Of a stretch of 64,000 bases of DNA, positions 1 through 64,000 are shown piece by piece. Within the stretch, counting starts at the first letter, position 1. Each line of letters opens with the position of its first letter. Source of the stretch: Janibacter sp. CX7 (GTDB lineage Bacteria; Actinomycetota; Actinomycetes; Actinomycetales; Dermatophilaceae); assembly GCF_024362365.1 (NCBI RefSeq), contig NZ_CP101464.1, positions 2,542,001 to 2,606,000 of the forward strand, given 5' to 3'. A model generated the notes under the pieces. It saw nothing but the letters and a program-made list of their open reading frames with translations, was not told the DNA's origin and made no database searches. Position numbers and translations under genes: made by a program.

Positions 1-1517
1 GTGGTGCCGGCCTGCGCGGCGCGTAGCCGCAGGTACTCGTCGACGCCGCCGGGCACGTGCCGCAGCCGGCCGTCGATGATCGCGTACTGCTGGTCGGTGA
101 CCCGCTCGAGCAGGTAGCGGTCGTGGGAGATGACGATGAGCGTGCCCGGCCACGAGTCGAGCAGGTCCTCCATCGCCGCGAGCATGTCGGAGTCGACGTC
201 GTTGGTCGGCTCGTCGAGGGCGATGACATTGGGCTCGTCGAGCAGCAGGAGCAGCAGCTGCAGGCGCCGCTTCTGCCCGCCGGAGAGGTCGTCGACGCGC
301 GCCGACAGGTGCTCGCGCGCGAAGCCCAACCGCTCGAGCAGCTGCGCAGGCGTGTGGTCGCGGCCCTCGATCGTGAAGGTCGTCTTCGTCCGGGCGAGCA
401 CCTCGCGCACCCGGTCACCGCCGATCGTCGCCAGCTGGGAGAACTGCTGGTCGAGAAAGCCGAACTTCACCGTCTTGCCGCGCTTGACCCGCCCGCTCGT
501 CGGCGCGATCGTGCCGGCGACGAGCCCGAGGAGGGTCGACTTGCCGGCGCCGTTCGCGCCGAGGATGCCGGTGCGCTCGCCGGGCGCGATCCGCCAGGTG
601 ATGTTGCGCAGGACGACCCGGTCGCCGAAGGCCACGCCGGCGTCCTCGAGGTCGATGACGTCCTTGCCCAGGCGCGCGACGGCCATCCGCTGCAGCTCGA
701 TCGGGTTGCGCACCGGCGGCACGTCCTCGATGAGCTGGTTGGCCGCGTCGATGCGGAACTTCGGCTTCGAGGTGCGGGCGGGCGCGCCCCGGCGCAGCCA
801 GGCGAGCTCCTTGCGCATGAGGTTCTGCCGCTTCTGCTCGGTCGCGGCGGCGATGCGGTCGCGCTCGACCCGCTGCAGGACGTAGGCCGCGTAGCCGCCC
901 TCGAAGGGCTCGACGATGCCGTCGTGCACCTCCCAGGTCTCGGTGCACACCTCGTCGAGGAACCACCGGTCGTGGGTGATGACGAGCAGGCCGCCCGTCC
1001 CCTTCGGCCAGCGTCCAGAGAGGTGCTGCGCGAGCCAGGCGATGCCCTCGACGTCGAGGTGGTTGGTCGGCTCGTCGAGCGCGATGAGATCCCACTCCCC
1101 GACGAGGAGCGCGGCGAGCGCCACCCGGCGGCGCTGACCGCCGGAGAGCTCACCGACGAGCGCGTCCCACGGCACGTCGGCGACGAGGCCGCCGATGACG
1201 TCGCGCACGCGCGCGTCGCCGGCCCACTCGTGCTCGGGCCGGTCGCCGACGATGCTGTGGCCGACGGTCGCGGCCGGGTCGAGGTCGTCGGTCTGGTCGA
1301 GGACGCCGAAGCGCACCCCGCCGCGGCGGGTGATCCGGCCGGACTGCGGCTCGATGGTGCCGGCGAGCATGCCGAGCAGGCTCGACTTGCCGTCGCCGTT
1401 GCGCCCGACGAGGCCGATCCGGTCGCCCTCCTCGATGCCGAGGCTGACCGAGTCGAAGACGACGCGCGTGGGGTACTCGAGGTGGAGCGACTCCGCTCCC
1501 AGCAGGGGTGTGGCCAT
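1..1517 (-). CDS. ABC-F family ATPase (3' end outside window)
   Basis: Soluble tandem ATPase of the ABC-F type, a family that acts on the ribosome rather than in transport; some members give antibiotic protection, others are housekeeping. Translation shows two nucleotide-binding domains: Walker A GRNGDGKSS near residue 38, LSGGQ and ALDEPTNHLD, then GANGAGKST, LSGGQ and ALDEPTNDVD in the second half, with a charged linker between. No membrane segment is present. The C-terminus runs off the left edge. The ATG shares one base with the ispE stop (TGATG), so it is the last visible gene of the rsmA-ispE block. Which ABC-F subfamily cannot be decided from the fragment. Confidence 0.93.
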   Translation of the reverse strand, partial: MATPLLGAESLHLEYPTRVVFDSVSLGIEEGDRIGLVGRNGDGKSSLLGMLAGTIEPQSGRITRRGGVRFGVLDQTDDLDPAATVGHSIVGDRPEHEWAGDARVRDVIGGLVADVPWDALVGELSGGQRRRVALAALLVGEWDLIALDEPTNHLDVEGIAWLAQHLSGRWPKGTGGLLVITHDRWFLDEVCTETWEVHDGIVEPFEGGYAAYVLQRVERDRIAAATEQKRQNLMRKELAWLRRGAPARTSKPKFRIDAANQLIEDVPPVRNPIELQRMAVARLGKDVIDLEDAGVAFGDRVVLRNITWRIAPGERTGILGANGAGKSTLLGLVAGTIAPTSGRVKRGKTVKFGFLDQQFSQLATIGGDRVREVLARTKTTFTIEGRDHTPAQLLERLGFAREHLSARVDDLSGGQKRRLQLLLLLLDEPNVIALDEPTNDVDSDMLAAMEDLLDSWPGTLIVISHDRYLLERVTDQQYAIIDGRLRHVPGGVDEYLRLRAAQAGT

Positions 1518-2455
1518 CAGGTCGTTCGCGCCGTGGGCAGGACCTGGGCGCCGTGGACGGGCCCGGTGGCCCGCAGCACGTCACCGGCGACGCCGGAGGC
1601 CGTCAGGGCGACGGCGAGGTCGATGGCACCCTCCGCCGACTCGGCGAGGATCGCGACCGTCGGGCCCGAGCCGGAGACGATGGCCGCGAGCGCGCCGAAG
1701 CCCATCGCGGCCTCGACGACCTCGCCGATCGCCGGCTGCAGCGCGATCGCGTCGGCCTGCAGGTCGTTGTCGAGCACGGGCGCGAGGGCACTCGGGTCAC
1801 CGGCCCGCAGCGCGCTCATCAGCGCGGCGCTCGGGGTCGGGTCGTCAAGGGCGGAGCCCGCGGTGCGCTGGTCGAAGGCCGAGTAGACCATCGGCGTCGA
1901 CAGGCCGCTCGCGGCGGAGGGCACGAAGACCCAGTGGTACGTCCCCTTCGCCAGCACGGCCGTGACCACCTCGCCGCGGCCGGAGCCCACGGCGGTGCCC
2001 CCGTGGAGGAGAAAGGGCACGTCGCTGCCGATGCCGGCCGCGATCTCCTCGAGCTCCTCGCGCGCCAGTGCGGTGCCCCACAGCGCATCGCAGGCGACGA
2101 GGGCCGCGGCGGCGTCGGCCGAGCCACCGGCCATCCCGCCGGCGACGGGGATCTCCTTGTGGATCGACAGGTGCACCGGCTCCTGACCGCCCGTGTGCTC
2201 CGACAGCGCCAGCGCAGCGCGCAGCGCGAGGTTGGACTCGTCGGTCGGCACCTTGTCGGCGTCGCGACCCCGGACCGAGCAGCCCCAGTCGTCGGCGAGC
2301 GAGGCGGTGACCTCGTCGTGCAGGCCGACGGCCTGGTAGACGGTCGAGAGGGCGTGGTAGCCGTCGTCGCGCAGCGGCCCGACGAAGAGCTCCAGGTTGA
2401 CCTTCGCCGGGGCGCGCACGGTGACGGGCGCGGGCGACTCGAGGACGGAGGTCAT
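1517..2455 (-). CDS. ispE: 4-diphosphocytidyl-2-C-methyl-D-erythritol kinase
   Basis: GHMP-fold kinase of the MEP isoprenoid pathway that phosphorylates the 2-hydroxyl of CDP-methylerythritol. The 312-residue product starts with APAKVNLEL, the usual substrate-binding opening, and carries the glycine-rich ATP loop [15 protein letters not shown] near residue 105 and a C-terminal GSGPTVA motif. Length is normal for the family. Its ATG overlaps the rsmA stop by four bases (ATGA) and its stop overlaps the ABC-F start, so the three genes are probably translated from one message. The rsmA-ispE pair is a standard actinobacterial arrangement. Confidence 0.97.
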
Positions 2456-3348
2456 GGCGTCACCCTAGCCATGAGTTCCTCGGTGATCCGCGCGAAGGCG
2501 AGGACGTCGAGCTGCTCGCCGCGGGTGCGCGGGTCGACACCGGCGGCCAGGAGAGCCGCCTCGGCCACCTCGCCCGACCCCGCGATGGAGCGAAGGGAGG
2601 CCCGCAGCGTCTTGCGTCGCTGGGCGAAGGCGGCATCGACGACGGCGAAGACCTGCTCGCGGGTCGCGGCCGTCGTCGGCGGGTCGCGGCGCACGAGACG
2701 CACGAGACCGGAGTCGACATTGGGCACCGGCCAGAAGATCGAGCGGGAGACGCGGCCGGCGAGCGCGACGTCCGTCCACCAGGCGGCCTTGACGCTCGGC
2801 ACGCCATAGGTCTTGCTGCCCGGGCCCGCGGCGAGGCGCTCGGCGACCTCGAGCTGGACCATGACGAGCACCCGCTCGATGGTCGGGAAGGTCTCGAGGA
2901 AGTGCAGGACGACCGGCACCGAGATGTTGTAGGGCAGGTTGGCCACGAGCGCGGTCGGGGGCGGCCCCGGCAGGTCGGTGACCGTCATGGCGTCGGCGTG
3001 GACCACCTCGAGGCGCTCCACGGCACCCGGCGCCTCCTCGGCGACGGTCCCGGGCAGGGCGGCGGCGAGCACCGGGTCGACCTCGACGGCCGTGACCCGC
3101 CCGGCGGCCTCGAGCAGGGCGAGGGTGAGCGATCCCAGGCCGGGCCCGATCTCGACGACGTGGTCCTGCGCGGTGACCTCGCCGGCGCGCACGATGCGGC
3201 GCACGGTGTTGGCGTCGACGACGAAGTTCTGACCCCACTGCTTCGTCGGTCGCACGCCGTGACGCTCGGCGAGCTCGCGGATGCGGGCGGCCCCGAGCAG
3301 GCCGGCTGCGCCGCCCTCGGGGTGCGGTGTGGGGTGCTCGCTCGTCAT
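2452..3348 (-). CDS. rsmA: 16S rRNA dimethyladenosine transferase RsmA/KsgA
   Basis: SAM-dependent enzyme that dimethylates the two adjacent adenines of the 3'-terminal helix of 16S rRNA. The protein (298 aa) shows WGQNFVVD at the N-terminus, the SAM loop [10 protein letters not shown], and the catalytic NLPYNIS motif. An open frame continues far upstream, but I chose the ATG at 3348: a TAGAGT -10 box at 3356-3361 sits 7 nt before it, giving a leaderless start, and the preceding residues are low-complexity Arg-rich. An in-frame ATG six codons earlier (3366) lies upstream of that -10 box. A strong rpfB terminator lies just upstream, so the gene has its own promoter. Confidence 0.96.
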
Positions 3349-3355
3349 GGGAGTG

Positions 3356-3361
3356 ACTCTA
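3356..3361 (-). promoter_or_regulatory. -10 box for leaderless rsmA
   Basis: TAGAGT on the minus strand, 7 nt before the rsmA ATG, fits a TANNNT actinobacterial -10 with transcription starting at or next to the start codon. No clear -35 is seen. Confidence 0.5.
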
Positions 3362-3397
3362 TTCATCGAAGGGGGCCGCGCTCGCCACGGCAGCGGT

Positions 3398-3431
3398 GAG
3401 CCCCCGCACCCGGTGTGGGTGGCGGGGGCTC
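3398..3431 (-). terminator. Terminator hairpin after rpfB
   Basis: GAGCCCCCGC pairs perfectly with GCGGGGGCTC and an inner ACCC/GGGT extends the stem around a GGTGT loop. It lies 46 nt past the rpfB stop and separates it from rsmA. There is no long T tract, as is usual in high-GC actinobacteria. Confidence 0.75.
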
Positions 3432-3476
3432 GACCGGCGAGGCGCGATGCTCGCGCCGCGCGGAGGGTGGCTCCGG

Positions 3477-4700
3477 TCAGGCCGCGTGGGCGCAGCCCCA
3501 GGGCTGCAGGCCACGGTCGGCGTAGACGCGGTTGGCCACGGTGATCTGCTGCTCGCGGGAGGCGAGGTCGGGGCGGGAGGCGAAGTCGCCGCCGCCGGCG
3601 CCGAGCCAGGTCTGCAGGTCGAACTGCAGGCCGCCGTAGTAGCCGTTGCCGGTGTTGATCGACCAGTTGCCGGTCGACTCGCACTGGGCGATGCGGTCCC
3701 ACATGTCGGCGCGGGAGAGGTCGAGACCCGAGGTGCTCGCGGTCTTCGACGGGGTCGACGTCGGCTCGGGGCTCGGGGTCGAGGGCTTCGGCGTGGACGT
3801 CGCGGTCGGCGTCGGCTTCGGCGTGGAGGTCGCCTTGGGCTTCGGCGCCGGCTTGGGGGCCGGGCGGGCCTTGGTGCCCTGCAGGACGATGCGGTCGACG
3901 GGCTCAGCCGTGACCTTGACCATCGTCTGGCGCGAGTAGACGACCTCGCCGTTCTTCTTCGACACCCGGTAGGTGATCGTGCGGGAGCCGGCACGGCCCT
4001 CCTGCTGGAGCTTGGTCTGCCCCTCGTAGAGCGAGCTGTCCTTCTTGACCACGGTCTCGTAGGGGATGACCTCGGTCCGGGTGTCGCCGGTGCGGTTGAC
4101 CCGGTCGAGGCGGATCGTCATGCCGTCGGTGACGCGGGACTTCGCGCCGGGCTTGATGAGGTCGTTGCCGTCGTAGCGGACCTCGGCCTGGGTCAGGGCG
4201 TCCTCGACGGTCGTCGCGGTGACGGTCGCGGTCGAGCGCTTGCCACCGACGAGGAGCTTGACCTGCTTCGGGGTGCTCACGCGCAGGTCGAGGCCCTTGC
4301 GGCCGATGGTCTGGCTGCGCGAGGCGCTGAGGATGGCGCCGTCGCCGTTGCGGATCCCGAGCTGCTGGAGCGCCTCGCCGACGGTGGAGGCCGTCGTCCA
4401 GTACTCGCGCTCCTTGCCGTCGACCGTGACGGTCAGCTTGCGGCCGTAGCGCACCACGATGGTCTGGCCGTCGTCCACGGGGCTCTCGGCCGACGGCGTG
4501 ACGACGTCGTGGGGGCCGAGCTCGACGCCCTGCTTCTCCAGGACGTCACCGACGGTGCCGCCGAAGGCGTGGACGGTGGACTTCTCGCCGTCGACCGACA
4601 GGGCGACGGACTTGTCCATGACGACGACGCCAGACACGCCGAGGGCCAAGGCGCCGACGACGCCGGCCTGGGTGATGCGGCGGATCGCAGGTGAACTCAC
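3477..4700 (-). CDS. rpfB: Resuscitation-promoting factor RpfB
   Basis: Secreted peptidoglycan lytic enzyme that promotes exit from dormancy in actinobacteria. The order is an Arg-containing N-terminus and hydrophobic segment (about residues 6-26), three DUF348 repeats, a G5 domain around the VIPYET motif, a Pro/Thr/Ser/Lys linker, and a C-terminal Rpf lysozyme-like domain with the catalytic Glu in CESTGNW and the conserved GYYGGLQF. I chose the GTG at 4700 because GGAG lies about 5 nt upstream; a GTG at 4730 would add ten residues but has no ribosome site. It sits between tatD and rsmA as in Mycobacterium and is followed by a strong terminator. Confidence 0.95.
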
Positions 4701-4734
4701 AGTGCTCCGATGTTTGAACTTCCCGGGCACCGGT

Positions 4735-4754
4735 GGGTCCGCACACGGGGACCC
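4735..4754 (-). promoter_or_regulatory. Hairpin in rpfB leader
   Basis: GGGTCC (4735-4740) and GGACCC (4749-4754) form a perfect 6-bp stem with an 8-nt loop, 35 nt before the chosen rpfB start and just upstream of the alternative GTG at 4730. Rpf genes are often controlled through long leaders, so a regulatory role is possible, but no known riboswitch family was recognised here. Confidence 0.35.
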
Positions 4755-4877
4755 AAGGGATGGCGGGCACCTGTGTCAGCGAAAGAGATCAGGGGAAACC
4801 GGCCCCGGCCAACAGCGGACTACCTTGCCTGACGCATCAACCGAAGGTCAAGTTTTGATAACGGCACGCGACGAGCG

Positions 4878-5756
4878 TCACGCCCAGGGGCCGTAGACGC
4901 GCTCGCTGTTGGCCGAGATCGCGGCGCACATCGTCGGCACGTCGACGCCCAGCGTGCGGGCCATGACGCGCACCGTGTGCGGCAGCAGATAGGGGGCATT
5001 GGCCCGCCCACGCTCGGGCGTCGGGGTCAGGTAGGGCGCGTCCGTCTCGGCGAGCACCTGCTCGATCGGCGTGTGGGCCAGCGCTTCGCGCAGCCCGCCG
5101 GCGCTCTTGAAGGTGAGCGTCCCGGCGAAGGAGAGCAGGTAGCCGCGCTCGACGCACTCGCGCGCCATCGCGAGGTCCCCGCTGAAGCAGTGCAGCACCG
5201 TCGTCTCCGGCGCGCCCTCCTCGGCGAGGATGCGCAGCACGTCGTCGTGGCTGTCGCGGTCGTGGATCTGCAGCGCCTTGCCGGTGCGTTTGGCCAGGTC
5301 GATGTGCCAGCGGAAGGACTCCTGCTGCACCGCGTGCCCCTCGGGGCCGGTGCGGAAGTAGTCCAGACCGCTCTCGCCGATCGCCCGCACCCGCGGGTGC
5401 GCGGCCAGACGCTCGATCTCGTCCCACGCGGACTGGAGCTCTCCAGCTTCCGCCAGCGCGGGAATCTCGTTGGGGTGCAAGGCAACTGCGCCGAGCATCG
5501 ACGGGTGCCGGTCGACCTGGTCGACGGTGAAGCGGGCGCTCTCGAGGTCGCAGCCGACCTGCACCACCCGGTCCACGCCCACGGAAGCAGCGCTCGCCAG
5601 GGCCGCGGCGACGTCGTCCGTGGACCGCTGCTCGCCCCCTTCGGGAGCGATGGCATCGGCGACGTCACGACGACGGATGTCGAGGTGCGTGTGGTTGTCG
5701 ACGACCGCGACCGGCAGCGGGTCCGGGTGCGGCGCGACGCCCTCGCGATCCGCCAT
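4878..5756 (-). CDS. tatD: TatD family metal-dependent hydrolase
   Basis: TIM-barrel hydrolase of the amidohydrolase superfamily; TatD members are metal-dependent DNases implicated in DNA quality control. The 292-residue protein has DNHTHLD at the metal-binding N-terminus, GESGLDYF (metal-bridging Glu), HIDLAK, QIHDRDSHDD, LHCFSGD and ETDAPYLTP, all in the expected order. The ATG shares one base with the metG stop (TGATG). The upstream frame extends into metG antisense coding and was excluded. The leader between this gene and rpfB is about 180 nt, so rpfB may have its own promoter. Confidence 0.95.
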   Translation of the reverse strand: MADREGVAPHPDPLPVAVVDNHTHLDIRRRDVADAIAPEGGEQRSTDDVAAALASAASVGVDRVVQVGCDLESARFTVDQVDRHPSMLGAVALHPNEIPALAEAGELQSAWDEIERLAAHPRVRAIGESGLDYFRTGPEGHAVQQESFRWHIDLAKRTGKALQIHDRDSHDDVLRILAEEGAPETTVLHCFSGDLAMARECVERGYLLSFAGTLTFKSAGGLREALAHTPIEQVLAETDAPYLTPTPERGRANAPYLLPHTVRVMARTLGVDVPTMCAAISANSERVYGPWA

Positions 5757-7555
5757 CAGCCCTCCCCCGACATGGCCGCACGCTCCGTGGCGACGACCTC
5801 CTCGGGGTCGAGCTTGACGAAGACCGGGCTCGGCTTGGCGATCGGCGTGCCGACCGTCACCGGCGTGGGCTCCCAGCGCGGGAAGCCCGAGTAGTCGCCG
5901 GTGATGACGGGGTAGCCGGGGCCACCGTCGAGGTCCTCGACGTCCTCGACGTGCGGCATGGGGACGAGCTGCCCGTCGCCACCGAGGACCGCGTCGACCC
6001 GGTTGGCCGCGTGCGGGAGGAAGGGCGCGAGGAGCAGGTTGCAGTCGCTGACGCACTGGGTGAGCGTGTGCAGCACCGTCGCCAGCCGCTCACGCTGGTC
6101 CTCGCCCTTGAGCCGGAAGGGCTCGGTGTCGGTGACGTACTTGTTGACATCGCCGACGACCCGCATGACCTCGCCGAGCGCGGCCTTCTGCCGGTGCCGC
6201 TCGAGCAGCCCGCCGACCTCGGCGAAGGCCCCGGCGACCCGCGCGAGCACCGCCCGGTCGACCTCCTCGAGCTCGCCCGGCTGCGGGATCTCGCCGAAGT
6301 TCTTGGCGACCATCGAGGCAGTGCGGTTGACGAGGTTGCCCCAACCGGCGACGAGCTCGGAGTTGTTGCGCTGGACGAAGTCCGGCCAGGTGAAGTCGGC
6401 ATCCTGGTTCTCCGGGCCCGCGGCGCAGATGAAGTAGCGCAGCGGGTCGGGACCGTATGCCTCGAGGACGTGCCGCACGCCGATGACGTGGCCGCGGCTG
6501 GAGGAGAACTGCCGGCTCTCCATCGTGAGGAACTCGCTCGAGACGACCTCGGTCGGGAGGTTGAGCTCACCCATCGGGCCGGGCTCGCCCCCCTTCGCGC
6601 CCTTGCCGGAGTACGCGAGCAGCTCCGCGGGCCAGATCTGGCTGTGGAAGGTGATGTTGTCCTTGCCCATGAAGTAGTAGGACAGCGCCTCCGGGTCGTT
6701 CCACCACTCGCGCCAGCGCTCCGGCTCGCCCTGGCGGCGCGCCCACTCGATCGACGCCGACAGGTAGCCGATGACGGCGTCGAACCACACGTAGAAGCGC
6801 TTCGTCGGGTACTTCGTCGCCAGCTCGCCCGGCAGCGGGATGCCCCAGTCGATGTCACGGGTCATCGCGCGCGGCCGGATGTCGTCGAGGATGTTGAGGC
6901 TGAAGCGGATGACATTGGGCCGCCACGTGCCGGTCGCCTCACGACCCTCGAGGTACTCGCGCAGCGCGTCGGCGAGCGCCGGCAGGTCGAGGAAGAAGTG
7001 CTCCGTCTCGCCGAACTGCGGCGTCGACCCGTCGATCTTGCTCCGGGGGTCCTTGAGGTCGCTCGGCTCGAGCTGGTTGCCGCAGTTGTCGCACTGGTCG
7101 CCGCGGGCGTCCTCGTAACCGCAGATCGGGCAGGTGCCCTCGATGTAGCGGTCGGGCAGCGTGCGGCCGGTGCGGGCGTCGAGCGCGACCTGCTGGGTCT
7201 GCTCGATGAAGTAGCCGTTGGCCCGGCACTGCTCGAAGAGGTCCTGGACGACCTGGTAGTGGTTGCGCGCGGTCGTGCGCGTGTAGAGGTCGTAGGAGCA
7301 GCCGAGGTCGGCGAGCTCGTGGGCGATCGTCGCGTGGTGCGCGTCGACGAGCTCGCGGGCGGTCGTGCCCTGCTTGTCGGCGAGCACGAGGATCGGCGTG
7401 CCGTGCTCGTCGGAGCCGCTCACCATGAGCACGTCGTGCCCCGCCATGCGCATGTACCGGCTGAAGACGTCAGAGGGGACCCCGAAGCCGGCGACGTGGC
7501 CGAGGTGGCGGGGACCGTTGGCGTAGGGCCAGGCGACGGCGGAGAGAACCTTCAT
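5756..7555 (-). CDS. metG: Methionyl-tRNA synthetase
   Basis: Class I aminoacyl-tRNA synthetase charging tRNA-Met. The HIGH-type motif is HLGH near residue 17, the zinc-binding insert is [17 protein letters not shown], and the KMSKS-equivalent is FSSSRGH. The 599-residue form lacks the C-terminal dimerisation/tRNA-binding domain seen in E. coli MetG, which is usual in actinobacteria. Start: ATG 7555 is preceded by TAGGAT at 7563-7568 with a 7-nt gap, so a leaderless mRNA beginning at this codon is likely; the ATG at 7564 lies inside that -10 box. First gene of the leftward block. Confidence 0.97.
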
Positions 7556-7562
7556 GCGCCTC

Positions 7563-7568
7563 ATCCTA
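7563..7568 (-). promoter_or_regulatory. -10 box for leaderless metG
   Basis: TAGGAT, 7 nt before the metG ATG. Its presence rules against the in-frame ATG at 7564, which would lie within the promoter element. Confidence 0.5.
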
Positions 7569-7649
7569 GGTTCCCCGTCGGCGCCCGCCATCGGCGCTAG
7601 CCTGCGCAGGACGAAGGGCGTGACCGTCACGCTGCGAGAGGTGTCGCCG

Positions 7650-8246
7650 ATGATCGCCGCACTCACGGGGATGGGCCTGAGCGCCGCCGCCGGGCTCAAC
7701 GCCTACATCCCCTTCCTCGTCGTCGCCCTCCTCGCGCGCTTCACCGACGTCTTCACCCTTCCGGTGGGCTTCGAGTGGATGGAGTCGTGGTGGGCCATCG
7801 GCATCGGCGCCGTCCTGCTGCTCGCCGAGGTCACCCTCGACAAGGTGCCGGCGATCGACAGCATCAACGACGCGGTCCAGAGCTTCATCCGCCCCGGCAT
7901 GGGCGGGCTCATGGGCGCGGCCACAGCGGGCGCGAGCAGTCTCGACGAGTCGACGTGGATGCAGGAGCACGCGTGGGTCGGGGTCGTCCTGGGCATCGTC
8001 GTCGCCGGTCTCGTCCACTCCGGCAAAGCCGCGGCCCGGCCGGTGATCAACGCCGGCACCGCCGGCATCGGCGCCCCGGTCGTCTCGACCGCGGAGGACG
8101 GGGCATCCTTCGGCATCGCGCTCGTCGCGATCTTCGTGCCGGTGCTCGTGATCCTCGTGCTCATCGCCCTGGCGGCGATGCTCATCTGGGTCCTCACCGC
8201 GTGGCGACGCCTGCGCCGCCGCCGGCAGGCGCGTCCGGCCACCTGA
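7650..8246 (+). CDS. DUF4126 domain membrane protein
   Basis: Predicted integral membrane protein of 198 residues with no assigned biochemical role. It has four or five hydrophobic stretches (roughly residues 5-30, 45-62, 105-125, 155-180) and ends in an Arg-rich tail, typical of an inner-membrane protein with a cytoplasmic C-terminus. The glycine-rich [15 protein letters not shown] opening is characteristic of the DUF4126 family. The ATG at 7650 has GAGAGG 8 nt upstream; earlier in-frame codons give a charged extension unlike the family. It is transcribed divergently from metG, with a possible TAGCCT -10 at 7598-7603. Confidence 0.8.
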
Positions 8247-8294
8247 CCCGCGCGCACGACCTCGCGGGCGCGCGACGCCCGGGCTGGCCGGGAG

Positions 8295-8882
8295 TCAGGC
8301 CGGCAGGAAGGCCTCGATGATCCGCCGGCCGACCTCGCGGACAAAGGGCTCACGCTGGTCCACCGGTCGGGTGAGCGCCGCCGTGAGCACGCCCTCCATC
8401 GCGGCGATGACCGCCTGGGCGGACGTCTCGACGTCACGGACCTCGGCGAGGGTGAGGATCTGACGGACGATCCCGTCGACCCGGTCGCGCGCGGGCGCCA
8501 TGGCGGCCGCGATCTCCGGCTGGCGCGAGGCCTCCTGGGTCAGTTCCGCCTTGGCCATCCAGGCCTCCGGCTCGCGCAGCCACGACGCGAAGAGGTCGAG
8601 CGCGTGGTCGATGAGCGTCGCGTCGTCCTCCCCCGCCTGCTGCTGGCGGCTCAGCTCCTCGACGCTGTCGATGAGGCCCGCTGCGATGAACTCCGTGAGA
8701 GCGGTGACCAGGGCCATCCGGGTGCGCAGGTAGCCCGACGTGCTCCCCTGCGGCAGACCGGCCTCCGCGTCGACCGCCCGGTGGGTCAGCCCCCGCATCC
8801 CTCCGGCCGCGACGACTCGCGTCGCCGACTCGAGGATCAGCTGCATGCGGGGCGAGAGCTCCGTCGTGGCGTTGACGCTCAT
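8295..8882 (-). CDS. TetR family transcriptional regulator
   Basis: DNA-binding repressor of the TetR type. Residues about 12-58 form the N-terminal helix-turn-helix, with LILESATRVVAAGG leading into GLTHRAVDAEAGLPQGSTSGYL; the rest is an all-helical ligand/dimerisation domain. The ATG at 8882 is preceded by TACCGT (8890-8895) with a 7-nt gap, suggesting a leaderless start; an in-frame GTG at 8891 lies within that box. It is divergent from the small membrane protein gene at 9015, whose promoter carries a twin palindrome-like site, so that gene and the regulator itself are the likely targets. The inducer is unknown. Confidence 0.9.
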   Translation of the reverse strand: MSVNATTELSPRMQLILESATRVVAAGGMRGLTHRAVDAEAGLPQGSTSGYLRTRMALVTALTEFIAAGLIDSVEELSRQQQAGEDDATLIDHALDLFASWLREPEAWMAKAELTQEASRQPEIAAAMAPARDRVDGIVRQILTLAEVRDVETSAQAVIAAMEGVLTAALTRPVDQREPFVREVGRRIIEAFLPA

Positions 8883-8889
8883 TCGGCTC

Positions 8890-8895
8890 ACGGTA
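8890..8895 (-). promoter_or_regulatory. -10 box for leaderless tetR gene
   Basis: TACCGT on the minus strand, 7 nt before the regulator ATG at 8882. Confidence 0.45.
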
Positions 8896-8945
8896 CCCGC
8901 TCGCCGGGCGACGCCGAGCGGGTGCGGCGACCCGCCGGAACCGAC

Positions 8946-8974
8946 TTGACGAGCCTCTTCTACGGGTGTAGTTT
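8946..8974 (+). promoter_or_regulatory. Promoter of the 60-residue membrane protein gene
   Basis: TTGACG (8946-8951) and TAGTTT (8969-8974) are separated by exactly 17 nt, close to a sigma-70-type consensus. The first operator copy covers the spacer and the -10 box, so repressor binding would block polymerase. Confidence 0.65.
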
Positions 8975-9000
8975 TTCAACCGTCTTCAACAGATGTAGAA
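8958..9000. promoter_or_regulatory. Twin operator, probable TetR target
   Basis: Two related 16-mers, TTCTACGGGTGTAGTT (8958-8973) and TTCAACAGATGTAGAA (8985-9000), start 27 bp apart. Together they give the palindromic consensus TTCTAC-N4-GTAGAA, each copy having one perfect half. They overlap and follow the -10 box of the gene at 9015, beside the divergent TetR gene. Confidence 0.6.
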
Positions 9001-9014
9001 GGGAATTGGACACC

Positions 9015-9197
9015 ATGAGCATTGCCACCATCTCCGGCTTCGTCACCGCCGCCCTCGTCCTCGTGGGCATCGCGCTGGCGGTCCTCCTCGTCTCGGTCGG
9101 CGTCGCTGCCTTCCAGTTCTTCGCGGAGAACCGCCCCGTCCGCGTCGCCCGCCACGAGAGCATCCCGACGTACTACCGTCACGTCGCCTTCGGCTGA
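9015..9197 (+). CDS. Small single-pass membrane protein
   Basis: Unrecognised 60-residue protein. Residues about 6-36 are continuously hydrophobic (one transmembrane helix), followed by a short basic and aromatic tail ending RHESIPTYYRHVAFG. A GAAGGG stretch lies 11 nt before the ATG. Its promoter carries the twin operator next to a divergent TetR gene, and the gene ends at a hairpin, so it appears to be a stand-alone regulated unit. TetR regulators commonly control membrane exporters or stress proteins; whether this peptide modulates another membrane protein is not visible. Confidence 0.7.
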   Translation: MSIATISGFVTAALVLVGIALAVLLVSVGVAAFQFFAENRPVRVARHESIPTYYRHVAFG

Positions 9198-9207
9198 TCC
9201 GGCTGAT

Positions 9208-9237
9208 CGAAGGGGGACCAGCGCGGCTCCCCCTTCG
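9208..9237 (+). terminator. Hairpin after small membrane protein gene
   Basis: CGAAGGGGGA and TCCCCCTTCG form a perfect 10-bp stem around a 10-nt loop, 11 nt past the stop. The arms are the heptamer that is over-represented across the window. Confidence 0.7.
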
Positions 9238-9287
9238 CCTCCCGTGCCCGCGGTCCACGCCGGCGACGACGCCACGGACCGCGCGCC

Positions 9288-9293
9288 TACGCT
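9288..9293 (+). promoter_or_regulatory. -10 box for leaderless CPBP gene
   Basis: TACGCT, 6 nt before the ATG at 9300. Confidence 0.5.
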
Positions 9294-9299
9294 GGGGCC

Positions 9300-10067
9300 A
9301 TGGCCCCGGCCCTCGACCTGCTCCCCCGCCGCACGGCGCTCACCGAGACGGCCCTCGTCCTGGGTGTCTCGCTCGGCGCCTCGGCGCTGTGGTCGGCACT
9401 GTCGCTGCTGCGCAAGCTCACCGCCGACGAGGGGCTCTCCGGGCAGGTGACCTCGATGAACCAGTCGGTCACCCCCGACCAGCCCTGGCTCGACCTGACC
9501 CACCAGCTCGTCGGCATCGGCCTGGCCCTCGTGCCGGTCGCGCTGGCCCTGCACCTGCTGGCTCGGCAGCACCCGCACCCCGCACGTCTCGTCGGCCTCG
9601 ACGGGCGCGCCCCGGCACGTGACCTCCTCCAGGGCATGGCCCTCGCCGCCACCATCGGCATCCCCGGCCTCGGGCTCTACCTGCTCGCCCGCGCCCTCGA
9701 CCTCAACACGACGATCGCCGCCTCCGACCTCGGTCAGGCCTGGTGGACGATCCCGGTCCTGGTCCTCGCGGCGGGTCAGAACGCGGTGCTCGAGGAGGTC
9801 GTCATGGTCGGCTACCTCTTCACCCGGTGGCGTGAGGCCGGCTGGAGCCCCGTGACGATCGTCGTCGTCAGCGCGCTCGTCCGGGGCAGCTACCACCTCT
9901 ACCAGGGGCTGGGTGGCTTCGTCGGCAACATCGCGATGGGCCTGCTGCTCGGCGCCGTCTACCTGCGGGTGCGCCGGGTCATGCCCTTGGTCATCGCCCA
10001 CTGGGTCATCGACGTCGTCGCCTTCGTCGGCTATGCCCTGCTCGTCACCCGCGTCGGGTGGCTGTGA
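9300..10067 (+). CDS. CPBP family intramembrane metalloprotease homologue
   Basis: Integral membrane protein of the CAAX-protease/bacteriocin-processing (Abi) family, 255 residues with about seven hydrophobic segments. The family motifs are visible in order: EEVVMVGYLFTR (paired Glu and later Arg), a His-containing RGSYHLYQG, and IAHWVIDVV with the third-motif His. Members cleave or bind membrane substrates such as anti-sigma factors or peptides; the substrate here is unknown. The start is supported by TACGCT 6 nt upstream, implying a leaderless mRNA. It converges with the lipoprotein gene, the two stops being 3 nt apart. Confidence 0.85.
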   Translation: MAPALDLLPRRTALTETALVLGVSLGASALWSALSLLRKLTADEGLSGQVTSMNQSVTPDQPWLDLTHQLVGIGLALVPVALALHLLARQHPHPARLVGLDGRAPARDLLQGMALAATIGIPGLGLYLLARALDLNTTIAASDLGQAWWTIPVLVLAAGQNAVLEEVVMVGYLFTRWREAGWSPVTIVVVSALVRGSYHLYQGLGGFVGNIAMGLLLGAVYLRVRRVMPLVIAHWVIDVVAFVGYALLVTRVGWL

Positions 10068-10070
10068 CCC

Positions 10071-10970
10071 TCACAGGTCGCCGTCGTCGAGCTCCTTGAC
10101 GGACTTCGCCCCGGCGGGTCGCTTGTAGTCCTCGTCGGTCGACCCCCACTTGCTGAACTTCAGCGTCGTGCGGTCCGGGAAGCGGCCGTAGGTCATCTCG
10201 AGCAGCTTCGTCGGCGACCCGGTCGTCATGTAGACCTGCCGTTGCCCGGCATTGCTGCCCTGGCTCCCGCTGACCCGGTTGAGCTGGACGAGGTGCACCC
10301 ACTCCCCGTCGAGGGCGACCGTGCTCGCCGGGCTGTAGCGGGCGTCGATGGGGGTGAGCCCCTCGCCGAAGAAGCTGCTCTTGATCAGCCGATAGGGCTT
10401 GAAGATCTCGACCGCGGAGCGCTCCCGCGGGATCTGCACCCATTGGCCGACCCGCTTGCGCATGGGGCTCGCCCGGCGCACCCCCCGGGTGTCGAGCCAG
10501 GCCTTGTCGACCTTGACGTAGTGCTCCATCCCGATGACGACGCTCTCGAGCTTGCCGCCGCCCTCAAGGGTCACCGTGCTGTGCGACTTGCCGCCGTCGG
10601 CATTCTGCTGCGTGACACCACCGGTCGACCCCTCGGACACGATGCTCATCTGCAGGTCGCGCTCGGCGTCGTGCAGGGTGCCGGTGATCGTGACGCTGGA
10701 CGACGCACTCGCATAGGAGCGCATCGCGTCGATGAGCGTCTCCGGGCCGGGCGTCGCCGGGCGCGTCCCCGACGGGGTCGCGCCGGCCGCCGTCGTGGTG
10801 GCGGTGCTGGGCTCCGTCGTCGAGGTCGTCTCGAGCGGCACCTGGCTCGTGCTCGACGACGAAGGGGAGGCCCCCTCCCCTCCGAGGTCGCACCCGGTCA
10901 GGGACAGCGCGACGGCGCCGGCCAGCAGGATGCTGGCCCGGCGCCGTCGGGCGTGGTCACACAGGCTCAC
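10071..10970 (-). CDS. Secreted lipoprotein, LppX/LprG-like
   Basis: Predicted lipid-anchored envelope protein of 299 residues. An Arg-rich start (HARRRRAS), a hydrophobic stretch and the lipobox LSLTGC form a lipoprotein signal; a Ser/Thr/Pro linker follows. The mature part, with GTLHDAERDLQM and later HYVKVDKAWLD, resembles the beta-sheet fold of mycobacterial LppX/LprG lipid carriers, which is a judgement from pattern only. I chose the GTG at 10970 because GAGGGG lies about 10 nt upstream; the ATG at 10988 has no such site. It follows sdhB by 34 nt on the same strand. A long hairpin lies in its first codons. Confidence 0.75.
   Translation of the reverse strand: MSLCDHARRRRASILLAGAVALSLTGCDLGGEGASPSSSSTSQVPLETTSTTEPSTATTTAAGATPSGTRPATPGPETLIDAMRSYASASSSVTITGTLHDAERDLQMSIVSEGSTGGVTQQNADGGKSHSTVTLEGGGKLESVVIGMEHYVKVDKAWLDTRGVRRASPMRKRVGQWVQIPRERSAVEIFKPYRLIKSSFFGEGLTPIDARYSPASTVALDGEWVHLVQLNRVSGSQGSNAGQRQVYMTTGSPTKLLEMTYGRFPDRTTLKFSKWGSTDEDYKRPAGAKSVKELDDGDL
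10910..10949 (-). repeat. Long hairpin within the lipoprotein signal-peptide codons
   Basis: CGACGGCGCCGGCCAGCA (10910-10927) pairs with TGCTGGC (10931-10937) plus CGGCGCCGTCG (10939-10949): 18 bp with one bulged base and a 3-nt loop. It lies about 60-95 nt past the sdhB stop, so it could reduce read-through from sdhCAB or hinder translation of the lipoprotein. Confidence 0.5.
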
Positions 10971-11004
10971 AACCAACGATCCCCTCATCGTCGGCGGTCG
11001 CGGC

Positions 11005-11750
11005 TCAGAGAGCGCCGCGGGCCGCCTTGCGCAGGTCGGAGTTGAGCGTGCTGATGACGTCGAGCGGGATCTCCTTGGGGCACGCCGCGGCGCACTCGCC
11101 GATGTTGGTGCACCCGCCGAAGCCCTCGAGGTCGTGCGTCTCGAGCATCTTGACGACACGGCCACCACGCTCGGGCTGACCCTGCGGCAGCTCACCCAGG
11201 TGGGTGACCTTGGCGCCGAGGAAGAGCATGCCCGAGGCATTGGGGCAGGCAGCGACGCAGGCGCCGCAGCCGATGCACTTGGCCGAGTCGAAGGCCCGGT
11301 CCGCGTGGTCCTTGGGGACCGGCACCGAGTGCGCCTCGGGGGCGGCACCCGTGTTGACCGAGATGTAGCCGCCAGACTGGATGATCCGGTCGAAGGCGCT
11401 GCGGTCGACGACGAGGTCACGCACGACCGGGAAGGCGTTGGCCCGCCACGGCTCGACGGTGATGGTCTCTCCGCTGCGGAAGGAGCGCATGTGCAGCTGG
11501 CAGGTGGTCGTCCGCTCGGGGCCGTGGGCCTCGCCGGAGATCATCAGGCCGCACATGCCGCAGATGCCCTCGCGGCAGTCGCTGTCGAAGGCCACCGGCT
11601 CGGTGCCCTCGGCGATGAGCTGCTCGTTGAGGACGTCGAGCATCTCGAGGAAGGACATGTCCGGGGAGATGTCCTTCACCTGGTAGGTGACGAGTTCGCC
11701 CTTCGCCGTGGGCCCGGCCTGGCGCCAGATCTTGAGGGTCAGTTCCATGC

Positions 11751-11754
<4 letters not shown>
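11005..11754 (-). CDS. sdhB: Succinate dehydrogenase iron-sulfur subunit
   Basis: Electron-transfer subunit of complex II. The N-terminal ferredoxin domain has the [2Fe-2S] ligands in [10 protein letters not shown] plus a later Cys (TTTC), and the C-terminal domain has [12 protein letters not shown] and [16 protein letters not shown] for the [4Fe-4S] and [3Fe-4S] clusters. Length 249 aa. The GTG at 11754 overlaps the sdhA stop (GTGA) and has GGAG 6 nt upstream, which makes it a better start than the ATG two codons later. It is the last gene of the sdhCAB operon. Confidence 0.96.
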
Positions 11755-13739
<1,985 letters not shown>

Positions 13740-13756
13740 GTGTTCGTTGCTCCTGC

Positions 13757-14473
13757 TCAGAGGCTGTCGATGAAGATGTAGACCGGCGGGATCAGGAAGC
13801 CGACGACGATGACCGCCGCGAGCACCGTCCCGATCGCACGGGCGCGGGCACGGGCGACCGCGGTGCCGTTGAGGCCCAGCGTCTGCGACGCGCTGTAGAC
13901 GCCGTGGTAGAGGTGCATCCCCAGTGCCACCATCGCCAGGACGTAGATGAGCAGGACCCACCACATCGCGAAGGCCGCGCTGATCATCACGTAGGGCGAC
14001 TCCTTGATCGCCTCCGCGCTCGTGCCTGACCCGTAGAGGTTCGGCTTGACGATCGTGAACTGGATGAGGTGGAAGATCACGAAGATGAAGAGCGCCAGAC
14101 CGCCCCAGCGCATCGTGCGCGAGGCCATGGTCGACGACAGGTTCTTCTTCACCTGGTACTTGACCGGCCGGGCGGCGTTGTTGCGACCGATGAGCTTGAG
14201 CGCCGCGTAGACGTGGCCGACGAGCGCGAGGATCAGCACGACCCGAATGACCCACAGCAGACCCGAGTACGGGAGCATCGGCTCACCGAAGGTGCGCAGG
14301 TGGTGGGCGTACTCGTCGAACGCCTCCTGCCCGGCCAGCGCCTTGAGGTTGCCGTACATGTGCAACAGGACGTACAGGAGGAAGATGACGCCGGTGCCCG
14401 CCATGAGGAACTTCAGCCCGATGGAGGAGGACGCCACCCCCTTCTTCTTCGCGGGGAGGGTCGTAGTAGCCAC
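13757..14473 (-). CDS. sdhC: Succinate dehydrogenase cytochrome b subunit
   Basis: Membrane anchor of complex II with five hydrophobic segments in 238 residues, the single-subunit type that binds haem b and quinone. Conserved histidines appear in [21 protein letters not shown] and [10 protein letters not shown]. No separate sdhD follows, as expected for this class. The GTG at 14473 is chosen because TACCTT (14480-14485) lies 6 nt upstream, giving a leaderless start; the GTG at 14506 is upstream of that box. First gene of sdhCAB, divergent from the gene at 14610. Confidence 0.93.
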
Positions 14474-14479
14474 GGGCTC

Positions 14480-14485
14480 AAGGTA
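14480..14485 (-). promoter_or_regulatory. -10 box for leaderless sdhC
   Basis: TACCTT on the minus strand, 6 nt before the GTG start of sdhC. Confidence 0.45.
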
Positions 14486-14575
14486 CCGCCTTGTGAGCGC
14501 CGACACGCACCCGGGTACGCCTCTCGCGGTGTGATGTTGCCCCGGTTACCGTCACGTAATAGACAACAGAAATGT

Positions 14576-14589
14576 CCCGGAATTCCGGG
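14576..14589. promoter_or_regulatory. 14-bp perfect palindrome upstream of the SpeE-like gene
   Basis: CCCGGAATTCCGGG is fully self-complementary and lies 20 bp before the ATG at 14610, in the divergent interval with sdhC. It is placed like an operator; no cognate regulator gene is adjacent. Confidence 0.4.
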
Positions 14590-14609
14590 CCTGAGCGAGA
14601 GGTGGACCC

Positions 14610-15299
14610 ATGGACGACGCACCCCCGCAGACCCTCGTGTCCGCGACGACCCCGCGCGGTGAGATCGCGCTGCGGGAGCGTCCGCACCCGGACGGCAGCG
14701 GGTCGCTCGTCCACGAGCTCGTCGTCGCCGGCGTCTTCGCGATGGACAGCCTCGACACCTCGACCGAGGCGGCTCTCGCGCTCGAGTCCCTCGCCCGCAC
14801 CGACTCCCCCGAGCGGGTGCTCGTGGGCGGGCTCGGGCTGGGCTTCACGACGTGGCAGGTCCTCAAGGACAAGCGCGTGCGCCACGTCGACGTCGTCGAG
14901 ATCGAGACCGACCTCGTCGAGTGGGCCCGCCTCGGCCTCGCGCCGACGCTCGGCCTCGTGGCCAGACACCCCCGGGTGAGCGTCCACGCCGGCGACGTCG
15001 CACCGGTCCTGCGTGGGCAGGCGACCCCCGTCGGCCCGTGGGACCTCGTGCTGCTCGACGTCGACAACGGCCCGAGCTTCCTCGTCCACGAGGGCAACGA
15101 GCGCATCTACTCCCCCGACGCCCTGCGCGCCGCCCTCGACCAGGTCTGCCCCGGCGGCACCCTCGCCATCTGGGCGGCCCAGCGCGAGCCCGACCTCCGC
15201 GCAGCGCTGGAGCCCCTCGGCACCACCGAGGAGGTCCTCCTCGACGTCGAGCGCGAAGGGCGCACCCTCACCTACGCCCTCTACCTCACCAGCCCCTGA
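14610..15299 (+). CDS. Spermidine synthase-like SAM-dependent protein
   Basis: Rossmann-fold protein of 229 residues related to spermidine synthase (SpeE). The SAM-binding region is VLVGGLGLGFTTWQ near residue 71, followed by the acidic end of strand 2 in VDVVEIE and a later LLDVDNGPSFLV. The N-terminal beta domain of full SpeE is short, and the polyamine-site Asp motif is replaced by DVDNG, so a polyamine product cannot be assumed; it may be a methyltransferase. The gene is single, divergent from sdhCAB, with a palindrome 20 bp upstream of its start. Confidence 0.75.
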   Translation: MDDAPPQTLVSATTPRGEIALRERPHPDGSGSLVHELVVAGVFAMDSLDTSTEAALALESLARTDSPERVLVGGLGLGFTTWQVLKDKRVRHVDVVEIETDLVEWARLGLAPTLGLVARHPRVSVHAGDVAPVLRGQATPVGPWDLVLLDVDNGPSFLVHEGNERIYSPDALRAALDQVCPGGTLAIWAAQREPDLRAALEPLGTTEEVLLDVEREGRTLTYALYLTSP

Positions 15300-15318
15300 C
15301 CTGACCCCGCTGGCTGGA

Positions 15319-15436
15319 TGGCCGGGAAGAGCTGACGTGGCCGGGATCAACGGACGTGGCCGGGCAATTGCGCGGTCATCTCCAGACATCTCGGCCCGTT
15401 CAAGGATGTCCGGGCCATCAGCAGGTTTCCCGGCCA
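15319..15436. mobile_element. 118-bp inverted-repeat element with 19-bp iterons
   Basis: TGGCCGGGAA at 15319-15328 is mirrored by TTCCCGGCCA at 15427-15436. Inside the left arm GGCCGGG recurs at 15320, 15339 and 15358, exactly 19 bp apart; the right arm has CCCGGCC at 15429 and weaker copies at 15410 and 15391, again 19 bp apart. No reading frame is present. Arrays of spaced terminal repeats resemble IS21-type transposase sites, so this may be a MITE or IS remnant. It opens the 380-bp gene-free stretch between the genes ending at 15299 and 15680. Confidence 0.5.
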
Positions 15437-15469
15437 ACTCCCTTCGCACGATGCACGCGTCCCCCGACA

Positions 15470-15539
15470 GCGTTGATGTCACCTGGCAGCGTGGCGCCAG
15501 TCGGTTGCCCGGAGAAGGGGGACCAGGTGACACCAACGC
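15470..15539. repeat. 17-bp inverted repeat with 36-bp loop
   Basis: GCGTTGATGTCACCTGG (15470-15486) and CCAGGTGACACCAACGC (15523-15539) are complementary except for one G-U-type mismatch. It lies 170 bp past the SpeE-like gene, beside the iteron element, and may be a second foldback. The flanking bases up to 15620 hold nothing else I can recognise. Confidence 0.45.
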
Positions 15540-15620
15540 CGTCAGGCGGGCAGAGACCTGGTCGAGGCGGGCGCCGCGCGACCTTCCTCAGGAGGCGTTG
15601 GGAGACGACGCCGGGACGAG

Positions 15621-15658
15621 AGGTGGGGTCCGGCCCAGCCCAGCGCCGGGCCCCACCT
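15621..15658 (-). terminator. hemL terminator hairpin
   Basis: AGGTGGGGTCCGGC pairs with GCCGGGCCCCACCT, 14 bp with one G-U pair and a 10-nt loop, beginning 22 nt past the hemL stop. Confidence 0.65.
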
Positions 15659-15679
15659 GCCGGCACCCAACCCGACGCA

Positions 15680-17011
15680 TCAGCCGGCAGCGGCCGCCTT
15701 GGCAGCGGCGGGCAGTGCGGTGCGGATCGTGTCGAGGGCCTCGGCGTCGAGGGCATCGGAGACGAACCACACCTCGAAGGCGCTCGGCGGCAGGTGCACG
15801 CCGCCCTCGAGCATCGCGTGGAAGAAGCGCCCGTAGGCGGCCGTGTCCTGGTCCTGCGCGTCGGCGAAGGAGCGCACCGGCTCGTCGCGGAAGAAGATCG
15901 AGAACATCGACCCGGCCCACTGGACGGTGTGCGCGACGCCTTCGGCGGACAGGGCGGCGGAGGCGGCGTCGGCGATGGTGCGGGCCGTCGTCTCGAGCCG
16001 GGGGTAGAGCTCCTCGGTGCACGCGCGCAGGGTCGCCAGGCCGGCGGCGGTCGCGACGGGGTTACCCGACAGGGTGCCGGCCTGGTAGACGGGACCGTCG
16101 GGCGCGAGCCGCGCCATGAGGTCGGCGCGGCCGCCGAAGGCCGCGGCCGGGAAGCCGCCGCCCATGACCTTGCCGAAGGTGAAGAGGTCGGGGGCGCCGC
16201 TCGGGTAGCCACCGGGGTGGGCGCCCTGCGCCGACGTCTCGAGGCCGTACCAGCCGGAGCGGCTCGCGCGGAACCCGGTCATCACCTCGTCGCTGATGAG
16301 CAGCGCACCGTGCGTCGCGGTGATCTTGCGCAGGGCCTCGGTGAACCCGGGCGCTGGCGGCACGACGCCCATGTTGCCCGGGGATGCCTCGGTGATGACC
16401 GCCGCGATCTCCTCGCCGCGCACCGCGAAGAGCTCCTCGAGGGCGCCGAGGTCGTTGTAGGGCAGCACGACCGTCTCACCGGCGGCCGAGGCCGGCACCC
16501 CTGCCGAGTCGGGCAGGGCGAAGGTCGCGACGCCCGAACCGGCCTGTGCGAGAAGGGCGTCCACGTGGCCGTGGTAGCAGCCGGCGAACTTCACGACGAC
16601 CGATCGTCCGGTCGCACCACGTGCCAGGCGAAGGGCGGACATCGTCGCCTCGGTCCCCGAGGAGACGAGCCGCACCTGCTCCAGCGGGGCGACCCGGTCG
16701 ACGATCTCCTCGGCGAGGGCCACCTCGTTCTCGCTCGGGGTGCCGAAGGAGAAGCCCTTGGCCGCCGCCTGCGTCACCGCGTCGAGGACGTCGGGGTGGG
16801 CGTGACCGAGGATCATCGGGCCCCACGAGCAGATGAGGTCGACGTAGCGGTTGCCGTCGACGTCGGTGAGCCAGGCTCCCTTCGCCTGGTCGATGAAGCG
16901 CGGCACCCCGCCGACGCCGCGGAAGGCCCGGACCGGTGAGTTGACCCCACCCGGGATCACCTCGCGCGCGCGGTCGAAGAGTGCCTGGGATGCGGTCGTG
17001 GAGGACGTCAT
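15680..17011 (-). CDS. hemL: Glutamate-1-semialdehyde 2,1-aminomutase
   Basis: PLP enzyme converting glutamate-1-semialdehyde to 5-aminolevulinate, the second step of the C5 haem route begun by HemA. The 443-residue protein shows [11 protein letters not shown], the phosphate-binding [15 protein letters not shown], and [11 protein letters not shown] with the Schiff-base Lys. GGGAG lies about 10 nt before the ATG. It follows the hemB-marR end of the haem operon after a 100-bp gap containing a REP-like palindrome, so it could be co-transcribed or have its own promoter. A terminator follows. Confidence 0.97.
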
Positions 17012-17076
17012 GCGCCCAGTCTCCCAAACCCCACCCGCACGCTCCCGGACGAGGTAGCGCGCCACCACCCCACGTT

Positions 17077-17111
17077 CCCTGAGTAGGTTGCGCAGCAACC
17101 GTCTCGAAGGG
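17077..17111. repeat. REP-like palindrome between marR and hemL
   Basis: CCCTGAGTA, then the hairpin GGTTGC-GCA-GCAACC (17086-17100), then GTCTCGAAGGG. The outer CCCT/AGGG can also pair. I recall elements with this CCCTGAGTA...TCGAAGGG layout as dispersed intergenic repeats in actinobacterial genomes. It abuts the marR stop at 17112. Confidence 0.5.
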
Positions 17112-17588
17112 TCAGTCGTCGAGCCCGATCTCGTGGTGCTGCGGCGCCATCTGATCGCGCAGCGCGGCCATGGCGCCCCCGAGAGCGGCGAACTGCTCGG
17201 GCGTCAGGACGTCGACGAGGTGACGGCGCACCGAGGCGACGTGCTGCTCGGCGATGCTCTCGAGGGCCTCGCGCCCCGCGTCGGTCAGCGAGATCTCGAC
17301 GCCACGACCGTCGTCGGTCGACCGGCACCGCTCGACCCAGCCACGCTTCTCGAGGCGGGCCGCGGTGTGCGTCACGCGCGAGCGCGACTGGATGATGTCG
17401 TCGGCCAGGCGCGACATGCGAGTGCGCTGGTCGGGCGACTCCGAGAGCATCGACAGCAGCTCGTACTCGGTGAGCTGGATCCCGAGCGGCGCGAGGTCGT
17501 CGACGAGCGCCCGCTCGAGCAGACGCGAGCCGCGCAGGTAGGCACGCCAGTGCTTCTGCTGGTCGTCGTCGAGCCAGACCTCGTCCAT
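17112..17588 (-). CDS. MarR family transcriptional regulator
   Basis: Winged-helix regulator of 158 residues. The MarR core is visible: [42 protein letters not shown] (recognition helix region) and the wing [14 protein letters not shown]. The ATG shares one base with the hemB stop (TGATG), so it is the distal gene of the rex-hem operon. A MarR protein translated with haem enzymes might respond to oxidants or haem intermediates, but no operator was identified. An in-frame GTG lies one codon upstream. Confidence 0.88.
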
Positions 17589-18571
17589 CACAGCCGCCCG
17601 GCGAGCTCGAGGGCGAAGTAGGTGAGGACGATCTGGGCGCCGGCCCGCTTGATGTGCAGCACCGACTCCATGACGGCGGCATCGCGGTCGATCCAGCCGC
17701 GCTCGGCGGCCGCGACGATCTGCGCGTACTCGCCGGAGATCTGGTAGGCCGCGACGGGCACCGGCGAGACCTCGGCGGCCGCGGCGATGACGTCAAGGTG
17801 CGGCTGCGCCGGCTTGACCATGATGATGTCGGCGCCCTCGGCGAGGTCGAGCTCGATCTCGCGCAGCGCCTCGGTCGCATTGGCCGGGTCCTGCTGGTAG
17901 GTCGCGCGGTCGCCGCTCAGCGAGGACTGCACCGCCTCGCGGAAGGGTCCGTAGAGCGCCGAGGTGTACTTCGCCGCATAGGCCAGCACGAGGGTGTCGG
18001 TGTGGCCGGCCGCATCGAGCGCGGCGCGGACGTGGGCGACCTGGCCGTCCATCATCCCGGACAGGCCGAGGACGTGGGAGCCGGCCTCCGCCTGGGCGAG
18101 CGCCATGTCGGCGTAGCGCTCGAGGGTCGCGTCGTTGTCGACGACGCTGCGCCCGTCGAGGGTCGTCGTGAGCACGCCGCAGTGACCGTGGTCGGTGAAC
18201 TCGTCGAGGCACAGGTCGGTCATGACGACGAGCCGGTCGCCGACGGCATCGACGACGGCGCGGGTGGCGATGTTGAGGATCCCCTGCGGGTCGTCGGCGC
18301 CGGAACCGCGGGCGTCCTTGGCCTCCGGCACGCCGAAGAGCATGATCCCGCCGATGCCCGCTTCGACGCAGGCGCGGGCCTCGTCGACGAGCGACTCGAG
18401 GGTGTGCTGGACGACGCCCGGCATCGAGGTGATCTCCACCGGCGCGTCGATGCCCTCGCGGACGAAGACCGGCAGGACGAGGTCGGCCGGGTGCACCCGG
18501 GTCTGCGCCACGAGACGACGAAGGGGGATGCTCCCCCGCAGTCGTCGCGGCCGGACGACGGGCCCGGTCAC
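17588..18571 (-). CDS. hemB: Delta-aminolevulinic acid dehydratase (porphobilinogen synthase)
   Basis: Condenses two 5-aminolevulinates to porphobilinogen. Length 327 aa. Active-site lysines appear in AAKYTSALYGPF and IIMVKPAQPHLD. The metal-binding stretch LCLDEFTDHGHCG has Cys and Asp where the zinc type has three Cys, the mixed form usual in actinobacteria. The start is GTG, overlapping the cobA/hemD stop (GTGA) with GAAGGG immediately upstream. Fifth gene of the rex operon. Confidence 0.96.
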   Translation of the reverse strand: MTGPVVRPRRLRGSIPLRRLVAQTRVHPADLVLPVFVREGIDAPVEITSMPGVVQHTLESLVDEARACVEAGIGGIMLFGVPEAKDARGSGADDPQGILNIATRAVVDAVGDRLVVMTDLCLDEFTDHGHCGVLTTTLDGRSVVDNDATLERYADMALAQAEAGSHVLGLSGMMDGQVAHVRAALDAAGHTDTLVLAYAAKYTSALYGPFREAVQSSLSGDRATYQQDPANATEALREIELDLAEGADIIMVKPAQPHLDVIAAAAEVSPVPVAAYQISGEYAQIVAAAERGWIDRDAAVMESVLHIKRAGAQIVLTYFALELAGRL

Positions 18572-20208
18572 CCCTTCGCCTTCCGCCGGGCGGTGGACTT
18601 CTTGCGCCGCTGGCTGGGTCGCATGGGCTCCTCGCCGGACTCGGCCGCCGCAGCGGCGAGCTCGCGGCCGTGCTCGGCCAGGGCCTCGACGAGGCTGTCG
18701 CCGGTGGCCTCGGGGGCGAGGACGTCGACCCGCAGGCCGGCCTCCTCGGCGGTCTTGGCCGTGGCCGGCCCGATGCAGGCGATGACCGTCGACGGGTGCG
18801 GCTTGCCGGCGATGCCGACGAGGTTGCGCACCGTCGAGGAGGAGGTGAAGACGACGGCGTCGAAGGCGCCCTGCTTGATGGCGTCGCGCACCGGCGCCGG
18901 CGGCGGGGTCGCCCGGACGGTGCGGTAGGCGGTGACGTCGTCGACCTGCCAGCCCATGTCCTGCAGACCGGCGACGAGGGTGTCGGTCGCGATGTCGGCG
19001 CGGGGCAGGAAGACGCGGTCGATGGGGTCGAGGACCTCGTCGTAGGGCGGCCACTCCTCGAGGAGGCCGCGGGCGGACATCTCGCCGGTCGGCACGAGGT
19101 CGGGCTCCAGGCCCCACTCGCGCAGGGCGTCGGCCGTCACGCCACCGACGGCGGCGATCTTGAGGCCGGAGAAGGCGCGGGCGTCGAGGCCGAACTCCTC
19201 GAACTTCTCCCGGATCGCCTTGACCGCGTTGACCGAGGTGAAGCCGATCCACTGGTAGCGACCGGTGACGAGGCCGCGGACGGCCCGCTCCACGGCCTGC
19301 GGGGTGCGCGGCGGCTCGACGCTGATCGTCGGGACGACCTCGCTCGTCGCGCCGTGGCCGAGCAGCTGCTTGGTCATCGGGCCGGCCTGGTCCTTGGTGC
19401 GCGGGATGAGCACGCGCCAGCCGTAGAGCGGCTTGGTCTCGAACCACGAGAGGGCCTCGCGCATGGCGACGGTCGAGCCGATGACCGCGAGGATCGGCTC
19501 CTCGAGATCGTGCAGCGCGTCGGCGGCCTCCTCGAGCGTCGTCTGGCGGGTGGCCTGCTGCGTCGTCGTGCCGCCCCGGGTCAGCGCGACGGGGGTGTCG
19601 GCGGCGCGGCCGGCGGCGACGAGCTCGCCGAAGGCGGGCCCGAGGTGCTCGGGCAGCCCGAGGAGCACGAGGGTGATGTCGTCGGAGACCGAGGCCGACA
19701 GGTCGGCACGCTTCGCACCGCTCAGGCTGATGACGTGCAGGGCACCGGTCCCCCGCGCCGTGAGGGGCACTCCGGCGTAGGTCGGCACGGCGCTCACCGA
19801 GGAGACGCCCGGCACGACGTCGAAGTCGATGCCCGCCTTGACCAGGGCCTGCGCCTCCTCGGCGAGGCCGTTGAAGGTCGCCGGGTCGCCGTCCATGAGT
19901 CGCACGACGAGCCCGCCCTTGTGCGCCTTGGCCGTCTTGACGACGAGCTTGGCGCGCGAGGCGTGGGTCAGCTGCTGACCGTGTTCGCCGTGGCTGGCGT
20001 CGACGACCTCGACCTCGTCGGTCGTCATCGAGGCGACGATCGCCTCGTTGGTCAGCTGGTCGGTGATCACCGCGTCCGCGCGCCCGAGCAGGTCGACGGC
20101 GGCGACGGTCATGAGTGACGCGTCACCCGGTCCGGCGCCGACGAAGGCGACGCGGGCCGGCCGGCGAGCGGCGGTGGTGGCGGCGGTGGCAGTGCGCTGG
20201 GGGGTCAC
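18568..20208 (-). CDS. hemD: Fused uroporphyrinogen-III methyltransferase/uroporphyrinogen-III synthase
   Basis: Two-domain protein of 546 residues. The first 260 residues form a tetrapyrrole-methylase domain ([49 protein letters not shown]); the rest is a HemD domain ([40 protein letters not shown]) that closes the tetrapyrrole ring. This fusion is normal in actinobacteria. The methylase active-site text differs from E. coli CysG, so methyl transfer activity should not be assumed. A Lys/Arg-rich tail ends the protein. The GTG overlaps the hemC stop (GTGA). Confidence 0.95.
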
Positions 20209-21164
20209 TGGGCATGCTCCGAAGCGGTCGTGGGGTGGGTGGCGGACAGGTCGGCGATGGCGGGCGCGCCATCGGCGACGAGGGTGCGGGCGAGGCTGCG
20301 GCCGAGGTCCTCGGCCTGCTCGAGGGGGCCGGTTGCCGACCGACGCAGGTCGGCGGTGCCGTCGGTCGCGGCGACGACGGCCCGCAGCGAGAGCACCGGG
20401 CCGTCGACGTCGTCGACGACCTCGGCGAGAGCACCGACGGGCGCGGCGCAGCCGGCCTCGAGCTCGGCGAGGATCGCCCGCTCGGCGGTGACGGCGGCGC
20501 GGGTGTCGGCGTGGTCGAGGGGACGAAGGGCGGCGAGCACCGCCTCGTCGTCCTCCCGGCACTCGACGGCCAGGGCGCCCTGGCCGGGCGCGGGCAGCAT
20601 CTGGATCGGGTCGAGCACCTCGGTGACCCGCTCGCGCATGGCGAGCCGGGTCAGGCCGGCGTGGGCGAGCACGATCGCGTCGAGCTGCTCGTCGCCGGGG
20701 CCGACCATGTCGAGGCGGGTGCCGAGGTTGCCGCGGATGTCGCGGAACTCGAGCCCGAGGCCGAGGGCGGCGAGCTGCGCCCGCCGGCGCGGCGAGCCGG
20801 TGCCGACGACGGCTCCCTCGCCGAGCTCGCCGAGGGTGAGCCCGTCGCGGGCGCAGAGGGCGTCGCGGGGGTCGACCCGGGCCGGGATCGCGGCGATGAC
20901 CAGCCCCGGCTCGGGGGCCGTCGGCAGGTCCTTGAGCGAGTGGACGGCCAGGTCGATCTCGCCGTCGTGGAGGGCCTGGCGCAGGGCACTGGCGAAGACG
21001 CCGGTGCCGCCCATGCTCGCGAGCGAGGCGCGGTTGGTGTCGCCCTCGGTGACGATCTCGACGAGCTCGACGTCGTGGCCGGCGGCCCGCAGGGCGTCAG
21101 CGACGTGGCCGGCCTGGGTCGTGGCCAGGGCGGAGCGGCGGGTGCCGAGGCGAAGGGAGGTCAC
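20205..21164 (-). CDS. hemC: Hydroxymethylbilane synthase (porphobilinogen deaminase)
   Basis: Polymerises four porphobilinogens to hydroxymethylbilane. The 319-residue protein has [13 protein letters not shown] at the start, [19 protein letters not shown] and the dipyrromethane-cofactor Cys in [11 protein letters not shown]. The start is GTG overlapping the hemA stop (GTGA). The start region contains the CGAAGGG heptamer, encoding Leu as CTT and Arg as CGC. Third gene of the rex-hem operon. Confidence 0.97.
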
Positions 21165-22435
21165 AGCGCACCTCCGTCGGAGTGCAGGTCGAAGAGCTGG
21201 CGCAGGGCGTCCTGGTACTCGCCGAGGCGGCCGTCGACGGCCAGCTCCTTGGCGCGCACCGTCGGCTGGTGGAGCAGCTTGTCGACGATGCGGTGCACGG
21301 CGCGGTCGACCTCTGTCCGGTGCTCGGGGGTCATGTCGGGGGCCCGCTGGTCGAGCCGGGCGAGCTCGCGCTCGACGACCTGCTGGGCCGCGGCCCGCAG
21401 GGCGCGCACGGTGGGGGCGGCCTCGTGGGCGGCCCGGGCCCCCAGGTGCTTGGTCACGGCGTCGCCGACGAGCGAGCGGGCCTGCTCGACCTCGGGCACG
21501 GCGCCACCGGAGCCGAGCAGCCCACCGAGCTCGGCCAGCCCCAGCCGGACGACGCCCGTGAGGCCGGCGACCTCGTGGGCGATGTCGTGCGGGAGCGCGA
21601 GGTCGATGTAGGCCTGGCGGCGACCGCCACGCGAGACCTGGGCGTCGGCGACCTCGGCGAGCGAGATCGCCAGGCCGGTCGAGCCGGTGCACGAGATGAC
21701 GATGTCGGCGTCCGCGAGGGCCTCGGCGAGCTCGTCGAGCGGGCGGGCGGTGCCCTCGAGTCGCTCGGCGAGGGCGAGGCCGCGCTCGTGGGTGCGGTTG
21801 ACGACGGTGAGGCGCTCGACGCCGCGGCGCACGCTGCTCGTCGCCGCGAGGGCGCTCATCGCGCCGGCGCCGACGACGAGGACGTGGGCCTGCGCGAGCG
21901 GGCCGACGTGCTGCTCGGCGGCATCGAGACCGACGCCGACGAGCGACCGGGAGACCTCGTCGATGCCCGTCTCGGAGTGCACCTGCTTGCCGGTGCGCAG
22001 GGCCTGCTGGACGAGCGAGTTGATGCTCGGGCCCACGTGACCGCCCGCCTGGCCGCGGGCGAGCGCGTCCCGCAGCTGGCCGAGGATCTGCGACTCACCG
22101 ACGGCCATCGAGTCGAGACCCGCGGCGACGTTGAAGACGTGGGCGACGGCGGCATCCCCGTAGTGCAGGTCGAGGTGCTCCTTGAGGTCGTCGTGCGTGA
22201 TGCCCGTCGAGGTCGTCATGGCGTCGGTGAGGTCGGCGACCGCGCCGTGGAACCCGCTGACCTCGGCATAGATCTCGGTGCGGTTGCACGTCGCGACGAC
22301 GAGGTGCTCCGAGATGTCGGGGCTGGCCTCGGCGGCGGAGAGGATCCGGTCGAGGCTCACCTCGTCGAGCGCGGCCTTCTCCAGCACGGAGATGGGCGCA
22401 CGTCGGTGGTTGAGCCCGAAGGCGAGCAGACTCAT
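21161..22435 (-). CDS. hemA: Glutamyl-tRNA reductase
   Basis: First committed enzyme of the C5 haem route, reducing glutamyl-tRNA to glutamate-1-semialdehyde with NADPH. Length 424 aa. The active-site Cys lies in [12 protein letters not shown], with [15 protein letters not shown], the NADPH loop [14 protein letters not shown] and a helical C-terminal dimerisation domain. The ATG overlaps the rex stop by four bases (ATGA), so translation is coupled to rex and expression follows the Rex-controlled promoter. Confidence 0.97.
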
Positions 22436-23115
22436 CGGCCGGCCGCCTCCTCGATGAGCTCGTCCGCGACGCCCACGCGCTGCTGCTCGTGGAAGGCGAG
22501 GATCTGCAGCTCGGTGGACAGGTCGACCTTGCGCATGTGCACCCCTTCGGGAACCTGGATGGCCGTCGCGGCGAAGTTGAGGATGGAGCTGACCCCGGCG
22601 TCGACGAGCAGGTCGGCGACCGCCTGGGCCGAGGAGGCCGGCGTCGCGATGACCCCGATGCACGCCTCGCCCGGGGTGACGAGCGCAGACAGCGCCGCCA
22701 TCGGCTGGATGACGAGGTCGTCGAGGCTCTCGCCGACGATCTGCTCGTCGCGGTCGAGCAGGGCCACGACCTTGAAGCCCTTCGTCGCGAAGCCACCGTA
22801 GGAGGCGAGAGCGCGCCCGAGGTTGCCCATGCCGACGATGACGACGGGCCAGTCGTGGGTCAGGCCGAGGGCCCGCGAGATCTGGTAGGTCAGGTGGGCG
22901 ACGTCGTAGCCGACGCCCCGCACGCCGTAGGAGCCGAGGTGGCTGAGGTCCTTGCGCAGCTTGGCGGAGGAGACCCCGGCGCTGTGCGCGAGCTCCTCGG
23001 ACGAGACCGACTGGACGTCCTGGGCGGTCAGCTGACCCAGCGCCCGAAGGTATCCGGGAAGTCGCGCGACCGTTGCGTCGGGAATCTCCCGCTTGGCGGC
23101 CTGATCGACGGACAC
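22432..23115 (-). CDS. rex: Redox-sensing transcriptional repressor Rex
   Basis: NADH/NAD-sensing repressor. Winged-helix part: IPDATVARLPGYLRAL, SSEELAHSAGVSSAKLRKDL, GSYGVRGVGYDV; Rossmann part: VVIVGMGNLGRALASY; swapped C-terminal helix QILAFHEQQR. I chose GTG at 23115 (227 aa). The frame opens at ATG 23181, but that codon lies inside the TAATGT -10 box of the promoter, so it cannot be translated from this promoter. AGAGGAG lies 12 nt before the GTG, a rather long spacing. The N-terminus then matches Streptomyces Rex in length. First gene of rex-hemA-hemC-cobA/hemD-hemB-marR, an order known from Streptomyces. Confidence 0.93.
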   Translation of the reverse strand: MSVDQAAKREIPDATVARLPGYLRALGQLTAQDVQSVSSEELAHSAGVSSAKLRKDLSHLGSYGVRGVGYDVAHLTYQISRALGLTHDWPVVIVGMGNLGRALASYGGFATKGFKVVALLDRDEQIVGESLDDLVIQPMAALSALVTPGEACIGVIATPASSAQAVADLLVDAGVSSILNFAATAIQVPEGVHMRKVDLSTELQILAFHEQQRVGVADELIEEAAGR

Positions 23116-23177
23116 GGCTGGGCTCGACTCCTCTCGCGGTCGTGGGGCGAGCGGCGCCGAACGACCGAACGGCCCCG

Positions 23178-23206
23178 ACATTACGCTCTTGTGAACAAAT
23201 GCACAA
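23178..23206 (-). promoter_or_regulatory. Rex operator overlapping the rex-hem promoter
   Basis: On the minus strand TTGTGC (-35) and TAATGT (-10, 23178-23183) are 17 nt apart. The spacer and -35 contain TTGTGAACAAATGCACAA (23189-23206), which fits the Rex site TTGTGAA-N4-TTCACAA with one mismatch. NADH-bound Rex should release this promoter, tying haem synthesis to redox state. Confidence 0.85.
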
Positions 23207-23250
23207 AGTCGTCGCGGTCCGTGGACGGACCGCCGGCGACCACCCCCGGA

Positions 23251-23499
23251 TCAGCGCTGCAGGGCCGCGCGCAGCCGCCCTTCGTCTACTCGCCAGTAGT
23301 CGTGCTGGCGGCCGTCGACGAAGGTCACCGGCACCTCCTCGGTGTAGCGCGCGAGCTGCGGGTCGGCATCGATGTCGACCTCGGCGAAGCTGTCGCCGGT
23401 CTCGGCGACGACGCGCGCGATGACCGCGCGGGCCTCGTCGCACAGGTGGCAGCCCACGCGGCCGACCATGACGACGCGGGCATCGGGCAGTGCGGGCAC
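23251..23499 (-). CDS. Glutaredoxin-like small thiol protein
   Basis: 82-residue thioredoxin-fold protein with the redox motif GCHLCDEA near residue 16 (CXXC), a following helix, EVDIDADPQL and the cis-Pro stretch EVPVTFVDG. It belongs to the glutaredoxin-like family found beside hemA in actinobacteria. The GTG at 23499 has GGAGG about 5 nt upstream and lies 8 nt after the acyltransferase stop, so it ends the epimerase-acyltransferase operon rather than belonging to the rex unit. Its partner protein is not known. Confidence 0.85.
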   Translation of the reverse strand: MPALPDARVVMVGRVGCHLCDEARAVIARVVAETGDSFAEVDIDADPQLARYTEEVPVTFVDGRQHDYWRVDEGRLRAALQR

Positions 23500-23507
23500 C
23501 GGACCTC

Positions 23508-25040
23508 CTAGAAGAAGACGGAGCGGCGGGTGACGAGCACCGAGTAGAGCGTCTGCTGGATCGTCTCGCGCACCTGGTCGGTGAGCTCGAAGACGAGCAT
23601 CGGGTCCTCGGCCGCCGCCGGGCCGAGCGATGCCGTGTCGACCGGCTCGCCGAACTCGATGATCCACTTGCTCGGCAGCGGGATCAGACCCAGCGGGCCG
23701 AGCAGCGGGAAGAAGGGTGTGATCGGCGCGTAGGGGGCGCCGATCAGACGGGCCACCGTCTTCATGTTGCCGATCATCGGGTAGACCTCCTCGGCCCCGA
23801 CGACGGAGCACGGGATGATCGGCACCTCGGAGCGGATCGCCGCGGAGACGAAGCCACCCCGACCGAAGCGCTGCAGCTTGTAGCGCTCGCGGAAGGGCTT
23901 GCCGACACCCTTGAAGCCCTCGGGCCACACACCGACGAGCTCGCCGCCGCGTAGCAGCCGCTCCGCGTCGGCATTGGACGCCAGGGTCGCACCCGTCTTG
24001 CGGGCGACGTCACCGACGACCGGCAGCTGGAAGACGAGGTCGGCTCCGAGCATGCGCAGGAAGCGCTGCTGCGGGTGGGCGTCGTGGATCGCCAGCTGGG
24101 TGATGACCGAGTCGATCGCGACGGTGCCCGAGTGGTTGGACACGAGCAGGGCACCGCTGTCGGCCGGGATGTTCTCGATGCCCCGGACCTCGACGCGGAA
24201 CCACTTGTCCTTGAGCAGGCGCAGCACCGGGAAGACGGTGTGCGTCGTGAAGTCGCGGTCGAAGCCGAAGTCGTCGACGGCGTAGTCGCCCTTGACCCGG
24301 CGCTGGAGGAAGTGGAGCGTCTCCGCGAAGCGCCGCTCCCAGTCCTCCCCCGCCGCCGCGCCGGCGGCCTGGCCGAGCGTGCGCGAGGTCATCTGACCGG
24401 CGGACAGGAGCACGGACAGCAGCTCCGCGAGCCCCGGCACGAGAGCCTGCCCGCTCTCCGGGGTGCCCGGGGTCGACGTCGGCTGGACCGGCTGCACCGC
24501 GGGCGCCACGGGTCGACGACCCGACGTCGCGGTGCGAGAGCCGCGCGAGCCGGCAGTCGACGAGGCGGTGCGGGTCGCGGCCGTGCGGGTCGAGGTGCTC
24601 CGCCGGGCCGGCGGACGACGTCGCGACGTCGTCGGCGTGGCCGCCGGAGGCGCGCCGTCGGGGCCGGGCACGACGGTCAGGCGCGGCGTGCGCGGCGTCG
24701 ACGACTTCTTCGGCCGGGAGGTCGAGGAGCGCGAGGAGGTGACGGACTCCCCCTTCGCGCTGGTGGTCGTGGGGACCTGGGCGGAGGGTCCGGTGAGCAG
24801 CGGGGTCGTGCGCCGGCGAGCGCGCTCGCCGCCGGCCCGGTCCGCCGCCGCGGCCACGGCGCTGGCCTTCTTGGCCGCAGGCTTCTTCGTGGCGGTCTTC
24901 TTCGCAGCGGTGGACTTCTTGGCCGGCGTCGTCTTCTTCGCGGCCGACGTCTTCGCCGGAGTGGCCTTCTTCGTGGCCGTCGACGTCTTCGCCGCGGTGC
25001 TCTTCTTCTTCGCGCCGGGGGCGGGGGTGCTGTCGGCCAT
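23508..25040 (-). CDS. PlsC-type acyltransferase with histone H1-like N-terminal tail
   Basis: 510-residue protein in two unlike halves. Residues about 10-62 are almost entirely Lys, Ala, Thr, Ser and Pro in AAKKT-type repeats; residues 80-190 are Ser/Thr/Arg/Pro-rich and disordered-looking. From about 250 on it is a PlsC-family acyltransferase: LLVSNHSGTVAIDS (His and Asp), GVWPEGFKGVG, FGRGGFVSAAIRS and IIPCSVVGAEE, as in the mycobacterial homologue next to galE2. No signal peptide. It probably acylates lysophospholipid or a related acceptor. The ATG overlaps the epimerase stop (TGATG). Confidence 0.88.
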   Translation of the reverse strand: MADSTPAPGAKKKSTAAKTSTATKKATPAKTSAAKKTTPAKKSTAAKKTATKKPAAKKASAVAAAADRAGGERARRRTTPLLTGPSAQVPTTTSAKGESVTSSRSSTSRPKKSSTPRTPRLTVVPGPDGAPPAATPTTSRRRPPARRSTSTRTAATRTASSTAGSRGSRTATSGRRPVAPAVQPVQPTSTPGTPESGQALVPGLAELLSVLLSAGQMTSRTLGQAAGAAAGEDWERRFAETLHFLQRRVKGDYAVDDFGFDRDFTTHTVFPVLRLLKDKWFRVEVRGIENIPADSGALLVSNHSGTVAIDSVITQLAIHDAHPQQRFLRMLGADLVFQLPVVGDVARKTGATLASNADAERLLRGGELVGVWPEGFKGVGKPFRERYKLQRFGRGGFVSAAIRSEVPIIPCSVVGAEEVYPMIGNMKTVARLIGAPYAPITPFFPLLGPLGLIPLPSKWIIEFGEPVDTASLGPAAAEDPMLVFELTDQVRETIQQTLYSVLVTRRSVFF

Positions 25041-26089
25041 CACTTCTCACTCTCGGGGGCGGACACGGAGCGCATCGCGGCCTCGGCGGCCTTGACCGCC
25101 GACCAGCCGGGCTGCGCGAAGGGGAGGCGGTCCAGGACCCGACCCTTGGTCGCCCGCGCGAAGTCCTCGTAGGCGGCGCGCGTCGTGTAGGCGGGCTCGA
25201 AGCCCAGGTCCTCACGCATGCGGGTCGTGTCGAGACCACGACCGAAGGTGAGGAAGTCGAGCTGGTCGGAGCCGATGTCGACGAGGCCGAACTTGCGGGC
25301 CACGTCGGTCAGGGCACCGGTCGTCGCCTTGGGCACGAGGACGAAGGGGCGGCCGGCGAGGTTGGCGGCCTGGCTGGCGGTGATGATCCCCTCGCCGGCG
25401 ACGTTGACCGAGCCGATGCCGGGGATCGTCACGGCCCGGGCGATTGCGTCGACGCAGTCGTCCTCGTGGACGAACTGCAGCCGCGCGTCGTAGCCGAGCG
25501 GGATCGGGATGACCGGCAGGCTGAAGTGGTCGGTGAAGGCGGTGCGGATGCGGGGGCCGATGACATTGGCGAAGCGCAGCGTCGTGATCTCGATGTCGGG
25601 CCGCCGGCGCGAGAGGCCGCGCACGTAGCCCTCGACCTCGACGCTGTCGCGGGCCCAGCCCGAGCGCGGCATCTGCTTCGCCGACATGTCCTCGGTGAAC
25701 ATCGCGGGGTCGCGCGGGCTCGACCCGTAGACACCCGCGGTGGACTTCACGACGAGCTTGGTCACCGACTCGGCGCGCTGGCAGGCGGCCAGCAGCTGCA
25801 TCGTGCCGATGACGTTGACCTCCTTCTGCGTCGCGCGCCCGCCGCCGGCACGTGGCGTGGCGATGACGCCCATGTGCACGACGGTGTCGACGTCGTTGCC
25901 GGAGATGATCCGGCTGATGAGGGGGCTGCGGATGTCGGCCCGCATGAACTCGGCCCGGCCGATGCCGTGACGCGGCGGGACGACGTCGACGCCGATGATC
26001 CGGCCGATCGACTCGTCACGGCTGAGACGGCGGGCGAAGGCTCCGCCGAGGTGGCGGGAGACTCCTGCGACGAGCACGGTCTCGGGCAC
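25040..26089 (-). CDS. NAD-dependent epimerase/dehydratase family protein
   Basis: Extended short-chain dehydrogenase of 349 residues, the homologue of the gene called galE2 in mycobacteria. The dinucleotide site is VLVAGVSRHLGGAFARRL, so the third Gly of the usual GXXGXXG is shifted. VVKSTAGVYGSS precedes the place where a catalytic YXXXK is expected, but here the text reads RDSVEVEGYVRGL, lacking a clear Tyr-Lys pair; a sugar epimerase activity is therefore uncertain. GTG at 26089 is chosen because AGGAAGG lies 8 nt upstream. First gene of the operon with the acyltransferase and glutaredoxin. Confidence 0.85.
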   Translation of the reverse strand: MPETVLVAGVSRHLGGAFARRLSRDESIGRIIGVDVVPPRHGIGRAEFMRADIRSPLISRIISGNDVDTVVHMGVIATPRAGGGRATQKEVNVIGTMQLLAACQRAESVTKLVVKSTAGVYGSSPRDPAMFTEDMSAKQMPRSGWARDSVEVEGYVRGLSRRRPDIEITTLRFANVIGPRIRTAFTDHFSLPVIPIPLGYDARLQFVHEDDCVDAIARAVTIPGIGSVNVAGEGIITASQAANLAGRPFVLVPKATTGALTDVARKFGLVDIGSDQLDFLTFGRGLDTTRMREDLGFEPAYTTRAAYEDFARATKGRVLDRLPFAQPGWSAVKAAEAAMRSVSAPESEK

Positions 26090-26214
26090 CGGGGACACCT
26101 TCCTGTGGGCACCGGCCACAGTGGACGTGGCCTGGTCGGCAGCCTAGTCACGCCTGCCGGTCTGCGGCGGCTCGTCCGGGGAGACGGCCATCACGGGACG
26201 AGCGTCACGGCACG

Positions 26215-26258
26215 ACGAAGGGGGCCGGACCGGATCGTGCCGGTCGGGCCCCCTTCGT
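26215..26258 (-). terminator. Terminator after bS22 gene
   Basis: ACGAAGGGGGCC and GGCCCCCTTCGT form a perfect 12-bp outer stem, with an inner CCGG-rich extension. It begins 5 nt past the stop of the small ribosomal protein gene. Confidence 0.8.
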
Positions 26259-26263
26259 ACGGG

Positions 26264-26362
26264 TCACTTCTTGTTGCGGCGCTGGTGGCGCGTCTTGCGC
26301 AGCAGCTTGCGGTGCTTCTTCTTCGCCATCCGCTTGCGTCGCTTCTTGATGACAGAACCCAT
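26264..26362 (-). CDS. Small basic ribosomal protein bS22-like (AURKAIP1/COX24 domain)
   Basis: 32-residue, extremely basic protein beginning MGSVIKKRRKRMAKKKH and ending RRNKK. It matches the actinobacterial protein (Rv0500B type) found bound to mycobacterial ribosomes as bS22. AAGGA lies 6 nt before the ATG, and a strong hairpin follows the stop. It sits between a small HTH gene and the galE2-type gene, the same order as in Mycobacterium. Confidence 0.93.
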   Translation of the reverse strand: MGSVIKKRRKRMAKKKHRKLLRKTRHQRRNKK

Positions 26363-26512
26363 GCGATGTCCTTCGCTGTCGTGGTCGATGTTGTCGGTGG
26401 TGGCTCGAGCGATGCCGATCCTGCACGGGCAGGCCCCACCGAGCTACGAGTCAGACGACAGAGTCTATCCGCTCCCGCGGGCGTCTCGTGCCGCGGGGCG
26501 CTGCGAGGACGA

Positions 26513-26710
26513 TCAGGCGGTCTCGATGAACGAGGTCTCGAGGTAGGTGTGCACCGCATCCTCCGGGACGCGGAAGCTGCGACCGACCCGCACGGCCGGA
26601 AGGTCACCGTTGTGGACCATGCGGTAGACGGTCATCTTCGACACCCGCATGATCGACGCGACCTCCGCCACGGTGAGGAAGCGCACCTCACCCAGTCGAT
26701 CGTTCGACAT
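26513..26710 (-). CDS. Small excisionase/MerR-type helix-turn-helix protein
   Basis: 65-residue DNA-binding protein with a single winged HTH: RFLTVAEVASIMRVSKMTVYRMVHNG then LPAVRVGRSFRVPEDAV. Its counterpart beside the bS22 gene in mycobacteria is Rv0500A; BldC is a distant relative. GAGG lies about 5 nt before the ATG at 26710, and the longer upstream frame is rejected. About 150 nt without other genes separate it from the bS22 start. Its targets are unknown. Confidence 0.88.
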   Translation of the reverse strand: MSNDRLGEVRFLTVAEVASIMRVSKMTVYRMVHNGDLPAVRVGRSFRVPEDAVHTYLETSFIETA

Positions 26711-26875
26711 GATCACCTCGATCTCCGCGGAGTCGCACAGCCGACCCCTGTCGGCTGGACGTCTACGAGCCCCGCAGGTGACCACCATAGGGGCAGATGT
26801 GACAACTGTGAAGACGAAGGGGGAGATTTCCCCACTCACGTCCACCCGACACGCCGTGATGGGGCGAAGAATCCG

Positions 26876-28066
26876 CTAGTCGTACCAGACGTCGAGCCCG
26901 TGCAGCGGGAAGATCGCCTCCCGGGCGGCCATGATCGCCCGGTCGACGCCGCTGTGCGGGTTGTAGCCCATCGCCCACGGCTGCACCCAGATCGGCAGCT
27001 CGCTGTCGGGCAGGTCGCCCATGGTCTCCGGCCCCGGCTGCCCCGAGACGAGGTCGACGTGCTCGCGCCAGGCGGCCGGGATCTCGGTCGCCGCCGGGAT
27101 CGGCCGGTGCGCGGCGATCGCCGTGAGGTGGGTCCACGTGCGCGGGACGGCGCCGCACACGTCGTAGCCCCCGCCACCGAAGGCCACCCAGCGCCCGTCG
27201 CACACCTCGTGGGAGAGCCGGTGGAGGTTGACCGCGGCCTGGCGCTGCGCGTCGACGGTCAGGGCCATGTGGGCCAGCGGGTCCTCGCGGTGGGTGTCGC
27301 ACCCGTGCTGGGTGAGCAGCACCTGCGGCTCGAAGGCCCGCACGACCGGCATGGCGACGGACGTGATCGCCCGCAGCCAGGGCCCGTCGGTGACGCCCGG
27401 CGGGAGGGCGACGTTGACCGCGGTGCCCTCGGCCCCGGGGCCACCGGTCTCGGCGGGCCAGCCCGTGCCGGGGAAGAGCGTGCGGCCCGACTCGTGGACC
27501 GAGACGGTGAGCACCCTCGGGTCGTCGTAGAAGATCGACTGCACTCCGTCGCCGTGGTGCACGTCGACGTCGACGTAGGCCACCCGCTCGACGCCGTGGT
27601 CGAGCAGCCAGCGGATCGCGGCCGCGATGTCGTTGTAGATGCAGAAGCCGGCGGCACGGTCACGCATCGCATGGTGCATGCCGCCGGTGAAGTTGACCCC
27701 GTGCTCGGCCTCGCCGGTCCAGACCCGCCGGGCGACCTCGACCGACCCGGCGACCAGCCGTGCGCTCGCCTCGTGGATCCCGGCGAAGGCGGGGACGTCG
27801 TCCGTCCCGATGCCCCAGGTGCCGTCGGCGGTGGTGGGGTCGGCGGAGATCGCCCTGACCGCCTCGACGTAGGCACGGTCGTGGACCCCTGCGAGCACCT
27901 CGTCGGAGGCCACGTCGGCGTCGACGACGTCGACGTCGTCGAAGACACCGAGCTCGCGGCACAGTCGCGCGGTCAGATCCAGGCGCACGGGGGCCATGGG
28001 ATGACCGGGCCCGAAGTCGTACTTCATGAAGTCCTCGCCCCAGATGGCGCACGCCTGAGAGCTCAT
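26876..28066 (-). CDS. acuC: Histone deacetylase family/acetoin utilisation protein AcuC
   Basis: Zinc-dependent deacetylase of the arginase/HDAC fold, 396 residues. Expected motifs are present: GHPMAP at the start, GGMHHAM (paired His), YNDIAAAI, YVDVDVHHGDGVQ (Asp and His zinc ligands) and GGGGYD near the end. AcuC in Bacillus deacetylates acetyl-CoA synthetase; the substrate here is unknown. TAGCGT at 28074-28079 is 7 nt before the ATG, implying a leaderless mRNA. Divergent from the RCK gene. Confidence 0.93.
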   Translation of the reverse strand: MSSQACAIWGEDFMKYDFGPGHPMAPVRLDLTARLCRELGVFDDVDVVDADVASDEVLAGVHDRAYVEAVRAISADPTTADGTWGIGTDDVPAFAGIHEASARLVAGSVEVARRVWTGEAEHGVNFTGGMHHAMRDRAAGFCIYNDIAAAIRWLLDHGVERVAYVDVDVHHGDGVQSIFYDDPRVLTVSVHESGRTLFPGTGWPAETGGPGAEGTAVNVALPPGVTDGPWLRAITSVAMPVVRAFEPQVLLTQHGCDTHREDPLAHMALTVDAQRQAAVNLHRLSHEVCDGRWVAFGGGGYDVCGAVPRTWTHLTAIAAHRPIPAATEIPAAWREHVDLVSGQPGPETMGDLPDSELPIWVQPWAMGYNPHSGVDRAIMAAREAIFPLHGLDVWYD

Positions 28067-28073
28067 GCACGGG

Positions 28074-28079
28074 ACGCTA
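28074..28079 (-). promoter_or_regulatory. -10 box for leaderless acuC
   Basis: TAGCGT on the minus strand, 7 nt before the acuC ATG. Confidence 0.5.
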
Positions 28080-28127
28080 CCCCGGCTAGGGTCTGTCACG
28101 ACCCACCATCCGAGGATCGGAGACACC

Positions 28128-28796
28128 GTGACGCGCATGCGCCTGCACAACGAGGACGTCCTCGTCATCGGCCTCGGCCGCTTCGGCGGGGCGGTGGCCA
28201 CCGAGCTGCACCGCCTGGGCAACCGCGTCACCGCACTCGAGCTCGACCCCCGGCTCGCCGAGAGCTATCTGGGCCGCGTCGGCCGCATCGTCCAGGGCGA
28301 CGCGACGTCGGTGACGACGATCGAGGAGATCAAGCCGCACACCTTCTCCGCGAGCGTCCTGGCCATCGGCTCGTCGATCGAGGCGAGCGTCCTCGCCGCG
28401 GTCAACCTCATCGACGGGGAGTCGCCGAAGGTCTGGGCCAAGGCGGTCAGCCCGGAGCACGCCCGCATCCTCAACCGGATCGGCGTGCACCACGTCCTCT
28501 CCCCCGAGATCGAGTCCGGCAAGCGCCTGGCCCACCTCATCGGCAGCCGCCTCATGGACTACATCGAGTTCGACGACGGCTTCGCGATCGTCAAGATGAC
28601 GCCGCCGCAGGAGGCCGTGGGCTTCACCCTCGAGCAGTCGTCGATCCGCAGCAAGTACGGCGTGACGGTCGTCGGCGTGAAGTCACCCGGCCAGGACTTC
28701 ACCTATGCCCGCCCGGAGACCAAGGTGCGCAGCGGCGACCTCATCATCGTCAGCGGCCCGACCGCGCTCATCGAGCGGATGGCGGCCCGGCCCTAG
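28128..28796 (+). CDS. TrkA/KtrA-type RCK potassium channel regulator
   Basis: 222-residue cytoplasmic regulator of potassium uptake. The N-terminal RCK domain has a Rossmann loop VLVIGLGRFGGAVATEL and the acidic ALELD end of strand 2; the C-terminal part (from about residue 140) resembles RCK_C, a domain that binds c-di-AMP in some proteins. GGAG lies 5 nt before the GTG. No membrane partner (TrkH/KtrB) is adjacent, so the channel must be encoded elsewhere. disA, which makes c-di-AMP, lies about 11 kb downstream. Confidence 0.9.
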   Translation: MTRMRLHNEDVLVIGLGRFGGAVATELHRLGNRVTALELDPRLAESYLGRVGRIVQGDATSVTTIEEIKPHTFSASVLAIGSSIEASVLAAVNLIDGESPKVWAKAVSPEHARILNRIGVHHVLSPEIESGKRLAHLIGSRLMDYIEFDDGFAIVKMTPPQEAVGFTLEQSSIRSKYGVTVVGVKSPGQDFTYARPETKVRSGDLIIVSGPTALIERMAARP

Positions 28797-28818
28797 CTCC
28801 GCTCCCCCCGGGCACGAC

Positions 28819-28858
28819 GGCGCCCCTGCTCCCTTCGGACGAAGGGGGCAGGGGCGCC
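28819..28858. terminator. Long palindromic terminator between RCK and GNAT genes
   Basis: GGCGCCCCTGC, one base, CCCTTCG, then after GA the mirror CGAAGGG and GCAGGGGCGCC: a near-perfect 40-bp palindrome. It lies between two converging genes and can serve both strands. Confidence 0.85.
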
Positions 28859-28877
28859 GGTGCGTCGTGGAGTGCGC

Positions 28878-29396
28878 TCAGGCGCGGTCCTCGCCGAGGG
28901 CCATGACGAGAGCGATCTCCTCCTCGGCCTCGCCGTCCACGCCGGCGACCCGCATCGGGCGGCGGTCGTCGGTGGGGCGGAAGCCGAAGCTCGAGGCGAA
29001 GGCGACGGCGCGGCCGTTGTCCGAGCCGACCCAGTAGTAGAGGTGGCGCAGGCCCTGGTCGGCGGCGATGCGGGCACCCTGGCGCACGAGGTTGGCGGCG
29101 ACGCTGCGGCCGCGCCACTGGGGGTTGACCCAGAGGCCGAAGAGCTGGCCGGCGGTCTCGCCCTTGTCCTCGCTCACGGAGCCGATGCTGACGACGCCGA
29201 CCTGCTCGCCCTCGGTCTCGGCGACGAGGCGGACGCTGCGGTGCATGCGGGCGCGCCAGAAGTCCTCGGGCTCGGCGGCCTCGGTGTCGTGGTCGGCGAC
29301 GAAGGCCTCGGGAGATTCCTGCAGCGCTTCCAGCCGAAGGGTGCGGTAGGTCTCCCACTCGTCCTCGGTCAGTGCGCGCACGGTGATCTCACTCAT
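28878..29396 (-). CDS. GNAT family N-acetyltransferase
   Basis: 172-residue acetyl-CoA-dependent transferase. The GNAT core is visible: FGLWVNPQWRGRSVAANLVRQG contains the acetyl-CoA loop (RGRSVA), followed by a later strand and FASSFGFRP. The substrate is not predictable. Its own ribosome site is weak; a 17-codon open frame with a very strong Shine-Dalgarno site overlaps the start by 8 nt, so translation may be coupled. Converges with the RCK gene across a large terminator. Confidence 0.85.
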   Translation of the reverse strand: MSEITVRALTEDEWETYRTLRLEALQESPEAFVADHDTEAAEPEDFWRARMHRSVRLVAETEGEQVGVVSIGSVSEDKGETAGQLFGLWVNPQWRGRSVAANLVRQGARIAADQGLRHLYYWVGSDNGRAVAFASSFGFRPTDDRRPMRVAGVDGEAEEEIALVMALGEDRA

Positions 29397-29442
29397 GGCG
29401 TGAGTCTCTCATCTCGGGCCGCGGAATGCTCCCCCGGGTCAT
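29389..29442 (-). CDS. Possible 17-codon leader peptide overlapping the GNAT start
   Basis: ATG at 29442 begins a 17-residue frame (MTRGSIPRPEMRDSRHE) that stops at 29389, five bases inside the GNAT gene. AGGAGGTGA, a nine-base perfect Shine-Dalgarno match, ends 7 nt before this ATG and is the strongest such site I saw in the window. Termination here would put ribosomes on the GNAT start codon. No regulatory residue pattern (such as repeated rare codons) is obvious. Confidence 0.45.
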   Translation of the reverse strand: MTRGSIPRPEMRDSRHE

Positions 29443-29512
29443 GGAGAATTCACCTCCTCCGGTGTGCCACGGGCCAGTTCGCGCCGCGAGGCGTCAACCG
29501 CGAGCGGGCGGA

Positions 29513-29986
29513 TCAGGACAGGGCCCGGCTCATCCGGTCGCACCGCGGAGCGTCGCCGCTGGCTCCGTCGAAGGCGAACCCGGACCGCTCGTAGAAGGCG
29601 AGTGCTCGCGGGTTGTCGAGCATGACGTGCAGCCGCACCTCCGCCGCTCCCCCGGCTGCTGCCTCGGTCACGGCGGCGTCGACGAGGGCATCGGCGATCC
29701 CCCGGCCGCGCGCGTGGCCGGCGACCCACATGGCGACGATCTCGGGGACGTCGGCGGGGTCGAGCCGCAGGAGCGTCGCGGCGCCGAGCGGCAGCCCGTC
29801 GCCGCTCTCGGCGAGGAAGATCGCCTGCCCGAAGAGCGAGCGCCACCTCTCCTCGTCGTAGGCGACCTCCCGGGCGAAGTTGCTGCCGTAGGCCGCCGGC
29901 TCGTCGAGGAGCATCGCCAGCCGCACGGCTCGGTAGAGCTGCCAGTCCTCGCCGGTGAGGCGACGGACCGACCAGTCGGTCGCCAT
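29513..29986 (-). CDS. GNAT family N-acetyltransferase
   Basis: 157-residue acetyltransferase. MWVAGHARGRGIADALVDAAV holds the acetyl-CoA-binding RGRGIA loop, and LDNPRALAFYERSGF is the conserved C-terminal segment. The first 45 residues resemble those of the GNAT gene at 28878 (LYRAVRLAML), suggesting related substrates. The ATG shares one base with the proC stop (TGATG), so it belongs to the proC transcript. Confidence 0.87.
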   Translation of the reverse strand: MATDWSVRRLTGEDWQLYRAVRLAMLLDEPAAYGSNFAREVAYDEERWRSLFGQAIFLAESGDGLPLGAATLLRLDPADVPEIVAMWVAGHARGRGIADALVDAAVTEAAAGGAAEVRLHVMLDNPRALAFYERSGFAFDGASGDAPRCDRMSRALS

Positions 29987-30777
29987 CAGCCCGCCCGGTC
30001 GGCGCAGGCCGCGACGGCGTCGGCGAGCGCGTGCCGGACCCCGTGGGCCTCGAGGCGGGCGAGCGCCGCGGCGGTCGAGCCCCCCGGCGAGGTGACCTGG
30101 GCGCGCAGCAGCGCGGCCTCCTCGCCGGTCTCGACGAGCATCGCGCCCGCCCCGCGGGCCGCCTGCCCGGCGAGGGCGAGGGCGTCGGCGCGCGTGAGCC
30201 CCTGCGCGACGCCGGCGTCGACCATCGCCTCGACGACGAGGTAGAAGTAGGCCGGCGCCGACCCGGACAGGGCCGTGGCCGCGCCCTGCTGCGCCTCGGG
30301 GAGGACGAGAGTGCCGCCGGTCGGCGCGAGCACGTCGCGCACGAGCTGCAGCTGCCCGTCGGTGACATCGGCGGCGGGGCTGAGCACGGTCATCCCCTGG
30401 CCGACGCGGGCCGGGGTGTTGGGCATGGCCCGGACAGCGGCGACCCCGTCCGGCAGGGCTGCGGCGAGGTCGGCGAGGGAGACGCCGAGCGCGAGGGAGA
30501 CGACGACCGAGCCGGGGCGAAGGGAGTCGCGCACCTGCGCGAGCAGGTCCGCCACGGCATAGGGCTTGACGACGACGAGGTGGACGTCAGCGCGGGCCGC
30601 GGCCGCCGTCACGTCGACGACCTCGACCGCGGGCCGGTCGGCGTAGTGCTCGCGCATCTCGGTGGCGCGCTCGGGGGTGCGCGCGACGGCGAGGACCTCC
30701 CCTTCGCCGTGTGCGGTGAGGCCGTCGAGGATGGCGCCACCCATCGCTCCGACTCCGTAGATCGCGGTGGTGGTCAT
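29986..30777 (-). CDS. proC: Pyrroline-5-carboxylate reductase
   Basis: Last step of proline synthesis: reduces pyrroline-5-carboxylate with NAD(P)H. The 263-residue protein has an N-terminal Rossmann loop YGVGAMGGAILDGL, VVVKPYAV, AMPNTPARVGQGM and the C-terminal signature region with GQAARGAGAMLVETG and TSPGGSTAAAL. AGGAG lies about 5 nt before the ATG. The gene lies 26 nt after the proline dehydrogenase-like gene on the same strand and ahead of a GNAT gene. Confidence 0.95.
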   Translation of the reverse strand: MTTTAIYGVGAMGGAILDGLTAHGEGEVLAVARTPERATEMREHYADRPAVEVVDVTAAAARADVHLVVVKPYAVADLLAQVRDSLRPGSVVVSLALGVSLADLAAALPDGVAAVRAMPNTPARVGQGMTVLSPAADVTDGQLQLVRDVLAPTGGTLVLPEAQQGAATALSGSAPAYFYLVVEAMVDAGVAQGLTRADALALAGQAARGAGAMLVETGEEAALLRAQVTSPGGSTAAALARLEAHGVRHALADAVAACADRAG

Positions 30778-30803
30778 CCGTGCTCCTGTCGTCGTGGGTG
30801 TGG

Positions 30804-31748
30804 TCAGGACCGACCGGTGAGCGTCTCGGCGAGACGGCGCAGCCCCGAGGGACGCCGGGCCAGGTCGTGCAGGTGCTCGAGCCACATCGGGCCGTAGGGC
30901 ACGAGGATGCGCACCCGGTGGCCGGCGTCGGCGGTGCGCAGCTGCAGCTGCGGGTCGGCGCCGAGGAAGAACTGGTACTCCAGTCCCTCGGGTCCTCGAC
31001 CGGACTGGTCGGCGAGCCCGTCGGCGAGGTCGAGCAGCACCGGCTCGTGGGTGGCGACGACCGTGTGGACGCCGCTGCCGAGCAGGGTCGCCAGGCAGCG
31101 CGCGAAGGCGAGGTCCACCTCGTGCGGGTCCTGCCAGCTGCTGACCTGCGGCTCCCCGGTGCCACCGCGCACGAGGCGCACCCGTGCGCCGGTGGCGGCG
31201 AGCATCGCGGCGTCGGCCTCGGAGCGGTGACGGCGCGCGACGAGCGAGGTCGTCAGGCGCGGGTGCTCCAGGCGCACCCGCTGGACGAGGTCGAGCAGGG
31301 CGTCCATCGCGTGGTCGGGGCCGGAGCGCAGGGTCACGTCGACACGGTGGTCGTCACCGGCCGTGCAGATCCGGCGCAGGGCCTGCTCGGCGCGTGCGGC
31401 GTCCTGCCCCAGGCCGAGGTGCTCGGGCGCGAGGTAGAGCTCGGAGTGGTAGTCACCGCCGGCGGTGACGGGGGCGATGCGCTCGATGGCCGTCGTCGCC
31501 TCGGTGACCGTCGCCTCGACACCCGCGGCGTCGGTCGCGGCCGGAAGGAGCGGGTGGAGGGCCGCCAGGCGGTTGGTGCGGCGCAGCCAGGCCGCCGTGG
31601 CGACGGCGTCGTCGACGTCCTCGCCGGCGACGAACCGCTCCCGAGCGGCCTGGACCAGCCGCGACCGCTCGGTGCGCTGCCGGGCCCCCGGGGCGACGAG
31701 CGCGTCGAGCAGGCGCGTGCGCAGGTGGTCGGGGTTGAGGGCACTCAC
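30804..31748 (-). CDS. Degenerate proline dehydrogenase-like protein
   Basis: 314-residue TIM-barrel protein aligned by pattern with monofunctional proline dehydrogenases: ERFVAGEDVDDAV, ARRHRSEADAAML, ATHEPVLL, GLEYQFFLGADPQLQ and VRILVPYGPMWLEHL. Several expected active-site stretches have changed. The usual RLCKGAYKEP is RLVRGGTGEP (residues 191-200), so the substrate-contacting Lys is lost, and the barrel-start KLS and DMED motifs are unrecognisable. It may be inactive or act on another substrate. The GTG overlaps the kinase stop (GTGA), and proC follows by 26 nt. Confidence 0.75.
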   Translation of the reverse strand: MSALNPDHLRTRLLDALVAPGARQRTERSRLVQAARERFVAGEDVDDAVATAAWLRRTNRLAALHPLLPAATDAAGVEATVTEATTAIERIAPVTAGGDYHSELYLAPEHLGLGQDAARAEQALRRICTAGDDHRVDVTLRSGPDHAMDALLDLVQRVRLEHPRLTTSLVARRHRSEADAAMLAATGARVRLVRGGTGEPQVSSWQDPHEVDLAFARCLATLLGSGVHTVVATHEPVLLDLADGLADQSGRGPEGLEYQFFLGADPQLQLRTADAGHRVRILVPYGPMWLEHLHDLARRPSGLRRLAETLTGRS

Positions 31749-32665
31749 GTGGTCTCCTCCGGGGTGTGCAGGCGGTAGGCCTCGGGCACGACCCGCCAGG
31801 TCCGCTCCCTGGCCGGGGCGAGCTCCTCGCCGTCGGCGTTGGCGGCGAAGGCGTGGTTGACCCCGCGGACGCTGACGGTCCGGGCCCGGCGGGTCACGAC
31901 GTCGTCGAGCTCGGTGTGCGTCCCGCGGCTGAGGTGCAGGGCGTAGCGCAGCCGACGCATCGGGGCGACGGCGAAGGAGACGACGACCTCGGCGCGACCG
32001 TCGCCCGGCTCGGCGTCGGGGGCGATCGTCGAGCCACCACCGACGCTCGTGCCGATCGTCGCCGCGACCTGCAGCACGCGCCGGCTGCCGTCGGCGATGA
32101 CCTCGTCGTCGGCGATCACCTCGAGGTGACGTCCCTGCTGCCCGACGCCGGCGGAGATGCCGCCGATGGCATAGCCGAGGATCCCCAGGTGCACCTTGCC
32201 CAGGCGCTCCTTCCACGGGGCGGCGATGCGGCCGGCCTCCTCGCCCACACCGATGTGCACGGCATTGGCCACGAGGTTGTCGTCGTCGTCGATGAGGACG
32301 TCCACCGGGCGCACCGGGCTGGCCAGGACGATGCGAGCCGCCTCGGCGGGGTCCTTGGGCAGGCCCGTCGCACGAGCGAAGTCGTTGCCCGTCCCCATCG
32401 GGAGCAGGCCGACGGTCGGCGGGTCCTCGCCGAGGTCACCGGTGCGGCACAGGGCGGTGACGAAGGCGTGCAGCGACCCGTCTCCCCCGGCGACGACGAC
32501 CTCGCGGCCGTCGCGCGCGGCGATCGCCTCGGTGAGGTCGTCGATCGACTCGGTCTCGACGACCTCGACGTCGCCGCCCTCGCGCAGCACGGCCAGCGCG
32601 GCCTCCTGGGCCTCCCGGTCGGAGCTGCCCGCAGAGGCATTGGCGATGAAGAGCAGTCGTCTCAC
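31745..32665 (-). CDS. Diacylglycerol kinase-like lipid kinase
   Basis: 306-residue protein of the DagK/YegS family that phosphorylates a lipid hydroxyl with ATP. The nucleotide-binding part shows FIANASAGS, the catalytic-loop motif VVAGGDGSLHAF and PMGTGNDFARA; the rest is a beta-rich lipid-binding domain. The GTG at 32665 is preceded by TAGGCT (32673-32678) with a 7-nt gap, so the message is probably leaderless and starts the kinase/ProDH-like/proC/GNAT unit. Confidence 0.92.
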   Translation of the reverse strand: MRRLLFIANASAGSSDREAQEAALAVLREGGDVEVVETESIDDLTEAIAARDGREVVVAGGDGSLHAFVTALCRTGDLGEDPPTVGLLPMGTGNDFARATGLPKDPAEAARIVLASPVRPVDVLIDDDDNLVANAVHIGVGEEAGRIAAPWKERLGKVHLGILGYAIGGISAGVGQQGRHLEVIADDEVIADGSRRVLQVAATIGTSVGGGSTIAPDAEPGDGRAEVVVSFAVAPMRRLRYALHLSRGTHTELDDVVTRRARTVSVRGVNHAFAANADGEELAPARERTWRVVPEAYRLHTPEETT

Positions 32666-32672
32666 GACCGTC

Positions 32673-32678
32673 AGCCTA
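32673..32678 (-). promoter_or_regulatory. -10 box for leaderless lipid kinase gene
   Basis: TAGGCT on the minus strand, 7 nt before the GTG at 32665. Confidence 0.5.
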
Positions 32679-32689
32679 CGGTCCTGCGC

Positions 32690-33424
32690 TCACCCGGTCC
32701 GGCGGCGCAGGGTGAGGCTCCCGAGGGCGAGGGCCACGACGATCCAGCCGGCGATGACGAGCAGCGGGGTGACGAGGTCGCCGCCCGGGTCGGGCTGCCG
32801 GGCGACCGAGGTCGCCGCGTCGACGACGTAGGACAGCGGCAGGACGTCGGAGACGAGCTCGAGCGCGCGCGGCAGACGGTCGCGCGGCACGAGCAGCCCG
32901 CAGAGGAGGAACTGCGGCAGCACCGTGGCCGGCATGAGCTGGACGGCCTGGAACTCGGTGGCCGCGAAGGCCGACGCGAGCAGTCCGAGCGAGGTCCCGA
33001 GGACCCCGCTCGCGACGACGACGAGCACGAGCCAGGCCGACGTCGCGGCGGTGTCGAGCCCGAGGAGCCACACCGAGACGGCCGTGACGACCGCCCCCTG
33101 GACGACGGCGAGCAGCCCGAAGGCGAGCGCATAGCCGAGGACGAGGTCGGCCTTGCCCAGGGGCGTGGTGAGCAGCCGCTCGAGGGTGCCGCTCGTGCGC
33201 TCCCGCAGCGTGGCAACGCTCGTCACGACGAACATGACGACGAAGGGGAAGACCGTGAGCAGCACCGGCCCGACCTGCTCGAAGAGCACGCCGTCGGCGT
33301 AGATCCACGCGAGCAGGCACATGAGGACGACCGGCACGACGAGCAGGAGACCGAGCGTGCGGTGGTCGCGGGTGAGCTGCCGCAGCACCCGGGCGACGGT
33401 GACGAAGGTCAGTCGCGGGCTCAT
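32690..33424 (-). CDS. ABC-2 type exporter permease
   Basis: 244-residue membrane protein with six hydrophobic segments. The central RERTSGTLERLLTTPLGKADLVLGY is the cytoplasmic ABC-2 permease signature, and the segment LPLSYVVDA is the usual C-terminal motif. The ATG overlaps the ATPase stop by four bases (ATGA), so the two form an exporter pair. The substrate is not evident; drug- and lipid-export roles are both common. Confidence 0.92.
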   Translation of the reverse strand: MSPRLTFVTVARVLRQLTRDHRTLGLLLVVPVVLMCLLAWIYADGVLFEQVGPVLLTVFPFVVMFVVTSVATLRERTSGTLERLLTTPLGKADLVLGYALAFGLLAVVQGAVVTAVSVWLLGLDTAATSAWLVLVVVASGVLGTSLGLLASAFAATEFQAVQLMPATVLPQFLLCGLLVPRDRLPRALELVSDVLPLSYVVDAATSVARQPDPGGDLVTPLLVIAGWIVVALALGSLTLRRRTG

Positions 33425-34185
33425 GCCGCCACCTCGTCCACGAGCGCGAGGAAGGCACCCTCCGCGTCGGCGGCGCCGGTGCGCTCGAGGAGCCCGGCCG
33501 GGGTGTCGTCGGCGAGGACCTCCCCTTCGCGCAGCAGGACGAGCCGGTCGCACCGGGAGGCCTCGTCCATGACGTGGCTGGAGACGAGGAGCGTCACGCC
33601 GTCGTCGGCGAGCCCGCGGAAGAGGTCCCACAGGTCGCGCCGCAGGACGGGGTCGAGCCCGACGGTCGGCTCGTCGAGCACGAGCAGCTCGGGAGAGCCG
33701 ACGAGGGCCGCTGCGAGGCTGACCCGGCTGCGCTGCCCACCCGAGAGGGCATCGGTGCGCGCGTCGACGTGGCTCGTCAGGTCGACGCGGGCGATCGCCT
33801 CCCGCGCCGCGCTGCGCGGGTCCCGCACGCCGACGAGCCGGGCGAGGTGGGCGACATTTTCCCCCACCGTGAGGTCGCCGTAGACGCTCGGCGCCTGGGT
33901 GACGTAGCCGACCCGGTGCCGCAGCTCGGGGTGCCCGGCCGGCCGGCCGAGGACCTCGATCCGGCCCGCATCGACCCGCTGCACCCCGACGACCGCACGC
34001 ATGACGGTGGACTTGCCCCCGCCGCTCGGCCCGAGGAGGCCGACGATCTCTCCCTTCGGCACACGGAGGGAGAGATCGGGGATGACGCGGCGACCACCGC
34101 GGGTCACCTGCAGCCCGTCGATCTCGATCGCGTGCGCGCCGACGAAGGGAGCCCGCTCGCCGCCCCGACGACCGCGGGCCGACAT
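33421..34185 (-). CDS. ABC exporter ATP-binding protein
   Basis: 254-residue ATPase: Walker A GPSGGGKSTV, a Q-loop YVTQAPSVYGD, signature LSGGQRSRVSLA, Walker B LLVLDEPTVGLD and the switch His in VSSHVMDEA. It has the short C-terminus of ABC-2 exporter ATPases and is coupled to the permease at 32690. The ATG shares one base with the stop of the upstream TIM-barrel gene (TGATG). An N-terminal extension of about 17 residues precedes the usual start of the fold. Confidence 0.94.
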   Translation of the reverse strand: MSARGRRGGERAPFVGAHAIEIDGLQVTRGGRRVIPDLSLRVPKGEIVGLLGPSGGGKSTVMRAVVGVQRVDAGRIEVLGRPAGHPELRHRVGYVTQAPSVYGDLTVGENVAHLARLVGVRDPRSAAREAIARVDLTSHVDARTDALSGGQRSRVSLAAALVGSPELLVLDEPTVGLDPVLRRDLWDLFRGLADDGVTLLVSSHVMDEASRCDRLVLLREGEVLADDTPAGLLERTGAADAEGAFLALVDEVAA

Positions 34186-35018
34186 CACGACGCCGACTCG
34201 GCGTGGGCGGGGCTCGGCTCGTCCGCGAGCTGCCCGAGGTGCCGTCGGGCGAAGTCGAGCGACTCGCGCAGGTCGGCCTCGCGCTCGTGGGGCTTCTTGC
34301 GGGTGCCGACCTCGAGGACGACGGCGCCGTCGAAGCCGCTCGTCGTCAGGTGCTGCAGCACCTCGGCGCAGGGCTGGGTGCCGCGGCCCGGGACGAGGTG
34401 GTCGTCCTTGAGCGTCGTGAGCATGCCGTCGGCGAGGTGGATGTGGGAGAGGCGCCCACCGAGGTCGAGGACCATCTGCATCGCGTCGCTGCGCGCTGTC
34501 GCGGTGTGCGACAGGTCGATCGTCACGTGGTCGTAGGGCTGCGGCACGGGGTCCCAGTGCGGCAGGTAGGCCTGCACCTGCCGGCCGCGGGCGGCCCACG
34601 GAAACATGTTCTCCACCGCGAGGGTGATGCCGGAGGCGTGCTCGCGCTCGGCGACGCCCTCGGCGAAGCCGCGGGCGTACTCCTTCTGCCAGCGGAAGGG
34701 CGGGTGGAGCACGACCGTCGGCGCACCGACCTCCTGCGCGAGCTCGATCGACCCGTCGACCTTGCCCCACGGGTCGGCGCTGAGGACGCGCTGCGTGAGC
34801 AGCAGGGTCGGCGCGTGGATCGAGAGGATGTCGAGCCCGTGGTGGTCGGCGAGCGCCCTCAGCGCACCGGCGCTCTGCGAGATCGGGTCGGCCCAGACCA
34901 TGACCTCGACGCCGTCGTAGCCCAGGTCCGCCGCCATCTCGAAGGCCGCGGCGGCGCCCTCCGGGTAGACCGAGGCGGTGGACAGGCCCACCGGGATGTG
35001 CGGGTGACGTGAAGCCAT
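34185..35018 (-). CDS. Sugar phosphate isomerase/epimerase family TIM-barrel protein
   Basis: 277-residue xylose-isomerase-like protein. GYDGVEVMVW, LSIHAPTLLLT, VVLHPPFRWQ, TLAVENMFPW, IDLSHTATAR and LSHIHLAD follow the barrel strands and give the Glu/His/Asp metal ligands of the family. Its homologue lies beside ppx and proC in mycobacteria (Rv0498 type). TACGCT at 35025-35030 lies 6 nt before the ATG, so it probably starts its own leaderless message, with the exporter genes following by stop/start overlap. The substrate is unknown. Confidence 0.9.
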   Translation of the reverse strand: MASRHPHIPVGLSTASVYPEGAAAAFEMAADLGYDGVEVMVWADPISQSAGALRALADHHGLDILSIHAPTLLLTQRVLSADPWGKVDGSIELAQEVGAPTVVLHPPFRWQKEYARGFAEGVAEREHASGITLAVENMFPWAARGRQVQAYLPHWDPVPQPYDHVTIDLSHTATARSDAMQMVLDLGGRLSHIHLADGMLTTLKDDHLVPGRGTQPCAEVLQHLTTSGFDGAVVLEVGTRKKPHEREADLRESLDFARRHLGQLADEPSPAHAESAS

Positions 35019-35024
35019 GCGTCG

Positions 35025-35030
35025 AGCGTA
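35025..35030 (-). promoter_or_regulatory. -10 box for leaderless TIM-barrel gene
   Basis: TACGCT on the minus strand, 6 nt before the ATG at 35018. Confidence 0.5.
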
Positions 35031-35091
35031 GACCCGGGGCGAGGCGCTGGCGGGTGGCTCGCGAGCTCGCACCTCGACCAGCGGGGTCGGG

Positions 35092-36018
35092 TCAGCTCAT
35101 CAGGTCGAGGTAGCGCAGCAGCACTCCCTCGCGCAGCGCCCAGGGGCAGATCGTCAGCTCCGGCACGCCGAGCAGGTCCATCGCGGCCTCGGCGACGATG
35201 CCGCCGGCGAGCAGCTGGTGGGCGCGCGAGGCGGAGACGCCCGGCAGCCCGACGCGCTCGTGCGCGGTCATCGTCGAGATCCGGGCGATCGTCGCGGTGA
35301 CGTCCTCCAGGCGCAGCCGCCGGTCGACGTAGGGCCCGTCGGCGCTCGGCGCGGCGCCCGCGATGCGGGCCAGGGAGCGCATCGTCTTGCTCGTGCCGAG
35401 GACGGTGTCGGGCGAGCTCGCCTTGGCGTAGGGCCGGATCTCCTTGGCCAGGGTGGCGCGGACCGCGCGGCGGGCGGCCTTGATCTCCTGCGCCGAAGGG
35501 GGGTCGCCCGCCAGCAGGTCACGGGTGACCCGCCCGGCACCCAGGAGGAGCGACTTGGCGATGTCGGGGTCCTCGTCGTCGCCGAGGGTCAGCTCGAGCG
35601 AGCCGCCGCCGATGTCGATGACGAGCAGGCGCCCGGCGGACCAGCCGGCCCAGCGGCGGGCGGCGAGGAAGGTCAGGCGCGCCTCGTCCTCACCGCTGAG
35701 CACCCGCAGGTCGACGCCCGTGTCGGCACGAACCCGGGCGAGCACTTCGTCGCCGTTGGGCGCCTCGCGCACCGCGCTCGTGGCGAAGGGGAGGATCTCC
35801 TCGACCCCGTGGTCCTCGGCGACCTCGAGGCACTCGGCGACGAAGCGCGAGAGGTCGGCCGCGCCCGTGGCGTCGATGCGGCCGGCGTCGTCGACGTGCT
35901 CGGACAGCCGCAGCAGGATCTTGTGGGAGGTCGCAGGGATCGGCGCCGCACCGTGGTGGGCGTCGACGATGAGCAGATGGACGGTGTTGGAACCGACGTC
36001 GATGACACCCAGGCGCAC
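35092..36018 (-). CDS. ppx: Ppx/GppA family exopolyphosphatase
   Basis: 308-residue phosphatase of the actin-like ATPase fold acting on polyphosphate and/or pppGpp. [12 protein letters not shown] is the phosphate-1 loop, [10 protein letters not shown] and [14 protein letters not shown] the catalytic and phosphate-2 regions. It is the short single-unit form, lacking the C-terminal HD domain of E. coli GppA, as in mycobacterial Ppx1. TACTGT (36026-36031) is 7 nt before the GTG; a leaderless start fits and there is no ribosome site. Divergent from the Cys-rich gene at 36082. Confidence 0.94.
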
Positions 36019-36025
36019 GGGGGCA

Positions 36026-36031
36026 ACAGTA
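36026..36031 (-). promoter_or_regulatory. -10 box for leaderless ppx
   Basis: TACTGT on the minus strand, 7 nt before the GTG of ppx. Confidence 0.5.
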
Positions 36032-36068
36032 GACGCAGATCCACCGGCGACCAGAAGCGGACGGGGCA

Positions 36069-36074
36069 TAGGGT
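36069..36074 (+). promoter_or_regulatory. -10 box for leaderless Cys-rich protein gene
   Basis: TAGGGT, 7 nt before the GTG at 36082. With the ppx box it makes a compact divergent promoter pair within 63 bp. Confidence 0.5.
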
Positions 36075-36081
36075 GGCGCGC

Positions 36082-36924
36082 GTGAGCGACGACCACCCCG
36101 TGCACCCAGGCGAGACCGACCTGCAGACCGCACGCACCTGGGTCGAGTTCGACGACCCGGCCGACGAGGGCCAGCGCTTCCGCTGCGACCTGACCTGGCT
36201 CACCTCGTCGTGGACCTGCGTCTTCGGCTCCGGCTGCCACGGCATCGACGCCGACCAGCCCGACTTCGGCTGCTGCGTCCTCGGAGCGCACTTCACCGAC
36301 AAGGACGACGTCGCCCGGGTCAAGGCGGTCGTCGACGAGCTCGGCGAGGACGAGTGGGAGCTGCACCCCGGCACGACCCGCACGTCGGCGTGGACGGAGA
36401 AAGAGGACGGCGACCTCAAGACGAAGGTCGTCGACGGCGCCTGCATCTTCTTGAACCGCCCGGGCTTCCCCGCCGGCGCCGGCTGCTCGCTGCACCAGCA
36501 CGCCATGCTCACCGGGGTCGAGCCGCACACGGTCAAGCCGGACGTGTGCTGGCAGCTGCCGATCCGCCGCACCTATCGCACCGTCGAGCTGCCCGACGGG
36601 AGCAGCCATCTCGAGGTGAGCATCGGCGAGTACGACCGCCGCGGCTGGGGCCCGGGCGGCCACGAGCTCGACTGGTACTGCTCCGGCAGCCCCGACGCCC
36701 ACGTCGCCGCCGACCCGGTCTACGTCAGCGAGCGACCGGGCCTGATCGAGCTCATGGGGCAGTCCGGCTACGACGAGCTCGCGGCCCGCTGCGAGGCCCA
36801 CCTCGAGCTCGTGGCCGCGGCCACCGCGACGACGCGAGACGGACGCCCTTCGCCCTCGGGCCGGGCACTGCTGCCCCTGCTCGTCCACCCGGCCACGCTG
36901 GCCGCACGCGAGGAGCGGACGTGA
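36082..36924 (+). CDS. Cys-rich protein, possible metal-cluster binding, function unknown
   Basis: Unrecognised 280-residue cytoplasmic protein. Nine Cys fall in a pattern suggesting metal or iron-sulfur binding: [50 protein letters not shown] and a late WYCSGS. It is reminiscent of YkgJ-like zinc- or iron-chelating proteins, but this is only pattern similarity. It overlaps the downstream FAD oxidase start (GTGA) and so may be a maturation factor or partner for that enzyme. The start is set by TAGGGT 7 nt upstream. Confidence 0.75.
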
Positions 36925-38324
36925 CCCCCTTCGACCTCACGGAGCTCGCCGACGAGCTCGGCGACGGCGTGCTCGTCACCGACGCCGACGTCGTGGGGTC
37001 CTACTCCACGGACCAGGCGCTCTTCTGCCCCGCCGACGGCGCGGTCGCCCTCGTGCGGGCACGCACGGTCGCCGACGTGCAGGCGACGATGCGCTTCGCG
37101 ACGCGGCACCGGGTGCCGGTCGTGCCGCAGGGCACCCGGACCGGGCTGTCCGGCGGGGCCAATGCCGTGCCCGGCTGCATCCTGCTCTCGCTGGAGCGCA
37201 TGGACCGGGTGCTCGAGGTCGACGCCGCCGAGCGCACCGTCACCGTCGAGCCGGGGATCATCAACCAGGACCTCAAGGACGTGCTCGCGCCGCACGGCCT
37301 GTCCTACCCGCCGGATCCCGGGTCTGTCGCGATCTCGTCGATCGGCGGCAACGTCGCGACCAACGCCGGCGGGCTGTGCTGCGTGCGCTACGGCGTCACC
37401 CGCGACTACGTGCGCCGGCTGCGCGTCGTCCTCGCCGACGGCACCCTCACCACCCTCGGCACGACGACGGCGAAGGGGGTCGCCGGCCTCGACCTTCGCG
37501 GCCTCTTCGTCGGGTCGGAGGGCACGCTCGGGGTCGTCGTCGAGGTGACCCTGCGGCTGGTGCCGACGCTGCCGGAGCCGCTTACCGCGGTGGCGACCTT
37601 CGCCGACATCCGTTCTGCCGCAGCGACGGTCGCCGACCTCATGGCCTCGGGGGCGCAGCCCTGCCTCGTCGAGTCGATGGACCGCACGACCCTGGAGATG
37701 CTCCGCGAGACGGGACACACCGACCTCGACGGGCAGGCCGGCGCCATGCTGCTCGTGCAGTCCGACGGCGGTGGCAGCCGCGATGCCGCGCAGGCCGAGG
37801 TCGAGGCGCTGGGGCGCTTCGCGCAGGAGCACGGGGCGCTCGACGTCGCCGTCTCCGACGACCCCGCCGACAGCGCCGCGCTCGTCGCGATGCGGCGGAT
37901 GGCCCAGCCCTCCTTCGAGCGGTGGGCGCAGGCGCACGGCGGCGGGCAGCTCCTCGACGACGTCTGCCTGCCGCGCACCCGGCTGCCCGAGTTCTACGAC
38001 CGGCTCGAGACGATCCGGCAGGAGTCGGGGCTGACGATCGCGGTCGTCGCGCACGCCGGCGACGGCAACACCCACCCCTCGGTCTTCTTCGACACGAGCG
38101 ACCCCGACAGCGTCGCCCGGGCCGATGCGGCCTTCGACGCGATCATGGAGCTCGGCCTCGAGCTCGGCGGCACGATCACCGGCGAGCACGGCGTCGGCCA
38201 CCTCAAGCGCCGCTGGCTGGCCCGCGAGCTCGACGAGGGCTCCCGGCGGGTGCACCTGGCGGTCAAGGCGGCGCTCGACCCGCTGGGCATCCTCAACCCC
38301 GGCAAGATGCTCGCCGAGCTCTGA
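36921..38324 (+). CDS. GlcD/D-lactate dehydrogenase-type FAD-linked oxidase
   Basis: 467-residue flavoprotein oxidising a 2-hydroxy acid. The PCMH-type FAD domain has [18 protein letters not shown] and [23 protein letters not shown]; the C-terminal domain has [15 protein letters not shown] and [17 protein letters not shown] with the metal and substrate His. AGGAG lies 5 nt before the GTG, which overlaps the previous stop. No separate Fe-S subunit (GlcF) is adjacent; the Cys-rich gene just upstream might fill a redox role, which is speculative. The exact substrate (glycolate, D-lactate, D-2-hydroxyglutarate) cannot be read from sequence. Confidence 0.92.
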
Positions 38325-38374
38325 CCCCCTTCGCATCTCCTTGAGGTCGTGAAGGGGGTGTCGGGGGCGGCACG

Positions 38375-38380
38375 TAGGTT
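38375..38380 (+). promoter_or_regulatory. -10 box for leaderless radA
   Basis: TAGGTT, 7 nt before the radA ATG. Confidence 0.5.
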
Positions 38381-38387
38381 GGCGGCC

Positions 38388-39785
38388 ATGGCGACGAAGA
38401 AGGGCGGACCGACCTACCGCTGCAGCGAGTGCGGCTGGACCACGGTCAAGTGGGTCGGGCGATGCGGCGAGTGCCAGGCGTGGGGCAGCGTCGACGAGGT
38501 CGGCGGCGCGACGACGCGCACCCTCGCGGCCGCCCGGGTGCAGCGCCCGGCCGTGCCGATCCGCGAGATCGACGGCGAGCAGGCGACCCACCGCTCGACC
38601 GGCGTCCCGGAGTTCGACCGGGTGCTCGGCGGCGGGCTCGTCCCCGGGTCGGTCGTCCTCGTGGCCGGTGAGCCCGGCATCGGCAAGTCGACCCTGCTCC
38701 TCGACGTGTCCGCCCGTGTCGGCGAGGGGCGGCGCGTCCTCTACATCACCGGCGAGGAGTCGGCCGCGCAGGTGCGCGGGCGCGCGGAGCGCATCGGGGC
38801 CGTGACCGACGGGCTCTACCTCGCCGCCGAGACCGACCTGGCGACCGCCCTCGCGCAGATCGAGCAGGTGCGGCCCGACCTCGTCGTCATCGACTCGGTG
38901 CAGACGATCGCCTCGACCGAGGTCGACGGTGCTGCGGGCAATGTCAGCCAGGTCCGCGAGGTCGCCGGGTCACTCATCCAGGCGGCCAAGGAGGGTGGCT
39001 TCGCGATCCTGCTCGTCGGCCACGTGACCAAGGACGGCTCGATCGCCGGACCCCGCGTCCTCGAACACCTCGTCGACGTCGTCGTGCAGTTCGAGGGTGA
39101 CCGGCACACCCGGCTGCGCCTGGTCCGCGCGGTGAAGAACCGCTTCGGCCCGACCGACGAGGTCGGGTGCTTCGACCTCACCGACGCCGGGATCATCGGC
39201 CTGTCCGACCCCAGCGGCCTCTTCCTCTCCAGCCGCCACATCAACGTCCCGGGCACGTGCGCGACCGTCACGCTCGAAGGGCGGCGACCGCTCGTCGTCG
39301 AGGTGCAGTCGCTCGTCTCGCCGTCGCAGATCCCGACCCCGCGCCGCGCCAACGTCGGTCTCGACAGCGGCCGGCTCGCCATGGTCATCGCCGTCCTCGA
39401 CAAGCGGGCCGGGGCGCCCATCGGCACCCAGGACACCTACGTCTCGACGGTCGGCGGCGTCAAGATCACCGAGCCCTCCAGCGACCTCGCCGTCGCCATC
39501 GCCATCGCCAGCGCCGTCCTCGACGAGCCGGTGCCGCACACCCTGCTCGCGCTCGGCGAGATCGGCCTGAGCGGCGAGGTGCGGCCGGCCGTGGGTGTCG
39601 CCCGGCGGCTCACGGAAGCGGCCCGGCTCGGGTTCCGCACCGCGCTCGTCCCCGTCGGGGCGCTCGCCGACGCCGCTCCCCCGGCCGGCATGGACGTCGT
39701 CGAGGTGACCGACGTCGGGCAGGCGATCTCCGAGATGCGGCAGCGGCACACCGGAGGGACCGTCCACCGACTCCCCTCGTCATAG
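38388..39785 (+). CDS. radA: DNA repair protein RadA
   Basis: 465-residue RecA-like/Lon-like protein assisting branch migration in recombination. The N-terminal zinc finger is CSECGWTTVKWVGRCGEC, Walker A GEPGIGKSTLL, the RadA-specific KNRFGPTDEVG, and the C-terminal Lon-protease-like domain has VGGVKITEPSSDLA. TAGGTT lies 7 nt upstream, so the mRNA is probably leaderless. The stop TAG forms part of the disA -10 box; radA-disA is a conserved pair. Confidence 0.97.
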   Translation: MATKKGGPTYRCSECGWTTVKWVGRCGECQAWGSVDEVGGATTRTLAAARVQRPAVPIREIDGEQATHRSTGVPEFDRVLGGGLVPGSVVLVAGEPGIGKSTLLLDVSARVGEGRRVLYITGEESAAQVRGRAERIGAVTDGLYLAAETDLATALAQIEQVRPDLVVIDSVQTIASTEVDGAAGNVSQVREVAGSLIQAAKEGGFAILLVGHVTKDGSIAGPRVLEHLVDVVVQFEGDRHTRLRLVRAVKNRFGPTDEVGCFDLTDAGIIGLSDPSGLFLSSRHINVPGTCATVTLEGRRPLVVEVQSLVSPSQIPTPRRANVGLDSGRLAMVIAVLDKRAGAPIGTQDTYVSTVGGVKITEPSSDLAVAIAIASAVLDEPVPHTLLALGEIGLSGEVRPAVGVARRLTEAARLGFRTALVPVGALADAAPPAGMDVVEVTDVGQAISEMRQRHTGGTVHRLPSS

Positions 39786-39788
39786 ACT
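39783..39788 (+). promoter_or_regulatory. -10 box for leaderless disA
   Basis: TAGACT, whose TAG is also the radA stop codon, 6 nt before the disA GTG. Confidence 0.45.
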
Positions 39789-39794
39789 CGCCGG

Positions 39795-40871
39795 GTGGCC
39801 GACCCAGACGACGACCTCTTCCGGACGACCCTCGCCGCGGTCGCGCCGGGCACCGTGCTGCGCGACGGGCTCGAGCGGATCCTGCGGGGCAACACCGGCG
39901 CCCTCGTGGTGCTCGGGCACGACAGGCTCGTCGAGAGCCTGTGCACCGGGGGCTTCGACCTCAACATCGAGTTCTCCGCGACCCGCCTGCGCGAGCTGGC
40001 GAAGATGGACGGAGCCGTCGTCGTCGACTCCGGCGTCTCGAAGATCCTCAAGGCCGCGGTCCAGCTCGTCCCCGACCCGAGCATCGAGACCCTCGAGAGC
40101 GGCACCCGGCACCGCACGGCCGAGCGGGTCGCCCGGCAGACCGGGCACCCCGTCGTCTCGGTGAGCCAGTCGATGCACATCATCGCCCTCTACGTCGACG
40201 GCCGACGGCACGTCCTGCGCACGACGCCCGAGCTCGTCTCCCAGGCCAACCAGGCGATGCAGACGCTCGAGCGCTACACGACCCGGCTCAACGAGGTCAC
40301 CGGCTCGCTGTCGGCCCTCGAGATCGAGGACCTCGTCACCGTCCGGGACGTCGCCGTCGTCCTCCAGCGCCTCGAGATGGTCCGCCGCATCCACGCCGAG
40401 ATCGCCGAGTACGTCCTCGAGCTCGGCATCGACGGCCGCTTGCTCACCCTCCAGCTCGAGGAGCTGACGGCTGGCCTCGACGACGACCTCAACGCGGTCA
40501 TCCTCGACTACCTCGACCCCAAGGGGCCGGTCGCCGACGCCCAAGGGGTCATGGACAACCTCTCGGCGCTCGACGCCACCGAGCTGCTCGACCTCGGCCA
40601 CGTCGCCAAGTCGCTCGGCTTCGCGATCGTGGGAGAGTCGCTCGACGCGTCGGTCAGCCCACGCGGACTGCGCATCCTCGGCAAGATCCCGCGCCTGCCG
40701 GGCGCCATCGTCGACCGGCTCGTCCTCCACTTCGGCTCGCTGCAACGACTGCTCGCGGCCGGCATCGACGACCTGATGGCCGTCGAGGGGGTCGGCGAGC
40801 TGCGCGCCCGCACCGTCCGCGAGGGTCTGTCACGACTCGCGGAGAGCTCGATCCTCGAGCGGTACGTCTGA
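39795..40871 (+). CDS. disA: DNA integrity scanning diadenylate cyclase DisA
   Basis: 358-residue enzyme that makes cyclic di-AMP from ATP and scans DNA for branched structures. The N-terminal DAC domain shows AKMDGAVVVD (DGA motif) and SGTRHRTAERVA (RHR motif); a helical linker leads to a C-terminal HhH region (LMAVEGVGELRARTV). The start is GTG with no ribosome site; TAGACT 6 nt upstream suggests a leaderless transcript within the radA-disA pair. Confidence 0.97.
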   Translation: MADPDDDLFRTTLAAVAPGTVLRDGLERILRGNTGALVVLGHDRLVESLCTGGFDLNIEFSATRLRELAKMDGAVVVDSGVSKILKAAVQLVPDPSIETLESGTRHRTAERVARQTGHPVVSVSQSMHIIALYVDGRRHVLRTTPELVSQANQAMQTLERYTTRLNEVTGSLSALEIEDLVTVRDVAVVLQRLEMVRRIHAEIAEYVLELGIDGRLLTLQLEELTAGLDDDLNAVILDYLDPKGPVADAQGVMDNLSALDATELLDLGHVAKSLGFAIVGESLDASVSPRGLRILGKIPRLPGAIVDRLVLHFGSLQRLLAAGIDDLMAVEGVGELRARTVREGLSRLAESSILERYV

Positions 40872-40872
40872 C

Positions 40873-42099
40873 GTGCTCCGATTCCTGGTCTCGCTGCTCG
40901 CCGGCGGGCTGGTGATCGGTGGCGCGTGGTTCGGATGGACCCGCAGCGCCGACGTCGAGGCGACGCTGGCTGGTGCAGCCGACCGGGCGGGAGCGCCCAT
41001 CCCGACGAGGCAACGGACTCCCCCTTCGCCCACACCGACGGCGACCGCCCTGTCCACGCGTGGCACTGATCCGGGGCGCCCCTGCGACCTGCCCACACCG
41101 ACCGACGCCGCAGGGATGAACACCCTCATGACCCAGCTCGACGGCGAGCCGCGGCTGCAGGGCGCCGACCACGGCGGCTCGGTCATGCTCGCCGACGGCC
41201 GACGGCTCTTCGTCTACGGCGACACGGTGCGGGACACGGACGTCGTCGGCCCCTTCATGGTGCGCAACTCGGTGCTCGTCGCCAACGGCGGCTGCCTCAA
41301 GGCCATGCGCGTCGAAGGCGACGGTGCGGTCATCCCCGACACCGGCGATCTCGGCCACTGGCCGATGTCGTTGCGCGCCGACCCCGTGCCCGGGGGCACC
41401 CGGGTGCAGGTGCTCACCGCGACCGTGCACGAACTCGGCGGGCGCGACTTCGAGACGATCGGGACCGGCCTGGCGACCTTCGAGGTCCCGACCAACCGGA
41501 TGCCGCGGCTCGTGTCGCACCGGGCGGTCACCGCACGCAGCACCGACCCGCGGGTGCCGACGTGGGGCGCCGCGATGTGGGACGAGGGTCCGTGGACCTA
41601 TGTCTTCGGCACCGCGAGCGACGAGGGCAAGACGACGGCAGGATGGTCGCTGCATGTCGCCCGCACCCCGACCGGTTCGCTCGCCTCCGCGCGCACCTGG
41701 GAGTACTGGGACGGCAGCTCGTGGGTCGCCGGTGACCCTGCGGCCGCCCAGACCCCCGCGGCCCAGCTCGTCGGCGCCGACCAGGGCGTCTCGCACGTCC
41801 TCGGGGTCTTCGAGCGCGACGGCTCGTGGTTCGCGGTGAGCAAGGAGGGCGACTTCCAAGGAGACCAGCTCGCCGTGTGGAAGGCGCCGTCGGTCACCGG
41901 GCCGTGGACGAAGCACCGCGTGCGACCGCTCGGCAACGACGCGTCGACGGTGCGCTACACCGTGCTCTCCCACCCGGACCTCACGACCCCGCCGGGCACG
42001 GTCCTCGTCTCGTGGAGCGAGGCACCGACGAGCGAGCCCGACTTCCACACCCACCCGCAGCGTTACCGTCCGCGCTTCGCCGAGATCGAGCTGCCATGA
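40873..42099 (+). CDS. Secreted DUF4185-like protein
   Basis: 408-residue predicted envelope protein. Residues 1-25 form a hydrophobic N-terminal anchor or signal, followed by a Pro/Thr linker, then a beta-rich domain with RRLFVYGDTV, TWGAAMWDEG, YVFGTASDEGKT and WVAGDPAA, repeats typical of five-bladed propeller glycoside-hydrolase-like DUF4185 proteins. The catalytic role is unproven. The GTG begins 1 nt after the disA stop, and its own stop overlaps the mutY start (ATGA), so it is coupled between two DNA-integrity genes. Confidence 0.78.
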   Translation: MLRFLVSLLAGGLVIGGAWFGWTRSADVEATLAGAADRAGAPIPTRQRTPPSPTPTATALSTRGTDPGRPCDLPTPTDAAGMNTLMTQLDGEPRLQGADHGGSVMLADGRRLFVYGDTVRDTDVVGPFMVRNSVLVANGGCLKAMRVEGDGAVIPDTGDLGHWPMSLRADPVPGGTRVQVLTATVHELGGRDFETIGTGLATFEVPTNRMPRLVSHRAVTARSTDPRVPTWGAAMWDEGPWTYVFGTASDEGKTTAGWSLHVARTPTGSLASARTWEYWDGSSWVAGDPAAAQTPAAQLVGADQGVSHVLGVFERDGSWFAVSKEGDFQGDQLAVWKAPSVTGPWTKHRVRPLGNDASTVRYTVLSHPDLTTPPGTVLVSWSEAPTSEPDFHTHPQRYRPRFAEIELP

Positions 42100-43007
42100 C
42101 TCTGCCCGACACCACTCGCGGCGCGGGCGAGGCCGCGAGCGCCCAGCTGCGCACCGCCGTGCTCGCGTGGTTCGACGAGCACGGTCGTGACCTGCCCTGG
42201 CGTGACCCCCGGTGCTCCGCCTGGGGTGTCTACCTCTCGGAGGTGATGTCGCAGCAGACGCCCGTCGCCCGGGTGCTGCCGGTCTGGGAGCGCTGGCTCG
42301 AGCGGTGGCCGACGCCGGCCGACCTGGCCGCGGACTCCCCCGGCGAGGCGGTGCGCATGTGGGACCGCCTGGGTTACCCACGTCGGGCGCTGCGGCTGTG
42401 GGAGTCGGCCGCGGCGATGGTCGAGCGCCACGACGGCGAGGTCCCGCGCGACCACGACGACCTGCTCGCCCTGCCCGGCGTCGGCCCCTACACCGCTGCC
42501 GCCGTCGCGTCCTTCGCCTTCGGGGACCCGCGCACCGTCGTCGACACCAACGTCCGCCGGGTCCTCGCCCGCACGGTGAGCGGCACGCAGCACGCGGCAC
42601 CGGCACTCACCGCTGCCGAGATGCGCCTGGCCGATGCCTCGATGCCGGCCGACCGGGACGAGGCCAACCGGTGGAATGCCGCGTCGATGGAGCTGGGCGC
42701 CCTCGTCTGCACGGCCCGCTCGCCGCGCTGCGACGAGTGCCCGGTCAGCCACCTGTGCGCCTGGCAGCTCGCCGGCCGCCCGGAGCACGAGGGGCCGCCA
42801 CGGCGCGGTCAGGCCTGGCACGGCACCGACCGCCAGGTGCGCGGCCGCATCGTGCAGCTGCTGCGCGAGAGCGCGGACCCGGTCTCGCGCCGCGACGTCG
42901 ACGCCACGTGGCCGGACGACCCGGCGAAGGTCGAGCGATGCCTCGCCGGGCTCGTCGAGGACGGTCTCGTCGAGCCGGTGGCCGGCGGATACGCCCTGCC
43001 GGGGTGA
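42096..43007 (+). CDS. mutY: Adenine DNA glycosylase MutY
   Basis: Removes A mispaired with 8-oxoG. The 303-residue protein has the HhH-GPD core: LPWRDPRCSAWGVYLSEVMSQQT split by the catalytic Glu in SEVMSQQT, LPGVGPYTAAAV and the Asp in VVDTNVRRVL, then a [4Fe-4S] cluster C-X6-C-X2-C-X5-C (CTARSPRCDECPVSHLC). It is shorter than E. coli MutY and ends in a winged-helix-like tail in place of the NUDIX-like 8-oxoG-recognition domain, as is common in actinobacteria. The ATG overlaps the upstream stop (ATGA). Confidence 0.95.
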   Translation: MTLPDTTRGAGEAASAQLRTAVLAWFDEHGRDLPWRDPRCSAWGVYLSEVMSQQTPVARVLPVWERWLERWPTPADLAADSPGEAVRMWDRLGYPRRALRLWESAAAMVERHDGEVPRDHDDLLALPGVGPYTAAAVASFAFGDPRTVVDTNVRRVLARTVSGTQHAAPALTAAEMRLADASMPADRDEANRWNAASMELGALVCTARSPRCDECPVSHLCAWQLAGRPEHEGPPRRGQAWHGTDRQVRGRIVQLLRESADPVSRRDVDATWPDDPAKVERCLAGLVEDGLVEPVAGGYALPG

Positions 43008-43083
43008 GGGACACCCCCCTTCGAGGCTCCTGCGTCGCACCTCCCAGGCGGAACGTGGGACCCAAGGACGGCGCCTTCGTCCG

Positions 43084-43581
43084 TCAGAGCTGGCGCAGCA
43101 TCCGGGTGTTGCCGAGGGTGTTGGGCTTGACCCGCTCGAGGTCGAGGAACTCGGCCACGCCCTCGTCGTAGGAGCGCAGCAGCTCGACGTAGACGTCGGG
43201 GTCGACTGCCTGGCCCTCGATCTCGGTGAAGCCGTGCCGGGTGAAGAAGTCGACCTCGAAGGTCAGGCAGAAGAGCCGCTCGACCCCCAGCTCGACGGCG
43301 TCCTCGGCGAGCGCCTCGAGCAGGGCGCCTCCGACACCGTGCCCCAGGTGCTCGGCGGAGACGGCGAGGGTGCGGATCTCGGCGAGGTCGTCCCACATGA
43401 CGTGCAACGCACCGCAGCCGACGACCTGACCGTCGATCTCGGCGACGCGGAACTCCTGCAGCCCCTCGAAGTAGGCGACGGTGTCCTTGCTGACGAGGAC
43501 CCGCCGCTCGGCCAGGGGCGCGACGAGGGCACGGATGTCGCGCACGTCGCGGGTGCGGGCGCGGCGGATGGTCACGGTCAC
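43084..43581 (-). CDS. argA: Amino-acid N-acetyltransferase, ArgA (Rv2747 type)
   Basis: 165-residue stand-alone GNAT that acetylates glutamate for arginine synthesis. Its text closely follows the mycobacterial enzyme: VVGCGALHVMWDDLAEIRTLAV, GHGVGGALLEAL (acetyl-CoA loop), VDFFTRHGFTEIEG, SYDEGVAEFLDL and KPNTLGNTRM. It lacks the kinase-like domain of E. coli ArgA. TAGGTT (43588-43593) lies 6 nt before the GTG, so a leaderless start is likely. Converges with mutY. Confidence 0.92.
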   Translation of the reverse strand: MTVTIRRARTRDVRDIRALVAPLAERRVLVSKDTVAYFEGLQEFRVAEIDGQVVGCGALHVMWDDLAEIRTLAVSAEHLGHGVGGALLEALAEDAVELGVERLFCLTFEVDFFTRHGFTEIEGQAVDPDVYVELLRSYDEGVAEFLDLERVKPNTLGNTRMLRQL

Positions 43582-43587
43582 CGGACA

Positions 43588-43593
43588 AACCTA
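43588..43593 (-). promoter_or_regulatory. -10 box for leaderless argA
   Basis: TAGGTT on the minus strand, 6 nt before the GTG at 43581. Confidence 0.5.
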
Positions 43594-43657
43594 CGCCCCC
43601 GCCACGAGGGCGAGGGCGCAGGTCGGTCCGCTCGGCGAGCGGCGGCGCGAAGGGGGG

Positions 43658-45082
43658 TCAGCGCACCGTGTACTCCGGCTGGGACTGGACGTTGAGCTCG
43701 CCCATCCGGATCGTGTCGGCCCGCTTCGTGGCGGGGTCGTTGAACTTCAGCACGTCGAAGCCGCGGGCGATGTCCGAGGAGTAGACGTGGCCGTTGTAGT
43801 AGTACGTCGACCACGTGCCACCGATGCCCTCGTCGGCCGGCAGCGGACCTCGCTCGAAGTAGCCGAGCTCCTTGGGGTTGCTCGAGTCGGTGAAGTCCCA
43901 CACGCTCACGCCACCCTGGTACCAGGACTGGACCATGAGGTCCCTGCCCTTGACCGGGATGATCGAGCCGTTGTGCGCGACGCAGTTCTCCGTCTCGGTC
44001 TGGTGCCGCTGGATCTTGTAGTACGAGCGGAAGGTCAGCTGACCGGTCTCGGACAGGTCGTAGATCGCGTTGGCGCCGCGGTTGGGCCCGATGTCGGCGG
44101 TGCACGTCGGGGCGCCGCCACCGCCGAGCTCGTCGGTGAAGACGACCTTGCTCGCGTCGGCGTTGAAGGTCGCCGAGTGCCAGAAGGCGAAGTTCTCGTC
44201 GTCCCGGACCTGCTCGATGACCTGGGGAGCCTCCGGGTCCTTGATGTCCATGATGATGCCGTCACCCATGCACGCGCCCGCCGCGAGGTCCTTGCTCGGC
44301 AGGGCGGTGATGTCGTGGCAGCCGGTCGTCGCCGAGCGACCCGCGATCGGCGTGGGGCCGGGGCCACCGGGGTTGCCGCCGTCGGGGAAGAGGTTGGGCG
44401 TGGCGATGACCGACGCATCGGTCGGCGCGGCCTTGTCGACCTTGACGATCGAGATCAGGTCGTGCGGCGTCTGGCAGTCCGGGTACTCGGCGCGCGGCGA
44501 GTAGCTCGACACGTAGAGGTAGTCGGTGCCCTTGTTGGCGCCCTTGCCCGGGACGAGCGTGTGGGTGTGCGAGCCGCAGGCGGTCTCGACGGACTTGATG
44601 TACTGCGGGTTGCGCAGGTCGGAGATGTCGAAGATTTTGATCCCCTCCCAGCTCTCCTTGACCGTGGCCGACTGCGAGGTCGAGGCGCACGAGTCGTCGC
44701 TGCGGGAGGAGTCGGTCGACAGGTAGAGCAGGTCGCCGGAGACGGAGATGTCGTTCTGGCTGCCCGGGCACTTCACCTGGACGATCGTCTTGGGCTGGCG
44801 CGGGTTCTTGACGTCGATGATCGAGAAGCCGTCGTAGTTGCCGACGAAGGCCTTGTCGTCCTGGAAGGCGATGTCGGTGCCGATGCCCTCGGCGAGCGCA
44901 CCGGACGGCGCGATGTTGGCCAGGTGCTGGACGTTCTTGCTGCGACCGATCTCGTCGGTCCCCAGGTCGGTGCCGGAGACTCCGATCCGGTCACCGGGTC
45001 CGTCGGCGAGGGCGCTGGTGGCGCCCGCCCCCGACATGACCAGTGCGGTGGCCGCGACGACGGCCAGGGTGGATCTGCGCAT
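43658..45082 (-). CDS. Secreted LVIVD-repeat beta-propeller-like protein
   Basis: 474-residue exported protein. A signal peptide ends near ALADGPGD (about residue 28). The mature chain has repeated NYDGFSIIDVKNPRQP, GIKIFDISDLRNPQ, GIIMDIKDPEAP and GVSVWDFTDSSNPK units, the LVIVD repeat that builds a surface propeller. Several Cys (CASTS, DCQT, CMGDG, CTADIG) suggest disulfides. GGAGG lies 5 nt before the ATG. It is divergent from a DUF305 lipoprotein gene with a direct repeat between. No enzymatic motif is visible. Confidence 0.85.
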   Translation of the reverse strand: MRRSTLAVVAATALVMSGAGATSALADGPGDRIGVSGTDLGTDEIGRSKNVQHLANIAPSGALAEGIGTDIAFQDDKAFVGNYDGFSIIDVKNPRQPKTIVQVKCPGSQNDISVSGDLLYLSTDSSRSDDSCASTSQSATVKESWEGIKIFDISDLRNPQYIKSVETACGSHTHTLVPGKGANKGTDYLYVSSYSPRAEYPDCQTPHDLISIVKVDKAAPTDASVIATPNLFPDGGNPGGPGPTPIAGRSATTGCHDITALPSKDLAAGACMGDGIIMDIKDPEAPQVIEQVRDDENFAFWHSATFNADASKVVFTDELGGGGAPTCTADIGPNRGANAIYDLSETGQLTFRSYYKIQRHQTETENCVAHNGSIIPVKGRDLMVQSWYQGGVSVWDFTDSSNPKELGYFERGPLPADEGIGGTWSTYYYNGHVYSSDIARGFDVLKFNDPATKRADTIRMGELNVQSQPEYTVR

Positions 45083-45189
45083 GATTCCTCCACGGGGTGG
45101 CGTCCGCCGGGGCGGGGTGTGCCCCGCGCGGGATCCGCCAAGCCTTCCGTGTCGGCGCCGCCCCACGGCCCCGCTCCGGGTCGGGGTTT

Positions 45190-45210
45190 GGTCAGGATCT
45201 GGTCAGGATC
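45190..45210. promoter_or_regulatory. Tandem 10-mer in divergent promoter region
   Basis: GGTCAGGATC occurs at 45190-45199 and 45201-45210, an 11-bp period that would put both copies on the same DNA face. It lies in the 185-bp gap between the LVIVD and DUF305 genes, 58 bp upstream of the latter, and could be a response-regulator site. Confidence 0.4.
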
Positions 45211-45254
45211 ACCCGCGGCCGACCCGTGACGGCCCACCACGGACGAAGGGGGGT

Positions 45255-45260
45255 TACCGT
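45255..45260 (+). promoter_or_regulatory. -10 box for leaderless DUF305 gene
   Basis: TACCGT, 7 nt before the GTG at 45268. Confidence 0.45.
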
Positions 45261-45267
45261 CGCCCTC

Positions 45268-45939
45268 GTGAGCCCACGTCTGACCCCCTTCGTCCTCGCT
45301 GCCGCCCTCGTGCTCGGCGGGTGCTCGGGCAGCGGCGACGACGCCTCGACCTCGGCCACCTCGCCCGATGCACCGGTCCTGCAGCCGGGCACACCCGGCG
45401 AGTCGAACTCGTCGCTGACCGGCGACGACGCCGTCGCGACGCCGTCGTCGAGTCACAACGACGCGGACGTGACCTTCCTGCAGGACATGATCCGCCACCA
45501 CGCGCAGGCCGTCGTCATGGGCGACATCGTCAAGGGGCGCCTGACCGACGCCAAGGTGCGCTCCATGGCCAGCCGGATCAGCGACGAGCAGAAGCCCGAG
45601 ATGAAGGGGATGGCCTCGACCCTGCGCTCCTGGGGCGAGAAGGTGCCGATCGAGGCGAGCAACCCGAGCGGCAGCGGCCACGGCAGCCACGACGACCACA
45701 CTGACATGCCCGGCATGGCCACGCCGGCACAGCTGAGCGACCTGCGCACGGCGAAGGGGGCGGACGTCGACCGGCTCTACCTCGACCTGATGATCGCGCA
45801 CCACGAGGGCGCTCTCGAGATGTGCACGACCTTGGGAGACAAGGGCGCCGACGAGCGCACCGGCGAGCTCGGCGACGACATCTCGGTCACCCAGACCAAG
45901 CAGATCGACCAGATGAAGGGCATGCAGCGCCGTCTCTGA
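45268..45939 (+). CDS. DUF305 lipoprotein
   Basis: 223-residue lipid-anchored protein. The lipobox is LVLGGC, followed by a Ser/Thr linker. The DUF305 ferritin-like four-helix domain is recognisable by paired FLQDMIRHHAQAVVMG and YLDLMIAHHEGALEM, with a His/Met-rich loop (GHGSHDDHTDMPGM) between them. The conserved His and Met suggest metal, possibly copper, binding; this is inferred from residue type. Divergent from the LVIVD protein gene. Confidence 0.88.
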   Translation: MSPRLTPFVLAAALVLGGCSGSGDDASTSATSPDAPVLQPGTPGESNSSLTGDDAVATPSSSHNDADVTFLQDMIRHHAQAVVMGDIVKGRLTDAKVRSMASRISDEQKPEMKGMASTLRSWGEKVPIEASNPSGSGHGSHDDHTDMPGMATPAQLSDLRTAKGADVDRLYLDLMIAHHEGALEMCTTLGDKGADERTGELGDDISVTQTKQIDQMKGMQRRL

Positions 45940-45996
45940 CGCGCACCCCCGGCGCGGGCCTGATCGCCACTCCCCCGCCCTCTCCTGCAGCATCCC

Positions 45997-46049
45997 TTGA
46001 CCCGGCACGTCGACCGGCCTATCGTCGTATTCAACCTATTGGTTGAATA
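45997..46049 (+). promoter_or_regulatory. arsR promoter with overlapping palindromic operator
   Basis: TTGACC (45997-46002) and TATCGT (46020-46025) are 17 nt apart. TATTCAACC (46028-46036) and GGTTGAATA (46041-46049) form a perfect 9-bp inverted repeat with a 4-bp spacer over the expected start point, immediately before the ribosome site. This is a typical ArsR autoregulatory layout. Confidence 0.75.
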
Positions 46050-46060
46050 AGGAGCACGCG

Positions 46061-46429
46061 ATGGAGGACCACCCCGAGGAGCGACTCTCCCGGGCCTTCG
46101 CCGCGCTCTCCGATCCGGTCCGGCGGGACATCGTCACCCGCCTCACGGTCGGTGACGCCACCGTCAACGACCTCGCCGCCCCCTACGACATCAGCCTCCA
46201 GGCCGTGAGCAAGCACCTCAAGGTCCTCGAGGACGCCGGCCTCGTCAGCCGGCGCAGGGAGGCCCAACGCCGTCCGGTCCACCTCGAGGCCGATGTCCTG
46301 GCCACGATGACCGGCTGGATCGAGCGGCACCAGCAGCGAGCCGAGCAACGCATGTCCCGGCTCGAGGAGGTCCTCGGCGACCTCCCTTCGCCCGACCCGG
46401 GCACCACGAGCACAGGAGCAGACCGATGA
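46061..46429 (+). CDS. ArsR family repressor
   Basis: 122-residue winged-helix regulator. FAALSDPVRRDIVTRL, DLAAPYDISLQAVSKHLKVLEDAGL (recognition helix) and the wing SRRREAQRRPVHL are all present. No Cys metal-binding motif is visible, so it belongs with the non-metal ArsR proteins that pair with SRPBCC genes. AGGAG lies 7 nt before the ATG. Its stop overlaps the next start (ATGA), and a perfect palindrome upstream is the likely autoregulatory operator. Confidence 0.93.
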   Translation: MEDHPEERLSRAFAALSDPVRRDIVTRLTVGDATVNDLAAPYDISLQAVSKHLKVLEDAGLVSRRREAQRRPVHLEADVLATMTGWIERHQQRAEQRMSRLEEVLGDLPSPDPGTTSTGADR

Positions 46430-46959
46430 GCACCCAGCCCAGCACCGACCACATCACGACCGCGACGATCGAGGCCGACCCCGAGGTCCCCGTCGTGCGG
46501 ATCACCCGCGACTTCAAGGCGACCGCGGCGCAGCTGCACCGCGCGCACACCGACCCCGAGCTCTACAAGCGGTGGGTCGGGCCCGACGAGCTCGACACGA
46601 TCATCGACTACTGGGACGCGCGCACCGGTGGCAGCTACCGCTTCACCAATGTCGCGAAGGAGGGCAGCGAGCGGCGCGTGCAGGGCGACACCCAGGAGTT
46701 CCACTTCTTCGGCAGCTTCCACGAGGTGCGCCCCGACCGGATCGTCCAGACCTTCACCTTCGAGGGCTTCCCCGACGGGGTCTCGCTCGACACGATGACC
46801 TTCGAGGACCTCGGTGACGGGTGGACGCGCGTCCACGGCCAATCGGTCCTGCCGACCTTCGAGGCGCGCGAGATGATGCTCGCCTCCGGCATGGAGATCG
46901 GCATCAACGAGGGCTATGCAGCACTCGACGCGATGCTCGATGCCGGGGAGGTCGCGTGA
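46426..46959 (+). CDS. SRPBCC/AHSA1 domain protein
   Basis: 177-residue START-like protein with a hydrophobic cavity fold. VRITRDFKATAAQLHRAHTDPELYKRWVGP, GGSYRFTNVA, FHEVRPDRIVQTFTFEGFPD are characteristic of the AHSA1 subgroup that is very often encoded next to an ArsR repressor. The ligand is unknown. It is translationally coupled at both ends (ATGA upstream, GTGA downstream). Confidence 0.9.
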   Translation: MSTQPSTDHITTATIEADPEVPVVRITRDFKATAAQLHRAHTDPELYKRWVGPDELDTIIDYWDARTGGSYRFTNVAKEGSERRVQGDTQEFHFFGSFHEVRPDRIVQTFTFEGFPDGVSLDTMTFEDLGDGWTRVHGQSVLPTFEAREMMLASGMEIGINEGYAALDAMLDAGEVA

Positions 46960-47540
46960 CCTCCTTGTCGTCGCTGTCCGTCGCCGACCGCTACCGGTCG
47001 GCGTCGGACGGCTTCGCGCGACGGGTCGCCGGCACGACCGACTGGGACGCGCCGACACCGGTGGCGCAGTGGCGGGCCCGCGACGTCGTCGGTCACCTGA
47101 CGACCTGGCTGCCGGCACTCGTGGCGTCCGGCTGCGAGGTGCGCCTGGACCCCGTGCCGTCCGCCGAGGAAGACCCGGTCGGCGCGTGGGCCGGTCTCGA
47201 CGCGCAGCTTCGATCGCTGCTCGACGACCCGGCGACCGAGGAGGTCGTCTTCGAGCACGAGCACATCGGCCGGATGCCGCTGCCGCAGATGCTCGACCAG
47301 TTCTTCACGAGCGACGTCGTCTTCCACACCTGGGACCTCGCCCGCGCCACCGGGCAGGACGACCGGCTCGACGAGGACTACCTCGCCGAGGCCCTGGCCG
47401 GGATGCAGGCGCAGGCCGAGATGATCCGGGCGTCCGGGCAGTTCGGAGAGCAGCAGTCGGTGCCCGAGGACGCGAGCGTCCAGGAGCGCTTCTTCGCCTT
47501 CATCGGGCGGGACCCGCGCTGGGCGCCGCCGGCGGGCTGA
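46956..47540 (+). CDS. TIGR03086/DinB-like maleylpyruvate isomerase-type protein
   Basis: 194-residue helical-bundle protein of the TIGR03086 or mycothiol-dependent DinB-like group. WRARDVVGHLTTWLPAL and FHTWDLARATGQ carry the spaced His that usually hold a metal; a third expected His is in EHEHIG. Some relatives use mycothiol as a cofactor. GGAGG lies about 5 nt before the GTG, which overlaps the preceding stop. Third gene of the ArsR operon, ending at two tandem hairpins. Confidence 0.83.
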   Translation: MTSLSSLSVADRYRSASDGFARRVAGTTDWDAPTPVAQWRARDVVGHLTTWLPALVASGCEVRLDPVPSAEEDPVGAWAGLDAQLRSLLDDPATEEVVFEHEHIGRMPLPQMLDQFFTSDVVFHTWDLARATGQDDRLDEDYLAEALAGMQAQAEMIRASGQFGEQQSVPEDASVQERFFAFIGRDPRWAPPAG

Positions 47541-47556
47541 GCCCGGACCGCCCTCG

Positions 47557-47588
47557 ATCTCCGCAAGACCCTGGGGTTTTGCGGAGAT
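47557..47588 (+). terminator. First of two tandem hairpins
   Basis: ATCTCCGCAAGACC pairs with GGTTTTGCGGAGAT, 14 bp with one G-U pair and a CTGG loop, 17 nt past the TIGR03086 stop. The T run in the right arm is unusual for this genome. Confidence 0.7.
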
Positions 47589-47599
47589 AGGGGGGATGG

Positions 47600-47639
47600 C
47601 GAAGGGGAGGTGGCCAGTGATCTGGCCACCTCCCCTTCG
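47600..47639. terminator. Bidirectional terminator between the ArsR operon and clpC
   Basis: CGAAGGGGAGGTGGCCAG and CTGGCCACCTCCCCTTCG form a perfect 18-bp stem with a TGAT loop. It lies between two convergent units and 20 nt past the clpC stop. Confidence 0.88.
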
Positions 47640-47659
47640 TCTGCAGCGTCCGCGCTGGG

Positions 47660-50179
47660 TCAGTCGGCGGAACCGTCGCCCGCCTCGACGAGCGGGACGT
47701 CCAGCTCGCCGACCTTGGGCGCACCCTTGAAGGTGAACTCGGCGTCCTTGCCCTCGCCGGTCGCGTCGACCGCGACGATCTCGCCGGAGACGAGCTCGCC
47801 GAAGAGGATCTTCTCCGACAGCACGTCCTCGATCTCGCGCTGGATCGTGCGCTTGAGCGGACGAGCGCCGAGGACCGGGTCGTAGCCGCGCTTGGCGAGC
47901 AGCGCCTTGGCCGCGGGCGTGAGCTCGATGCCCATGTCCTTGTCCTTGAGGCGCTTGTCGAGCTTGGCGACCTCGAGGTCGACGATCTCGACGAGCTCGT
48001 CCTGGCTCAGCTGCGGGAAGACGATCGTGTCGTCGACGCGGTTGAGGAACTCGGGGCGGAAGTGGTTCTTCAGCTCGTCGGTGACCTTGGCCTTCATGCG
48101 CTCGTAGTCCGTGCGCTGGTCGGTGCTCGAGGTGAAGCCCATGGCGCCCTTGGAGATGTCCCGCGTGCCGAGGTTGGTCGTCATGATGATGACCGTGTTC
48201 TTGAAGTCGACCATCCGACCCTGCGAGTCGGTGAGGCGGCCGTCCTCGAGCACCTGCAGCAACGAGTTGAAGATCTCCGGGTGTGCCTTCTCGACCTCGT
48301 CGAAGAGCACCACGGAGAAGGGCTTGCGGCGCACCTTCTCGGTGAGCTGGCCACCCTCGTCGTAGCCGACGTAGCCGGGGGGCGAGCCGAAGAGGCGGCT
48401 GACCGTGTGCTTCTCGGAGAACTCCGACATGTCGAGGGTGATGAGGCTGTCCTCGTCGCCGAAGAGGAACTCCGCGAGGGCCTTGGCCAGCTCGGTCTTG
48501 CCGACACCGGTGGGGCCGGCGAAGATGAACGAGCCGCCGGGGCGACGCGGGTCCTTGAGGCCGGCGCGGGTGCGTCGGATGGCCTGCGAGAGCGCCTTGA
48601 TCGCGTCGTCGTTGCCGACGACCCGCTTGTGCAGCTCGCCCTCCATGTTGAGCAGTCGCGTCGACTCCTCCTCGGAGAGCTTGAAGACGGGGATGCCGGT
48701 CGAGGCGGCGAGCACCTCGGCGATGAGCTCCTCGTCGACCTCGGCGACGACGTCCATGTCGCCGGCCTTCCACTCCTCCTCGCGGCGGGCCTTCTCCGCG
48801 AGCAGGTTCTTCTCGTCGTCACGCAGACCGGCGGCCTTCTCGAAGTCCTGGCCGTCGATGGCCGACTCCTTCTCGAGGCGCACCTTGGCGATCTTGTCGT
48901 CGAACTCCTTGAGGTCGGCGGGGGCCGTCATCCGACGGATGCGCAGGCGCGCGCCCGCCTCGTCGATGAGGTCGATCGCCTTGTCGGGGAGGAAGCGGTC
49001 GTTGACGTAGCGGTCGGCCATCGTCACGGCAGCCACGATCGCCGGGTCGGTGATCGTCACCTTGTGGTGGGCCTCGTAGCGGTCACGCAGGCCCTTGAGC
49101 ATCTCGATGGCGTGGGCCAGCGAGGGCTCGGCGACCTGGATCGGCTGGAAGCGGCGCTCGAGGGCCGAGTCCTTCTCGATGTGCTTGCGGTACTCCTCGA
49201 GCGTCGTCGCGCCGATGGTCTGCAGCTCACCGCGGGCGAGCATCGGCTTGAGGATGCTCGCGGCGTCGATCGCGCCCTCGGCGGCACCCGCACCCACGAG
49301 GGTGTGGATCTCGTCGATGAAGAGGATGATGTCGCCGCGCGTCTTGATCTCCTTGAGCACCTTCTTCAGGCGCTCCTCGAAGTCACCGCGGTAGCGGCTG
49401 CCGGCGACGAGCGAGCCGAGGTCGAGCGTGTAGAGCTGCTTGTCCTTGAGCGGCTCGGGGACGTCCTCGTTGACGATGTCCTGGGCCAGGCCCTCGACGA
49501 CGGCCGACTTGCCGACACCGGGCTCACCGATGAGGACGGGGTTGTTCTTCGTGCGACGCGAGAGCACCTGCATGACGCGCTCGATCTCCTGCTCACGCCC
49601 GATGACCGGGTCGAGCTGGCCCTCACGCGCGGCCTGGGTGAGGTTGCGGCCGAACTGGTCGAGCACGAGCGAGCCCGCGGGCTGCCCCTCGGCCGGGCCG
49701 GTGCCGGCGCCGACGCCAGCGGCCTGGCCCTCCTTGCCACCCTGGTAGCCCGAGATGAGCTGGATGACGGTCTGGCGGACGCGACCGAGGTCGGCGCCCA
49801 GCTTGACGAGGACCTGGGCGGCGACGCCCTCGCCCTCGCGGATCAGGCCGAGGAGGATGTGCTCGGTGCCGATGTAGTTGTGCCCCAGCTGCAGCGCCTC
49901 GCGCAGGGACAGCTCGAGGACCTTCTTGGCCCGCGGGGTGAAGGGGATGTGACCCGACGGAGCCTGCTGGCCGGGACCGATGATGTCCTGGACCTGCTCG
50001 CGGACGGCGTCGAGGGAGACGCCGAGCGACTCCAGCGCCTTGCTGGCGACACCCTCGCCCTCGTGGATGAGGCCGAGGAGGATGTGCTCGGTGCCGATGT
50101 AGTTGTGGTTGAGGAGGCGTGCCTCCTCCTGGGCGAGGACGACGACCCGGCGGGCCCGGTCGGTGAACCGTTCGAACAT
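47660..50179 (-). CDS. clpC: ATP-dependent Clp protease ATPase subunit ClpC
   Basis: 839-residue Hsp100 unfoldase that feeds ClpP. Two N-terminal Clp-N repeats ([13 protein letters not shown] occurs twice), first AAA domain with [11 protein letters not shown] and [10 protein letters not shown], a UVR/middle segment, second AAA domain with [14 protein letters not shown] and [11 protein letters not shown], and the C-terminal D2 small domain. AAGGGG lies 8 nt before the ATG. A sequence fitting the ClgR site is 138 bp upstream. Ends at a strong terminator. Confidence 0.98.
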
Positions 50180-50316
50180 GGGATCTACCCCTTCACGTGG
50201 TGCTCAGACCTCGATGCTAACCGTGCTCGCTCCCTGAGCCGGGGGGCGAGCCTCTCACGGGGTCACAACGCCGCTCCCCCCGACCCTGTTCCACGAGACG
50301 AAGGGGGTGCGGCCGT

Positions 50317-50330
50317 GTTCGCTCTCAGCG
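50317..50330 (-). promoter_or_regulatory. Putative ClgR box upstream of clpC
   Basis: On the minus strand CGCTGAGAGCGAAC fits the ClgR consensus CGCYNANRGCGWWS fully. ClgR activates clp genes in actinobacteria. The box overlaps the stop codon (TGA) of the upstream DUF4328 gene and lies 138 bp before the clpC start. Confidence 0.6.
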
Positions 50331-50999
50331 GACGCCGGCCATCGCGGACCGCTCGACGGCGGCCGCCGTGGCCCGCCGCACGACCAGGATCCAGCCGGGC
50401 AGCGCCAGCACCATGACGACCGCGGCGACGCAGTGACCGATGACCCACCGCTCGATGTCCTGCGCCGACATCAGGTCACCACCGAGGGCCTGCCCCGCGT
50501 TCATGCCGAAGAAGGCAAGCAGCCACGTGACCCACCAGATGGCCAGCAGGCCGCGCGCACGCACGCCCAGCGCGCTCATCGCGTCGCCGACCGCCTGCAG
50601 CGGGAACCACAGGTTGACGACCGGCACACCCCAGCCGAGGACCGACCACACCACGGAGCGTCGGTGCCAGTGCCCGGGAGCGACCGCCTCGGCGACGCGG
50701 CGCAGCCCGTAGAGCCAGATCGCCCCCGCGGCCCACGCGGTCGGCATGCACAGCGTCGCGGCGCCGGCACAGCCCAGGAGCAGCACGAAACCGGCGCTGT
50801 CGCCACCGGTCCCCTCGGCCCAGGCCTGCATGTCCCCCTTCGCCACGAGGGCGATGACCGCGGTCACGACCATGACGAGGGTCCAGACGACGGCGACGAC
50901 CACGGTCACACGCGCGCTCGTCACGGGCGGTCCGGGCGGAGCCGGCGGGCTGGGCTGGGCAGGGGTCGACGGGACGGGAGATGTCGTCAGCTGGCTCAT
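50325..50999 (-). CDS. DUF4328 membrane protein
   Basis: 224-residue membrane protein. A Pro/Ser-rich cytoplasmic N-terminus (about 28 residues) precedes hydrophobic segments near 30-52, 68-98, 115-135, 150-168 and 185-206. GLRRVAEAVAPG and NLWFPLQAVGD match the DUF4328 pattern (NxWxP-type motif). TAGGTT (51007-51012) is 7 nt before the ATG. Function unknown. Its stop codon lies within the putative ClgR box of clpC. Confidence 0.8.
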   Translation of the reverse strand: MSQLTTSPVPSTPAQPSPPAPPGPPVTSARVTVVVAVVWTLVMVVTAVIALVAKGDMQAWAEGTGGDSAGFVLLLGCAGAATLCMPTAWAAGAIWLYGLRRVAEAVAPGHWHRRSVVWSVLGWGVPVVNLWFPLQAVGDAMSALGVRARGLLAIWWVTWLLAFFGMNAGQALGGDLMSAQDIERWVIGHCVAAVVMVLALPGWILVVRRATAAAVERSAMAGVR

Positions 51000-51006
51000 G
51001 TCCTCG

Positions 51007-51012
51007 AACCTA
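51007..51012 (-). promoter_or_regulatory. -10 box for DUF4328 gene
   Basis: TAGGTT on the minus strand, 7 nt before the ATG. A GAGGAC stretch also lies between, so leadered translation is possible. Confidence 0.4.
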
Positions 51013-51075
51013 GGAACGCGAGCGGCCGCGCGCCCGACGAGCTGCGCCCGCCTGTGGACAACTCGACACGCTGCC

Positions 51076-51081
51076 TAGGCT
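51076..51081 (+). promoter_or_regulatory. -10 box for leaderless flavin reductase gene
   Basis: TAGGCT, 6 nt before the ATG at 51088. Confidence 0.5.
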
Positions 51082-51087
51082 GGCGCC

Positions 51088-51675
51088 ATGCGCACGGTCT
51101 TCGACCCCACCGACCCGGACACGAATGCCTACGACCTGCTGACGAGCATCGTCGTGCCGCGGCCGATCGCGTGGATCACGAGCGTCGGAGCCGACGGGGT
51201 CGGCAACCTCGCGCCGCACTCCTTCTTCAACGTCGCGTGCGCGCGACCGCCGATGATCAGCTTCACCTCCGTCGGCCACAAGGACACCCTGCGCAATGTC
51301 CTCGCGACCGAGCACTTCGTCGTCAACCTCGTCTCGGAGGACCTCGCCGAGCTCGCCAACGCGAGCAGCGCCCCCTTCGACCCGGAGGTGGACGAGGCGC
51401 AGGCCCTCGGCGTGCGCCTCGAGCCCAGCGAGATCGTGCCCGTGCCCCGCGTCGCGGACTCGGCGACCTCGATCGAGTGCCGGCTGCACTCGAGCACCGA
51501 GCTCGGCGACAGCCACCTCGTCATCGGCGAGGTCGTGGCGATCACCGTGCGCAGCGACGCCCTGACCGACGGGCGCCCGACGATCGACGCGCTGCGTCCG
51601 GTCTCCCGTCTCGGGCGCGACGAGTGGGGGCACTCTCCCGAGGTCTTCCGCCTGACGCGGCCGCGCCGCCCCTGA
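51088..51675 (+). CDS. Flavin reductase-like FMN-binding protein
   Basis: 195-residue split-barrel flavoprotein. TSIVVPRPIAWITSVGADGVGNLAPHSFFN and FVVNLVSEDLAE are the hallmark FMN-binding stretches of the flavin reductase domain. Likely a flavin- or F420-type oxidoreductase that acts alone or supplies reduced flavin; no partner monooxygenase is adjacent. TAGGCT 6 nt upstream indicates a leaderless mRNA. Confidence 0.9.
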   Translation: MRTVFDPTDPDTNAYDLLTSIVVPRPIAWITSVGADGVGNLAPHSFFNVACARPPMISFTSVGHKDTLRNVLATEHFVVNLVSEDLAELANASSAPFDPEVDEAQALGVRLEPSEIVPVPRVADSATSIECRLHSSTELGDSHLVIGEVVAITVRSDALTDGRPTIDALRPVSRLGRDEWGHSPEVFRLTRPRRP

Positions 51676-51694
51676 CGGCGCGACCACCGGGCGG

Positions 51695-52288
51695 TCAGTC
51701 GCAGAAGGTGGGGTTGAACCACACCTCGTCGACGCGGGTGCCGGCCTTGTTCATGAACCAGAAGACCTTGCCCCGGCTGTAGATGCGGCCGTCGTTGAAG
51801 ACGCTCGAGTCGTCGACGCGCATCCACCCGGCGCGCGCCTTGAGATAGGTCGTGGAGTTGCCCACCCCGACCTTGTAGGGCAGGTCGATCTGACGCGAGG
51901 CAGCGGCGGTGAAGACGCCGTAGCTGTCGAGCCGGACCGGCTTGGTCTGCGACACCCCACGCACGACGACGCCCTCGTTCCAGAAGATCGCCGAGTAGTA
52001 GTGGGTGCTGCCGGTGACGTCGCTCAGGCAGCCGTCGACCCGGTCGGTGCTCGTCTCGTCGGACCAGCCGAAGGTGGGGTTGACGGAGTTCTTGACGCTC
52101 CACACCGACGCCGGGAACCACGCCGTCCCGATGCGTCGTTCGGTGAAGTCGAGCCGGTCGTCAGAGGCGACCGAGGCCGCGTCGGCCCCGGTGTCGGACG
52201 TCGGTGCGGCGCTCGCGGCGGGCACGAGAGCCGCCGCCAGGGCGACGGCGGCGACGGTGGCGGACAGCGTGCGGTGGTGCGTGATCAT
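51695..52288 (-). CDS. Secreted protein of unknown function
   Basis: 197-residue exported protein. The signal peptide runs to about residue 28 (AALVPAASAAP). The mature part is rich in aromatic and polar residues, with TAWFPASVWSVKNSV, RVDGCLSDVTG and a C-terminal NPTFCD, so one disulfide (Cys in GCLSD with the terminal FCD) is plausible. GGGGGA lies about 5 nt before the ATG and TAGCGT is a possible -10 further up. No family was recognised. It converges on the flavin reductase gene. Confidence 0.75.
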   Translation of the reverse strand: MITHHRTLSATVAAVALAAALVPAASAAPTSDTGADAASVASDDRLDFTERRIGTAWFPASVWSVKNSVNPTFGWSDETSTDRVDGCLSDVTGSTHYYSAIFWNEGVVVRGVSQTKPVRLDSYGVFTAAASRQIDLPYKVGVGNSTTYLKARAGWMRVDDSSVFNDGRIYSRGKVFWFMNKAGTRVDEVWFNPTFCD

Positions 52289-52381
52289 GTGATCCCCCGA
52301 TCCCTGATGTGGTCCGGACCACGCTAGTGGCGCCGAGGGGCGCGGGGGAAGGCCCGATCGGCCAGCGGCTCGACGCGCCGC

Positions 52382-53206
52382 TCAGCTGCGGCGCTGGCAG
52401 TTGGCGCACCAGTAGAGGGTGCGGCCGGCGACGTCCTTCGAGCGCACCTTCGACCCGCAGACCACGCAGGCCTCGTCGGTGCGCTTGTAGACATAGCTCG
52501 TCCGCTCCGTCAGGTGCACGTCCTCCCCCTTCGCCAGGGCGGCCTCGACCTGCTCGACCTGGTCGTCGACGGTGACGATCCGGCTCGTGGCCACTCCGAG
52601 CGGCAGCAGCCGCCGCAGGTCCGCCCAGACGAGGTCCCACGACGCCCGCTTGAGCCGCTCCCCCGGCGTCGCGGGGTTGATCCGGTGCCGGTAGAGGACC
52701 TCGCAGCGGTAGACGTTGCCGACGCCCGCGAGCACGTCCTGCTCCATGAGCAGGGCCGCGATCGACTTGCGGGAGCGTCGGATCCGCTCCCACGCAGGCC
52801 CACCGTCGGTGTCCCGCAAGGGATCCGGCCCGAGCTTCGCGTGCACCGCGTCCTCCTGCTCGGGGGTGATGACCGCGCAGGTCATCGGTCCGCGCAGGTC
52901 GGCCACGTGCTCGTCGGTCGCGATGCGGCAGCGCACCTGCCCGATGACCGGCCGCTCACCGACATAGGCGGCCTCGTCGATGGTGAAGGTCCCGATGAGC
53001 CCGAGGTGGACGTGCAGGATGCGGTCGCCGGCGAGCTCGACGAAGAGGTGCTTGCCGTGGGCGCGCGCCTCGAGCAGCTCGTGACCGGTGAGCAGCGCCG
53101 CGCCGGTGGCGAAGCGCCCCTGCGGGGACGACACCTCGACGACCTGGCCGGCAAAGGTGGCGTGCAGGTCGCGGGCGATGCGGTGGAGGGTGTGGCCTTC
53201 GGGCAT
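52382..53206 (-). CDS. nei: Fpg/Nei family DNA glycosylase (endonuclease VIII)
   Basis: 274-residue bifunctional glycosylase/AP lyase for oxidised bases. The N-terminal MPEGHTLHR has the catalytic Pro and Glu and is of the Nei type (PEGHT, not PELPE). HxTH-type helix region GVGNVYRCEVLYRHRINP follows, and the C-terminal zinc finger is CVVCGSK...YWCANC. It begins 12 nt after the ku stop on the same strand, so the two form a repair operon. Confidence 0.95.
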   Translation of the reverse strand: MPEGHTLHRIARDLHATFAGQVVEVSSPQGRFATGAALLTGHELLEARAHGKHLFVELAGDRILHVHLGLIGTFTIDEAAYVGERPVIGQVRCRIATDEHVADLRGPMTCAVITPEQEDAVHAKLGPDPLRDTDGGPAWERIRRSRKSIAALLMEQDVLAGVGNVYRCEVLYRHRINPATPGERLKRASWDLVWADLRRLLPLGVATSRIVTVDDQVEQVEAALAKGEDVHLTERTSYVYKRTDEACVVCGSKVRSKDVAGRTLYWCANCQRRS

Positions 53207-53218
53207 GACGAAGGGGGC

Positions 53219-54163
53219 TCAGCTCGCCTTCTTCTTCGCAGCGGCCTTCTTGGCCGTCGTCTTCTTGGCGGCAGCCTTCTTGGTCGTCGCCTTCTTCGCC
53301 GTCGTCTTCTTGGCGGCGGCCTTCTTCGTCGTGGCCTTCGAGGCGGAGGTCTTCGCCGGCGCCTTCTTCGCCGTCGAGGTGCTCTCGCCACGCGCGGTCT
53401 TCGCCTTCTCGACGGACCTGGCCAGCGCCGCGAGCAGGTCGACGACCTCGCCCGACTCGTCCTCGTCGGCCTCGACCTGCTGGACCTCTCCCCCGTCGAC
53501 CTTGGCCTTGACGAGGGCCTCGACGGCCAGGGCGTAGTCGTCCTCGAACTCGTCGGGCTCGTAGTCGCCGGCGAGCTCGTCGATGAGCATGCGCGCCATC
53601 GACATCTCCTTGTCCGACAGCTCCTGGTCCTCGATGGTGGCGAAGTCGGCCGCGCGGATCTCGTCGGGCCACAGCATCGTCTGCATGACGATGACGCCGT
53701 CGCGCACGCGCAGCACGGCCATCGTCATCCGGCTGCGGATCGAGACGGTGACGATCGCCATCCGGCCCTGGGCCTCGAGCGCCTCGCGCAGCAGGACATA
53801 GGGCTTGGTCGCCGTCTTGTCCGGCTCGAGGTAGTAGCTCTTGTCGAGGAGCATCGGGTCGATCTGGTCCTCGGGCACGAACTTCTCGACGCTGATCTCC
53901 TTGTTGCTGCGCGTCGGCAGGTCGGCCATGTCCTCGTCGGTGAGGATGATCATCTGACCGTCCTCGGTCTCGTAGCCCTTGGCGATGTCGTCGTAGGCCA
54001 CCTCGTCGCCGTCGATGCTGCAGAAGCGCTTGTAGCGGATGCGCCCGCCGTCGGTGCGGTGCACCTGACGGAACTGCACGTCGTGGTTCTCGGTCGCGGA
54101 GTACAGGCGGACGGGGACGTTGACGAGGCCGAAGGAGACGGCACCCTTCCAGATCGCGCGCAT
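53219..54163 (-). CDS. ku: Ku protein, non-homologous end joining
   Basis: 314-residue DNA-end-binding homodimer. MRAIWKGAVSFGLVNVPVRLYSAT starts the Ku core (about 1-255) with YKRFCSIDGDEV and LDKSYYLEPDK. From about residue 255 the tail is almost all Lys, Ala, Thr and Ser (AAKKTTAKK repeats), longer and more basic than in many Ku proteins and likely to bind DNA. TAGGCT (54170-54175) is 6 nt before the ATG, so the mRNA is probably leaderless. LigD is not in the window. Confidence 0.96.
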   Translation of the reverse strand: MRAIWKGAVSFGLVNVPVRLYSATENHDVQFRQVHRTDGGRIRYKRFCSIDGDEVAYDDIAKGYETEDGQMIILTDEDMADLPTRSNKEISVEKFVPEDQIDPMLLDKSYYLEPDKTATKPYVLLREALEAQGRMAIVTVSIRSRMTMAVLRVRDGVIVMQTMLWPDEIRAADFATIEDQELSDKEMSMARMLIDELAGDYEPDEFEDDYALAVEALVKAKVDGGEVQQVEADEDESGEVVDLLAALARSVEKAKTARGESTSTAKKAPAKTSASKATTKKAAAKKTTAKKATTKKAAAKKTTAKKAAAKKKAS

Positions 54164-54169
54164 GCGGCC

Positions 54170-54175
54170 AGCCTA
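54170..54175 (-). promoter_or_regulatory. -10 box for leaderless ku
   Basis: TAGGCT on the minus strand, 6 nt before the ku ATG. Confidence 0.5.
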
Positions 54176-54308
54176 CGCGGGTGGGGGCCCCTCCCACGGT
54201 CCTCGAGGAGGGCGCTCCGGAGCCGCCGCGAGCGGACTGCGGCGCTCCTCTAGGATCGCGCCGTGGCCAGGGGGCCACCTCGCCACGACACCAGGGGAAA
54301 AGATCACG

Positions 54309-55181
54309 ATGTCCCGCCGCATCTCCGCCGCGCTCGCCGTCGCCGCACTCACGTGCACGACCGCGGCCGTCGCCGCCACTCCCGCCTCGGCCGCCGCACC
54401 CAACGTGCCCACGAGCTGCCGGGCCCACTGGGGCGCCAGCACCAGCACCGGCGCCTACTACTGGTACACCTACGCCAACCAGCGCGCCACCGCCACCCGC
54501 GTCAGCACCAACAGCATCGGATGGCGGCCGACGGCCGAGGTCCAGGTGGGCGCCTACGGCGACACGGGCTCCTTCACCAACGAGCAGGTGGCCACCTCGC
54601 AGGGCGGCAAGCTCATGACGATCACGCGCAAGGGCGTCGAGCGCAACGGCGTGTGGGCCGTCTCCCAGAGCACGCGCACCGTCAAGTCCTCCGGGTGGAC
54701 GGGGACCCGAGCCCTCGCGACCGACGGGCGCTACCTCTACCGGCTGCACGGCGGCTACCTCACCCGTTACCCCATCTCCTGGACCTCGACGGGCTCGCTG
54801 AAGGTCGGCAGCGCGACCCGCATCGGCTCGGGCTACGGCAACATGCGATCGATCGTCTACGAGCGCTCCGGAGCCGTCAGCGGCAAGACCATCGACGTGC
54901 TGCTCCACAACGTCTCCAGCGGCGCCCTGCGCGAGCTGCGCGTCCCGCGCTCGGCACCGACCCAGCGCACCTACGCGACGCTGCGCTGGACGGGCTTCCA
55001 GAACTTCCGCTCGCTGACGACCGCCCCGTGCGGGAGCAAGGGCCGCTCCATCGGTGGCCTCACCGACGGCGACCGCATGTACGTCTACTACGACCCCACG
55101 GCCGCCGACAGCCGCGGCACCGACATCCGCGGCGGGTGGACCGGCAAGGGCGGCTTCGCGCTCCAGGCCTACGGCCAGTGA
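54309..55181 (+). CDS. Secreted protein, possible beta-propeller, function unknown
   Basis: 290-residue exported protein. The signal peptide ends near ATPASAAAP (about residue 29). The mature chain is Ser/Thr/Gly/Tyr-rich with short strands such as ATDGRYLYRLHGGYLTRYP, resembling propeller blades, and has one Cys pair candidate (TSCRAHW and TAPCGSKG). No family recognised. TAGGAT at 54251-54256 is a probable -10, which would leave a leader of about 46 nt. An alternative frame from GTG 54263 is very Arg/His-rich and is rejected. Confidence 0.78.
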   Translation: MSRRISAALAVAALTCTTAAVAATPASAAAPNVPTSCRAHWGASTSTGAYYWYTYANQRATATRVSTNSIGWRPTAEVQVGAYGDTGSFTNEQVATSQGGKLMTITRKGVERNGVWAVSQSTRTVKSSGWTGTRALATDGRYLYRLHGGYLTRYPISWTSTGSLKVGSATRIGSGYGNMRSIVYERSGAVSGKTIDVLLHNVSSGALRELRVPRSAPTQRTYATLRWTGFQNFRSLTTAPCGSKGRSIGGLTDGDRMYVYYDPTAADSRGTDIRGGWTGKGGFALQAYGQ

Positions 55182-55207
55182 CGTCTGCCCGGGCTCTGCA
55201 CCTGAGG

Positions 55208-56422
55208 TCAGCGCCCGCCGCGCCGCGCCAGCGCCTCACCCACGACGTGCTCGGCGATCGCGAGCGCCGAGGTGGCGCCGGGTGACGGCGCATTGCGCAC
55301 CATGACGACACGGTCGGTGCCGGTGATGACGAAGTCGTCGACGAGCTGGCCGTCGGAACCCATGGCCTGCGCGCGCACGCCCCGCGTGCCACGCACCGCC
55401 CCCGAGGTGTCGAGGCTCGGCACGTAGCGCTGCGCCTCCGCGACGAAGTTGCGTGAGCTGAGCGCGGTGCGCGACTCCCGCACGGCCGCGGACAGGTTGG
55501 CCGCGGCGAAGCGCCAGAAGCCGGCAAAACCCACGACGTCGAGCACGTCGGCGGGGACGGGCAGCGAGCGCCGGTAGGACTCCCGCCCCAGGGAGAGGAA
55601 GGCATTGGGCCCGAGCGTCAGCACCCCGTCGACGCGTGGGGTCACGTGCACCCCGAGGAAGGGGTAGCGCGGGTCCGGCACCGGGTAGACCATGCCCCGC
55701 ACGACATCGCGCTGCTCCCTCGGGAGCACGAAGTAGTCGCCGTAGAAGGGCACGATCCGCGGGGCACGGTCCTCGCCGAGCAGGCCGGCCACCCGGTCGC
55801 TCTGCAGCCCGGCGCAGACGATGACCAGGTCGAAGGCGCCGGTGTCGCGCGCCCCGCGCGCCACCGTCGACACCCGCACCTCGGTGCCCTGCTCCTCCAG
55901 CCCGACGACCTCGTGCCCGAGGCGGACCTGCCCGCCGGCGGCGGTGAGCTCGCCGCCCAGGGCTCGGGTGACGGCCGGGTAGTCGACGATCGCCGTCTGC
56001 GGGGAGTGCAACGCGCGCACCCCCGTGGCGGCCGGCTCGATCTCGCGCAGCCCGTCGGCGTCGACGAGCCGGGCACCGGGCACGCCGTTGGCCACGGCGC
56101 GCGCATGGAGGTCGTCGAGCCGCCCCGCCTGCACGTCGTCGAGGGCGACGACGACCTTGCCGCACTCCTCGTAGGCGATGTCGTGCCGCTGCACGAAGTC
56201 CTGCAGCAGGCCCACGCCCCGTCGGCACAGCGTCGCCTTGAGGCTGCCCGGCTCGTAGTAGAGCCCCGCGTGGACGACCCCGCTGTTGTGGCCCGTCTGG
56301 TGGCCGGCGAGGTGCTCCTCCTTGTCGAGCAGCGTCACCTGCGCGTCGTGCTCGGCGGCGAGGTGCCGCGCGACGGCAGCCCCGATGATGCCGCCGCCGA
56401 CGACGGCCGCGCGCAGGCTCAT
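55208..56422 (-). CDS. lhgO: L-2-hydroxyglutarate oxidase/dehydrogenase
   Basis: 404-residue DAO-type flavoprotein converting L-2-hydroxyglutarate to 2-oxoglutarate, with electrons passing to oxygen or quinone. VVGGGIIGAAVARHL binds FAD, and the family-specific HQTGHNSGVVHAGLYYEPGS is intact, as are VDYPAVTRAL and GTDRVVMVRNAPSPGATS. The ATG overlaps the CoA-transferase stop by four bases (ATGA). As the distal gene of the transporter-gcdH-CoA-transferase operon, it fits a role in C5-dicarboxylate breakdown. Confidence 0.95.
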   Translation of the reverse strand: MSLRAAVVGGGIIGAAVARHLAAEHDAQVTLLDKEEHLAGHQTGHNSGVVHAGLYYEPGSLKATLCRRGVGLLQDFVQRHDIAYEECGKVVVALDDVQAGRLDDLHARAVANGVPGARLVDADGLREIEPAATGVRALHSPQTAIVDYPAVTRALGGELTAAGGQVRLGHEVVGLEEQGTEVRVSTVARGARDTGAFDLVIVCAGLQSDRVAGLLGEDRAPRIVPFYGDYFVLPREQRDVVRGMVYPVPDPRYPFLGVHVTPRVDGVLTLGPNAFLSLGRESYRRSLPVPADVLDVVGFAGFWRFAAANLSAAVRESRTALSSRNFVAEAQRYVPSLDTSGAVRGTRGVRAQAMGSDGQLVDDFVITGTDRVVMVRNAPSPGATSALAIAEHVVGEALARRGGR

Positions 56423-57552
56423 GCCCCCTCCCCCGGCACGACGAAGGGGGGCGGCGCCGTGCGATAGGTGGCCGGGGTGCGGGCCAGGGTGATCGGGTGG
56501 GCGATGGTGGCCACCGATCCGCCTGCGGCGGAAGGGATCTCGTGCACCGGCTCGAGCCCGAGCCTGCGGGCCAGCTCGAAGGCCTGGCCGAGGTCGTTGA
56601 TCGGTCCGCAGGGCACCCCCTTCGCCGACAGCACGTCGAACCAGTGGTCCGCGCCGTGCTCCGCCAGGGCGTCCTCGAGCTCCGCCGCGAGGACCGACCG
56701 GTGCGCGACCCGGTCGGCATTGCTCCCGAAGCGGGGGTCGTCGGCCAGCTCGGGCCGGTCGACGCCCTGCGCGAGCAGGCGGAAGAGCTTGTCGTTGGCC
56801 GCCGCGATCGCCAGCGGGCGGTCGGCGGTGGCGAGCACCTCGTAGGGCGCGATGCTCGGGTGCAGGTTGCCCATCGGCCCCGGCACCGCGCCGGTGACGG
56901 CGTGCGTGGACGACTGGTTCGACAGCGCCGACAGCAGCGAGGAGAGCAGGTTGACCTCCACCCGCTGCCCCTCGCCGGTGCGGTCACGGTGACGCAGCGC
57001 CGCGAGGACGCCGATCGCCGCGTGCAGGCCGGTGATGACGTCGACGAGCGCGACGCCCGACTTCATCGGGCCCGACTCGGTCGACCCGGTGACCGACATC
57101 AGGCCGCCGACCGCCTGGGCGACGAGGTCGTAGCCGGGCAGGTCGGCGCCCGCGCCGGAGCCGAATCCGGTCACCGAGCAGTAGACGAGCCCGGGGTGCC
57201 GGGCGGACAGCTCGTCGTAGCCGAGGCCGAGCCGATCCATCGTGCCGCTGCGGAAGTTCTCCACCACGACATCACACCCCGCGACGAGGTCGAGCGCCAC
57301 CTGGCGGTCGGCCTCGTCGCGCAGGTCGAGCACCCGGGAGGTCTTGTTGCGGTTGACCGAGAGGAAGTACGTCGACTCCCCTTCGTCCGACCACGGCGGG
57401 CCCCAGGCACGGGTCTCGTCGCCGCCGTCCGGGCGCTCGACCTTGATCACCTCCGCCCCGAGGTCGGCCATGAGCATGGTCGCGTAGGGCGCCGCCAGCA
57501 CTCGGCTGAAGTCGGCGACCCGCACGCCCTCGAGGGCACCGGGGGTGATCAA
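56419..57552 (-). CDS. CaiB/BaiF (class III) CoA-transferase, probably glutarate-specific
   Basis: 377-residue family III CoA-transferase. VADFSRVLAAPYATMLMADLGAEVIKVE is the family opening, and the catalytic Asp lies in LPGYDLVAQAVGG. Between gcdH and lhgO, the expected reaction is succinyl-CoA + glutarate to glutaryl-CoA + succinate, as in human SUGCT; the specificity is inferred from neighbours. Both ends overlap neighbours by ATGA. Confidence 0.9.
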   Translation of the reverse strand: MITPGALEGVRVADFSRVLAAPYATMLMADLGAEVIKVERPDGGDETRAWGPPWSDEGESTYFLSVNRNKTSRVLDLRDEADRQVALDLVAGCDVVVENFRSGTMDRLGLGYDELSARHPGLVYCSVTGFGSGAGADLPGYDLVAQAVGGLMSVTGSTESGPMKSGVALVDVITGLHAAIGVLAALRHRDRTGEGQRVEVNLLSSLLSALSNQSSTHAVTGAVPGPMGNLHPSIAPYEVLATADRPLAIAAANDKLFRLLAQGVDRPELADDPRFGSNADRVAHRSVLAAELEDALAEHGADHWFDVLSAKGVPCGPINDLGQAFELARRLGLEPVHEIPSAAGGSVATIAHPITLARTPATYRTAPPPFVVPGEGA

Positions 57553-58724
57553 CGGAAGGCGGCCTCTCCGGTCAGGGCTCGCCCGATGACGAGCTGGTGG
57601 ACCTCGCTCGTGCCCTCGTAGGTCAGGACCGACTCGAGGTTGTTGGCATGCCGCATGATCGGGTGCTCCAGCGTGATGCCGGCGGCACCGAGGATCGTGC
57701 GCGACTCCCGCGCGATGGCGATCGCCTCGCGGACGTTGTTGAGCTTGCCCAGCGACACCTGCTCCGGGCGGATCCTCCCTTCGTCCTTGATGCGGGCGAT
57801 CTGCAGGGCGAGCAGCATGCCCTTGCCGAGCTCGAGCGACATGTCCGCCAGCTTGGCCTGCGTGAGCTGGTAGGCCGCCAGCGGCTTGTCGAAGATCTCC
57901 CGCTCCCGCGAGTAGGTGATCGCCGTCTCGAGACAGTCACGGGCCGCGCCGAGCGCACCGAAGACGATGCCGAAGCGCGCCTCGTTGAGGCACGACAGCG
58001 GCCCCGAGAGCCCGGCCACCTCCGGCAGCACCGCCTCCGCGGGCAGCCGCACGTCGTCGAGCACGAGCTCGCTCGTCACCGACGCCCGCAGCGACACCTT
58101 GCGCTTGATCTCGGGGGCAGAGAATCCGGGGGTGTCCGTCGGCACCACGAAGCCACGCACCTTGTCCTCGGTCTGCGCCCAGACCACCGCGACGTCGGCG
58201 ACCGACCCGTTGGTGATCCACATCTTGCTGCCGTTGAGCACCCAGTCGTCACCATCGCGTCGGGCGCGGGTACGCATACCCGCCGGGTTGGACCCGAAGT
58301 CCGGCTCGGTCAGCCCGAAGCACCCGATCGCCTCCCCGGCAGCCATCCGCGGCAGCCACTCCTGCTTCTGCTCCTCGCTGCCGTGCTTCCAGATGGCAAA
58401 CATCGCCAGCGACCCCTGGACGGACACGAGCGAGCGCAGCCCGGAGTCACCGGCCTCGAGCTCCATGCACGCCAGCCCGTAGGCCGTCGCGGAGGTCCCG
58501 GCACAGCCGTAACCCTCCAGATGCATCCCGAGCACCCCGAGCCGGCCGAGCTCGGGCGCCAGCTCCCGCACGGGGAAGGAACCCTCCTCGTACCAGCCGG
58601 CGATCCCCGGACGGATCCGGTCGTCGACGAAGCGCCGCACCGTGTCCCGGATCGCGCGCTCCTCCTCACCGATCAGCTCGTCGGTCGCGAAGAGCCCGAG
58701 CGGGCTCTGGGCGGCGTTGCTCAC
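57549..58724 (-). CDS. gcdH: Glutaryl-CoA dehydrogenase
   Basis: 391-residue acyl-CoA dehydrogenase that oxidises and decarboxylates glutaryl-CoA to crotonyl-CoA. LTEPDFGSNPAGMRTRA and WITNG are the family FAD regions; the catalytic Glu is in LTYEGTSEVHQL. The glutaryl-CoA subgroup is indicated by SGLRSLVSVQGSLAM (Arg that binds the distal carboxylate) and by EHPIMRHANNLES near the C-terminus. ATGA overlaps link it to the binding-protein gene upstream and the CoA-transferase downstream. Confidence 0.94.
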   Translation of the reverse strand: MSNAAQSPLGLFATDELIGEEERAIRDTVRRFVDDRIRPGIAGWYEEGSFPVRELAPELGRLGVLGMHLEGYGCAGTSATAYGLACMELEAGDSGLRSLVSVQGSLAMFAIWKHGSEEQKQEWLPRMAAGEAIGCFGLTEPDFGSNPAGMRTRARRDGDDWVLNGSKMWITNGSVADVAVVWAQTEDKVRGFVVPTDTPGFSAPEIKRKVSLRASVTSELVLDDVRLPAEAVLPEVAGLSGPLSCLNEARFGIVFGALGAARDCLETAITYSREREIFDKPLAAYQLTQAKLADMSLELGKGMLLALQIARIKDEGRIRPEQVSLGKLNNVREAIAIARESRTILGAAGITLEHPIMRHANNLESVLTYEGTSEVHQLVIGRALTGEAAFR

Positions 58725-59710
58725 TTGGCCTCCTCGAGGGCGCGCTCCGAACCCGCGTGCAGCGGGATCGGGCCGGTCTCGGTCATCGTCTTGACGTCGA
58801 TCTCCTCAGCGGCCGGGTGCACCTTCACGAGGGCGTCCTTCTCGTCGATCATGAGCTTCGTCAGGGCGCAGGCGACGTTGTCCTCCATGTCCTCGCGCAC
58901 GACGATGACATTGGGCACCGCGATCGTCGGCACGTCGGCGTCGAGGTCGTAGGTGTCGGCGGGGATCGTCGACTCCTCGTAGACCTCGTTGACCTTCTGC
59001 ATGTCGCCGAGCTGGTCGGTGATGTCGATGAACTCGACGTCGTCACCCATCGAGGTGAAGAGGTCGGTGATGGCCGGCGTCGGCAGACCGCCCGACCACA
59101 CGAGCCCGTCGATGGACCCGTCCTTCATCCCGTCGACGGTCTTCGTCAGGTCGAGCCGCTGGCGCTTGACGTCCTTGAGGTCGAGGCCGGAGGTCTCGAT
59201 GAGCCGGTTGGCGATGACCTCGGTGCCCGACTTCGGCGAGCCGGTCGAGATCGTCTTGCCCTTGAAGTCGGAGATCGAGTCGATGCCGGACTTCTTGCGC
59301 ACGACGACCTGCGTGTAGTTGGAGTAGATCCGGCCGAGCGTGCGGATGTCCTGCTTCTCGGTGAAGGAGCCCGAGCCGTTGACCGCGTCGGCGGCGGTGT
59401 CGGCGAGGGAGAAGCCGGCGTCGTAGTCGCCGGCCACGACCTGCTGGATGTTCTGCACGGAGGCCCCGGTCTCGGCGGAGGTCGCCTGCAGGTCGGTCTT
59501 GTCGTTGACGATCTTGGCCAGGCCGCCGCCGATGACGTAGTAGACGCCGGTCGAGTTGCCGGTCGCGATGTTGAGCCGGCCCTGGCCGGTCTCGCAGCTG
59601 TCGGCGGCGGCGCCCGAGTCGCCGCTGCGGTCCTGCTGCCCGCCGCAGGCGGACAGGGTCAGGGCGGCGGCCAGGGTCAGTCCGGTGAGGGTGGTGGTAC
59701 GGCGCATCAT
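58721..59710 (-). CDS. TAXI-type TRAP transporter solute-binding lipoprotein
   Basis: 329-residue extracytoplasmic binding protein. Lipobox LTLSAC; then the TAXI signature LNIATGNSTGVYYVIGGGLAKIVN, ETGASVQNIQQV and FKGKTISTGSPKSGTEVIANR. TAXI proteins bind dicarboxylates or amino acids such as glutamate; here the operon partners suggest glutarate or 2-hydroxyglutarate. It lies 43 nt after the fused permease and overlaps gcdH (ATGA). Confidence 0.94.
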   Translation of the reverse strand: MMRRTTTLTGLTLAAALTLSACGGQQDRSGDSGAAADSCETGQGRLNIATGNSTGVYYVIGGGLAKIVNDKTDLQATSAETGASVQNIQQVVAGDYDAGFSLADTAADAVNGSGSFTEKQDIRTLGRIYSNYTQVVVRKKSGIDSISDFKGKTISTGSPKSGTEVIANRLIETSGLDLKDVKRQRLDLTKTVDGMKDGSIDGLVWSGGLPTPAITDLFTSMGDDVEFIDITDQLGDMQKVNEVYEESTIPADTYDLDADVPTIAVPNVIVVREDMEDNVACALTKLMIDEKDALVKVHPAAEEIDVKTMTETGPIPLHAGSERALEEAK

Positions 59711-59753
59711 CGAGCCTTTCTGAGGGGGTGGGTGTGGCGGGGTCGAAGGGAGG

Positions 59754-61916
59754 TCAGGTGGCGGGTGTCGGGGTGGAGCCGCCCGCGACCCGTCGTCGCA
59801 CGAGGTGCAGCACGATGGCGAGGGCGAATACGGCGAAGCCCAGGGCGATGGACAGCGGGACGAGGTAGAGCAGGAGCAGTGCGGCGGGCACGCACAGCGC
59901 CCGCTCGAGCCGGCTTGTCGGGCCGAACATCCAGCCGGTCGTCGCGACGGCCAGGGCCGCGACCGCGGTGCCGGCGACGAGGAAGGCCCACACGATGTCG
60001 ACGAAGCCGCCCTCGGCGAGCAGGAAGGCTCCGTTGTCCGTGACGACGAAGGCCATCGGGGCGAGGAAGGCGGGCAGCGTGTACTTGCAGGCCTGCATCA
60101 TCGTCGGGATGACCTTGCCCCCGGTGATCGCCGCGGAGGCGACGGCCGCGAGCGCGGTCGGCGGCGACACCTCCGACAGCACCGCGTAGTAGAAGATGAA
60201 CATCGCGACCTGCGGCGACTCGACACCCAGCGCGATGAGCGCCGGCCCGATGATCACCCAGCTGAGGATGAAGGACGCCGTGACCGGGACGGCCAGGCCG
60301 AGGATGAGGATCGCGACGGCGGAGAAGAGCGCCGAGAGGATGATGAGCGAGGCGTCGTTGAAGGCGATGGCATCGGCCGCCTTGACGAGCACGTCGGAGA
60401 GGATCTGGCCCAGGCCCGTCTTGGCGATGACCGAGGTGATGATGCCGGCCGCGGCGCAGACCGCGATGACCGGCAGCGCGGAGCGGATGCCCGAGCTGAG
60501 CGCCGTGTAGAGGCGCACGCCGAAGTCCTTGAGCGAGGCCCCGAGCTCGAGCCGCTCGGGCTCGCCGTCGACCTCGTCGAAGCCGCTGACGACGCGCCGG
60601 CGCGAGAGCACCGCCTCGGCGAGGCCGAAGAGGGCGGCCACGGCCGTCGCGTAGACGACCGCCTTGAAGGGCGGGACGTCGATGGCGAGGAAGAAGACGA
60701 TGACGCCGAGGCTGATGAAGTGGTAGCCGGAGCGCACGAGCAGGCGAAGGGGGTTGACGATCGCCAGCTCGACGCGGCTGGCCCCGAAGCGGCGGGCGTC
60801 GATCTCGACGGCGAAGAAGATGCCGAGGTAGTAGAGCAGCGTCGGCACGATCGCCCAGATGAGCACCTCGACGTAGGAGACGCCGAGGTACTCGGCGATG
60901 ATGAATGCCGCGGCGCCCATCGTCGGCGGCGAGAGGATCGCGCCGATGCCGGCGGCGGCGAGCATGCCGCCGGCCGCCTCCTTCGGGTAGCCGGCTCGCT
61001 TGAGGATCGGCCAGGCGAAGGAGCCGAGGGTCACGGCGGTCGCCGTGCCCGACCCGGAGACGGTGCCGAGCAGGAAGCCGGAGAGGGCCGTCGTGCGGCC
61101 CGGGGCCGAGGCGGACTTGCGGAAGAGGGAGAAGCTGAACTCGACGAAGAAGCGACCGGCGCCCATGCGGTCGAGCACCGCGCCGTACATCGTGAAGAGG
61201 ACGATGTAGGTCGCCGCGACGTCGAGCGGGACGCCGAAGAAGCCGGACGCCTCGTTGTAGAGCGCGTTGACGATCTGCTCGATGTTGAGCCCGAGGTGGC
61301 TGATCGACCAGCCGACGGGCAGGAAGCCGCCGTAGTAGGCGTAGGCGAAGAAGACGACGCAGACGACGGGCAGGACGAGGCCGGTCGTGCGCCGGGTGGC
61401 CTCGAGGACGAGGACCATGAGGATCAGGCCGGCGACGATGTCCATCGTCAGCAGCGAGCCCTGCCGGTCGAGGAAGCCCTCGTAGCCACCGAAGCCGAGC
61501 TCGTTGAGCGGGATCGGCAGCAGCGGGTAGAGCCCGACGAGCATCGCGACGGCCGCGAGCACCCAGTCGAGGATCCCCGGGTCGTCCTTCTGCGGCACCC
61601 GACCCACGGTGTCGGTGCCGGGGTCGATGTCCGCAGCCCGCTCCCTTCGCCCGCGCATCCGGTAGGTGAGGAAGACCAAGGGCAGGGTCACCGCGAGGAA
61701 GAGGACGAGGTAGTACTGGCTCCCCTGCTCGACCGGGTCGAAGACCTGCTTGAGGACGAAGAGGGCGACGAGGAAGCACCACACCCCGACGAGGAGGTCG
61801 AGGCGCGGCGAGAGCTGCCGCGAGGGCTTCTCCTCGTCGTAGTCGGCGACGATCGTGTCGACGTCGACGGGCTCGGGGGTGAGCTGCTGCTCACGGGCGA
61901 CGCTGTCCGTTGGCAT
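59754..61916 (-). CDS. TRAP transporter fused permease (TAXI system)
   Basis: 720-residue permease joining the small (DctQ-like) and large (DctM-like) TRAP subunits in one chain, as TAXI systems do. About 16 hydrophobic segments follow a charged N-terminus of 40 residues; SGFLLGTVSGSGTATAVTLGSFAWP and AAAGIGAILSPPTMGAAAFIIAEYLG are the large-subunit loops. Transport is driven by an ion gradient. Start ATG 61916 has TAACTT (61924-61929) 7 nt upstream, hence a leaderless first gene of the operon; a GTG at 61946 lies upstream of that box. Confidence 0.93.
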   Translation of the reverse strand: MPTDSVAREQQLTPEPVDVDTIVADYDEEKPSRQLSPRLDLLVGVWCFLVALFVLKQVFDPVEQGSQYYLVLFLAVTLPLVFLTYRMRGRRERAADIDPGTDTVGRVPQKDDPGILDWVLAAVAMLVGLYPLLPIPLNELGFGGYEGFLDRQGSLLTMDIVAGLILMVLVLEATRRTTGLVLPVVCVVFFAYAYYGGFLPVGWSISHLGLNIEQIVNALYNEASGFFGVPLDVAATYIVLFTMYGAVLDRMGAGRFFVEFSFSLFRKSASAPGRTTALSGFLLGTVSGSGTATAVTLGSFAWPILKRAGYPKEAAGGMLAAAGIGAILSPPTMGAAAFIIAEYLGVSYVEVLIWAIVPTLLYYLGIFFAVEIDARRFGASRVELAIVNPLRLLVRSGYHFISLGVIVFFLAIDVPPFKAVVYATAVAALFGLAEAVLSRRRVVSGFDEVDGEPERLELGASLKDFGVRLYTALSSGIRSALPVIAVCAAAGIITSVIAKTGLGQILSDVLVKAADAIAFNDASLIILSALFSAVAILILGLAVPVTASFILSWVIIGPALIALGVESPQVAMFIFYYAVLSEVSPPTALAAVASAAITGGKVIPTMMQACKYTLPAFLAPMAFVVTDNGAFLLAEGGFVDIVWAFLVAGTAVAALAVATTGWMFGPTSRLERALCVPAALLLLYLVPLSIALGFAVFALAIVLHLVRRRVAGGSTPTPAT

Positions 61917-61923
61917 GCCGGGT

Positions 61924-61929
61924 AAGTTA
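61924..61929 (-). promoter_or_regulatory. -10 box for leaderless TRAP/glutarate operon
   Basis: TAACTT on the minus strand, 7 nt before the permease ATG at 61916. Confidence 0.5.
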
Positions 61930-61937
61930 GGTGCGAT

Positions 61938-61952
61938 CCGGGTCACACCCGG
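61938..61952. promoter_or_regulatory. Palindrome in TRAP operon/two-component intergenic region
   Basis: CCGGGTCACACCCGG has perfect 6-bp arms and a 3-bp centre. It sits upstream of the operon's -10 box, near the expected -35 position, within the 111-bp divergent gap, a plausible response-regulator or repressor site. Confidence 0.45.
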
Positions 61953-62027
61953 GCCGGAGCCGCACGGACTTTACATACATCTGACCTTGGGCCCCGGCAC
62001 GACTGCACCACTGCTCAACGGAGAGAC

Positions 62028-62687
62028 ATGCGAGTCCTGCTCGTCGAGGACGACGACCGCGTGGTGGCGGCCCTGACCCCCGCCCTGCGCCGAGCCCATC
62101 TCACGGTGACCCGCGCCGGCACCGCCGCGGAGGCCCTCTCGGCCGTGCCGGGGGCCGACCTCGTGCTCCTCGACATGGGGCTGCCCGACCAGGACGGCCT
62201 GTCGGTGTGCCGACGCATCCGCGCAGAGGGTGACGTCCCGATCATCGCCGTCACCGCCCGCCGCGACGAGCCCTCGGTCGTCTCCGCCCTGCGCGCCGGG
62301 GTCGACGACTACGTCACCAAGCCCTATCGCCTCGCCGAGCTCATGGCGCGCATCGACGCCGTCATGCGCCGCTCCGGCCACGGCGTCCCCGAGTCGCTCG
62401 ACCACGTCGCCGACGTGCGCCTCGACCTCGGCGCCCGCCGCGTGTGGGCAGGCGAGGTGGAGGTGACGCTGACCCGCAAGGAATTCGACCTGCTGTCGAC
62501 CCTCATCGACGCCGGCGGCGACGCCGTCACCCGCGAGTCGCTCATGGAGTCCATCTGGGACACCTCGTGGGTCGGCGCCTCGCGCACCCTCGACGTGCAC
62601 GTGTCCGCGCTGCGCACCAAGCTCGACCGACCCCGGCTCATCGAGACCGTGCGCGGCGTCGGCTACCGGATCAACGCGCAGGGGTGA
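62028..62687 (+). CDS. OmpR-family response regulator
   Basis: 219-residue two-domain regulator. The receiver domain has VEDDD, the phosphoacceptor Asp at residue 49 (LVLLDMGLPDQDG) and Lys 98 (YVTKPYRL); the DNA-binding winged helix has TRKEFDLLSTLI and the terminal RGVGYRIN. GGAG lies about 5 nt before the ATG. Divergent from the TRAP/glutarate operon and followed directly by a sensor kinase, so it probably controls that operon, as TctD/TctE controls tricarboxylate uptake in other bacteria. Confidence 0.95.
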   Translation: MRVLLVEDDDRVVAALTPALRRAHLTVTRAGTAAEALSAVPGADLVLLDMGLPDQDGLSVCRRIRAEGDVPIIAVTARRDEPSVVSALRAGVDDYVTKPYRLAELMARIDAVMRRSGHGVPESLDHVADVRLDLGARRVWAGEVEVTLTRKEFDLLSTLIDAGGDAVTRESLMESIWDTSWVGASRTLDVHVSALRTKLDRPRLIETVRGVGYRINAQG

Positions 62688-62690
62688 GCG

Positions 62691-64000
62691 GTGCGACGAC
62701 GGATGCTCGTCATCGCCCTGCCGCTGCTGACGATGCTGCTGCTGGCGCTCATGGTGCCGCTGCTCGCGGCCCACGCCGCCGACCGCACGCAGGACCAGTT
62801 CGTCGGCCGCCTGGGTGACGTCGCGCGCTTCGCCGTGCTCGCCGAGAGCGCCATCGAGACCGACGAGACGGCAACGCTCGAGAGCGAGCTGCAGCGCTAC
62901 ACGGAGGTCTACGGCGGCTCGGTCCTCGTCGTCGACGCCAACCGCGACGTCGTGGTGGCTGCCGGTGGTGGCGATGCCGCCGCCGGCGGTGGGGAAGCCG
63001 CCGCCGGCGGTGGAGAAGCCGGCGCCGGCGGTGCAGGCGCCGCCACGGCCACCGACGAGGCCGTCACGCGTGCCCTCACCGGCGCGACGACCGTGCCACC
63101 CGACACCGCGTGGCCGTGGCGCGACGAACCGATGCTCGTCGGCTCCCCGGTCGGGCGCGACGCGCAGGTCCTCGGCGCCGTCATCGTCACCGCCCCGACC
63201 GACGGCGTCCGCAGCGACGTGACGGTGCGCCTGGCGCTCATGGGTGCGCTCGCCCTGGCAACGCTGCTGCTGACCGTCTTCGGAGTCATCCGGCCGCTCG
63301 TCGGGTGGGTGCTGCGGCCGGTGCACGCGCTCGACCGCACGGCGACCCGGCTCAGCTCGGGCGACATGGGGGCGCGGGCGAGCGAGACCGGCCCGCCCGA
63401 GCTGCGCGAGCTGGCCCGGTCCTTCAACGACATGGCCGACAGCGTCGAGGCCTCGCAGGCGCAGCAGCGCGAGCTCGTCGCCGACGCCGCACACCAGCTC
63501 GGCAACCCCCTGACGGCGTTGCGGCTGCGCGTCGAGGGCCTGGCCTCCGACGGGGTCGACCGCGACCAGGTCGAGCCGGTCCTCGAGGAGACCGACCGGC
63601 TGAGCGCGACCGTCGAGTCGCTGCTGCACCTCAGCCAGGTCGGGGCGACGCAGGTGGTCGCCGAGCCCGTCGACGTCGCCGCCCTCGTGCGCCACCGCTG
63701 CCAGATGTGGGACCCGGTCTTCGCCGCGCTCGAGGTGCGCACTCCCCCGTCGGCGATCGCCCTGGCCAGCGCCGAGGTCGTCGACACCGCGATGGACGCG
63801 CTGCTCGACAATGCGGCGAAGTTCGCCCCCGGCTCCCCCGTCCTCGTCAGCGTGCAGGTCGCCCCGGCCCCCGCAGGCGAAGGGGGCGTGCCCACGGTCC
63901 GAGTGCGGGTCGCCGACGGCGGGCCCGGCCTGCACCCGGACGACGTCGCCAAGGTCGGCGCGCGCTTCTTCCGCGGCCGGGCCCACCAGAACGTGCCGGG
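62691..64000 (+). CDS. Sensor histidine kinase (3' end outside window)
   Basis: Partial membrane kinase, 436 residues visible. A first membrane helix (about 4-26), an extracytoplasmic sensor loop containing heptad GGGEAAA-type repeats (about residues 84-115), a second helix (about 180-205), HAMP, and a phosphoacceptor His near 268 in DAAHQLGNPLTALRLR. The ATP domain starts with the N-box MDALLDNAAKFAP and G1 box ADGGPGL. AGGGG lies 8 nt before the GTG, 3 nt after the regulator stop. The C-terminus lies beyond the window. Confidence 0.94.
   Translation, partial: MRRRMLVIALPLLTMLLLALMVPLLAAHAADRTQDQFVGRLGDVARFAVLAESAIETDETATLESELQRYTEVYGGSVLVVDANRDVVVAAGGGDAAAGGGEAAAGGGEAGAGGAGAATATDEAVTRALTGATTVPPDTAWPWRDEPMLVGSPVGRDAQVLGAVIVTAPTDGVRSDVTVRLALMGALALATLLLTVFGVIRPLVGWVLRPVHALDRTATRLSSGDMGARASETGPPELRELARSFNDMADSVEASQAQQRELVADAAHQLGNPLTALRLRVEGLASDGVDRDQVEPVLEETDRLSATVESLLHLSQVGATQVVAEPVDVAALVRHRCQMWDPVFAALEVRTPPSAIALASAEVVDTAMDALLDNAAKFAPGSPVLVSVQVAPAPAGEGGVPTVRVRVADGGPGLHPDDVAKVGARFFRGRAHQNVP

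Follow-up and report, generated by a model that had tools for sequence, protein, structure and literature searches.

A TAXI-TRAP transporter with probable glutarate catabolism genes beside a GluR-GluK-type two-component system in Janibacter sp. CX7

Towards one end of a 64,000-nt stretch of the Janibacter sp. CX7 genome (contig NZ_CP101464.1, positions 2,542,001 to 2,606,000; hereafter the window), genes for a TAXI-TRAP transporter and three enzymes stand divergent from a two-component system, which raises the question of which acid is taken up and degraded here and how it is sensed.

The operon and its enzymes

The seven-gene set is genuine, comprising lhgO, a class III CoA-transferase gene, gcdH, TAXI1 and a fused TRAP permease gene, divergent from genes for an OmpR-type response regulator (RR) and a histidine kinase (HK), all located where a first-pass annotation of the sequence had placed them (Table 1). 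That annotation described ATGA overlaps between the last four leftward genes; three overlaps of 4 nt each are indeed present, but they read GTGA, TTGA and ATGA, so that only one of the three is ATGA. A gap of 43 nt separates the TAXI1 and TRAP permease genes. For the permease, ATG 61916 is preferred as the start because the conserved promoter spacing favours it, which ruled out the upstream GTG at 61946. The HK gene extends beyond the window edge, where it is adjoined by a second, permease-less TAXI gene (TAXI2). The first-pass annotation had missed TAXI2, the kinship of the RR-HK pair with GluR-GluK and the direct-repeat candidate operator described below. TAXI genes in the comparisons that follow were located by tblastn.

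Table 1. Features of the operon and of the divergent promoter gap, in window coordinates
Feature	Coordinates	Strand	Basis
lhgO, L-2-hydroxyglutarate oxidase, 404 aa	55208..56422	-	NF008726 above cut-off; solved relative 8w75
Class III CoA-transferase, probable succinyl-CoA:glutarate CoA-transferase, 377 aa, TTG start	56419..57552	-	PF02515; NF052585 below cut-off; human SUGCT 9br7 4e-79
gcdH, glutaryl-CoA dehydrogenase, 391 aa, GTG start	57549..58724	-	Matches to 3swo, 1siq
TAXI1, TAXI-family lipoprotein of transporter, 329 aa	58721..59710	-	TIGR02122 above cut-off; model pLDDT 89.5, nearest folds are TAXI proteins
Fused TRAP permease, 720 aa, ATG 61916	59754..61916	-	TIGR02123 above cut-off; start backed by promoter alignment
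-10-like element TAACTT, 7 nt 5' of TRAP ATG	61924..61929	-	Alignment of eight gaps; function inferred
TGTGA-N6-TCGCA motif, CRP/GlxR-like	61932..61947	-	Alignment of eight gaps; function inferred
Box A, candidate RR operator made up of two 11-bp direct repeats	61963..61984	-	Alignment of eight gaps; found in 9 further genomes
RR, OmpR-type response regulator, 219 aa	62028..62687	+	Pfam PF00072, PF00486
HK, histidine kinase	62691..64000, continuing past the window to equivalent position 64151	+	Pfam HAMP, HisKA, HATPase_c; full ORF L031 8691-10151

Against NCBIfam models, LhgO scored 491 bits (NF008726, cut-off 299), TAXI1 286 bits (TIGR02122, cut-off 84) and the permease 412 bits (TIGR02123, cut-off 321). 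The best matches of the acyl-CoA dehydrogenase were solved glutaryl-CoA dehydrogenases (3swo, 2.3e-195; human 1siq, 1.9e-112); human GCDH ranks above short-chain acyl-CoA dehydrogenases among the 60 matches listed, and the TYEGT and SGxRS stretches align with characterised GCDH, in keeping with retention of the catalytic Glu and the substrate-binding Arg. No NCBIfam acyl-CoA dehydrogenase model was reached by GcdH at its cut-off. The equivalog NF045552, a model of a Desulfococcus-type enzyme, gave 207 bits and missed its cut-off of 470; it does not represent the clade of the Janibacter GcdH. The CoA-transferase belongs to class III (Pfam, 1.2e-123), and the top of the seven NCBIfam models listed for it was NF052585, succinate--glutarate CoA-transferase, at 324 bits, short of the cut-off of 750. 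Absence of the hydroxylase CsiD/GlaH, noted earlier for this stretch, was borne out on a wider scale: CsiD (PF08943) had no match in the whole 3.23-Mb genome or in any of 15 genomes searched, while an E. coli control was positive. Set against known glutarate catabolism (GcdH/CoA-transferase; CsiD-LhgO), Janibacter has GcdH, CoA-transferase and LhgO but not CsiD.

In the pathway that we propose, TAXI1 would bind the acid outside the cell, at its surface, for import by the fused TRAP permease. The CoA-transferase would then form glutaryl-CoA, probably from succinyl-CoA, and GcdH would convert glutaryl-CoA to crotonyl-CoA, with LhgO turning any L-2-hydroxyglutarate into 2-oxoglutarate.

Recurrence of the cassette and nature of the ligand

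Gene order is the same in four Janibacter genomes, in Nocardioidaceae and in Streptomyces meridianus, and because the cassette recurs in these lineages chance grouping is excluded. Since TRAP and TAXI1 are accompanied by RR, HK and TAXI2, the two-component system does look dedicated, as had been proposed, and the neighbourhood of TAXI-TRAP with gcdH, CoA-transferase and lhgO was found across genera. Scatter of the gene set among relatives, which had been named as an observation that would count against the reading, is partly seen. Of the 16 genomes with the cassette, nine, drawn from three families, have gcdH directly after TAXI1, mostly with the CoA-transferase, and six have the transporter and sensor with none of the three enzyme genes following TAXI1. 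A gcdH ortholog (82-97% identical) lies in the locus in only 5 of 80 TAXI1 loci, and gcdH often occurs where the cassette does not (116 of 149 family genomes). Enzyme-free cassettes together with the few loci that hold a gcdH ortholog suggest that the substrate may be a wider C5 dicarboxylate class. In one genome (G266, which shares its genus code with J. melonis), ligD abuts gcdH, the CoA-transferase gene and lhgO, and TAXI2-HK-RR-TRAP-TAXI1 is gone as one block. A supposed TAXI2 remnant beside ligD in this genome was rejected; the TAXI2 reference ORF had been over-extended N-terminally across the ligD start region.

The TAXI-TRAP glutamate systems VcGluP/VcGluQM and TtGluBP share with Janibacter the binding-protein fold (Foldseek TM 0.80-0.90) and a fused permease. 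In VcGluP, Q93 and E125 are reported to contact the amino group of the ligand (PMC11574862). The Janibacter proteins differ at both positions, with L and N in TAXI1, as in 80 of 80 orthologs, and L and S in TAXI2. As judged from sequence, these pocket residues argue against an amino acid ligand for either protein. We consider it probable that the operon serves the uptake and breakdown of an amino-free C5 dicarboxylate, with glutarate as the best candidate, and that this substrate induces it through RR, HK and TAXI2. If so, it would include a binding-protein-dependent glutarate importer. Our literature searches found no TAXI importer of glutarate, in agreement with the earlier suggestion that the pairing of such a transporter with this pathway may be undescribed. 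The known glutarate importer, KgtP, is an MFS carrier, and the 2025 biosensor paper states that reports of a microbial transporter for glutarate uptake were lacking before its KgtP result (PMC12622518).

The choice of glutarate competes with a possible but less likely reading, in which the amino-free dicarboxylate handled by the transporter and sensor is another one or a wider class (2-oxoglutarate, 2-hydroxyglutarate or a C4 acid), and the three enzyme genes joined the locus later in some lineages. The six cassettes without enzymes, together with a pocket that is the same in all 80 TAXI1 orthologs, 75 of them without a gcdH ortholog in the locus, mean that the ligand could be any of 2-oxoglutarate, 2-hydroxyglutarate or another dicarboxylate. 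KgtP transports 2-oxoglutarate, and the KgtP-like carriers of sister modules (see below) may do likewise. In the biosensor work, 2-oxoglutarate and C4 acids are reported to inhibit glutarate uptake (PMC12622518), which fits a broader specificity too. However, the position of gcdH right after TAXI1 in nine cassettes from three families, mostly with a CoA-transferase, is more than a loose neighbourhood.

Orphan TAXI proteins and GluR-GluK-type modules

The Janibacter arrangement is like that of GluR-GluK in Streptomyces coelicolor (SCO5778-79), where an OmpR-type RR and then an HK lie beside the transporter operon under their control, gluABCD (SCO5774-77). RR and HK are 50% and 36% identical, respectively, to the Streptomyces-type pair beside gluABCD in locus L167, whose TAXI neighbour has named Streptomyces matches; in the Streptomyces loci examined, too, an orphan TAXI gene lies beside or near the HK. 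In contrast, the Janibacter locus (L031) gave no gluA or gluB match and has TRAP in that place, a TAXI-TRAP transporter with catabolic genes instead of a glutamate ABC system. The Janibacter RR-HK is a relative of GluR-GluK, not GluRK itself. AfsQ3 had been considered as the known counterpart and was dropped after gluABCD turned up beside such modules. A search of the GluR-GluK review for TAXI or solute-binding found neither (PMC9739842).

In a class-wide census, TRAP-less TAXI genes lie mostly beside an RR-HK pair. Among 89 TAXI matches (89 of 93 were covered, and a few are pieces of one gene), 56 lie within 1.5 kb of an HK but not of a TRAP gene, as expected if a solute-binding protein gene is constantly linked to the kinase; 23 have TRAP and no HK, four have both and six neither, five of these six having an HK 1.7-5.7 kb away. 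The transporter next to such modules varies among at least six kinds (gluABCD, TRAP, KgtP-like MFS, DASS, DctA and TctA), and for 9 of 60 sensor rows no transporter was recognised within 6.5 kb. When the labels sensor and transport were mapped onto a tree of 96 TAXIs, three changes were required (shuffled mean 27.3; none of 500 shuffles was as low), the two classes forming two sides with few exceptions; L145_8497 and L146_8485 are TRAP-side by the tree, yet count as sensors under the nearest-partner label. An acidic residue 125 occurs in all 21 sensor TAXIs that neighbour gluABCD and in none of the 16 beside MHS, DASS, DctA or TctA, a difference that amounts to only one phylogenetically independent contrast.

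We propose that TAXI2 acts as the extracytoplasmic ligand reader for the GluR-GluK-type pair. Binding-protein-dependent kinases such as BctC-BctDE of Bordetella offer a precedent, in which the solute-binding protein reports the ligand and the kinase induces the transporter (PMC9602780, PMC5812351). BctC, however, is the transporter's own TctC-type protein, whereas in Janibacter a separate TAXI copy goes with the kinase. It is tempting to speculate, with slightly less than even confidence, that the permease-less TAXIs of Actinomycetia are a sensory branch, forming three-component sensors with GluR-GluK-type pairs beside at least six unrelated transporter families; that the E125 equivalent acts as a switch, an acidic residue selecting glutamate and Ser/Asn selecting amino-free carboxylates; and that the Janibacter member was retargeted to glutarate import and catabolism, together with a first TAXI-TRAP glutarate importer. 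This would explain what the many "TRAP binding proteins without a TRAP transporter" of Streptomyces and its relatives do, link orphan TAXIs with kinases of a family known to sense glutamate, and supply a sequence rule predicting the type of acid that each sensor reads.

A sensory role for TAXI2 would be unnecessary if HK sensed through its own extracellular domain and TAXI2 were a scavenging binding protein that passes substrate on to the permease or to a different carrier. A biolayer assay is reported to have shown glutamate binding by S. coelicolor GluK, so the TAXI may be dispensable for sensing (PMC9739842), and the predicted structure of HK has a small folded alpha/beta extracellular domain; the best 50 of 582 hits in its fold search were mostly kinase cores. 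We regard direct sensing as unlikely, since the orphan TAXI stays with RR-HK across at least six transporter kinds, several of which work independently of TAXI proteins, and sensor and transport TAXIs are split on the tree with few exceptions.

The promoter gap

A 15-bp palindrome had been pointed out in the 111-bp gap between the TRAP and RR genes. It is 73% complementary and is not conserved across eight aligned gaps, and was rejected as the operator; the conserved elements are an 11-bp direct repeat (Box A) and TGTGA-N6-TCRC. Box A lies immediately 5' of TRAP in nine of nine genomes outside its matrix. Across the 80 TAXI1 loci, it reaches at least 20 bits in all seven HK-bearing loci, which are matrix members, and in none of the 73 TRAP-TAXI1 loci without HK. 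Phosphorylated RR would bind this direct repeat in the TAXI2-dependent scheme. It is very improbable that the RR-HK pair has its target elsewhere and that the shared gap is a coincidence: RR sits 1.8-4.0 kb from TRAP in two loci (L276, L277), and two others (L049, L055) carry a close TRAP-TAXI1 (permease 73-75% identical) with no RR-HK pair in the locus DNA searched, but Box A stays at TRAP in the cassettes, including L276 and L277, and is not found in the 73 loci lacking the kinase.

The TGTGA-N6-TCRC motif, which is CRP/GlxR-like, is conserved across the eight gaps, though degenerate in L048. At the -10-like position, six of the eight aligned loci read TACGTT. In support of the glutarate reading, three sister modules have a box similar to Box A 5' of a gene for a KgtP-like MFS carrier, and KgtP takes up glutarate in E. 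coli (PMC12622518). For the gluABCD, DASS, DctA and TctA groups the matrix is uninformative, with best scores of 5.6-14.8 bits and 17.1 in one DctA locus; among these four groups, a lag-11 repeat signal is prominent only in the gluABCD group.

Gene content and setting of the operon

In the first-pass annotation, the last four genes of the leftward operon were joined by ATGA overlaps. TAXI1, gcdH, CoAT and lhgO are indeed linked by overlaps of 4 nt each, with the sequences GTGA, TTGA and ATGA, so the single shared sequence does not hold. The reported absence of CsiD was borne out, as none was found in the single-contig 3.23-Mb genome, of which the window covers C1:2542001-2606000. The closest named relatives of TAXI1 are from Janibacter indicus (91%), J. 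terrae (85%) and J. melonis (81%), and the organism is accordingly taken to be a Janibacter. Beside the kinase on L031, the locus running past the window edge, lies a second TAXI gene (TAXI2); the open reading frame given for it extends too far at the N-terminal end, and the true start is internal. TAXI2-HK-RR plus TRAP-TAXI1 are referred to below as the cassette.

The cassette has ku on one side and a ligD-like gene (recognised by eye) on the other, in this Janibacter as well as in J. melonis, and so sits inside a DNA end-joining neighbourhood. The genes adjoining ligD are possibly another catabolic operon.

Features of the operon, its promoter gap and its surroundings (window coordinates unless L031 is named)
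Feature	Position	Strand	Remark
Fused TRAP permease (TRAP), TAXI1 lipoprotein, GcdH, class III CoA-transferase (CoAT), L-2-hydroxyglutarate oxidase (LhgO)		minus	
OmpR-type response regulator (RR) and histidine kinase (HK)	HK end at equivalent position 64151	plus	divergent from permease
TGTGA-N6-TCGCA motif	61932-61947		between RR box and start codon, close to start codon
Two 11-bp direct repeats (RR box, candidate operator)	61963-61984		
TAXI2	L031 10634-11785 (window-equivalent 64634-65785, just outside)	opposite to HK	no adjoining permease
ku and ligD-like genes	52382-54163; L031 12598-13485		
GntR-like regulator; dihydrodipicolinate-synthase-like, SDR-like and dehydrogenase-like genes	L031 13544-16782		by eye

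Distribution of the cassette

Of 80 named loci recovered in a TAXI1 search, six have all three of TAXI2, HK and RR (those of J. indicus, J. terrae, J. melonis, Nocardioides jiangsuensis, Streptomyces meridianus and Mumia quercus), and a seventh, the 4.1-kb MAG contig L051, carries RR and an HK fragment. No HK match was found in the other 73, which include two with a close permease (73-75%; L049 from Mumia sp. and L055 from a Nocardioidaceae MAG). TAXI2 was detected at E <= 1e-75 in 11 of 245 Nocardioides-family genomes, one being N. jiangsuensis; the remaining ten were all fetched, and TAXI2-HK-RR plus TRAP-TAXI1 was present in 10/10. This gave 16 distinct cassette genomes (L031, L046, L047, L048, L050, L052 and L270-L279, with L084 and L278 being one genome).

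The proposed association of a TAXI-TRAP transporter with gcdH and lhgO was recovered by the neighbourhood search: TAXI1 is followed by GcdH in 9 of the 16; the CoA-transferase is found there in 8 and LhgO in 6. Within this count, the contig edge of L273 falls within gcdH, and L270 has CoA-transferase and LhgO at the cassette and GcdH elsewhere in the genome. In G266, a genome that shares its genus code with J. melonis, gcdH-CoAT-lhgO (locus L238) is directly abutted by ligD and TAXI2-HK-RR-TRAP-TAXI1 is absent as one block: sensor and transporter are gained or lost jointly. Among 15 genomes (14 cassette carriers and G266; J. indicus and S. meridianus are outside this set), all have GcdH and 14 a homolog of LhgO, whereas no CsiD was found. 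GcdH is common by itself (116/149 family genomes), and 20 fetched GcdH loci (19 cassette-less and G266) gave a CoA-transferase match in 3 and LhgO in 3.

A conserved direct repeat ahead of the permease

When eight RR/TRAP gaps are aligned, a 22-mer consisting of two 11-bp repeats stands out as conserved, with a self-identity of 0.56 at lag 11 and the next highest, 0.40, at lag 9; the 15-bp palindrome noted earlier is not the conserved element. A -10-like element lies 6-7 nt ahead of the TRAP ATG (TACGTT in 6/8 aligned gaps). The motif TGTGA-N6-TCRC is also conserved in this alignment, being degenerate in J. melonis, and we take its copy in the window to be suggestive of CRP/GlxR-type control.

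A repeat matrix built from these eight gaps identified, in each of nine further genomes, one strong site immediately ahead of TRAP, scoring 24.0-31.6 bits against at most 15.4 for the runner-up. In L276 and L277 the site is still at TRAP, though RR is 4.0 and 1.8 kb away, respectively. When the 80 TAXI1 loci were scored as a control, at least 20 bits was reached in all seven with HK, which had helped to build the matrix, and in none of the 73 HK-less loci, where the best scores (18.7 and 18.6) lay far from TRAP. A similar site was found 118-154 bp upstream of the MHS gene in three MHS-carrier modules (20.4, 20.4 and 16.6 bits) and was absent at two other MHS-linked loci; for the remaining transporter groups the matrix is uninformative. 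Separately, the Streptomyces gluABCD promoters of L167, L168, L174 and L190 carry a CTCAGAT direct repeat with 11-bp spacing, 86 bp before gluA, as a candidate GluR site.

Proposed sensor TAXI proteins, their partners and the probable ligand

With TAXI1 as query, 197 genomes from the class yielded 93 matches, spread over 56 of them. Of the 89 within fetched loci, 56 have HK and lack a TRAP permease within 1.5 kb, 23 have TRAP and lack HK, 4 have both and 6 neither; in five of these six, HK lies 1.7-5.7 kb away. On a tree of 96 TAXI proteins, the HK-linked versus TRAP-linked split required 3 changes (shuffles: mean 27.3, 0/500 as low); two are the mislabelled L145_8497 and L146_8485, which sit on the TRAP side, and the third, L147_4343, may be a real exception. 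The cassette TAXI2 groups with the HK-linked proteins, its neighbours on the tree being L170 and L185, two modules adjoining a KgtP-like carrier.

For the 60 TAXI rows labelled as sensors, the closest transporter recognised within 6.5 kb was gluABCD (21), TRAP (14, of which 4 were assigned by hand as cassette TAXI2), DASS (6), KgtP-like MHS (4), TctA (4), DctA (2) or none (9); representatives of the partner types were checked. The top NCBIfam model for the MHS protein, under its cut-off, was NF007710 (PRK10406, the KgtP model). Partner type requires 7 changes on the TAXI tree. Since TAXI-HK-RR is the invariant unit, the transporter varies among six kinds, and the gluABCD and TRAP partners carry their own binding protein, the orphan TAXI is argued to serve signalling.

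In Streptomyces the RR-HK-TAXI module adjoins gluABCD (L167, family f22) in the same gene order as GluR-GluK/gluABCD of S. coelicolor, and the window's two-component system is, as judged from sequence, of the GluR-GluK type. GluR-GluK controls gluABCD there, and GluK is reported to be bound by glutamate and not glutamine (PMC9739842); that review gave no match to TAXI or solute-binding terms. Neither a TAXI glutarate importer nor a TAXI-kinase sensor arrangement came up among the open-licence PMC papers listed on TAXI proteins, on glutarate or ketoglutarate transport, and on kinases. Orphan TRAP binding proteins are mentioned in PMC12344293, which gave no match to kinase or two-component terms.

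In VcGluP, a glutamate-binding TAXI protein, four residues (Y45, Q93, E125 and M201) touch the amino group of the ligand; affinity depends mainly on Y45 and Q93, and less on E125 (PMC11574862). The structure predicted for TAXI1 has high confidence (pLDDT 89.5) and in fold comes closest to TAXI proteins with glutamate and VCA0144. At the Q93/E125 equivalents, TAXI1 has L/N in 80/80 orthologs and TAXI2 has L/S. Residue 125 of sensor TAXIs, the top column for acidity separation (0.99 bits; next 0.63), is acidic in 21/21 beside gluABCD and in 0/16 beside MHS, DASS, DctA or TctA (Fisher p 8e-11, a count that overstates the evidence because the tree permits only one independent contrast). Residue 93 beside gluABCD is mostly A rather than Q, so the glutamate sensors are no plain copy of VcGluP. 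Where sensor and transport TAXI share a locus, their acidic or non-acidic state at residue 125 matches in 26/26 rows examined (3 acidic, 23 non-acidic; 24 distinct loci, 22 genomes).

Most likely, a glutarate-type C5 acid is sensed by TAXI2-HK-RR, inducing the uptake/catabolism operon. TAXI2 would read an amino-free C5 dicarboxylate, probably glutarate, and relay the signal to HK by putative contact; RR would bind the direct repeat and turn on TRAP-TAXI1-gcdH-CoAT-lhgO, whose enzymes are predicted to have the activities of their names. What the sequences show directly is the content, order and linkage of the genes, the conservation of the repeat and the substitutions in the pocket. The leading alternative is that the system serves a wider range of substrates or another one, e.g. 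2-oxoglutarate; the 6/16 cassette genomes in which GcdH, CoA-transferase and LhgO are all missing after TAXI1 speak for it. The second rival, that HK itself reads the ligand as reported for GluK, competes with the signalling role of the orphan TAXI; the small folded extracellular domain of the HK model neither favours nor excludes it.

The RR-HK-TAXI modules of L201-L204 adjoin a TctA gene (by Pfam for L204, with TctB- and TctC-like genes by eye) and may sense tricarboxylates or related acids.
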